Shown piece after piece: positions 1 through 35,111 of a stretch of 35,111 bases of DNA. Each line of letters begins with the position of its first letter. Position 1 is the first letter of the stretch. The notes below the pieces were generated by a model. That model did not search any database and was not told where the DNA came from. It saw only the letters and a list, made by a program, of their open reading frames with translations. Source of the DNA: Candidatus Bathyarchaeota archaeon (GTDB lineage: Archaea > Thermoproteota > Bathyarchaeia > Bathyarchaeales > DTEX01); NCBI GenBank assembly GCA_003601835.1, contig PIYB01000008.1, forward strand, positions 1 through 35,111, in the 5' to 3' direction. The translations under genes were made by a program, and so were the position numbers.

Positions 1-30
1 ACTCGCAGAGGATCTTACGGTTTCAACCGG

Positions 31-2763
31 TTACGATTCTAGACTCAGCTCCGCTATGTATGTTTCTTCGTCCAAGCGCTTAATTTGGAAGCCTTCTTTG
101 TAGCATATGTGTAGCATCCGCGTGTTTTCAGCCATTATCTCGCCCCAGACCTTTTTTAGCTCCATGTCTCTTGCCACATCAACGATGTACCTGAACAGAA
201 GTGAACCTAAGCCTCGGTTTTGCCATGGGTCTCCGACGACGACTGCTACTTCTCCGCTTTCGCCGTCTGGTTCAACAATCAACCGGACCATGCCGGCTAT
301 CTGTTTTCTCCCTTTTTCCTTCAGCTCTGCGACTATGGTCATCTCTCGATCGTAGTCGATGTTGCAGTATCTTGCTAAGGCTTCGTGAGAAATCTCTTTT
401 ATGACGCGGAAGAACCGGAAGCGCATCGTCTCTTCTGAAAAGGCTTTGAAGAGTTCAGCGACCAGCGGTTCGTCTTCAGGTTTTACGGGGCGGAACAGCG
501 CTTGTTTGCCGTCCCGCAGTTTCCGTTCAGTCACATATTTTCCGGGGTAAGGTCGGATTATGAGATGCCCGTATCGTTTGGTCGGAGCAGCTGCGGTTTC
601 CAGATCGATGATTATCCGTGCGTCTAAAGCCACGGCACCTTTCTCGTCGACCATGAGAGGGTTTACGTCAGCCTCAACGATCTGCGGATGGTCGATGATT
701 AACTGAGAAAATTTGACGAGCATTTCCTCGAGAAGCCGAATCTTCACTGAGGGTTTAGCTCTGAAACCTTCTGAAAGAATCTTGTAAGCTTTTGTCTGCT
801 CAATGATTCTTCTTGCAAGCGTCTGGTTTAAGGGAGGAAACCCAACTGAGATGTCCTTGAATATCTCGACGGCTGTGCCTCCTGTTCCGAAGATTATGAC
901 TGAACCGAACTGTGGGTCTCGTTTCGAACCTATCATCAACTCGTAGCCGCTTGAAACCATGGGTTGAACAGTTACGCCTTGAACCTCTGCAGACGGGAGA
1001 TGGCTTTTAACATTCTTCACGACCTCTTTGAAACTACGTCTAACATCTGGCTCGGAGTTGATGTTCAGGATTACTCCGCCCACATCCGTTTTATGTGCAA
1101 CTTGAGGAGAAACAACCTTCAAAACCACCGGATACCCGATTTTAGACGCTATGTTCACCGCTTCCTCCGGCGTTTTCGCAACGTAGGCTTTAACCGTTGG
1201 AATCCCATAGGTCTCAAGAAACTTCTTTGACTCCGGCTCCGTGAGAACCCGTCTCTTTTCGCGGACAGCCTCGTCAAGGATCTTCTTTAAATGGTGGCGG
1301 CTAGCTGAAAATGGTTCACCTAGCTCTTCCGGCGTTTCATAAAGCATTTCAAGGTTTCTTGCGTACTGCCACATGTACACAAACGTTGCGACCGCTTGTT
1401 CAGGCGTCAGGAAGGTTGGAATCCTGTTTGCTCGGAGAAGAGCTCTGGCTTCCTGCACATCCTCTTCGCCCAGCCAAGATGTCAAGATAGGTCGGTTGGC
1501 TTCTTTCGCGATTTCTATTAGGGCTTCAGCCGTTTCATAAGGATCGGCGGCGCCAATAGGCGTGTAGATCACCAGATACCCGTCTATGTTCGGGTCTTTG
1601 AAACATGTTCGAAGCACCCGTCGGAACCTGTCAACCGTAGCATCCTCACATATGTCTATCGGATTATTTCGGCTCCAATAATACGGCAGAAACTCATCTA
1701 AAGCCTTCAAAGTTTCCTCCGTCAAAACCGCAAGCTGCCCGCCTTTCTCTATCAAAGCATCCGTCGCCATAACAGCAGGACCACCGGCATTCGTCACTAT
1801 AGCCAACCTCGGTCCTTTCGGCGGCTGCTGCATAGCTAAAATCTCAGAACAGTTAAACAGGTCCGCAATCTCCTCAACTCGGACGATGCCCGCTCTGCTG
1901 AAAAAGGCATTGTATATTGAGTCTTCACCTGTAACGGCTCCTGTATGCGACGCTGCTGCCCTTGTACCCTCAGGCGACCTTCCAGCTTTCACAACGATTA
2001 TGGGCTTGGTTCCCGCAAACCTCCGAGCTGCACTCATAAACTTCCGAGGGTCCTTCACAGCCTCCACGAAAAGAACGATGCTTCTCGTCTCCGGGTCTAT
2101 TCCAAAATAGTCTATTAGATCAGCATAATCAACATCTATCATGCCTCCGACAGAGACAAAATAGCTGAAACCCACGTTTGCGTTAGCCGCCCAGTCTAAA
2201 ACCGAGGCACACAAAGCCCCACTTTGGGACACGAACGCAATCTGACCTCTTCTAGCCGGCTTCTTCGCGAACGAAGCGTTCAACCCTATGCTTGGACGCA
2301 TCACACCGATGCAGTTCGGTCCAATTATTCTTAAGCCGTATGTGCGTTTCAGCTTCAGAAGCTGTTCTTCCAAGGCTTTTCCCTCGGCGCCGGTTTCCCC
2401 AAAACCTGACGACACAATTATGATTCCGGTGACACCGGATTCCCCGCATTCCTCCACAACCTGGGGAACCACATGAGCGGGCGTAGCCACAATTGCAAGG
2501 TCAACCTGCCAGGGAATCTTTTTGACGCTTGGATAAGCCGTTATGCCTTGAATGCTTGGGCTGAAAGGATTAACGGGGTAAACGAATCCTTTGAAGCCGA
2601 CCCCGATAAGGTTGTTCAACAATGTGAACCCGACTGATCCTTTCTTGTTGCTCGCGCCGATGACGGCTATTCTTTTAGGGTTGAAAATCTTGTCTAGCCC
2701 CTCGATACCCGTGACATACCCCTCCGGTTTCCCGTTTTTCACACTTAACCAGGTAAGCGACAA
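31..2763 (-). CDS. ADP-forming acyl/acetyl-CoA synthetase (alpha+beta domains) fused to a C-terminal GNAT acetyltransferase domain
   Basis: 910-aa ORF. N-terminal CoA-binding domain (FNPKRIAVIGASNKKGSVG), SHTGA motif in the ligase domain, ATP-grasp beta domain (YPVVLKVVSPQVAHKTDVGGV), C-terminal GNAT motif (VGDPWQNRGLGSLL). Confidence 0.93.
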   Translation of the reverse strand: MSLTWLSVKNGKPEGYVTGIEGLDKIFNPKRIAVIGASNKKGSVGFTLLNNLIGVGFKGFVYPVNPFSPSIQGITAYPSVKKIPWQVDLAIVATPAHVVPQVVEECGESGVTGIIIVSSGFGETGAEGKALEEQLLKLKRTYGLRIIGPNCIGVMRPSIGLNASFAKKPARRGQIAFVSQSGALCASVLDWAANANVGFSYFVSVGGMIDVDYADLIDYFGIDPETRSIVLFVEAVKDPRKFMSAARRFAGTKPIIVVKAGRSPEGTRAAASHTGAVTGEDSIYNAFFSRAGIVRVEEIADLFNCSEILAMQQPPKGPRLAIVTNAGGPAVMATDALIEKGGQLAVLTEETLKALDEFLPYYWSRNNPIDICEDATVDRFRRVLRTCFKDPNIDGYLVIYTPIGAADPYETAEALIEIAKEANRPILTSWLGEEDVQEARALLRANRIPTFLTPEQAVATFVYMWQYARNLEMLYETPEELGEPFSASRHHLKKILDEAVREKRRVLTEPESKKFLETYGIPTVKAYVAKTPEEAVNIASKIGYPVVLKVVSPQVAHKTDVGGVILNINSEPDVRRSFKEVVKNVKSHLPSAEVQGVTVQPMVSSGYELMIGSKRDPQFGSVIIFGTGGTAVEIFKDISVGFPPLNQTLARRIIEQTKAYKILSEGFRAKPSVKIRLLEEMLVKFSQLIIDHPQIVEADVNPLMVDEKGAVALDARIIIDLETAAAPTKRYGHLIIRPYPGKYVTERKLRDGKQALFRPVKPEDEPLVAELFKAFSEETMRFRFFRVIKEISHEALARYCNIDYDREMTIVAELKEKGRKQIAGMVRLIVEPDGESGEVAVVVGDPWQNRGLGSLLFRYIVDVARDMELKKVWGEIMAENTRMLHICYKEGFQIKRLDEETYIAELSLES

Positions 2764-2926
2764 ACAGCGTGCAGCGTGAACATGTTTCGCTGAGACTACT
2801 TTAGAGCTCGCATGCTAAAACGGTTTCGTATCGTCAGCCCAAAAAAGGAGGAGCTTCGAACGGGGAAACCGTCTAAAGCAGGAAAAATCTGGAAGATGGG
2901 TGTTTAGAAAAAAGGGGAGTGCGTGG

Positions 2927-4215
2927 TTACCTTCTGATCCGTGTTAGGTGCACCGAGCAGGATATGCATGGGTCGTAGGCTCTAGCGATAAGTTCGAAGC
3001 GTTCACAAGTTTTTCGTCTGGTTCGCTGATGAGCCGTTTCGCTGCTGCCCTGTAATCCTTCTCCATGTTAGCTGCGTTTTGAGCGGTCGGCGTTATGACG
3101 TTGCATTTCACGATGCATCCTTCACCGTCAAACGTGTAGTCATGGTAAAGTATGCCTCTCGGCGCCTCAACAGCCGCAGTTCCCCTGTTAGCCTTTACCT
3201 CAATCTCAACTAATCCTTCGTTTTTCAACCCGTTGCTGAGCAAAGCATCAATATCTTCTATGCACCGGTCCACGCTGTGAACAAGCTCGATTGCCTGAGC
3301 CAGATTGTTCGTTAAAGTGTTGTTCTGCGTCAACAGATCCTTATGCTCGTCATACAGGGCTGCTGCAGTGCCTTCCAGCTTGTCCTTGTTAAGCAGAACC
3401 CTAGGCAACGCCCCGACCATGAATGATGAACCTTTGTACGACGAGAATTTGGCGTGAGAATACTTAACCGTCCGTTCGTTCGTTAACGCCTGATAGTTCT
3501 CCACTGGATGCCGCGTGCCGTCTGAAACCAGAACATAGTCACCCATGAAACCGAACTTGTCACCGGGATCGAGCGCCATCAAAACGTTGTCCGATTCAGC
3601 GAACTTCGGTGTTTCCAGCTTAGCGAACAAGTCTACCGCCAGCTCCGCCGTCGGCTTGGTTGCCGCCATCACCATCTTGATCTGTTTCAGATCCTGTTCG
3701 GAAGGAACCGTGCTGAATCCTCCGACCCGTTCGTTCATCCCGTGGACCTCTCTTCCGCTCACAATGTTGTGCACCATGTTGCCAGCCTGTTTCAGCCGTA
3801 ACGCAGCCTTCACCTCTTTCGGGTACTTGGAAGCCATCCGAACAGCATCCGGGAACCCAAGATAATCAGGCAAGGCAAGCATGAAAACGTGAAGCGCGTG
3901 GCTTTCAATCATCTCGCCGTGTATGAGGAGGTCTCTGAGGAGGCTTGTCTGTTCCGTAACTTTGACGTTAAAGGCTTTTTCTATGGCTCGTATGGAGGCT
4001 AAACTGTGCGAGGCTGTGCATATGGCGCATATTCGACGCATGATGTCTGGAACTTTCTCGTAGTGAACAGTCTCAATGAACGCTTCGAAAAACCGGGGAC
4101 CCTCGAAAATCGCCATGTTAACATCCTTTATCTCTTCGCCGTCGATGACTACCTCTACGCGTCCATGTCCTTCTACCCGAGTGAGCTCCTCAACCTCAAT
4201 TACCCTTTTCATCAC
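2927..4215 (-). CDS. hydA: [NiFe] hydrogenase large (alpha) subunit, group 3b/sulfhydrogenase-like; frameshifted near 3010
   Basis: EVEELTRVEGHGRVEV start and N-terminal RICAIC motif. Listed ORF stops at 2944, but the -1 frame encodes ERFELIARAYDPCISCSVHLTRIRR* ending at 2927. Confidence 0.9.
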
Positions 4216-5033
4216 TCGTTCCCCTCCGTCTTATTCCGCCGTTCAGAAATCTTCTTCGTCAACTTTTGAATGTCCTCAAAGTTGCCGCCAAAGAAACGCA
4301 GCCGGTTAATTATGTACTTCTCATCATACCCTTTCTCAAGCAAAACATCCAGCTCCGCCGCAGCGTTCGCCTCATCAGGTATCGGACCTCGGCAGCCTAT
4401 GCAGTCCAAGCCGAGCCCCGGGCATCTAGCATCACATCCCGCCGTGGTTAACGGGCCGAGACAAGGCATCCCTTTCTCGACGAGAACGCATGGATACCCG
4501 TTTAGCTTGCACTCGACGCAAACCGGGTAATCTATTGTTTCAGGTAGGTCTCCGTGTAAAAGAGAGGTTATCGCCCTGAAAATCTCCGTCTTTTCTATCG
4601 GGCACCCTGGGATTTCAAGGTCAACCTTAACGTGAGCGCTAAGCCCTTTGGGTTCAAGAACATCGTAGTAATCCTCTTCAACCCCGTACACTTTTTTCAT
4701 CCGTTCAGCCATGCTCATCTGACCGTTTCTCATGGCTTGAACACAGCCGCCTATGGCGCAGTCACCGAGTGCTATGAGAGTCTTCGATTTTTCACGTATC
4801 TCCTTCAGCCGCTTCAGGTCGGTTTCGGTGCTTACTGAGCCTTCAACGAGAGCTATGTCAAGTTCAACGTCTTCGTGGTAGCTGCTGCCTTCTTGGAAGT
4901 CTTTGATCTCGAAGTAGCTAAGCAAGTCCAGAAGCTCGTTTTCCATGTTCAGGATCATAAGCTGGTCTCCGCCGCATCCTGTTAAGCTGAATATTCCAAG
5001 TTTCGGTTTCGCCATTCTTCCATCAACCTCCAC
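4212..5033 (-). CDS. hydD: [NiFe] hydrogenase small (delta) subunit
   Basis: KLGIFSLTGCGGDQ, LVEGSVSTETDLKRLKEIR, GDCAIGGC, IPGCPIEK and a C-terminal Cys-rich region (CVECKLNGYPCVLVEKGMPCLGPLTTAGCDARCPG...CIGCRGP). Overlaps hydA by 4 nt. Confidence 0.92.
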   Translation of the reverse strand: MEVDGRMAKPKLGIFSLTGCGGDQLMILNMENELLDLLSYFEIKDFQEGSSYHEDVELDIALVEGSVSTETDLKRLKEIREKSKTLIALGDCAIGGCVQAMRNGQMSMAERMKKVYGVEEDYYDVLEPKGLSAHVKVDLEIPGCPIEKTEIFRAITSLLHGDLPETIDYPVCVECKLNGYPCVLVEKGMPCLGPLTTAGCDARCPGLGLDCIGCRGPIPDEANAAAELDVLLEKGYDEKYIINRLRFFGGNFEDIQKLTKKISERRNKTEGNE

Positions 5034-5036
5034 GTT

Positions 5037-5954
5037 CTAAATCATACCTTTCGTGTTTAACGCATCCCAGTAAGTGAACACCGGCCCGTCTTTACACACA
5101 TATTTAATGTTGCTTCCCGAGCCGATTATGCAGTGACCGCATTTCCCAACGCCGCACTTCATCCTTCTCTCAAGCGTCATGTAGATCTGTTTCGGGCTGA
5201 AGTTTCTCTGCAACAGTTCCTTGACGACGAACTTGTACATGATAGGCGGACCGCAAATCACGGCGTAAGTGTCTTCAGCTGAGATTTTCATGAGCTGAAA
5301 CAGCTTAGTGACAACCCCGCTCATGCATCTGTCGCTTCTTTCACATGCAAGTTCATAGCAGGCTTTATCCGAAGAATCCTCGTACGAAAGATAGAACTTA
5401 ACGTTCTGTTTGTCGCCTTCGTAGAAAAGATGGAGAAACTCATCTCTGAAAAGCATAGCCGTGTAACATCTGATGCCGTAAAGAACGAGTATCTCGCCGT
5501 ACTTTTCTCTGTTCATCAATGCATGTTGAAGAACCCCTCTGAGCGGGGCGATTCCCAACCCGCCGCCGACCAAAAGCAGGTTGCTTCCTTCCATCTTCTC
5601 CATTGGAAACCCGTTGCCGTATGGGCCTCTGATCCAAAGTAGGTCTCCAACCTTCAACCTGTGAATGGCATTCGTGACCCTTCCTACCCTTCTCACACAG
5701 AGCTCAAGAATATCAGGGTTCTTCCTTGCGGCACATATTGAGATCGGCGCTTCGCCTACGCCCATAACGCTGACTTCAACGAACTGTCCGGGTTTGTACA
5801 CAAAGCCTTTAGCGTAGTCCTTGTCTTGAAACTCGAGCTCTAAATGTTTCTCTATCTCTGTCATGTTTTCAGATTTGACTATTTTCGCTGGGCTTAGAAC
5901 CAGTTCCTTCGGAGCTATCTTGCTCAAAGCCGCCTTTCCGCCTTCTTCCATCAC
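5037..5954 (-). CDS. hydG: FAD/NAD(P)-binding and [2Fe-2S] hydrogenase gamma subunit
   Basis: Ferredoxin reductase-like fold motifs (GPYGNGFPMEKMEGSNLLLVGGGLGIAPLRG) and C-terminal CGVGKCGHCIIGSGSNIKYVCKDGPVF. Confidence 0.92.
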   Translation of the reverse strand: MMEEGGKAALSKIAPKELVLSPAKIVKSENMTEIEKHLELEFQDKDYAKGFVYKPGQFVEVSVMGVGEAPISICAARKNPDILELCVRRVGRVTNAIHRLKVGDLLWIRGPYGNGFPMEKMEGSNLLLVGGGLGIAPLRGVLQHALMNREKYGEILVLYGIRCYTAMLFRDEFLHLFYEGDKQNVKFYLSYEDSSDKACYELACERSDRCMSGVVTKLFQLMKISAEDTYAVICGPPIMYKFVVKELLQRNFSPKQIYMTLERRMKCGVGKCGHCIIGSGSNIKYVCKDGPVFTYWDALNTKGMI

Positions 5955-6961
5955 AGTTCACCTATCACCTTCTTCATGACCTCAACAAAATTTATCTCAG
6001 CTGGACAGTAAACGGTGCATCTTCCGCAGCCCACACAGTTAAGCATGCCCTCCGTGAGGCTTCCCTTGCAGTTGAACCTGTTTCTCAGTCTTTCTGTGCG
6101 TGTCGGTCTAAAGTTCAAGCCGCCGGCAACCAAACCGTGTTTTCTCAGCATACAGGAATCCCATCTTCGAACTCTTTCCCCTGTCTTGAGATCGAGGCCT
6201 ACATAATCGACTACATCGTAACATCTACAGGTTGGACATGTAAGGTTACATGTGCCGCATCCGAAACATTCGTCAGCCGTCTCTTGCCAAACGGGAGACT
6301 CATAAGCGAGATCAAGCATGTCTTGGAGGCCAAGCACGTTCAGTTCGAGGTTGAACTCTTCTAGGCGTTTCTTTTCGTTCATCTTGAACTCTTCAACATC
6401 CTTTTCATCAGCATCTATAAACAGCGGTTTGTTAGCCTCAATTATCTGGTGTCCTTTTTCGCTTCCCACACGGACAAAGTAGCCGTCGCTTAACTCGTGG
6501 AGGAAAAGATCGAAACCGTCGGTCGCGTAGCTTGTTCCCATGGATTTGCAGAAACAGTATTCGTCAGGGTGACAGCTGATGCCTATGAGGATGGTGTTCC
6601 TTCTTTTCATCGTGTAGAACAGGTCCATCAGCTCATCCATGTAGACTTTGTCAAGAAGCTTCAACGCATGTATGTCGCATGCATGTATGCCGAATATGAT
6701 GGTTTTCTCTTGTTTACCTATGGCAGGTGTGTAAACCGCTTTCTCTTCGTCGAAGGTGTACATCGTTTCTTTGGTTCCCAAGAAAAACTTCTTCGGCGGA
6801 ATCATCGTCCTAGTGTATTTCAGGTCCATCTCCTCTGGCGACTGCACTTCTCTGAACTCATACGTTGAACCTTCGATGTTCACCGGGCCATAGACTTTAC
6901 CTAGATTTCCCAAACCTTCAAAGAACCTAGGAAATTCGGTTTTCGCAAGTTTCTTATACAT
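5951..6961 (-). CDS. hydB: 4Fe-4S hydrogenase beta subunit
   Basis: CFGCGTCNLTCPTCRCYD and CVGCGRCTVYCPAEI ferredoxin motifs. First gene of the beta-gamma-delta-alpha operon; overlaps hydG by 4 nt. Confidence 0.9.
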   Translation of the reverse strand: MYKKLAKTEFPRFFEGLGNLGKVYGPVNIEGSTYEFREVQSPEEMDLKYTRTMIPPKKFFLGTKETMYTFDEEKAVYTPAIGKQEKTIIFGIHACDIHALKLLDKVYMDELMDLFYTMKRRNTILIGISCHPDEYCFCKSMGTSYATDGFDLFLHELSDGYFVRVGSEKGHQIIEANKPLFIDADEKDVEEFKMNEKKRLEEFNLELNVLGLQDMLDLAYESPVWQETADECFGCGTCNLTCPTCRCYDVVDYVGLDLKTGERVRRWDSCMLRKHGLVAGGLNFRPTRTERLRNRFNCKGSLTEGMLNCVGCGRCTVYCPAEINFVEVMKKVIGEL

Positions 6962-7249
6962 TTATTCTTCTCCCAGTAAACTGAATTTTATGTTTGGGTC
7001 AGTTGTTTCTGATTCCTTAGCTTGTGCTTACATATTCATTTTTCGGTTGTCATGCATCACAGAAGACTGAAAAAATGTTTTTTGTAATCATCATTCAGTT
7101 TATGCGGAACACATTTTAATGCTAAAGCCGGTTCTTTGCTGCATCAGCCTCTTTCTACCAAGAAAACGTTTACGGAGAAAACAAGGGCTGATGTAACCAC
7201 CAGCCTTGACAGCCGCGTTCAGCGTTCCTTCCGTCAGAGTTCGAATACC

Positions 7250-7738
7250 TTAGCGTCCGGAGAGGATTTTTACCACAATTTTGTGCGCCACAGAATTGGG
7301 ACGAAGTGGAAGATGCTTGTTCAACGTGAACCATTCGGCGCTTTCCAGCTCCCGGGATCTTCTAACCTTGTTGGCGTTGGTTTCCGCTTTAAACCCTATC
7401 ATCAAAAGGTCACGTTCCTTAACGGTGTAGGTTCCAAGAATTGTTAGACGATATGTTGGTAATCCTGTTTCTTCGTTAACCTCTCTGGCAGCGGCTTCCT
7501 CAGCTGTTTCGCCGCGTTGTATGTGCCCCGCAACCAGCCCCCAGTACGGATGCTGCCAGCCGATGCTTCTTGTTAACAGAATCTTGTTGTTGTTGACCAC
7601 GGCGACGATGACTGCGGGGGAAGGCTCATCAAAAAACACATAGTCGCATTCTGAACAATATTTTTCAACGCTTCCATCAAGGAGAGTTTTTAGACTTAAC
7701 TTTTTTCCGCAAAACTGGCAATATTTTAGCGGCTTCAA
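7250..7738 (-). CDS. NUDIX hydrolase with N-terminal zinc ribbon (NADH pyrophosphatase-like)
   Basis: Nudix box GHIQRGETAEEAAAREVNEETGL; CQFCGKK...CSECDYVFF zinc ribbon. Confidence 0.93.
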   Translation of the reverse strand: MKPLKYCQFCGKKLSLKTLLDGSVEKYCSECDYVFFDEPSPAVIVAVVNNNKILLTRSIGWQHPYWGLVAGHIQRGETAEEAAAREVNEETGLPTYRLTILGTYTVKERDLLMIGFKAETNANKVRRSRELESAEWFTLNKHLPLRPNSVAHKIVVKILSGR

Positions 7739-7858
7739 CCCTGTTCCTCACCATTACTTGTCAAGAAACGACGCTGGAATGATATAAGCGTTAAAAGGCT
7801 GTAGGCTTATGCTGAAAATGAAGGAAAGGTTTCAGGATTCCTCTTTTCGGTACAATTC

Positions 7859-7867
7859 TTTTATATT
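7859..7867 (+). promoter_or_regulatory. TATA-box-like promoter element of the epimerase gene
   Basis: TTTTATATT about 40 nt upstream of the ATG at 7903. Confidence 0.45.
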
Positions 7868-7902
7868 CATCTAAAAGCCTTCTTGGCTGAGGGACAAACA
7901 TT

Positions 7903-8886
7903 ATGGAAACAGCGGACAAACAGCTCGTTCACCGTGCTGTTCTGGTTACGGGAGGAGCAGGTTTCATCGGAAGCCATCTTGTTGACTCGCTGATGTCTAG
8001 AGACTGCAAAGTGCATGTTCTCGACAACCTAACCGGCGGCAGCCTTGAGAACGTTAAGAAATGGCTTGACCACCCGCGTTTCGGGTTTATCCACGGCGAC
8101 CTTTTAAGCAAAGCAGACATTGAAGCAGCGGTTGAAGGCTGCGAGTATGTGTTTCATTTGGCAGCCAACCCGGAGGTTAGGTTGGGGTCTGTTGCACCAA
8201 ATGTACATTTTGAACAGAACACTGTGGCTACGTTTAACCTGTTGGAAGCCGTTAGAAAGGCGGGAACGGTGAAGTCTTTGGTTTTCACCTCTTCTTCAAC
8301 TGTTTACGGGGATGCTTTGGAAATACCGACACCTGAGGATTACACGCCTTTGGAACCGATCTCCATTTACGGCGCGTCAAAACTAGCTTCTGAAGCGATC
8401 ATAATGGCTTATGCGCATACTTACGGTTTTAAGGCAACGATTTTCAGGTTAGCAAACATCATCGGTCCGAGAAGCAAGCACGGCGTCATATACGATTTTG
8501 TTTTCAAGCTCAAAAAGAACCCTCGTGAACTGGAGATTCTTGGAGATGGGACTCAAGCCAAGTCTTATCTCCACGTTGATGACTGCATCGAAGGGATGCT
8601 TTGTGGTCTCGAGAAATCACGGAAAACGGTTGAAGTTTTCAACTTAGGCTCTGAAGACTGGGTTGACGTTAAGACGATAGCAAACATCGTTGTCGAAGAG
8701 ATGGGTCTCAAGAATGTTGCCTTCTTTTTCACCGGAGGAGTAGACGGCGGAAGAGGATGGAAAGGCGACGTCAAATACATGCTTTTAGCAATAGACAAGA
8801 TAAAGGCACTCGGCTGGAAACCAGCGCTTAACAGCACCCAAGCTGTAAGGGCGACGGCGAAAACAATCATCGAAGAAAACAGGTAG
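7903..8886 (+). CDS. NAD-dependent epimerase/dehydratase (extended SDR, UDP-glucose 4-epimerase-like)
   Basis: TGGAGFIGSHL Rossmann motif, YGASK catalytic motif, SSSTVYGDA. Confidence 0.93.
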   Translation: METADKQLVHRAVLVTGGAGFIGSHLVDSLMSRDCKVHVLDNLTGGSLENVKKWLDHPRFGFIHGDLLSKADIEAAVEGCEYVFHLAANPEVRLGSVAPNVHFEQNTVATFNLLEAVRKAGTVKSLVFTSSSTVYGDALEIPTPEDYTPLEPISIYGASKLASEAIIMAYAHTYGFKATIFRLANIIGPRSKHGVIYDFVFKLKKNPRELEILGDGTQAKSYLHVDDCIEGMLCGLEKSRKTVEVFNLGSEDWVDVKTIANIVVEEMGLKNVAFFFTGGVDGGRGWKGDVKYMLLAIDKIKALGWKPALNSTQAVRATAKTIIEENR

Positions 8887-9039
8887 ATTGCTTCGCTTTT
8901 GAAGGTGACTAAGGGTTTACTGCATGTGCCAACTGTTCTGCCAGACAGAGCCGCGGACTTTTGACGAAAACCGTCTTCAAATCGGTAAATAACCTCGAAC
9001 TGAACGGCACCAAGAATAATGAGACGTTATTCGTTTCCA

Positions 9040-9399
9040 CTATATGTAGAACGCATCTTCCGGTGTTCTTCTAGCTCTCTCTTCTGCTTGACGTCTCGCC
9101 TGTTGGGCAACAACGCTTTTGTTCGCCCCCTTCTCTGTCACTTCAATGTCGTATTTTATGAACTCTTCAATGAACCCGATGAGCTTCTTGTTCATCTCTT
9201 CAAGTTCTTCGCGTTTGAAGGAAACCATGATGTCCGGATTGTTCACCCAGTTCAGCCACCCCAGTATGCTTCTGTGAAGCGCGTAAAGGGAGAACCGCAT
9301 TGACTGGATTAAATCAAGCCGGTCTTTATCCCTTTTTTCGGACATCTTCCTCATTTGTTCAAGGATTCTTTCACAGGTTTTAACCCACCCTTCACTCAT
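9040..9399 (-). CDS. DUF2153-like archaeal protein
   Basis: WVKTCERILEQMRKMSEKRDKDRLDLIQSMRFSLYALHRSILGWLNWVNNPDIM resembles the archaeal DUF2153 family from memory. Confidence 0.7.
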   Translation of the reverse strand: MSEGWVKTCERILEQMRKMSEKRDKDRLDLIQSMRFSLYALHRSILGWLNWVNNPDIMVSFKREELEEMNKKLIGFIEEFIKYDIEVTEKGANKSVVAQQARRQAEERARRTPEDAFYI

Positions 9400-9539
9400 C
9401 GTTTCCGCCTCTTTTCATCCGAGCATCGTAAACATGATTGTTCATGATGTTGTTCGAGTGCATCAACTATCAAGGGTTGAAGATTAATATCCCTTTTGGT
9501 CCGCTAAACAACGGAGGCTTCAAGGCTTATGACAAAATT

Positions 9540-9797
9540 TCAGTAGCGAACATAAAAACTTTCGAACTTGCCAGTCGGCTTCTCCCAAAAAACCTCAACA
9601 TGCTTCACAATGGCGCCAGAAGGACCTCTCCGACAGAAAGCGATCATAGCGTCCACGGCTTCTTTTTCTCCTTCAAAAACGGCTTCAACCCTTCCATCCC
9701 GCAGGTTTCTCACCCACCCCGTCACGCCGTGCTGTAATGCTCTCCGTTTAGTTTCATACCTAAAAAAGACTCCTTGAACAAAACCGCTAACGTACAC
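9540..9797 (-). CDS. Acylphosphatase (start codon uncertain)
   Basis: VSGFVQGVFFRYETKRRALQHGVTGWVRNLRDGRVEAVFEGEKEAV. Same frame extends upstream as RVRAH without an ATG. Confidence 0.9.
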   Translation of the reverse strand: MYVSGFVQGVFFRYETKRRALQHGVTGWVRNLRDGRVEAVFEGEKEAVDAMIAFCRRGPSGAIVKHVEVFWEKPTGKFESFYVRY

Positions 9798-9903
9798 GTG
9801 AGCTCTGACTCTCAGGCTGCGTCACCCCTAAACATGTTGCTGAACATCAGAACCTACGCGCGATTCAATGTTCAGGAATATTCTCGGCGTGTGGACAAAG
9901 CGG

Positions 9904-10227
9904 CTAGGAGACCTTCTTGAATTTCATGGTTTGCCCTGAAAGTTCGATGTCGTAGATTTGGTTCACGTCGAACTGTATTCCCAGCGCTTCATACTCTTGC
10001 TCCGTTAAGAAAAGGATGATCTTCGGTGTTTTGAACTGTGTCTTCATCCCAAGCATCGGTACCTGCTGTTGCAATGCTTTGAAGACGTCTTGAACGATTC
10101 TCGCTTCTTCGCTTGGAGGTCGAATTGCGAAGCTGGGAACCACGTTTTCTTCAACTAGCTCCACTCTTTTTCCTAGGTTTCCCGACGGGTCTCGTATCGA
10201 TTCTATCCGTTGAACTACTACTCTCAT
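9904..10227 (-). CDS. Conserved archaeal hypothetical protein, possibly arcadin-1-like
   Basis: 107 aa, MRVVVQRIESIRDPSGNLGKRVELVEE; complete ORF. Family resemblance is from memory only. Confidence 0.55.
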   Translation of the reverse strand: MRVVVQRIESIRDPSGNLGKRVELVEENVVPSFAIRPPSEEARIVQDVFKALQQQVPMLGMKTQFKTPKIILFLTEQEYEALGIQFDVNQIYDIELSGQTMKFKKVS

Positions 10228-10282
10228 AGCTTGATTCTCCGTTCACACATTTTTAGAACACGGTTGCCTAAAAAGAAGCTGT

Positions 10283-11485
10283 TCACTCCATCTCGATTGT
10301 CGCCGGCGGCTTAGGTGTTATGTCATAGTAAACCAGCGAAACATTTGGGCATGCTTTCAAAATCTGATCAGCAGTCTCCTTCAACGTTAACCACGGAATG
10401 TTCGCTACCAGCGCCGTGAGGAAATCCCTTGTCTCCACAGCTCGTATCGCAACCACATACGGCTGCCTGCCTTCCTTCTCGCCGACTGCGTAAAGCACCC
10501 TCGTAACCAACGGATTTCTCCTAACAATCGTTCTCTGCAGTTCATTCAGGTCCCTAAAGCTTGGCTGATACAGTTCTCCCCCTTCACTGCGGCAAGTTAA
10601 ACCAACAATCTCACCGTACATCCGCGCCTTCTTCCTCAACCCCGTAGCCTTGTCCGCGTAAATTTTTGCCCACACGTTGCTGGGGCGGATGCCTAACGAT
10701 TTTGCAACATCTTCCACCATTCCCTTCATCTTTGGATGCGGAAGCTTCTCTTCATTGTCTATTATCACAGCGAAGTATTGGCTAGGCTTATGCTTCTCCA
10801 AGTTTTGCTCCACTATCGTTGTAGCCGTTTTAAGCGTAGCAAGCTTGTCAGGCCTTATTTCCCCCACAACCCGTATTGAAAGCCCGGGACCGGGAAACGG
10901 TTGACGCTCAGAGATCTGAGGCGGAATCTCTAGATATCTGGCTACTTCCCTTACCTGCCACTTGAGGAGGCTAACAAGCGGTTCGACAACCTTGAACCCG
11001 TAAAGTTCACGTGTGCTGATGCCTATCTGTTCTAGAACGTTGTGTTGAGTTTTTATTCCGCCCTTCGTCTCTATGATGTCCGCGAGAATTGTACCTTGAA
11101 CCAACAACCGGCTTCCTTCACGTTTCGCTATGTCGCTTAATGTCTCATAGAAGGTTTTCCTGAAAGCCTTACGTTTCTCCTCCGCGTCTCTCAAGCCTCC
11201 TAACGCCTTCAGAAACCTTTCCTGAACTGGTTCAATCTTCATCGGTAGGTTCAGAGGAGGCTGCGAAAGAATCTCTGCAATCTTCTCGGGCTCACCTTCC
11301 CTCATGAAAGCATCGTCTAATATTACGCACACAAGATTGTCTCCGATAGCGCGGTGGGTCAGCACGGCGCAGGTTGAGCTGTCCACGCCGCCGGAAACAG
11401 CGATAACCGCTTTTTCTCCACCTATCGTCTCTTTAATCTTTCTGATCTGGGTCTCCGCGAAGGTTTCCGCATCGAATTTTTCCAT
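10283..11485 (-). CDS. guaA: GMP synthase, ATP-pyrophosphatase subunit (split form without GATase domain)
   Basis: PP-loop AVSGGVDSSTCA, TKGGIKTQHNV, QPFPGPGLSIRVVGE, C-terminal VYYDITPKPPATIEME. Confidence 0.95.
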   Translation of the reverse strand: MEKFDAETFAETQIRKIKETIGGEKAVIAVSGGVDSSTCAVLTHRAIGDNLVCVILDDAFMREGEPEKIAEILSQPPLNLPMKIEPVQERFLKALGGLRDAEEKRKAFRKTFYETLSDIAKREGSRLLVQGTILADIIETKGGIKTQHNVLEQIGISTRELYGFKVVEPLVSLLKWQVREVARYLEIPPQISERQPFPGPGLSIRVVGEIRPDKLATLKTATTIVEQNLEKHKPSQYFAVIIDNEEKLPHPKMKGMVEDVAKSLGIRPSNVWAKIYADKATGLRKKARMYGEIVGLTCRSEGGELYQPSFRDLNELQRTIVRRNPLVTRVLYAVGEKEGRQPYVVAIRAVETRDFLTALVANIPWLTLKETADQILKACPNVSLVYYDITPKPPATIEME

Positions 11486-11584
11486 TCCAAATAATCTCTC
11501 CTGATTTGATGTGTCGAGGGTTCCCGTTTATCCTTATTTTAATGGCAAATTCTTTTAAGCTTAAGCCTCATACATAGTAGTATC

Positions 11585-11606
11585 ACATAATATGTACATA
11601 TTATGT
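11585..11606. promoter_or_regulatory. 22-bp perfect palindrome, candidate operator
   Basis: ACATAATATGTACATATTATGT is its own reverse complement. Each half (ACATAATATGT / ACATATTATGT) is itself an 11-bp palindrome with a central base. Confidence 0.75.
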
Positions 11607-11621
11607 TGGGGTGTGAACGGA

Positions 11622-11765
11622 ATGAAGCTCGTAACCGTCCTCCTTCCCGAAGCGTATCTTGAGGGACTTGATGAACTTGTCCGACAGAACATGTATCCAA
11701 GCCGAAGCGCAGCCATACGAGCTGCAGTCCGCGACCTTCTGCGAAGAGAACTGTGGACCCGATAG
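11622..11765 (+). CDS. Small ribbon-helix-helix (CopG/NikR-N-like) transcriptional regulator, not in the ORF track
   Basis: ATG at 11622: MKLVTVLLPEAYLEGLDELVRQNMYPSRSAAIRAAVRDLLRRELWTR*. Typical RHH pattern (beta strand, helix, PSRSAAIRxAVRDLL). Confidence 0.85.
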   Translation: MKLVTVLLPEAYLEGLDELVRQNMYPSRSAAIRAAVRDLLRRELWTR

Positions 11766-11884
11766 ACACCGATGGCTCGTCATCCGTTTCTCTGTTCAAC
11801 AACCGGAAAGCAGCCGACAGTAAAACCCCTGCGTTTCCAACCGCCTAAAACATCGCGGAGAAAAAAGAGAACTTGTTCGTAAAG

Positions 11885-12625
11885 TCACATTAACCGTTTT
11901 GCTGCTTCTCTAAAAGCCTTCGCAGCCTCTGCAGGGTTGTCCGCAAGCGTTATTGACCTGCCGATGATGAAATACTTTGAACCAGCCTCGGAAGCAGCCT
12001 TCAGGTCCCCGCCTTGAGCACCTATGCCGGGAGAATAAATCGGTACCTTGGCTCCTAAAATTTCATGGACCTCCCGTATCTTACTTGGATATGTCGCGCC
12101 TACAACTGCACCGTCAGCCTTCCATGCAAGCGCTTTTTCAGCGAAGACCACGTATTGGGGCTTAAGCTTGTTCGTTTCCCGGTCGAGAACCTTCTGTCCG
12201 TAGCCTTCTGAAGCAGCCTTGTGGCTCATGTAAACAAGCAGAATAACGCCTTTGTCTAGGCGTCTTGCAGTTTCGAAGACTGGTTGAAGCCCTTCCTCCC
12301 ATCCTACGAAAGGATTAGCAATCACAGCGTCGAAGCCTGCGTTGAAATAGTTCTCCGCTATGACCCTGTTGGTGTACCCTACGTCGTTAATTTTGCAGTC
12401 CATTATCACCGGCAAACCCAAGTTGTGCGCCTTATCCACGATTCTGCGTATCCCGCTAAACAGCCCCAGAGGCAGAACAAGGTGACGGTTCAGCTTCAAA
12501 GCACAAACGTAGGGGTGCACCTTTTCTAGGATCGCTATGCTTCTGGAAAGGAGGTCTCCGGAGCCTTCTGGGATTCTGTCTAAGGCAAGAACTATGGGAC
12601 CCTTGTCTTTTCCGTTTTCCTCCAT
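11885..12625 (-). CDS. pyrF: Orotidine 5'-phosphate decarboxylase
   Basis: MDCKINDVGYT (DxKxxD catalytic motif), PIYSPGIGAQGGD, YFIIGRSIT. Start MEENGKDKGPIVLALDR at 12625 preferred over 12754. Confidence 0.9.
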   Translation of the reverse strand: MEENGKDKGPIVLALDRIPEGSGDLLSRSIAILEKVHPYVCALKLNRHLVLPLGLFSGIRRIVDKAHNLGLPVIMDCKINDVGYTNRVIAENYFNAGFDAVIANPFVGWEEGLQPVFETARRLDKGVILLVYMSHKAASEGYGQKVLDRETNKLKPQYVVFAEKALAWKADGAVVGATYPSKIREVHEILGAKVPIYSPGIGAQGGDLKAASEAGSKYFIIGRSITLADNPAEAAKAFREAAKRLM

Positions 12626-12720
12626 TTTAAGCCTGAACGACAACGCTAATCCACTTCTTCTCAGCCTTTCAGCTGATATTAAGCTTTTGCGGCGTTTTTC
12701 TCTGTGCAGTTTCATCATGA

Positions 12721-13005
12721 GACTCACGGCTGATCTCCGGTAATCGTGGACCATGCTTTATCGTTGTCATCACAGACGGGGGTTGGCAGAACGTTGACGA
12801 GGCAGTTTCAGCATTAAGGAGGATAGCTGACTCTGGGCACAAGATAATTATATTCCTACTTAAAGGCGGTGAATACCCGGATAGAATCGAGCTCATAAAA
12901 CGAACCCTGGACCTGAGACTCTACAAGATAACTGACCCTGAGACAGATTTGCAGGGGCTCGTTCTTTCAGAAAGCATGAAGACGTACAAGATTTTTCTAA
13001 CCTAG
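12721..13005 (+). pseudogene. C-terminal fragment of a von Willebrand factor A-like domain protein
   Basis: Open frame without usable start: GPCFIVVITDGGWQNVDEAVSALRRIADSGHKIIIFLLKGGEYPDRIELIKRTLDLRLYKITDPETDLQGLVLSESMKTYKIFLT*. In-frame TGA at 12718. Confidence 0.6.
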
Positions 13006-13055
13006 TCTCAACGGCTTCCAGAATGGTTTTGGCGCGGTTAACGGTTTTTAACGGT

Positions 13056-13853
13056 TTATGACGTTGACGAGAGCTGGTAAAGATCGGTTCTTCTGTCTGC
13101 CCACAGATCGTTGTGTTCCGTGATCTTCTTGGAGTCGGCTTCCGCCGGGTTTATGTCCACAACGCAGACTTCCCCGCGGGTTTTCGAGCTCCGTGCAAGC
13201 ACCTTCATGCTCGGGCTTAAAATCTGGCTCATTCCCGTGAATTTTAGACCGCGTTCGGTTCCCGTTCGGTTCGCGGTGATGATGAAGATTCTGTTCTGTA
13301 CGGCTGCTCCGAGCAACGCCTTTTGACAGTAGGGCAAAACAAGGTTTGATGGATGGCAGACCACTTGAGCGCCCTTCAAAGCTAGTATTCGAACGACCTC
13401 GGGGAAGATCCAATCGAAGCATATCATTATTCCTATTCTCGCTTTGTGAACATCGTAAACTGATATTGGACCGTCTCCACGCGTGAACCAAAGTTTCTCC
13501 TCGTCAAATAGGTGTGGCTTCCTGTAAACAGCGAGGAACCCGTCTGGACACAGGAGTACCGCGGAGTTATAGAACTGTTCCCCCTGTTTTTCGCAGAGCC
13601 CTGCTACGATGCACATATTTTCCTCGGCGGCGAAACTGAGAAGGGTCCGGGTGAATGGTCCTTCCGGGATTTTTTCTGATAATGCTTCAACTTCTGATCG
13701 GGATCTGAAGAAGTATCCTGTGTTGCATAGCTCGGGTAGAACAAGTAGGTCCGCTTCTTTCTGTGCGGCTTCTTCTAAAAATTTGAGTATCCGCTTAAGG
13801 TTTCGTTCCTTATCCCCGAATGTTGGTTTGAACTGTACATAGCCGACCTTCAT
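13056..13853 (-). CDS. Carbon-nitrogen hydrolase (nitrilase superfamily)
   Basis: E-K-C triad contexts: LPELCNTG, YRKPHLFDEE, ICFDWIFPE. Confidence 0.93.
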   Translation of the reverse strand: MKVGYVQFKPTFGDKERNLKRILKFLEEAAQKEADLLVLPELCNTGYFFRSRSEVEALSEKIPEGPFTRTLLSFAAEENMCIVAGLCEKQGEQFYNSAVLLCPDGFLAVYRKPHLFDEEKLWFTRGDGPISVYDVHKARIGIMICFDWIFPEVVRILALKGAQVVCHPSNLVLPYCQKALLGAAVQNRIFIITANRTGTERGLKFTGMSQILSPSMKVLARSSKTRGEVCVVDINPAEADSKKITEHNDLWADRRTDLYQLSSTS

Positions 13854-13938
13854 CGTGGTTCGTTTCTAACTCTTAATGTTTTCAGGATTTGCAGTTTTCG
13901 GTTGTGTGTTCGTGTTCGCTTCGCTTTGTTCAGAAAGA

Positions 13939-13948
13939 TTAATATAAC
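13939..13948 (+). promoter_or_regulatory. TATA-box-like promoter element
   Basis: TTAATATAAC about 33-42 nt upstream of ATG 13981, followed by GGAGAG before the start. Confidence 0.4.
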
Positions 13949-13980
13949 ACAGTTATGTTTCCTTTTCTTCGGAGAGACCT

Positions 13981-14472
13981 ATGAGCCCGCGGGAATTCCG
14001 GGAAAGCCTCGAACAAAGCAAAAATTACGCTGACCTTTTCGTTTTGGTCAAAAAAGCCGTGAAAAAAGTCCTAGGGCTCAACAGGGCTGGGTTGATGCTT
14101 TACCTAGGCGACCTACCGCTCAGGGTTGCCGCCTTTCATCAGGTCGGTTCAAACGGCATAGTCCTAAACAGAAGGATTCTAGAGATAATGTCAAGATCAA
14201 CCAGCACCCTTACAGAGCTAAACTCCTTCATTTTCACCCTTCTGCTGCATGAATATTTGCATTCCTTGGGTTACCTAGATGAGTCCGTTGTAAGAAACTT
14301 AGTTCACCACATCAGCCTAGAGACTTTTGGAGCTGACCATCCAACGGTTGAGATGGCTTTGAACCCTCCGCTGCCGAGGATACTTCCACCGGACATTCAC
14401 GACGAAAATGTGCCATCAAGTTTGGTGCTGGTCAAAGATTTCGAAAGATCCGACCATCCTTACATCGTCTAA
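13981..14472 (+). CDS. Small archaeal hypothetical protein with HExxH metallopeptidase-like motif
   Basis: TLLLHEYLHSLGYLDE helix in a 163-aa complete ORF. Confidence 0.7.
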   Translation: MSPREFRESLEQSKNYADLFVLVKKAVKKVLGLNRAGLMLYLGDLPLRVAAFHQVGSNGIVLNRRILEIMSRSTSTLTELNSFIFTLLLHEYLHSLGYLDESVVRNLVHHISLETFGADHPTVEMALNPPLPRILPPDIHDENVPSSLVLVKDFERSDHPYIV

Positions 14473-14582
14473 TTCTACGGCTTATATCATCCAGATGCCC
14501 GTCGTAAACGTGACATTTAAGCTGAGGAAGCCGACATGTTTATGTTGAAGTACTGCAATTAACGTCTTCCAAGTGATTCAAG

Positions 14583-14858
14583 ATGAGGTTGTTCGGAAAA
14601 AAGAAGAAGGAGCCACAGGTCCAAGAACACTCATACGAAATTTTCGGAGGTTTCACAATCACCAAAACCGACAGGGGTTACGAGATAACGTGGAGAAGCC
14701 CCAACTTGACCACCATCACGGTCGATTCTGAACCAGTGATCGAGGAGAATGTTCAAACTAAACGTGAAGGAAACCAGATTCAGGTCCTGTCTCCCGAGTG
14801 CAGATTAAAGATCATCACAAAAGAGGAGACCACGGAAGCTCACATCGCCATAATCTAG
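14583..14858 (+). CDS. Hypothetical protein
   Basis: 91-aa ORF; lysine-rich N-terminus then beta-rich sequence; no family recognised. Confidence 0.55.
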   Translation: MRLFGKKKKEPQVQEHSYEIFGGFTITKTDRGYEITWRSPNLTTITVDSEPVIEENVQTKREGNQIQVLSPECRLKIITKEETTEAHIAII

Positions 14859-14940
14859 GCTCCGATTTTCCGCTGTCTACAACATTTTAGCTCATTTTAG
14901 CCTAAAATTGTATGCAACACCGTTGTGAGCTTTGAATGTA

Positions 14941-15807
14941 CTAGAAGTTATAGACTTTGATGGCGTTTTCACCCATTATCTTTTCGGCAACCGATAAGGC
15001 GGTTTTCAGGCTGAAGTATCCTGAAACAACTTTTGATGCAAGAACATCTGAAACTAGGTCTTTAGCAAGCTTAAGAGATGCATAGCTGTGTTCAATTATG
15101 CCGTGGTCGCCGCCCCACGCGAAGATTTTGTTGGAAGGCACAATCTCTAACCATTCATCCAGCCCACGTTTGTAAGCTGCAGGAGAAATGTGTGCAAGCC
15201 AACATGCATCGAGGTACACGTTCGGGAAGTATTTTGCTAGGAGCCCTGCTTCCTGCATGTACGGGTATCCCCCGTGGAAAAGATCGAACTGAACATCAGA
15301 GAACTTTCGGAAGAGATTCGTCAAATGTGTTGGCTTGGCGTTCGTTATCGTGTTATAGTTTCCAGCCTGTATCCCGGTGTGGATCTGGAAAGGAAGCTTG
15401 TACTCAGCACATTTCTCGCAAACAGCATGCATCATGAAATCGTCAAACTTTTTCCGTTCCTGCGCGTCCGCGTTGTTTAAACCTTTAACAAAGATTTTTT
15501 CAGCGTCTGCTTTGGCAACATCATCGTAGAAAAGAATTCGTTGATACGCCAGCCCAGATTTGATGCCTACTGCGTCAGCCTTAACAACGGTTTGGAATGC
15601 TTGATCAAGCGCGTCGAGATAATCATCGAAAGAATGCACCTTCGCATCTGTGAAGTTTTTGACAACGTTAAGGTTGCCGTTGATGAAGCCGTCCATCCTG
15701 ACAACTTGGACAAGTCTTTCATCCTTAACGATCTTATTGTTTGGCGGAGCCGTTCCGCTGATGTCCAAGATCACTCTGTACAATTTCATCCTGTCAAGGA
15801 TTTCCAA
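14941..15807 (-). CDS. Amidohydrolase family protein (amidohydrolase_2-like), apparently truncated at the N-terminus
   Basis: FQIHTGIQ, DLFHGGYPYMQEAG, WGGDHG match the C-terminal part of the fold. No HxH beta-1 motif; TTG start at 15807. Confidence 0.75.
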   Translation of the reverse strand: MEILDRMKLYRVILDISGTAPPNNKIVKDERLVQVVRMDGFINGNLNVVKNFTDAKVHSFDDYLDALDQAFQTVVKADAVGIKSGLAYQRILFYDDVAKADAEKIFVKGLNNADAQERKKFDDFMMHAVCEKCAEYKLPFQIHTGIQAGNYNTITNAKPTHLTNLFRKFSDVQFDLFHGGYPYMQEAGLLAKYFPNVYLDACWLAHISPAAYKRGLDEWLEIVPSNKIFAWGGDHGIIEHSYASLKLAKDLVSDVLASKVVSGYFSLKTALSVAEKIMGENAIKVYNF

Positions 15808-16019
15808 CGATCACTCCAGAGGGTTCCGACTTTTTCCGTATACGTTGCTATATCTCCTTCCAGTTAGAATCATCCCTATGTTAGTCGGAATTCACGTCTA
15901 CGGAGATATCTATGCTTTTCACAGTTTTCCGGTTGCTGCCAAGGCTTTTCGGTGAGCGGACCTCAAGACCGTATGATTTAAGAACAACCTTGCTGTAAAA
16001 GAACGGGGTTGTGTGAAAA

Positions 16020-17258
16020 ATGGCGCGCCTACTCACAGGTAGACAACTGAAAGCCTGTTTCAGAACTTTCTGCCCGTTCGAAAGCGATGGAACTCTCAAA
16101 CCTGAAGAGGAAAGAGTAACAATCTTAGCTTCAAACCTAAACCCGCCTGTCGACTTAGAGGGAAGAGCCTTCGTTATGGCGGCGGCGCAAGGCGAACAGT
16201 CACCGATGATCATACAGATCAGCTACAACTCGATGAACATTGCAGGAGGAAAAGAAACACATTTCAAGCCGCCTGAAGGCGTAACGCGGCAGCCTATGCC
16301 TTACCCAGCGACTGACGGCGCAAAGCTACAAGTTGAGGTTCTTGAGCATCTTGTGAACCAGTACGGCGCAAAATACGTCGGTGTTTCCCTAGACCATTTC
16401 AACGTGCCAAAATTCGACGAAGCCAAATTTTCAAGCATGCCTAAAAAGAAAGACTTGAGAAGCGAACTCGCCGAAGCCAGAATAAGAGACGCCGTCGATT
16501 TCATGAAGCCAGTTTTCGGCGCAATGAAGCTTGAAGACAAAACTTTGAACGCCTACGTAAATTATCTTTCAAGCCCAGCCTACTTAGAATTCAAAAGAGA
16601 CTTCGTCAACGTTGTCGCAGCAGTCAATCCAGCTTGGGGAATGATTGACACAGAAAAACTTCCACCGGTCTTGGACTTCGTTGTAACCCGAGAAATAAGC
16701 GACGCCATAAAAAAGGAACTCGGAAACGAAGACATCATCCTTGAAGCAGAATTCGGCGCCACAGGAAAAAGCGGCGAGGAACTAGGCTACAAGCAGCTAA
16801 GAGGAAAAGAGTTAGAAGCTTTCGCAGACCAAGTTGTCTGCTTCATAAAGTACACAGGAGCCGAAGGAATCGCTTACCCAATAGGCATGGCCCACGCAGC
16901 TAAGATAGGGGAGAAACACGAGCCGGACATCGTTAGGCTTGAAACGGTTCAGAGAAAACTGTTCTTAGAAACAGGTGACTACATCCCCTTCGCTCAGCAT
17001 GGTGGAACAGGAGCTGCAAGGATCGCTTACGGCTTAGTAGGCAAAGACAACATCAACACGAGGTACCTTGTCGTCGGAGCAAACGCCTTCGCAGACCACT
17101 ATGAGGCTAATGCGGAAGCAGTGAGAGCTGGCGCCAAGAAGGCTTGTGGAACAGTGATCTACAACTTGATGGTTAACGCCGTCTACGAAGAAACAATAAG
17201 GAAACTTAAGGAAACCCGAAGCTACCAGAAAGGACCCGCCCTCAGCTCCATAATCTAA
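16020..17258 (+). CDS. Class II fructose-bisphosphate (or related) aldolase, divergent
   Basis: VSLDHFNVPKF, ILEAEFGATGKSGEELGY, AYPIGMAHA, FAQHGGTGA correspond to class II aldolase metal/substrate motifs. Confidence 0.8.
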   Translation: MARLLTGRQLKACFRTFCPFESDGTLKPEEERVTILASNLNPPVDLEGRAFVMAAAQGEQSPMIIQISYNSMNIAGGKETHFKPPEGVTRQPMPYPATDGAKLQVEVLEHLVNQYGAKYVGVSLDHFNVPKFDEAKFSSMPKKKDLRSELAEARIRDAVDFMKPVFGAMKLEDKTLNAYVNYLSSPAYLEFKRDFVNVVAAVNPAWGMIDTEKLPPVLDFVVTREISDAIKKELGNEDIILEAEFGATGKSGEELGYKQLRGKELEAFADQVVCFIKYTGAEGIAYPIGMAHAAKIGEKHEPDIVRLETVQRKLFLETGDYIPFAQHGGTGAARIAYGLVGKDNINTRYLVVGANAFADHYEANAEAVRAGAKKACGTVIYNLMVNAVYEETIRKLKETRSYQKGPALSSII

Positions 17259-17288
17259 TTCTGAGTCAAGGCTTCCACCCTTTTCTGT

Positions 17289-17390
17289 TTACCGGTTACC
17301 TACGCTTATGTTACTGGAATAGGTTAAAATGGTGTAGTTTCCGTTTGTGTTGATGGTTGCGGTTGCGTAAGCAAGCCCGCTCCAAAGGAT
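17289..17390 (-). pseudogene. C-terminal remnant of a putative secreted/surface protein
   Basis: Reverse frame reads ILWSGLAYATATINTNGNYTILTYSSNISVGNR*. Composition is surface-protein-like; no start. Confidence 0.3.
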
Positions 17391-17426
17391 TCAACCCCTT
17401 CTCTTAATAAAGAAGAATTGTATAAG

Positions 17427-17467
17427 TTTATATAATGGTTAGTTACTAAGTAAGTAATAGTTAGTTG
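17427..17467 (+). promoter_or_regulatory. Promoter with TATA box and repeat-rich putative operator
   Basis: TTTATATAA followed by TTAGTTACTAAGTAAGTAATAGTTAGTT, containing inverted TTACT/AGTAA and repeated TAGTTA, ending 14 nt before ATG 17481. Confidence 0.5.
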
Positions 17468-17480
17468 CATATCGAAAAGC

Positions 17481-17753
17481 ATGGTGATTCGGGAAATGAC
17501 TAAAGTCCTTCATGAGCCGAAGTTGGATACGATCCTTATGGTAGAGAAGGCCATAAAAGAGGCTGAGAAGTATCCGTCAAGGATGGAGCTCTGGAGATCC
17601 CTACCGAAGAAGATACAGTATCAAACCTTCAAGCGCATCCTCGAATATCTGGAATCTTCAAACAAGATCATGTTCAACAACCGCGAAATAATCTGGATCT
17701 TCCCAGACAATCCAAAACTTAAGAAACTATTAGAGACAAGCGTCAAACTTTAA
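17481..17753 (+). CDS. Small winged-helix-like DNA-binding protein
   Basis: 90 aa: SRMELWRSLPKKIQYQTFKRILEYLESSNKIMFNNREIIWIF resembles a wHTH (helix, helix, wing). Confidence 0.7.
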   Translation: MVIREMTKVLHEPKLDTILMVEKAIKEAEKYPSRMELWRSLPKKIQYQTFKRILEYLESSNKIMFNNREIIWIFPDNPKLKKLLETSVKL

Positions 17754-18088
17754 TCGTAGCCGAATCTTCGATTGTAAGTTTTATGATCCATAACCTCTAA
17801 GACACAGACGACCTTCTTCAATCCATCCGCAATAATCGTATAGGTGAGACGATAGTTCCGATCAAGATCCAGCCTGAAAAGATTAGTTATCCCATACCTT
17901 CTCACATAGATCCTGGGCCATTTCCTCTTCTCAACCTTCTCTCCAGCCTCCATATTCTCCCTCAAAACATCAAGGCCGTTCCTAATGAGCTTGTAAAGGT
18001 AACTCGCCCCATCTAATCCCGAATAGAACTCTGCAAATTCAGGGGTTCCCCTAAGGTCATCGGGAGCCTTCTTCCTCAAACAAAACAC
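17750..18088 (-). CDS. RelE/ParE-superfamily toxin-like protein
   Basis: YRLTYTIIADGLKKVVCVLEVMDHKTYNRRFGYD C-terminal beta-sheet with terminal YxRRFGY. GTG start at 18088. Confidence 0.75.
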   Translation of the reverse strand: MFCLRKKAPDDLRGTPEFAEFYSGLDGASYLYKLIRNGLDVLRENMEAGEKVEKRKWPRIYVRRYGITNLFRLDLDRNYRLTYTIIADGLKKVVCVLEVMDHKTYNRRFGYD

Positions 18089-18184
18089 CTACACAACGTA
18101 TCCGTTGATTCTACTTTCCTCAATAACAATTTTTCCCTTCTTTACGAGGCTTTCCCGTTCTTTCTCCGTTTCTCTTCCATGCAG
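18089..18184 (-). CDS. Candidate short antitoxin or antitoxin remnant upstream of the RelE-like gene
   Basis: Frame reads LHGRETEKERESLVKKGKIVIEESRINGYVV*. Its TAG (18091-18089) directly abuts the toxin GTG (18088). No canonical start; CTG at 18184 is the only near-start seen. Confidence 0.35.
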   Translation of the reverse strand: MHGRETEKERESLVKKGKIVIEESRINGYVV

Positions 18185-18270
18185 AATGTGGACAAATCAT
18201 GGTTTTTCTCGTAAAAACCCCAAATCACACTTATTTGTATAAAATAGTAAAAAATCAAGGCGGTTTTAGC

Positions 18271-18399
18271 GTGAAGAGCATCATAGCCACCTTCAGAATC
18301 GAGAAACAGCTCCTAGAAAAATTTGACATTTCCTCCATCCAGAAAAAGAGGAAAAGTTTCTTGTTTAAAGTTTGCGCATCGTTTAAAACACGCAGATGA
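18271..18399 (+). CDS. Very small possible regulator/antitoxin-like ORF
   Basis: GTG start: VKSIIATFRIEKQLLEKFDISSIQKKRKSFLFKVCASFKTRR*. TTTGTATAAAATAG TATA-like element upstream. Confidence 0.25.
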   Translation: MKSIIATFRIEKQLLEKFDISSIQKKRKSFLFKVCASFKTRR

Positions 18400-18598
18400 G
18401 TGTTTGAGTGTTACAGACGCCTTCAATGCAATGGATCTTGTTCACCACAAGGTCCGCCACGTCCGTTAGTTCCTTCACGTTAACCGTGGCAACTATGTCG
18501 TATGCGCCGGTAACAGCACAAGCCTTCTCGACGCCTTCGACCTTAGAGACTTCCTTGACAACCTCAAGAGCCCTACCTAGAGCTGTCTGGATCAACAC
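18383..18598 (-). CDS. Stand-alone Lrp/AsnC ligand-binding (RAM) domain protein
   Basis: LIQTALGRALEVVKEVSKVEGVEKACAVTGAYDIVATVNVKELTDVADLVVNKIHCIEGVCNTQTLICVF. Confidence 0.85.
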   Translation of the reverse strand: MLIQTALGRALEVVKEVSKVEGVEKACAVTGAYDIVATVNVKELTDVADLVVNKIHCIEGVCNTQTLICVF

Positions 18599-18679
18599 GT
18601 ATGCACAAACCAGTTTAAACCCCTCCGGCTTTAGATATTTCTGAGAAACCTTTTATGTTTTCCGCACAAATCTACCGGT

Positions 18680-19408
18680 TCACCGCGTCAATGTTATCAC
18701 GCCATCCGCATACACTGGAACAATCTTGAAAACGTCAAGTTGAGAAGAAAACTCCACATCATCTTTGAACCCCAAACGCACAAGATGCTGAGCGTGTTCA
18801 CCCGTCATAACGGTTTCACACAAATTGTCTTCTGCTTGTTTAAACGCCAGCAAAGCTGCGGAGGCAGCGTCAGAAAGCTCTATCTTTTCCCGCGGCAGCC
18901 TTGCAGCTATGGCTCCGCCGCACAGGAAGTCTTCTAAGGAAAAACGTCCTTTTTTGCCAGACAACACCAGAGATATTCCTGTTTTGTTTCTTTCAGCGAC
19001 TTCTATTGCTTTGGATGCAACCGCGTGAGCGTTGAGAAACGCGCCTATTAGAACCCATTCCGCCGAGCTGGAACGGGACAAAGCCACTGTTCCGCTTGTT
19101 GTGGTGAGAATCAAGGTTTTCCCCGCAACCTTGCACTGGGTGAATTCCAACGGAGAGTTGCCAAGGTCAAACCTTTCAGGCTTCATTCCTTTTCTCTCTC
19201 CGGCAAGAAGAAAGTCTGGATGCTCCACGTGAAGCCGGTAAGCCTCCTTCAGCGTCATCACGGGAACAATCTTCTCAGCGCCGTTGGCTAAGGCGTTCAG
19301 TATGCTTGAGCTGCACCTTAGGACATCTATCACGATTATTACGTCTCCACGGTTGACCGCTTTGACAGCATGACTCGCCGTTAACTCAAGGTTCACCTTG
19401 ACAACCAT
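18680..19408 (-). CDS. comB: 2-phosphosulfolactate phosphatase family (ComB)
   Basis: VIDVLRCSSSILNALANGAEKIVPV, LAGERKGMKPERFDLGNSPLEF, LTTTSGTVAL. Confidence 0.92.
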   Translation of the reverse strand: MVVKVNLELTASHAVKAVNRGDVIIVIDVLRCSSSILNALANGAEKIVPVMTLKEAYRLHVEHPDFLLAGERKGMKPERFDLGNSPLEFTQCKVAGKTLILTTTSGTVALSRSSSAEWVLIGAFLNAHAVASKAIEVAERNKTGISLVLSGKKGRFSLEDFLCGGAIAARLPREKIELSDAASAALLAFKQAEDNLCETVMTGEHAQHLVRLGFKDDVEFSSQLDVFKIVPVYADGVITLTR

Positions 19409-19456
19409 TTCCGTTCACGCCGTTCCCCGGACGGTTATTGAGAACCCTTAAAATGT

Positions 19457-20563
19457 TTAGGAATAGAAGTCTTCCGGCGGGTCTCCCCAATCCGGAACTT
19501 TCAGCAGCCTCCCACCTTGAAGAGCAGACTGGTGGGCAACCAAGCCTGGCGCACAGTAGCGTACGGTTTCCCAGATGTTGATGCGGGGAAGCCTATGACG
19601 GTTCACAGAATCAACGAACTCGTGCACAAGATACGCGTGGGCTCCGCCGTGTCCACCTAGGTTTGAGGCAAGAGGCTCAGGTAACCATTCATGATGTTTT
19701 GTCGGTTGAACAATCTGTTTTCCGTTTTTGTCAGCCCAAACTGCGCCTGCAAGGTTGTGTTCGAAGCTGCCTTCGGTTCCGTAAACGCCGCTTGCTCTTT
19801 CACAGCCAAGGTGCCCTATCCTACGGAACTCGGAGATCAAGGCGGTTGCGCCGTTGCTCATCTTGAACAGTGCGGTTTCATTCGAGAAGACGTTTTTGTG
19901 GATGGTGTCCTTCCGGAACCAGTCATCGTTCGGGTAGATGAATCCCTGCGCAGAAACCTCGGTCATGTGAGCCTTCATTATTGAGACTGGGAAACAAACT
20001 GAATGCGTGGGATGGCTCATTGGAGCCGCACCTGTTTTGTCCCGTCTCCATTTGTCACCCCAACGGTTCTTAGCAACCTCGTAGAGCCCGTGACTAAGGT
20101 CGTGAAAATACTCAGCTCGGCAGTGCACGAATTCTCCGAAGGCGCCATCCTCAGCCTTTTTCCTACAGAACGCGTTCTCAGGTCTGAAGTAACTGGTCTC
20201 TCCGTTCATGTAAATCATACCGGTCTGTTTCACGGTTTTGACTAGAGCGTCGCATTCTTCGAGGGACTTCGCCGCAGGAACAGCTGTGTACACATGTTTA
20301 CCGGATTTCATGGCTTGAATCGCTTGCCGCGCGTGAAGCCAAGGTTGCGTGATGGTTGCTGAAGCCTCAATGTCCGAGCAGCAGATTTCGTCAAGACTGT
20401 GATAGGTCTCGGAGACCCCGTGTTTTTCCGCGAAATGTTTCAACCGGTCCTTCTTAAGGTCGCACAGAGCGAATCTTTCAACATCAGGATGGTTCTTGAA
20501 CAGGTCTATGAATGCTTGACCGAACATTCCGACGCCTACTAGTCCAAGGCTTATTCCCAACAT
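19457..20563 (-). CDS. Gfo/Idh/MocA family protein, non-EKP variant
   Basis: GLVGVGMFGQAFI Rossmann motif; HVYTAVPAAKSLEECD at the usual EKP position. Confidence 0.88.
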   Translation of the reverse strand: MLGISLGLVGVGMFGQAFIDLFKNHPDVERFALCDLKKDRLKHFAEKHGVSETYHSLDEICCSDIEASATITQPWLHARQAIQAMKSGKHVYTAVPAAKSLEECDALVKTVKQTGMIYMNGETSYFRPENAFCRKKAEDGAFGEFVHCRAEYFHDLSHGLYEVAKNRWGDKWRRDKTGAAPMSHPTHSVCFPVSIMKAHMTEVSAQGFIYPNDDWFRKDTIHKNVFSNETALFKMSNGATALISEFRRIGHLGCERASGVYGTEGSFEHNLAGAVWADKNGKQIVQPTKHHEWLPEPLASNLGGHGGAHAYLVHEFVDSVNRHRLPRINIWETVRYCAPGLVAHQSALQGGRLLKVPDWGDPPEDFYS

Positions 20564-20772
20564 TTTCCTCTCCAGAGATTATTCCTTTTCTTGTTCACCA
20601 TCAAACAAGAACAGATGAACGGATAAAGATATGCTGAGAAAAACCTGAAAAAATGTTCCGTTAACGCTGGTTCCAAGTTCTTCTGCGTCTACATGCCTGT
20701 TTGACATGGGAAACCTTTTTTACGGCATCGCGTCTTCATATTCCTCTGGCTTGGCTTGTAGTGGTACCTAAT

Positions 20773-22230
20773 ATGTCTAAAGCTGACGGCACAATCAAGA
20801 TTGGGCTTGAGGTTCACACCCAGTTAACCAGCTTGAAAAGTAAGCTTTTCTGCAGTTGCTCATCGGATTATCGGGGAAAAGAACCAAACTCCGTTGTTTG
20901 CCCTGTTTGTTTAGGTCTACCCGGTTCTCTTCCGGTTCTGAACAAGAAGGCAGTCGAGTATGCTGTTATGGCTGCCTTAGCATTCAATTGCAAGATTTCT
21001 AAACGGATGTTCTTCTTCCGTAAGAACTACTATTACCCAGACTTGCCGAAGAATTTTCAGATCACCCAGTACGACAAGGCTGGAGGGGTTCCGCTGGCTA
21101 CAAACGGCTATCTATATATTGGGGAACAAGGGAAACGAAAGAAGATAAAAATCAGCAGGATTCACCTAGAAGAAGACCCCGGTAGACTTGTTCACCTTGG
21201 CCCCATTGACCAGTCACCCTACACGCTTGTTGACTACAACCGTTCCGGCATAGCGCTTCTTGAAACAGTCACTGAGCCGGATATGAACTCGCCGAGGGAA
21301 GCCAGGGTTTTCCTTCAAAAGCTAAGATCCGTCTTGGAACATCTCGGCATCTTTGACGGCAGTCTTGAAGGCGCCATGCGATGTGACGCCAACATCTCTT
21401 TGGCTGGCGGAACAAGGGTTGAGGTTAAAAACATCTCCTCGTTCAAAGAGGTTGAACGTGCTCTGAGCTTCGAAATCATGAGGCAGAAAGGACTGTTGGA
21501 AAGGGGAGTTGCGGTGAAAAGGGAGACACGGCACTGGGATGCAACCCGCCGGATAACCGTTTCTCTTCGCACCAAAGAAGAGGAGCAGGATTACCGTTAC
21601 TTCCCTGAACCTGACCTTGTGCCGATTGAGCTAAGCGAGGAGTACATAAACAAGGTTCGGTCGATGATGCCTGAGCTCCCTGATGACCGGATGAAACGGT
21701 TCATGTCCTCGTATGGTTTACCGCGATACGATGCAGGAGTCTTGGTGAGCTCGAAGGCTCTGGCTGATTTCTTCGAGGAATGCGTGAAGCTATACAATAA
21801 ACCTAAGGACATAAGTAACTGGATGATGAGCGACCTTCTTAGATACTTGTACGAAAACAATCTTGAGCTGCAAGAATCCAAAATTACCCCTGAGAAGCTT
21901 GTGGAGATGATCCGCCTCATCGACGAGGACGTCATAAGCGGAAAGATCGCGAAAAGAATCTTGCCTAAAATCATTTTAACCGGGAAGCCGCCTCGAAAGA
22001 TTGTTGAAGAAGAAGGCATGATGAAAATAACGGACCGCCAGGTTCTCAGCGAACTGATTGACCGCGTCTTCTCAGAGAACCCGAAGGCTGTTAAAGATGC
22101 GCTTGTAGATGAAAAAGCCGTCCATTACTTGATAGGGCAGCTGATGAAAAAAACCGAGGGAAAGGCTGATCCTTCTCTAGCTGCGAAGATGGTGAACGAA
22201 AAACTCCACAGCATCAAAAAGAAAACCTGA
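20773..22230 (+). CDS. gatB: Asp-tRNA(Asn)/Glu-tRNA(Gln) amidotransferase subunit B
   Basis: IGLEVHTQL, CPVCLGLPGSLPVLN, KNYYYPDLPKNFQITQYD, DYNRSGIALLETVTEPD. Start MSKADG preferred over 20701. Confidence 0.95.
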   Translation: MSKADGTIKIGLEVHTQLTSLKSKLFCSCSSDYRGKEPNSVVCPVCLGLPGSLPVLNKKAVEYAVMAALAFNCKISKRMFFFRKNYYYPDLPKNFQITQYDKAGGVPLATNGYLYIGEQGKRKKIKISRIHLEEDPGRLVHLGPIDQSPYTLVDYNRSGIALLETVTEPDMNSPREARVFLQKLRSVLEHLGIFDGSLEGAMRCDANISLAGGTRVEVKNISSFKEVERALSFEIMRQKGLLERGVAVKRETRHWDATRRITVSLRTKEEEQDYRYFPEPDLVPIELSEEYINKVRSMMPELPDDRMKRFMSSYGLPRYDAGVLVSSKALADFFEECVKLYNKPKDISNWMMSDLLRYLYENNLELQESKITPEKLVEMIRLIDEDVISGKIAKRILPKIILTGKPPRKIVEEEGMMKITDRQVLSELIDRVFSENPKAVKDALVDEKAVHYLIGQLMKKTEGKADPSLAAKMVNEKLHSIKKKT

Positions 22231-22257
22231 AAACCATAGCCTCCGGTTTTCCATAGT

Positions 22258-23334
22258 TCAGGGTTCCAGAGCTATCTCTTTCTGTTGCTCAGCTGACAAG
22301 TAGATGGCGTCAATTATCTTCATGCATTCTAAACCGTGTTCCCCGGTGGCAACAGGGGTTTTATCATCTAGGATGCAGTCTACGAAATGCGCCATAGCGG
22401 TTCCGATTTTGTGTTTCGTCGCTAGTATGAGGCTGTCTTTCAAGATGCCGTTCTCTTCCGTGAACATCTTCGCTTCAAAGTTGTATCCTTCGTTAAAGTT
22501 CCTCTGGATAATCCCGCCTTTTGTGCCAAGAATCTGGGTCACCATGTCCTCTTTTTTCTCGGAATACCCGTCCCAGCTCGTCTCAAGTATCAGGGTTGCA
22601 CCGTTGTCAAGTCTGATGAAAGCCACAGCGAGGTCTTCCACATCATACTTCACGCCTGCTTCTGCTGCGAGCTTTTTTCCAACATAATCGTAGGTGCTGG
22701 CGGAAACCGTAACCGCGCGTGGATATCCCATAAACCACAGTGCAAGGTCAAGCCTATGCACTCCAAGGTTAATAAGCGGTCCGCCGCCGGACAAAGATTT
22801 TACGCCAAACCAGCTCCCGAACTTGGGGATTCCTCCTCTGCGTCTGTGCCACACCGTTCTGCAGTAATAGATCTTTCCGATGGCGCCTTTGTCGATTATC
22901 TTCTTCAAGGCGATACAGTGATCGATGAACCTGTAGCTAAAGTCAATCATCAGCTTCCGGTCATTCTTTTTAGCCGCCTTAAGCATCTCTTCAGCCTCTT
23001 GAGCATTCATCGCCATAGGTTTTTCGCAGAGAACGTGAATTCCCTTGTTTAGAGCTTTGATCGTGACTGGTGCATGCAGATAGTTCGGAAGAGCCACGCT
23101 TACCCCGTCAAGTTCCAAAGGAGCATCCAACATCTCATCTATGCTCGTATAAGCGTAAGGAACATTGTATTCCTTAGCCACTTTTTTGAGCAAAGTTTCG
23201 TTTATGTCGCACACCGCAACAACTTCGGATCGCTCATAAGCAGCATAGTTTCGCAGATGGTGTTTTCCAATGCCAAGCCCAATGACGCCGATCCTTGCCT
23301 TCCTTTTTCCCGCCAACAGACCCTCACCGTTCAA
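22258..23334 (-). CDS. Gfo/Idh/MocA family oxidoreductase
   Basis: IGVIGLGIGKHHLRNY, HVLCEKPMAMNAQEAEEML. Confidence 0.93.
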   Translation of the reverse strand: MNGEGLLAGKRKARIGVIGLGIGKHHLRNYAAYERSEVVAVCDINETLLKKVAKEYNVPYAYTSIDEMLDAPLELDGVSVALPNYLHAPVTIKALNKGIHVLCEKPMAMNAQEAEEMLKAAKKNDRKLMIDFSYRFIDHCIALKKIIDKGAIGKIYYCRTVWHRRRGGIPKFGSWFGVKSLSGGGPLINLGVHRLDLALWFMGYPRAVTVSASTYDYVGKKLAAEAGVKYDVEDLAVAFIRLDNGATLILETSWDGYSEKKEDMVTQILGTKGGIIQRNFNEGYNFEAKMFTEENGILKDSLILATKHKIGTAMAHFVDCILDDKTPVATGEHGLECMKIIDAIYLSAEQQKEIALEP

Positions 23335-23392
23335 ACAGCATTCTCACAATTCATAAAAAGCAGCGTGGAGGCTTAAAACAGTTGAAGAAGGT

Positions 23393-24034
23393 CTAGAGGC
23401 CTTCTTGAACATCCGTTCCCAAAACTCTTCTAAGAACCTTGTAAACGCGAAGCGCCGCTTCACGGTCCACCATAAAGCCTGAAGTTGAACCAAGCAGACA
23501 GAAACCCGTTAAACCTCTTATCTCGGCGAGGCCAAGCAGAATTCCATGGGCACCGACGATTTTTCCGCCTCTATAAATGACCGCGCCGTTCTCGACGCAT
23601 TTCTGGGCTTCCTTTTTCGAGATTGCGGCTACATACACTTCGTGTGTTGGTTGAGGCGAAACGGCGCCAGCTATCGTTATCACCGATCTGCATCCAAGCT
23701 TCACAGCGTAGTCTAACACGTCGCTGCAGACCTCGTAGTGCGCCGGGATCTCCTCTAAGGCAGGTTGGCTGTCCCCTGTGAGAATTACGAGGTTGCGGCC
23801 TGTGGTTGAGGCGAAGAACTCGTATTTAGGCGGGCGGCAAATCCCTTTATTGTTAATAAACACGTAGTCAGGGAACGTGGGTGAATATAGCTCCGCGAAG
23901 AGGCTTGCACGTGAAAACTCGATCAGAAGCCTTGAAACGATCTTGCCTATGTTTCCGATGCCAGGTAGCCCTATGACGAGAACGGGGTCTTTAAGCTCAG
24001 GACGAAAGATTTCACGGATCTGTGTGTTCTTCAT
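23393..24034 (-). CDS. PAC2 family (proteasome assembly chaperone-like) protein
   Basis: PVLVIGLPGIGNIGKIVSRLLIE, GAHGILLGLAEIRGLTGFCLLGST. Confidence 0.88.
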   Translation of the reverse strand: MKNTQIREIFRPELKDPVLVIGLPGIGNIGKIVSRLLIEFSRASLFAELYSPTFPDYVFINNKGICRPPKYEFFASTTGRNLVILTGDSQPALEEIPAHYEVCSDVLDYAVKLGCRSVITIAGAVSPQPTHEVYVAAISKKEAQKCVENGAVIYRGGKIVGAHGILLGLAEIRGLTGFCLLGSTSGFMVDREAALRVYKVLRRVLGTDVQEGL

Positions 24035-24154
24035 CAGGATAACCCTTTGCTGAAAGATCTGTAGTAGTCTGTATGGGCTCTTCGTTTATATGCAAATGCT
24101 GAACGTTTAATAAGCATTCCTTCACGGACCATATGTGAACGCGGTGAAACAGTC

Positions 24155-24622
24155 TTGATGAAGGGTGAACTCAAATCGAAATTCTACGAAGAATGCCTAA
24201 AGGAAATAGCGTGCAAGGCTGAAGGCAAAACGGTTCTGGAAAAGATGAAGATTGTATGCACGGTTTTGAAGAAGCACCTTCCATACTATTTCTGGGTCGG
24301 CTTCTATTTCCCTAAAGAAGACCGTCTGGAGCTCGGTCCATCAAAAGGTCCGCCTGCATGCGCCCAAATACCCTATTCCGGCGTCTGCGGGAAGGCTGCG
24401 AAAACAGAGAGACCGGTTGTTGTGCCTGATGTCAACAAGTTTCCAAGACATGTTGTCTGTGACCCCCGGTCGAAGTCGGAGATCGCTTTACCCGTTTTCA
24501 ACTGGACAGGCAGCCTCATAGCGGTCTTCGATGTTGACAGTGAAGAGCTTGGGAGCTTTGATGACACGGACCGAAAATGGCTTGAAAGAATTCTCAGGGA
24601 AACTTTTTCAGTAAAAACCTGA
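24155..24622 (+). CDS. GAF-domain free methionine-R-sulfoxide reductase-like protein
   Basis: ACAQIPYSGVCGKAA...VPDVNKFPRHVVCDPRSKSEIALPVF retains the three Cys positions expected for fRMsr. Confidence 0.85.
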   Translation: MMKGELKSKFYEECLKEIACKAEGKTVLEKMKIVCTVLKKHLPYYFWVGFYFPKEDRLELGPSKGPPACAQIPYSGVCGKAAKTERPVVVPDVNKFPRHVVCDPRSKSEIALPVFNWTGSLIAVFDVDSEELGSFDDTDRKWLERILRETFSVKT

Positions 24623-24697
24623 CATCTGAAGAGAAAGGCTTTCAACGAGCGCTGTTGTCTGATTGTTCCAGCTCCCCACTTGAACCCGCATTTTTGT

Positions 24698-26035
24698 TTA
24701 GAGGAAATCTGCAAGCCTCTTTTGTCTAGACCTTTTCGTGTTTTCTTCAGCCTGTTTGTTCTGAACAATTTTCAACTTTTCATCCGTTTTCTGTTTCTCT
24801 TCATCCGCAGGTTCTTCGAATATCTCGATCCGCCCGTAAACTCCATCGTATCCCGGTATAACCCTGATGTTTTCCGTTCGAACCCGGATTATGGCTTCAG
24901 CGATCTTCGGGTCAACTGTCTCCGCCATGTCGCTGAAAGACGCCTCTGTGAGAACCGTGAACTCGTCGCCGAACCTCGAGATGAGACGGTTATAGATTCT
25001 CCAAACTTTCTGTACACCCGGGTAAGTTGCACCCAGCAAGACTTGGATAACCTCGCTGAGTGGAAGAAGACGGACGAAGCCGGGGACGCCCGCAGGCTTG
25101 AATCCTGTTGGACGGTCAGCAAGCTCATCCACACGCTGTTCAACGCCTTTCGTAAGTTTCCTGCGGCAGACAGGGCAAATACCTCCGAATTTTATGGCTT
25201 CTTCAGGCGGAAGCGAAACGTTGCAGTTCCGATGTCCCGTCCAATGATATTTTCCGTAGTCCGGATATGTTTCCACCGTGAAAGGAAAACGTTGAGGATC
25301 CTTGCTTCGGATGGCATCAACAACAGCGGCGTAACTCATCTCCTTCAGCTCGAACACGTTGGCCTCTCGTCCTATTCGCCAAGGCCAACTTGAATGCGAA
25401 TCACTGTTCGAAACGAGTGTGAACCGGTCTAAAGCACTTAGGCGCCAGTTCATAGCTGGATCAGAGGAAAGCCCCGTTTCAACGGCGAAGATGTGCCTTG
25501 TCATGTCTTGATAGCAGTCTTCGATACGATCAAACCCGCTGAACGCGCCGAAAAGACTGAACCAAGGGGTCCAGATGTGCGCAGGAATCACAACGTTGCC
25601 AGCAGAGACTTCCATAATCTCCTCAACCAGCGCAGCTGCATTCATGTCTAAGGCGGGTCTGCCGTCAACCTCAAGCGCGCCGTAATGGGCTAACCGGTCG
25701 TTTATCTGTGCAGCCGTCTCGAGGCTTGGGGTTAAGATAAGGTGATGAATCTTCTTGGTTTTTCCTTCGAAGGTGAATATGGTCCCAACTTCGCCGGTGA
25801 CCATGAATTTCAGAGGTGACCTTGCTGCTTTAACGGGCTTGTATAGTCCCGTGTTCTGTTCTTCAACAAGTTTCTCCTTTAGCTCTTTGAACCATTGTGG
25901 ATGGGTGAAATCTCCGGTTCCAACGAGGTTCAATCCTTTGACCGGCGCGAAACGTGTAATTTCGTCTATATCCATCCGTGTGCTCGTCGCTCGGCTATAT
26001 TTGCTGTGAATGTGAAGGTCTGCTATCACCCGCAT
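24698..26035 (-). CDS. PHP-domain protein, EndoQ-like (archaeal endonuclease Q family)
   Basis: DLHIHSKYSRATS, GTGDFTHPQWF, HLILTP, NSDSHSSWP; Cys cluster CNVSLPPEEAIKFGGICPVC; C-terminal QKRLADFL resembles a PIP box. Confidence 0.85.
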   Translation of the reverse strand: MRVIADLHIHSKYSRATSTRMDIDEITRFAPVKGLNLVGTGDFTHPQWFKELKEKLVEEQNTGLYKPVKAARSPLKFMVTGEVGTIFTFEGKTKKIHHLILTPSLETAAQINDRLAHYGALEVDGRPALDMNAAALVEEIMEVSAGNVVIPAHIWTPWFSLFGAFSGFDRIEDCYQDMTRHIFAVETGLSSDPAMNWRLSALDRFTLVSNSDSHSSWPWRIGREANVFELKEMSYAAVVDAIRSKDPQRFPFTVETYPDYGKYHWTGHRNCNVSLPPEEAIKFGGICPVCRRKLTKGVEQRVDELADRPTGFKPAGVPGFVRLLPLSEVIQVLLGATYPGVQKVWRIYNRLISRFGDEFTVLTEASFSDMAETVDPKIAEAIIRVRTENIRVIPGYDGVYGRIEIFEEPADEEKQKTDEKLKIVQNKQAEENTKRSRQKRLADFL

Positions 26036-26129
26036 CTCGACGCATCCATAATCTTGCAGACAAACTTGTTCCTTATTTTGTCGTCAACAGGCATATACGG
26101 GTTTCTGAAAGACGTAAGATTCGTGCTGC

Positions 26130-26789
26130 TTACTTTTGTTTTGCGGTTTCATCGTTCTTGTCTTCGAGCGGGAAGAATTTTTCCCAGTCAATTTTGAACA
26201 TAGCCACAATTATGATAACAAGGAGAACCAGAGAAGCTATGGTGGTTAAAGGTCCACCTTCTCCGCCTAGAAGGGTTTCGATTATGTCGATGGACAGACT
26301 TCCACCGTAAGCCAGTACGAAGCACATCAACATTTTCCCCAACAAGCAAGGCAGAAAAGCCTTGAGGAAACTGTACCGCATTATGCCCAGCGGAATAAAG
26401 AGAAGATCATCAGGAAGAGGTGTCAAGGCGAAAACAAAGATAGCTACCGCACCGTAGCGGTCGAAGATTCTGAGGATGAAATTCGCCTTTTTCCGCTGTT
26501 CTTCGCTTATTATGGTTCTGCCGTAGTACCCTAGGAAATAGCCGAATAGTTCCCCTATAGCTGAGCCTATTCCTCCAGACAGTGCGATAAGGAAAGGGTT
26601 CAGGATGCCGAGGGAGCCTAGGTAAAAGATGATGACTGTGTACGGTACGGGCAGGATTATTGAAGATGTCCCTATGAAACTAACAAAAAAAATTCCAGGG
26701 TAACCGTACTGTAACGCAACAGATTTCAGCCACTCATCGAACTGTTGCAGCCACTCCCAGCTTTGCTGCACATTAAAGTCAAACGGCAA
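26130..26789 (-). CDS. DedA/VTT-domain membrane protein
   Basis: SIILPVPYTVIIFYLGSLGILNPFLIALSGGIGSAIGELFGYFLGYYGR and hydrophobic segments. Confidence 0.88.
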   Translation of the reverse strand: MPFDFNVQQSWEWLQQFDEWLKSVALQYGYPGIFFVSFIGTSSIILPVPYTVIIFYLGSLGILNPFLIALSGGIGSAIGELFGYFLGYYGRTIISEEQRKKANFILRIFDRYGAVAIFVFALTPLPDDLLFIPLGIMRYSFLKAFLPCLLGKMLMCFVLAYGGSLSIDIIETLLGGEGGPLTTIASLVLLVIIIVAMFKIDWEKFFPLEDKNDETAKQK

Positions 26790-26926
26790 CCCTAAGCCTT
26801 CTCCAATAACTCTGTAACATCCCTTGTTTTCATTCAGGAATCTTAAAAACCTATCTAGGCGGCATCACGGCATCATAAAGAAGCCTTAAATCTGAAGGTG
26901 CGTACTATTAGTCGGTTTTGAAGGGT

Positions 26927-29644
26927 ATGGCGCTAATACTGTTAGATGAGTACTTGCCGAAACCTAACGAAGAGAAACAAACGAGTAAAGAGGAGAACCC
27001 ATCCAGCCCCGAGTCTCAGCTGCATCAACAGAAAGCGCCATCGGAAAAAAACAAGAGCGAAAAGAACAAGCAGAACCCCGTGGACGACCTCGTTCCCTTA
27101 AACCTTCCACCGTCCTACTTTGTTTCAGCCACCTACGACGGAGAAACTAGGAAAGCCTGCATTAAGCTATACGAACCTGTTTCACAACGCATCTACCTGT
27201 GGTATGACACAAGAGGACACAAGCCCTACTGCTACACTAATATTCCACCCGAGGAACTGGAAAAAATTGACCGTTTAATGAACCATCCCGGCTTCGACCA
27301 TTTCGAAACTGAGGAAAAATACGACGCCCTTCGCGACCAGAAGATCACCGTGACAAAAATCGTCGCAAAAGACCCGTTAGCGATCGGAGGCCGCCCAGCC
27401 GGCTGCATCAGGGACATAATTCCCCAAGAGTACCCGAAAATCTTTGGCACAAAAAAGGAACCGAAGGTTTGGGAGGCAGCAATCAAGTATTATCAGTGCT
27501 ACATCAACGATGAGAAACTGTCTCCAGGCATGATCTACCGGATTGAAAACGGGGAACTCATACCTGTCGTCAACGAAGAAGCAGAAGAAGCGGTCAAACG
27601 TATTCTTGAGTCCAGCTTCAAGGATGAACCTGAGGACCTTGTGCCCTACTTGGAGTCGTGGACCCGGCTTCTCGAGTATCCGGCGCCGGAGATGAAAAGG
27701 GTGGCTCTTGACATCGAGGTGTTCTCACCCGTCGCCACGAGGGTTCCTGACGCTGAAGAGGCACCGTACCCGGTTACCTGTGTGTCTCTGGTTGGTTCCG
27801 ACGGGAAAAAACAGGTTCTCTTATTGAAGAGAAAGGAAAAAACGGGTGAAAAGACCGATCTGGGGCTGCCGCCGGATGTTAAGGTTGAATTTTATGATTC
27901 TGAACGTGACCTTCTTTCCGCCGTGTTTAAGGCTTTAGACGAATATCCTTTCGTTATAACCTTTAATGGGGACGATTTTGACCTTCGCTATCTTTTTCAC
28001 AGAGCCCAAACGAAAGGATTCAGAAGAGAAGAGATTCCCATAGACCCTGGGAGAAGAGTTTACCTTCTTAAGCGTGGAATCCACATAGATCTTTACAGGT
28101 TCTTCTTCAACAGATCCATCCAGATATATGCGTTCGCTCAGAAATACCGCAACGTAACCTTGGATGAGGTAACCCGAGCTATTCTAGGAAAAGCGAAGGT
28201 TGAACTGTTCAAACCGATCTCAGAGCTCTCATATTCAGAGCTAGCGGAATACTGTCTGAACGACGCAGAGATCACTTTGGACCTGACAACGTACAACGAT
28301 GACCTTGTGATGAAGCTCATCCTAGTCTTATCTCGAATAAGCCGGATGCCCATGGAGGATGTAAGCCGGCAAGGAGTGTCCCGGTGGATACGGAGCTTCA
28401 TGCAATACGAGCACCGTAGAAGAGGCATGTTGATCCCGAACAGAGACGACATCATCGCTGCTAAAGGCATGACCACCACGAAGGCCATAATCAAAGGAAA
28501 GAAGTACAAAGGTGCCATCGTCGTGGAGCCTGTGCCCGGAGTGCACTTCAACGTTGCTGTGATGGATTTCCAAAGCCTGTACCCGTCAATCATCAAGGTT
28601 CACAACTTAGGCTATCAATCAGTTAACTGCCCGCATGAAGAATGCAAATCAAACAAGGTTCCGGGGACACCTCACTGGGTGTGCACGAAACAGAGGGCTC
28701 TGGAAAGCGCGCTCATCGGTTCTCTTCGAGACTTGAGGGTTAAATGGTACAAGCCGAAGGCTAAAGACAAGTCGCTTCCAGAAGAACAGCGGAACTGGTA
28801 CAGCGTGACCCAGAGCGCTTTGAAGGTCATTCTTAACGCGTCTTACGGAGTGTTCGGGGCTGAAACCTTCGACCTTTACTGTCCCCCTGTAGCGGAGGCG
28901 ACAGCAGCCATTGGAAGAGACATCATAACGCACACCATTGAGTACGCCAAGAAACTTGGAATTGAGGTTCTATACGGGGACACAGACAGCCTGTTTCTGA
29001 AAAACCCGTCGCCGGAACAGATTAAGGCATTAGCGGACTGGTCTGAAAAGAACTTGGACATGGGGCTGGAAGTGGACAAGGCATACCGTTACGCCGTTTT
29101 GAGTTCTAGGAAGAAGAATTATCTCGGGGTCTTTGAGGACGGAAGCGTAGATGTCAAAGGCTTAACAGGAAAGAAAAGGCACATTCCAAGGCTGATCAAG
29201 CGGTACTTCGATGAGATGCAGAGCAGGCTTGCTCAGGTTAAAACCCCAGCGGACTTCGAGGCTGCTAAAAGGGACATTGAGGGAATCATCCGGGAATGCT
29301 ATAACATAATCAAACGGCGCGAATGGAAGGACCTTAACGACCTAGCTTTCGAGGTTGTGCTGGGCAAGCTACCTAGGTATTATACCAAGACGACTCCTCA
29401 ACACGTGAAGGCAGCCCGCCAACTCAAAGACCACGGAGTTGAAATAAAGGCAGGAGACCTCATAAGATTCGTAAAGGTCACCCGGGAACCCCATGTTAAG
29501 CCTGTTGAACTTGCATCAAACCATGAGATTGACACCGACAAGTACATTGCGTACCTACGGTCAACCTTCGACCAGATCCTTGACGCACTCGGGTTGGAAT
29601 TCGACAAAATCATAGGGTTAACAAGACTAGAACAGTTCATGTAA
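26927..29644 (+). CDS. polB: Family B DNA polymerase, exonuclease motifs intact
   Basis: Exo I LDIEVF, Exo II ITFNGDDFDLRYLF, Exo III YCLNDAEIT, Pol motif A DFQSLYPSII, motif C YGDTDSL. Start MALILLDEYLP at 26927. Confidence 0.96.
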   Translation: MALILLDEYLPKPNEEKQTSKEENPSSPESQLHQQKAPSEKNKSEKNKQNPVDDLVPLNLPPSYFVSATYDGETRKACIKLYEPVSQRIYLWYDTRGHKPYCYTNIPPEELEKIDRLMNHPGFDHFETEEKYDALRDQKITVTKIVAKDPLAIGGRPAGCIRDIIPQEYPKIFGTKKEPKVWEAAIKYYQCYINDEKLSPGMIYRIENGELIPVVNEEAEEAVKRILESSFKDEPEDLVPYLESWTRLLEYPAPEMKRVALDIEVFSPVATRVPDAEEAPYPVTCVSLVGSDGKKQVLLLKRKEKTGEKTDLGLPPDVKVEFYDSERDLLSAVFKALDEYPFVITFNGDDFDLRYLFHRAQTKGFRREEIPIDPGRRVYLLKRGIHIDLYRFFFNRSIQIYAFAQKYRNVTLDEVTRAILGKAKVELFKPISELSYSELAEYCLNDAEITLDLTTYNDDLVMKLILVLSRISRMPMEDVSRQGVSRWIRSFMQYEHRRRGMLIPNRDDIIAAKGMTTTKAIIKGKKYKGAIVVEPVPGVHFNVAVMDFQSLYPSIIKVHNLGYQSVNCPHEECKSNKVPGTPHWVCTKQRALESALIGSLRDLRVKWYKPKAKDKSLPEEQRNWYSVTQSALKVILNASYGVFGAETFDLYCPPVAEATAAIGRDIITHTIEYAKKLGIEVLYGDTDSLFLKNPSPEQIKALADWSEKNLDMGLEVDKAYRYAVLSSRKKNYLGVFEDGSVDVKGLTGKKRHIPRLIKRYFDEMQSRLAQVKTPADFEAAKRDIEGIIRECYNIIKRREWKDLNDLAFEVVLGKLPRYYTKTTPQHVKAARQLKDHGVEIKAGDLIRFVKVTREPHVKPVELASNHEIDTDKYIAYLRSTFDQILDALGLEFDKIIGLTRLEQFM

Positions 29645-29899
29645 AATATCGTTCCTTTTATATACAGGCAGCGCCAAGTGAAATCACTGTTCCACAAGGG
29701 GGAAGGATATGTGCAAATCGCCAATCCCGTGAATCAATCATCGAACTGACGCATCTGAATCCTTTTGACTGTTTTCCAGACGATCGTCCACGTGTGCCTG
29801 ACGATTCATGAGAAAAAGTGACGTATTCTATTCGAAACGAGAAAAACGTAAAATAGGCTTGTACCAGAATGAGCCCTAGGGAAAGGAGATGCTGCAGTC

Positions 29900-31210
29900 A
29901 TGATGAAGATGGGCATGTCGTGTGTTGATATTACGCCGCCCATAGGAATCGCAATGGATGGTTTTGCTGCTCGTGAACCTTCTTCTCTCGGCGTTCATGA
30001 CAGGCTGAAAGCAACATCACTGGTCATCGTTGACGGAGAAAACACTGCAGCCGTTCTTTCCTGCGACCTGTGCGACATGGACGTTTCGCTCGTAAGCGAG
30101 GTCAGACAAGAGATATCTGCAAGAACCGGCATCCCTGGAAAACACGTGGCTGTCGCCTGCACTCACACTCATTACGGACCTGCTGTTAGCGAATACAATA
30201 CTTTTTACAAACCTTCCTCCGCCGTCACAGCGTACCGGGCTGCCTTGAAGTTTTATCTGGCTGGAGCCGTTGAGGAAGCAGCGGCAAACATGCGAGAGGT
30301 AACAATAGGCGTAGGATGGGGCACATCAAACATCGGAGTCAACCGGCGGCAGATACAGGCGGACGGCACAATCATTCTGGGACAGAACCCAGAGAAGCCT
30401 ATAGACCGTCAGGTTGGAATCCTAAAGATTCAGACTTCAGACCAGCCCGGTTCAGCTTGCATAGTTAACTTTGCGTGTCATCCTGTTTCTCAAACATGGC
30501 GGATGCGTTTCATATCAGCTGACTACCCCGGTAAGGCGCGTGAAGTCGTGGAAACCCTGACAGGTGCGCACTACATGTTTTTGCAGGGAGCCTGCGGCAA
30601 CATAAACCCGGTTTGGATTAACTACTCCTATGAGCCTGCGAGAAAACTTGGGACACAGCTAGGCTGCGAAATAGTCAAGGTTTGGGAAGACATCAACCCG
30701 GTTTCTGACGGTTCTCTAGCTGTAGCTTCAGAAACCATAAAGATTCCTCGCTACAACTACGGTTCAAAAGAGAACGCCGTAAAGATTCTAGCAAGCCTCG
30801 AAAAGGAAATCGAAAAACTAAAAAAGAAAGGCGCAGCGGAAGGCTTAATCAACTGGACGAATCTTAGACGCAAACGCGTAACCCAAGCATTAGAAAGCTG
30901 GAACACAGGCAAGCCCTTGCCGACCGTGGAGGCGGAGATTCAAGCATGGAAGCTGGGGGACCTCGGCATCGTTTTCGTCCCCGGTGAATTATTCAACGAG
31001 ATCGGCGTTTACGTGAAGCAGCATTCACCGTTCGCTGACACATTCTTCGTTGGGTACGCTAACGGCAACGTAGGATACGTGCCAACCCGCGAGGCTTATG
31101 CAGAAGGCGGCTACGAGGTGAATGCTGCATGCCAAGTCAGCCCAGAGGCTGAAGAATTGATCACCAAGAAATGTTTAGAACTGCTTGAAACGCTACATAA
31201 GAAGCCATAG
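29900..31210 (+). CDS. Neutral/alkaline ceramidase N-terminal domain-like protein
   Basis: VDITPPIGIAMDGF, ACTHTHYGPAV, CIVNFACHPVS, LQGACGNINPV. Confidence 0.82.
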   Translation: MMKMGMSCVDITPPIGIAMDGFAAREPSSLGVHDRLKATSLVIVDGENTAAVLSCDLCDMDVSLVSEVRQEISARTGIPGKHVAVACTHTHYGPAVSEYNTFYKPSSAVTAYRAALKFYLAGAVEEAAANMREVTIGVGWGTSNIGVNRRQIQADGTIILGQNPEKPIDRQVGILKIQTSDQPGSACIVNFACHPVSQTWRMRFISADYPGKAREVVETLTGAHYMFLQGACGNINPVWINYSYEPARKLGTQLGCEIVKVWEDINPVSDGSLAVASETIKIPRYNYGSKENAVKILASLEKEIEKLKKKGAAEGLINWTNLRRKRVTQALESWNTGKPLPTVEAEIQAWKLGDLGIVFVPGELFNEIGVYVKQHSPFADTFFVGYANGNVGYVPTREAYAEGGYEVNAACQVSPEAEELITKKCLELLETLHKKP

Positions 31211-31240
31211 CAACCTTCAATTGAAAAAAAGGGATGAACA

Positions 31241-32466
31241 TTGAGCAAACTGGCTGTTAAAGGCGGCAAACCAGTGCGAACCAAACCTTATCCGAAATGG
31301 CCGATCTTCGACGAAAGAGAACTTGAAGCCCTCAAGGAAGTCTTATACAGCGGGGTTTGGGGCATCGGCGGGACAAAAAAGAAAGAGTTCGAAGAGAAGT
31401 TCGCTGCCTATCAAGATGCCAGATACGGCGTGGCTGTAACTAATGGCACTGCAGCTCTTGAAGTCGCGTTTAGAGCCACAGGCATCGGCATGGGAGATGA
31501 GGTTGTTATGCCTGCGTATATGTTTATGGCAACGGCATCCGCAGTTCTTTACGTGGGCACATTACCTGTTTTTGTTGACATAGACCCTGAAACCTTCACC
31601 ATAGACCCGGAAAAGATTGAAGACGCTATAACGGATAAGACGAAAGCTATTGTCCCGGTTCACATAGGCGGCTGCCCCGTTGACATGGATTCTATTCTCC
31701 GAACAGCAGAGAAACATGACCTTTTCATTGTGGAGGATGCTTGTCAAGCTTGGGGAACTGAATGGCGCGGCAGAAAGGTTGGAGCCTTAGGCGACATGGG
31801 AACCTTCAGTTTTCAGTCAAGTAAAAACATCACATCCGGTGAAGGCGGCATGGTCGTCACCAACGATAGAAAGCTCTACGAGCTTTGCTGGTCCTACCAT
31901 AATTGTGGACGAACCGTAGAAGGCGCCTGGTACCAGCATGACCTGTTAGGCACTAACTTGAGAATGACCGAGTTTCAAGCCGCAATACTGCTGGTTCAGC
32001 TAACTAGGTTAGAAGAAGAGACGAAAAGAAGAAACGAAAATGCCCGTTACCTTTCAAAGCGGCTGTCAGAGATCAACGGGGTTGAACCGTTGAAGAAAGA
32101 CCCAAGAGTAACCCGCCACGCTTATCATCTGTACATTTTCAAGTACGACGCTGAACAGTTCCGGGGTTTGCCTAAAGACCGGTTTGTTCAGGCGCTGCGG
32201 GCTGAGGGAATCCCATACAGTGGAGGATATAAGCCGCTTTACAAGGAAAAGTTCATGCTCAACCTTGTTAACACAGGTTCTTGGTTAGAGAATACGGAGA
32301 AAAGACGGATTACAGCCGCGTGATGCTTCCTGTCACAGAAAAAATGTGCTATGATGAAGCCGTTTGGTTCTATCAGTACATGTTGCTGGGGACAAAGGAA
32401 GATATGGACGACATTGTGGACGCTATTGTAAAGATTCAGGAACACGCGGATGAAATAGCATCTTAA
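31241..32466 (+). CDS. DegT/DnrJ/EryC1/StrS aminotransferase, frameshifted near its 3' end
   Basis: VTNGTAALEVAFRATGIGMGDEVVMPAYMFMATASA, VEDACQAWG, FSFQSSKNITSGEGG. C-terminus GEKTDYSRVMLPVTEKMCYDEAVWF continues in a different frame (to 32466). Confidence 0.88.
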
Positions 32467-32499
32467 ATCATCCCTACAGGTTCAAACATCCCAGTTACA

Positions 32500-33039
32500 C
32501 TAAGAGTAGACCGTGACTCCTCGAGCCTTTATCGGTTCAACTATGTTCGGTTGGCTAAGAGCTGAAACCAAAACGTACCCGATGACGCCGATAGCAACAA
32601 GGCTACTAGCGGTCACACTGATGACCATGGCTGCCCAGGGTTGCAGAGGAAAACCAAGGATATCCGGCGGCGGGACGAACATCCAAAGGTATCCACCTAC
32701 GACGGCGCCTACGATCACGGAGGCAAACACGCACCCAAGAAGCCTTCTCTTTCTAAGGGCAAAGATGACGAAGGTAGCTATGAAATTGGCGACGGAGCCG
32801 AAAACAATGTCCATAGGGTTTACTGCTCCGAAAGCGATCACGCCGCCCGCGGCGTTGCCGACGAAACATCCGATTGTAGCCCCTAAAACGATGGGCCACC
32901 CGAAAAGCGCTGCGAGCGGTAGCAGACAGTCCGCTATGCGGAGTTGAACTGGACCGAAGGACACAGAAGCGAGAAAAACGACGAGAACCGCGTACAGGCT
33001 TGCAAAAACAGCGGCGAGAGTTAGATCTTTCGTGTTCAT
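32500..33039 (-). CDS. ECF transporter S component, QueT-like
   Basis: FGPVQLRIADCLLPLAALFGWPIVLGATIGCFVGNAAGG, six hydrophobic segments. Confidence 0.82.
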   Translation of the reverse strand: MNTKDLTLAAVFASLYAVLVVFLASVSFGPVQLRIADCLLPLAALFGWPIVLGATIGCFVGNAAGGVIAFGAVNPMDIVFGSVANFIATFVIFALRKRRLLGCVFASVIVGAVVGGYLWMFVPPPDILGFPLQPWAAMVISVTASSLVAIGVIGYVLVSALSQPNIVEPIKARGVTVYS

Positions 33040-33043
33040 TCTT

Positions 33044-33110
33044 TCTTTTCACCTCCTACTCCGGGGTTTATAGGGCGGAACGGGTGGAGGTGACCCCACT
33101 CACCCGCCTT
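33044..33110 (-). promoter_or_regulatory. Candidate structured leader with Shine-Dalgarno/anti-SD pair upstream of the QueT-like gene
   Basis: Hairpin CGGGTG...CACCCG (33106-33081 on the minus strand), internal CACCTCC complementary to the SD GGAGGTG just before ATG 33039. Confidence 0.4.
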
Positions 33111-33251
33111 GACAAAACAGAATCCATAGCACGTCTAATAAAAGTTTCGTGGATGCTGTTCTTAGGTCATTGTTACGGTTTATTTTCTGGAATATTTAAG
33201 AACACAAAAAAGGGACAGAGGAACAGCATTCTGTTCTTCTTTGTAAGTTCG

Positions 33252-33632
33252 CTACTCTATCTTAAGTTCGGTGCTTTTTTCGACGCATTCCTTGTGGGTT
33301 CTAAGCACTTCTTCAACTATTCCCTTAAGCCGTTCCTTCGGCTGGAAACCTGTCGCGGCGTCAACAGGTCTACCTGCGCAGAAGAATACCAATGTAGGGG
33401 TACCCATGACACCGAACTTCAAAGCTAAGTATTGGTTTTCGCGGCTGGCTAAGACGTTCATACTGGCAAATTTGGCCTTTCCTTTGTATTCTTCAGCGAC
33501 TTCTTCATATACCGGTGCAAGCCTTAGACACCACGGACACTTTTCATGCCAAAAATCGACCACAACCAGCCTGTCGGATTCTAAAACTTCCTTTTTCCAG
33601 TCTTCGGCGTTAATTTCCACGAGACTGCTCAA
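33252..33632 (-). CDS. Thioredoxin-fold protein with CPWC active site
   Basis: VVVDFWHEKCPWCLRLAPVYEEVA, GVMGTPTLVFF. Confidence 0.92.
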   Translation of the reverse strand: MSSLVEINAEDWKKEVLESDRLVVVDFWHEKCPWCLRLAPVYEEVAEEYKGKAKFASMNVLASRENQYLALKFGVMGTPTLVFFCAGRPVDAATGFQPKERLKGIVEEVLRTHKECVEKSTELKIE

Positions 33633-33782
33633 ATTGAGCCAACTTACTTGTGCACGGCATGTATGTTAACCAAGCTATTTAAGGAATCACGCCGAAGAAC
33701 AGCCACAAGTACCGGCGGCCGGTTTTGCGACCGACCGGAGGAGCCGTACATCTATTAAGCACGAAACTATCACTGAAAACTA

Positions 33783-34618
33783 TGGAAATCATTGAACAGT
33801 TGAAACAGAAGGTTTATTTTGTTGTCGATGAGGTAGAATCAAGAAGCGTCGGAATAGCCTTTTCTGGAGGCGTTGACAGCTCACTGTTGGCCAAAGCCTG
33901 CAAAAACATGGGCAAGAATGCCACATTATTGACGGTCAGCTTTTCCAACAGAAGAGATATAGAAATCTCGAAAGCAGTGTCCGACGTGTTGGGCCTTAAT
34001 CTGCTGAGCGATTTAGTCAGCCTAGGAGAACTGGAGGAAGGACTGAAGACTGTTTTGAGAACAATAGAATTCGATAGGCTTGTCAGACTGGAAAACTGCG
34101 TCTGTTTCTACTATGTTTTTAGGCTGGCTTCCGAAAACCAGTTGAAAACCGTTCTTTCAGCCAACGGATTAGATGAACTCTTTTGTGGATACCACGTTTA
34201 CAGAAGCCACTACGGCGATGAAACCGCTATGAAGAATCTTATGGAAACACTTGTTGAAACTGCGAAAAACGACAAAAAAGAAATGGACAAGCTTTCAGCC
34301 CTGTTTCGCGTCAACTATGTCACACCCTTTCTTTCAGACGAATTCGTGGACTTCGCCATGAAAATCCCTTTAAACCTCAAAATAACGGGAAAGGATGACG
34401 ACTTAAGAAAACACGTCTTAAGGAAGACAGCCTTAGAAATCGGTGTGCCCAGAGAGGCGGCAATGAGACCGAAGAAGGCTTTTCAATACAGTTCCGGCGT
34501 GCACAAAGCCATCACAAAATTAGCCAAACAAAAGGGTTTCACTAAACAAAAAGCAAAGCACGCCGGGTTCCGCAGCAGCATAGAAGCCTACATAAACAGT
34601 TTGCAGTCTTTTCTTTAG
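33783..34618 (+). CDS. Asparagine synthase-like PP-loop ATPase lacking glutaminase domain
   Basis: GIAFSGGVDSSLLAKAC, LSANGLDELFCGYHVYRS, VNYVTPFLSDEFVDFAMKIPLNLK, RKTALEIGVP. Confidence 0.85.
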
Positions 34619-35110
34619 ACGGCTTTCTTTAAGAGGGACAGCGAAGTGGTCTTTTTCCGTATTTTTTGAATGTTTCAAAATATACTTCAAGGTCCATTCA
34701 AGCCCAAAAGTCATGACGGGTCACATGAAACAGGTGCAGTAGTATCCGCCGGGAACGAGCTGGGTTCTGAAGAGATCTTGTTTTTTCTTATGTTCGTTAT
34801 CGAAATAGGCAACAACCTCGTCGAAATGGTCACTGTCCAAGTTCACATGTTCTTCCGGGTTATAATCTAGAATGTCGCCAACGGAGCTCACTGGATGCGT
34901 GGGTCTCCAAGTTGTGGGAAACAAGGTTGACCAGTCCGTTCTCTCATCAAAGGTTTCTCCTCTTGCCCTAGCTTCATTCCATGGATGCCAAGACTGCAGA
35001 GTCCAGAAGATCATGTCCGTGTCCAATTTTTCATATGTCTTAGCAAGAGCCTCATCTGGAGCTTTAAAAGGGTCTCCGCCGTACATCTTGGATATAAGCT
35101 TGGTGTGCAT
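34619..35110 (-). pseudogene. Uroporphyrinogen decarboxylase/MtaA-like family fragment with in-frame TGA (runs to window edge)
   Basis: DILDYNPEEHVNLDSDHFDEVVAYFDNEHKKKQDLFRTQLVPGGYYCTCFM* then same frame PVMTFGLEWTLKYILKHSKN before coding similarity fades. Confidence 0.55.
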
Positions 35111-35111
35111 T

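Follow-up and report, generated by a model that had tools for sequence, protein, structure and literature searches.

Does the short interval in front of the queT gene of this Bathyarchaeota archaeon encode an RNA that controls the gene, and what might such an RNA sense? The window, i.e. the whole stretch of 35,111 nucleotides that was analysed, carries on its minus strand (32500-33039) a gene for an ECF-type S component of the 7-deazaguanine uptake family, identified as QueT by its Pfam match (PF06177, E = 2.4e-27); QueT was found in 56 of 61 relatives. The original prediction had placed a structured leader in front of a QueT-like gene, and both the sequence, on the minus strand, and the identity of the gene were confirmed. 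The leader is about 60 nt long (33108-33050, minus strand). A thioredoxin-like gene located upstream on the same strand ends at 33252, so that the leader has an intergenic space of its own, with a TATA-like box at 33144-33135.

Two observations concern the surroundings of the gene. A 297-residue Asn_synthase/PP-loop protein (33725-34618, plus strand) is the divergent neighbour of queT; weak PP-loop matches to the QueC model were also seen near queT, on the opposite strand, in three other genomes (G006, G009 and G013), and this pairing may be conserved across genomes. The plus-strand ORF of a DegT/DnrJ aminotransferase (31241-32323) ends early while the sequence beyond seems to continue the protein in another frame, which suggests a possible frameshift.

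Conservation of the leader in archaea

Among the 30 queT leaders printed, 24 shared a block of the form GGCGGGTGAGTGG-n-CCTCCACCCGTTCCGCC-n-AAACCCCGG-n-GGAGGTG, which ends a few bases 5' of the start codon. A covariance model built from relatives of the source genome recovered the source copy at 3.3e-19 and, within the class of the source, detected the element in 192 of 260 genomes, mostly as one copy per genome and with E-values down to 2e-20. Across the phylum, 80 of the 400 genomes searched had it, 20 of these 80 belonging to other classes; with a wider model it turned up in 10 of 231 genomes from Asgard archaea and in 26 of 251 from Nitrososphaeria. The named genomes returned by a pattern scan comprised Bathyarchaeota, Methanomethylicota, Nitrososphaerota/Thaumarchaeota, an Asgard group archaeon, Njordarchaeum and Odinarchaeia. 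Bacterial matches to the same pattern (Methylobacterium, Phaeobacter, Acidobacteriaceae and others) were discarded as chance, given their coding-like flanks, the lack of strand pairing and the lack of QueT downstream. Some queT leaders lack the motif, namely L029 and L030 (G002, G016) from one genus within the source's own family. Folding energy of the single source leader was ordinary (z = -0.64); single-sequence folding was thus uninformative, and the evidence for the element is covariation rather than stability. Comparative sequence analysis indicates that the queT leader is a real and conserved cis-regulatory RNA, far beyond chance expectation.

A pseudoknot that embeds the Shine-Dalgarno sequence

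The conserved fold is predicted to be an H-type pseudoknot, in which P1, loop 1, the pseudoknot strand, loop 2, the second strand of P1, loop 3 and the Shine-Dalgarno sequence follow each other on the minus strand. The 5' strand of P1 (GGCGG, 33104-33108) pairs with its 3' strand (CCGCC, 33074-33078), and the pseudoknot strand CACCTCC (33086-33092) is, as originally noted, the exact reverse complement of the Shine-Dalgarno sequence GGAGGTG (33050-33056). In the P1 consensus, NGCGG/CCGCN', the outer pair takes all four Watson-Crick types and the inner pair swaps G-C for C-G: the 108 distinct parsed leaders had GC, AT, TA, CG or a wobble at the outer position, with GC or CG at the inner one. The parser demanded four of the five P1 pairs, which biases the percentage paired and leaves the variety of pair types unbiased. 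Pairs were counted on a gap-free alignment (A6) of 25 real leaders; alignments A3 and A5, in which short 5' strands were misplaced, did not enter the counts, and two rows of A5, one of them misaligned and the other carrying an edited linker, were left out of A6. In this alignment P1 and the loop/Shine-Dalgarno helix had standard pairs in 99.6% of cells and double-sided changes in 10 cells (0 of 500 shuffles), the loop/Shine-Dalgarno helix included CG to UA changes, and the score collapsed when the helix partners were shifted by 1-3 columns.

The original prediction had made conservation of the CACCTCC/GGAGGTG pairing in orthologous leaders decisive, and there the two strands covary. They do so in length (CCTCCC with GGGAGG, CCTCC with GGAGG) as well as in sequence (CCTCCT/AGGAGG, CATCTCC/GGAGATG, GCTCCGT/ACGGAGC, CCTCGCA/TGCGAGG), and pairing is kept in one leader devoid of any Shine-Dalgarno sequence (TTTCCGA with TCGGAAA). 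Loops bound their own tails at -12.4 kcal/mol compared to -10.6 kcal/mol for permuted tails, and none of 10,000 permutations was as good; for the 25 leaders with a tail lacking GGAGG, the values were -10.8 and -8.0 (0 of 10,000). Permuting tails leaves relatedness in, but the pseudoknot changes nonetheless span lineages and include changes of length. Minimal arcS-type leaders (L309, L343) showed weak pairing with their own Shine-Dalgarno region. Asgard copies (L315-L320) apparently have a longer P1 (e.g. GAGCGG/CCGCTC) together with the CCTCGCA/TGCGAGG strands, and would form a distinct subgroup.

Other pairings fared less well. The 6-bp hairpin CGGGTG/CACCCG, at first taken for the core of the structure, is present in the source sequence but shows no compensatory change and is not the conserved fold: the flip of P1 to GGCGC/GCGCC disrupts it, with eight C-C mismatches at pair 3 and eleven A-C mismatches at pair 6, and GGCGG/CCGCC is the conserved stem in its place. 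Since P1 and the loop/Shine-Dalgarno helix covary while this hairpin does not compensate, the fold is best described as an H-type pseudoknot. A GGGG/CCCC match likewise exists in the source, but the pairing is not conserved: many relatives have loops without GGGG. An inner GTGG/CCAC stem (model R1) was rejected, being lost in leaders such as AGTAACTCCCAC. The hairpin and the Shine-Dalgarno pairing had moreover been thought mutually exclusive, whereas the conserved stem and that pairing are compatible within one pseudoknot.

The position of the promoter bears on whether the element is transcribed. The 190 leaders examined had their peak of A+T content and of TATA-like hexamers at -36 to -28 from the start of P1, about 31 nt upstream, which agrees with the upstream TATA-like box proposed originally and found here as CTTTTATTAG. 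With the usual archaeal spacing, transcription should start some 26 nt past the centre of the TATA box, at 33110-33116, or roughly 5 nt before P1, which would put P1 at the start of the transcript. The conserved TATA position and the RNA covariation together imply that the element probably lies inside the mRNA leader. A competing reading of the original prediction took the internal CTATAAAC for the TATA box. Its four bases CTAT are replaced by ATAA, TTAC, GAAC or TAAT in relatives and only AAA[C/T]CCCGG is kept, so that CTATAAAC is not the promoter; the AT-rich box lies at about -31. That reading belongs with a DNA operator, in which a repressor would bind the repeated GC motif and CTATAAAC would serve as promoter. 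Closeness to the start codon and the GC-rich inverted repeat fit such an operator, but compensatory changes that are strand-specific and extend to the loop/Shine-Dalgarno helix, together with a TATA box fixed upstream and an unconserved CTAT, make it hardly tenable.

Alignment and leader table agree on loop 1 (GTGAGTGGGGT, 33093-33103), within which GTGAGTGG is conserved. Loop 2 (ACCCGTT, 33079-33085) is near-invariant: among 196 parsed leaders, it reads ACCCGTT in 126, ATCCGTT in 18 and ACCCGAT in 10. Loop 3 (CTATAAACCCCGGAGTA, 33057-33073) contains the conserved AAACCCCGG at 33061-33069, and AAA[C/T/A]CCCGG was present in 180 of the 196; the loop is thus a candidate part of the ligand pocket or of a triplex. 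A constitutive translational attenuator or an RNA thermometer, working without ligand, would also sequester the Shine-Dalgarno sequence. We consider such a device very unlikely, because a thermometer gives no reason to conserve near-invariant unpaired loops (GTGAGTGG, ACCCGTT, AAACCCCGG) and because the element is associated with the genes of one pathway.

Downstream genes and probable ligand

Of 89 class and phylum copies of the element that were checked, 86 lie before QueT, one before QueC and two before a membrane protein without Pfam family. QueE, too, lies behind the motif in Nitrososphaeria and relatives, identified by similarity at seven loci and judged by sequence at two others (L304, L336); NCBIfam QueE models matched all three of the proteins tried, though below the strict cut-offs of the models. 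Genome G590 harbours three copies: queT follows one of them and queE the other two, with queC as the next gene in one of the two queE cases. A short ArcS-like protein and, after it, a RaSEA-like radical SAM protein are encoded behind the motif in two genomes; at one such locus (L205) NF040592 and TIGR01210 matched at 2.1e-15 and 9.7e-13, both below cut-off. The regulon thus covers preQ0 uptake, synthesis and use, with mostly queT and also queE, queC and arcS-like/RaSEA-like pairs. As judged from their sequences, QueT, QueC, QueE and the ArcS-like and RaSEA-like proteins place the element before genes of the queuosine/archaeosine pathway, as for a 7-deazaguanine riboswitch.

The gene content of 41 relatives was examined. 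TGT was present in 40 and true QueC in 7, and in five of these seven (G001, G032, G034, G035, G038) queC directly follows a queT that the motif precedes; QueF was found in none, and none had a RaSEA match above the curated cut-off. Nearly all of them thus have an archaeal TGT, most are without QueC and all without QueF, a salvage-type pathway. The source genome, of 85% completeness, has TGT and no true QueC, which suggests that the source organism salvages a 7-deazaguanine.

Archaeal TGT uses preQ0 as substrate. As preQ0 is also the product of QueC, it is the most economical ligand. Another ligand of the same switch, i.e. preQ1, queuine or another deazaguanine, is possible if doubtful. The QueT/QrtT proteins that have been characterised in bacteria import either preQ1 or preQ1 together with queuine and Q (PMC11130926), and the known riboswitches before queT sense preQ1 (PMC11625349); we counted these specificities against preQ0 (PMC11130926, PMC11625349). 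In the other direction, none of the 41 relatives has QueF, the enzyme that makes preQ1, and the regulon holds queC and queE, which make preQ0, as well as arcS-like/RaSEA-like genes acting on preQ0-tRNA. Nor need the sensor be bound by a metabolite at all: a regulatory protein of the pathway, such as TGT or an ArcS-type protein, could bind the pseudoknot and stabilise Shine-Dalgarno sequestration. Autoregulatory pseudoknot leaders that bind proteins exist, and TGT is nearly universal in these genomes. We find this improbable, the leader being absent before tgt in the loci examined, while metabolite aptamers typically have large invariant loops within a small total size, here about 60 nt, and stand before genes for transport and biosynthesis.

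We therefore return to a riboswitch that most likely binds preQ0. Computation established how the leader folds, that this fold is conserved, that it pairs with the Shine-Dalgarno sequence, and to which pathway the genes behind it belong; a widespread, covarying pseudoknot that locks the Shine-Dalgarno sequence in front of preQ0-pathway genes is very probably an undescribed archaeal riboswitch. We infer which ligand it is, that it binds directly and that the bound state is OFF. Transcription would begin just upstream of P1, whose strands (GGCGG/CCGCC) would fold in the nascent RNA and present the loop strand CACCTCC as a mimic of the anti-Shine-Dalgarno sequence. With a 7-deazaguanine, most likely preQ0, held in a pocket formed by the conserved loops GTGAGTGG, ACCCGTT and AAACCCCGG, CACCTCC would pair with GGAGGTG and close the H-type pseudoknot; the ribosome would be excluded and QueT not made. 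When the ligand is missing, the pseudoknot would open and the transporter be made. In our best reading, the queT leader, a small cis-regulatory RNA, belongs to a new archaeal riboswitch class for 7-deazaguanines, probably for preQ0, which would block translation through Shine-Dalgarno sequestration.

Relation to preQ1 riboswitches and wider implications

The RNA matches no Rfam family, and it belongs to none of the known preQ1 classes, as originally supposed: no gathering-level match to RF00522, RF01054 or RF02680 was obtained in the source window or in 20 related loci, and these families left the queT leader unmatched even at E = 10. The closest likeness is to preQ1-I (RF00522), especially type III, also a small H-type pseudoknot with a P1 whose loop pairs with the 3' tail/Shine-Dalgarno sequence, a translational OFF switch with regulons made of queCDEF, queT and yhhQ (PMC11625349). 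In the archaeal RNA the pairing of the P1-hairpin loop with the tail is supported by covariation in both helices, whereas its loop 3 (AAACCCCGG) is not A-rich, the sequences of loops 1 and 2 differ, and its hosts are archaea. Directly before the P1 3' strand, preQ1-I has UC (type I) or AC (type II) (PMC11625349), whereas most parsed archaeal leaders have UU or AU. The RNA thus shares topology and regulon with translational preQ1-I switches, but its sequence places it outside that class. PreQ1-II (RF01054, COG4708 RNA) also lies before queT and builds the Shine-Dalgarno sequence into its fold; it is confined to Bacillota and folds with four pairings, among them an additional hairpin (HLout type) (PMC11625349), compared to two helices in the archaeal RNA. 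PreQ1-III (RF02680) shares the location before queT, but its expression platform is far from the pocket, it comes from Ruminococcaceae and metagenomes (PMC11625349), and the archaeal RNA has no sequence match to it.

A 2024 review of the three preQ1 classes makes no mention of archaea (PMC11625349), and a search of open-access journal papers found no earlier description of the RNA. We consider it likely that Bathyarchaeia, Nitrososphaeria, Methanomethylicia and Asgard archaea share a new, ancient and widespread class that senses preQ0 or another base of the archaeosine pathway and sets its uptake, synthesis and use. To our knowledge, few riboswitch classes are known from archaea. If the reading is true, a covarying pseudoknot embedding the Shine-Dalgarno sequence across archaeal classes and Asgard would mean that RNA sensing of 7-deazaguanines is very old or was invented repeatedly, and Bathyarchaeia would be marked as salvagers of tRNA base precursors.

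A family of membrane proteins that has yet to be characterised also emerges from the finding. At L099/L328, L115, L228/L301 and L324, which belong to Nitrososphaeria and to a single member of the class, the motif precedes a membrane protein of 229-242 residues that resembles an ECF S component; the three motif-associated proteins tested (L099, L115, L228) had no significant Pfam family. We regard this protein as a candidate new 7-deazaguanine transporter.
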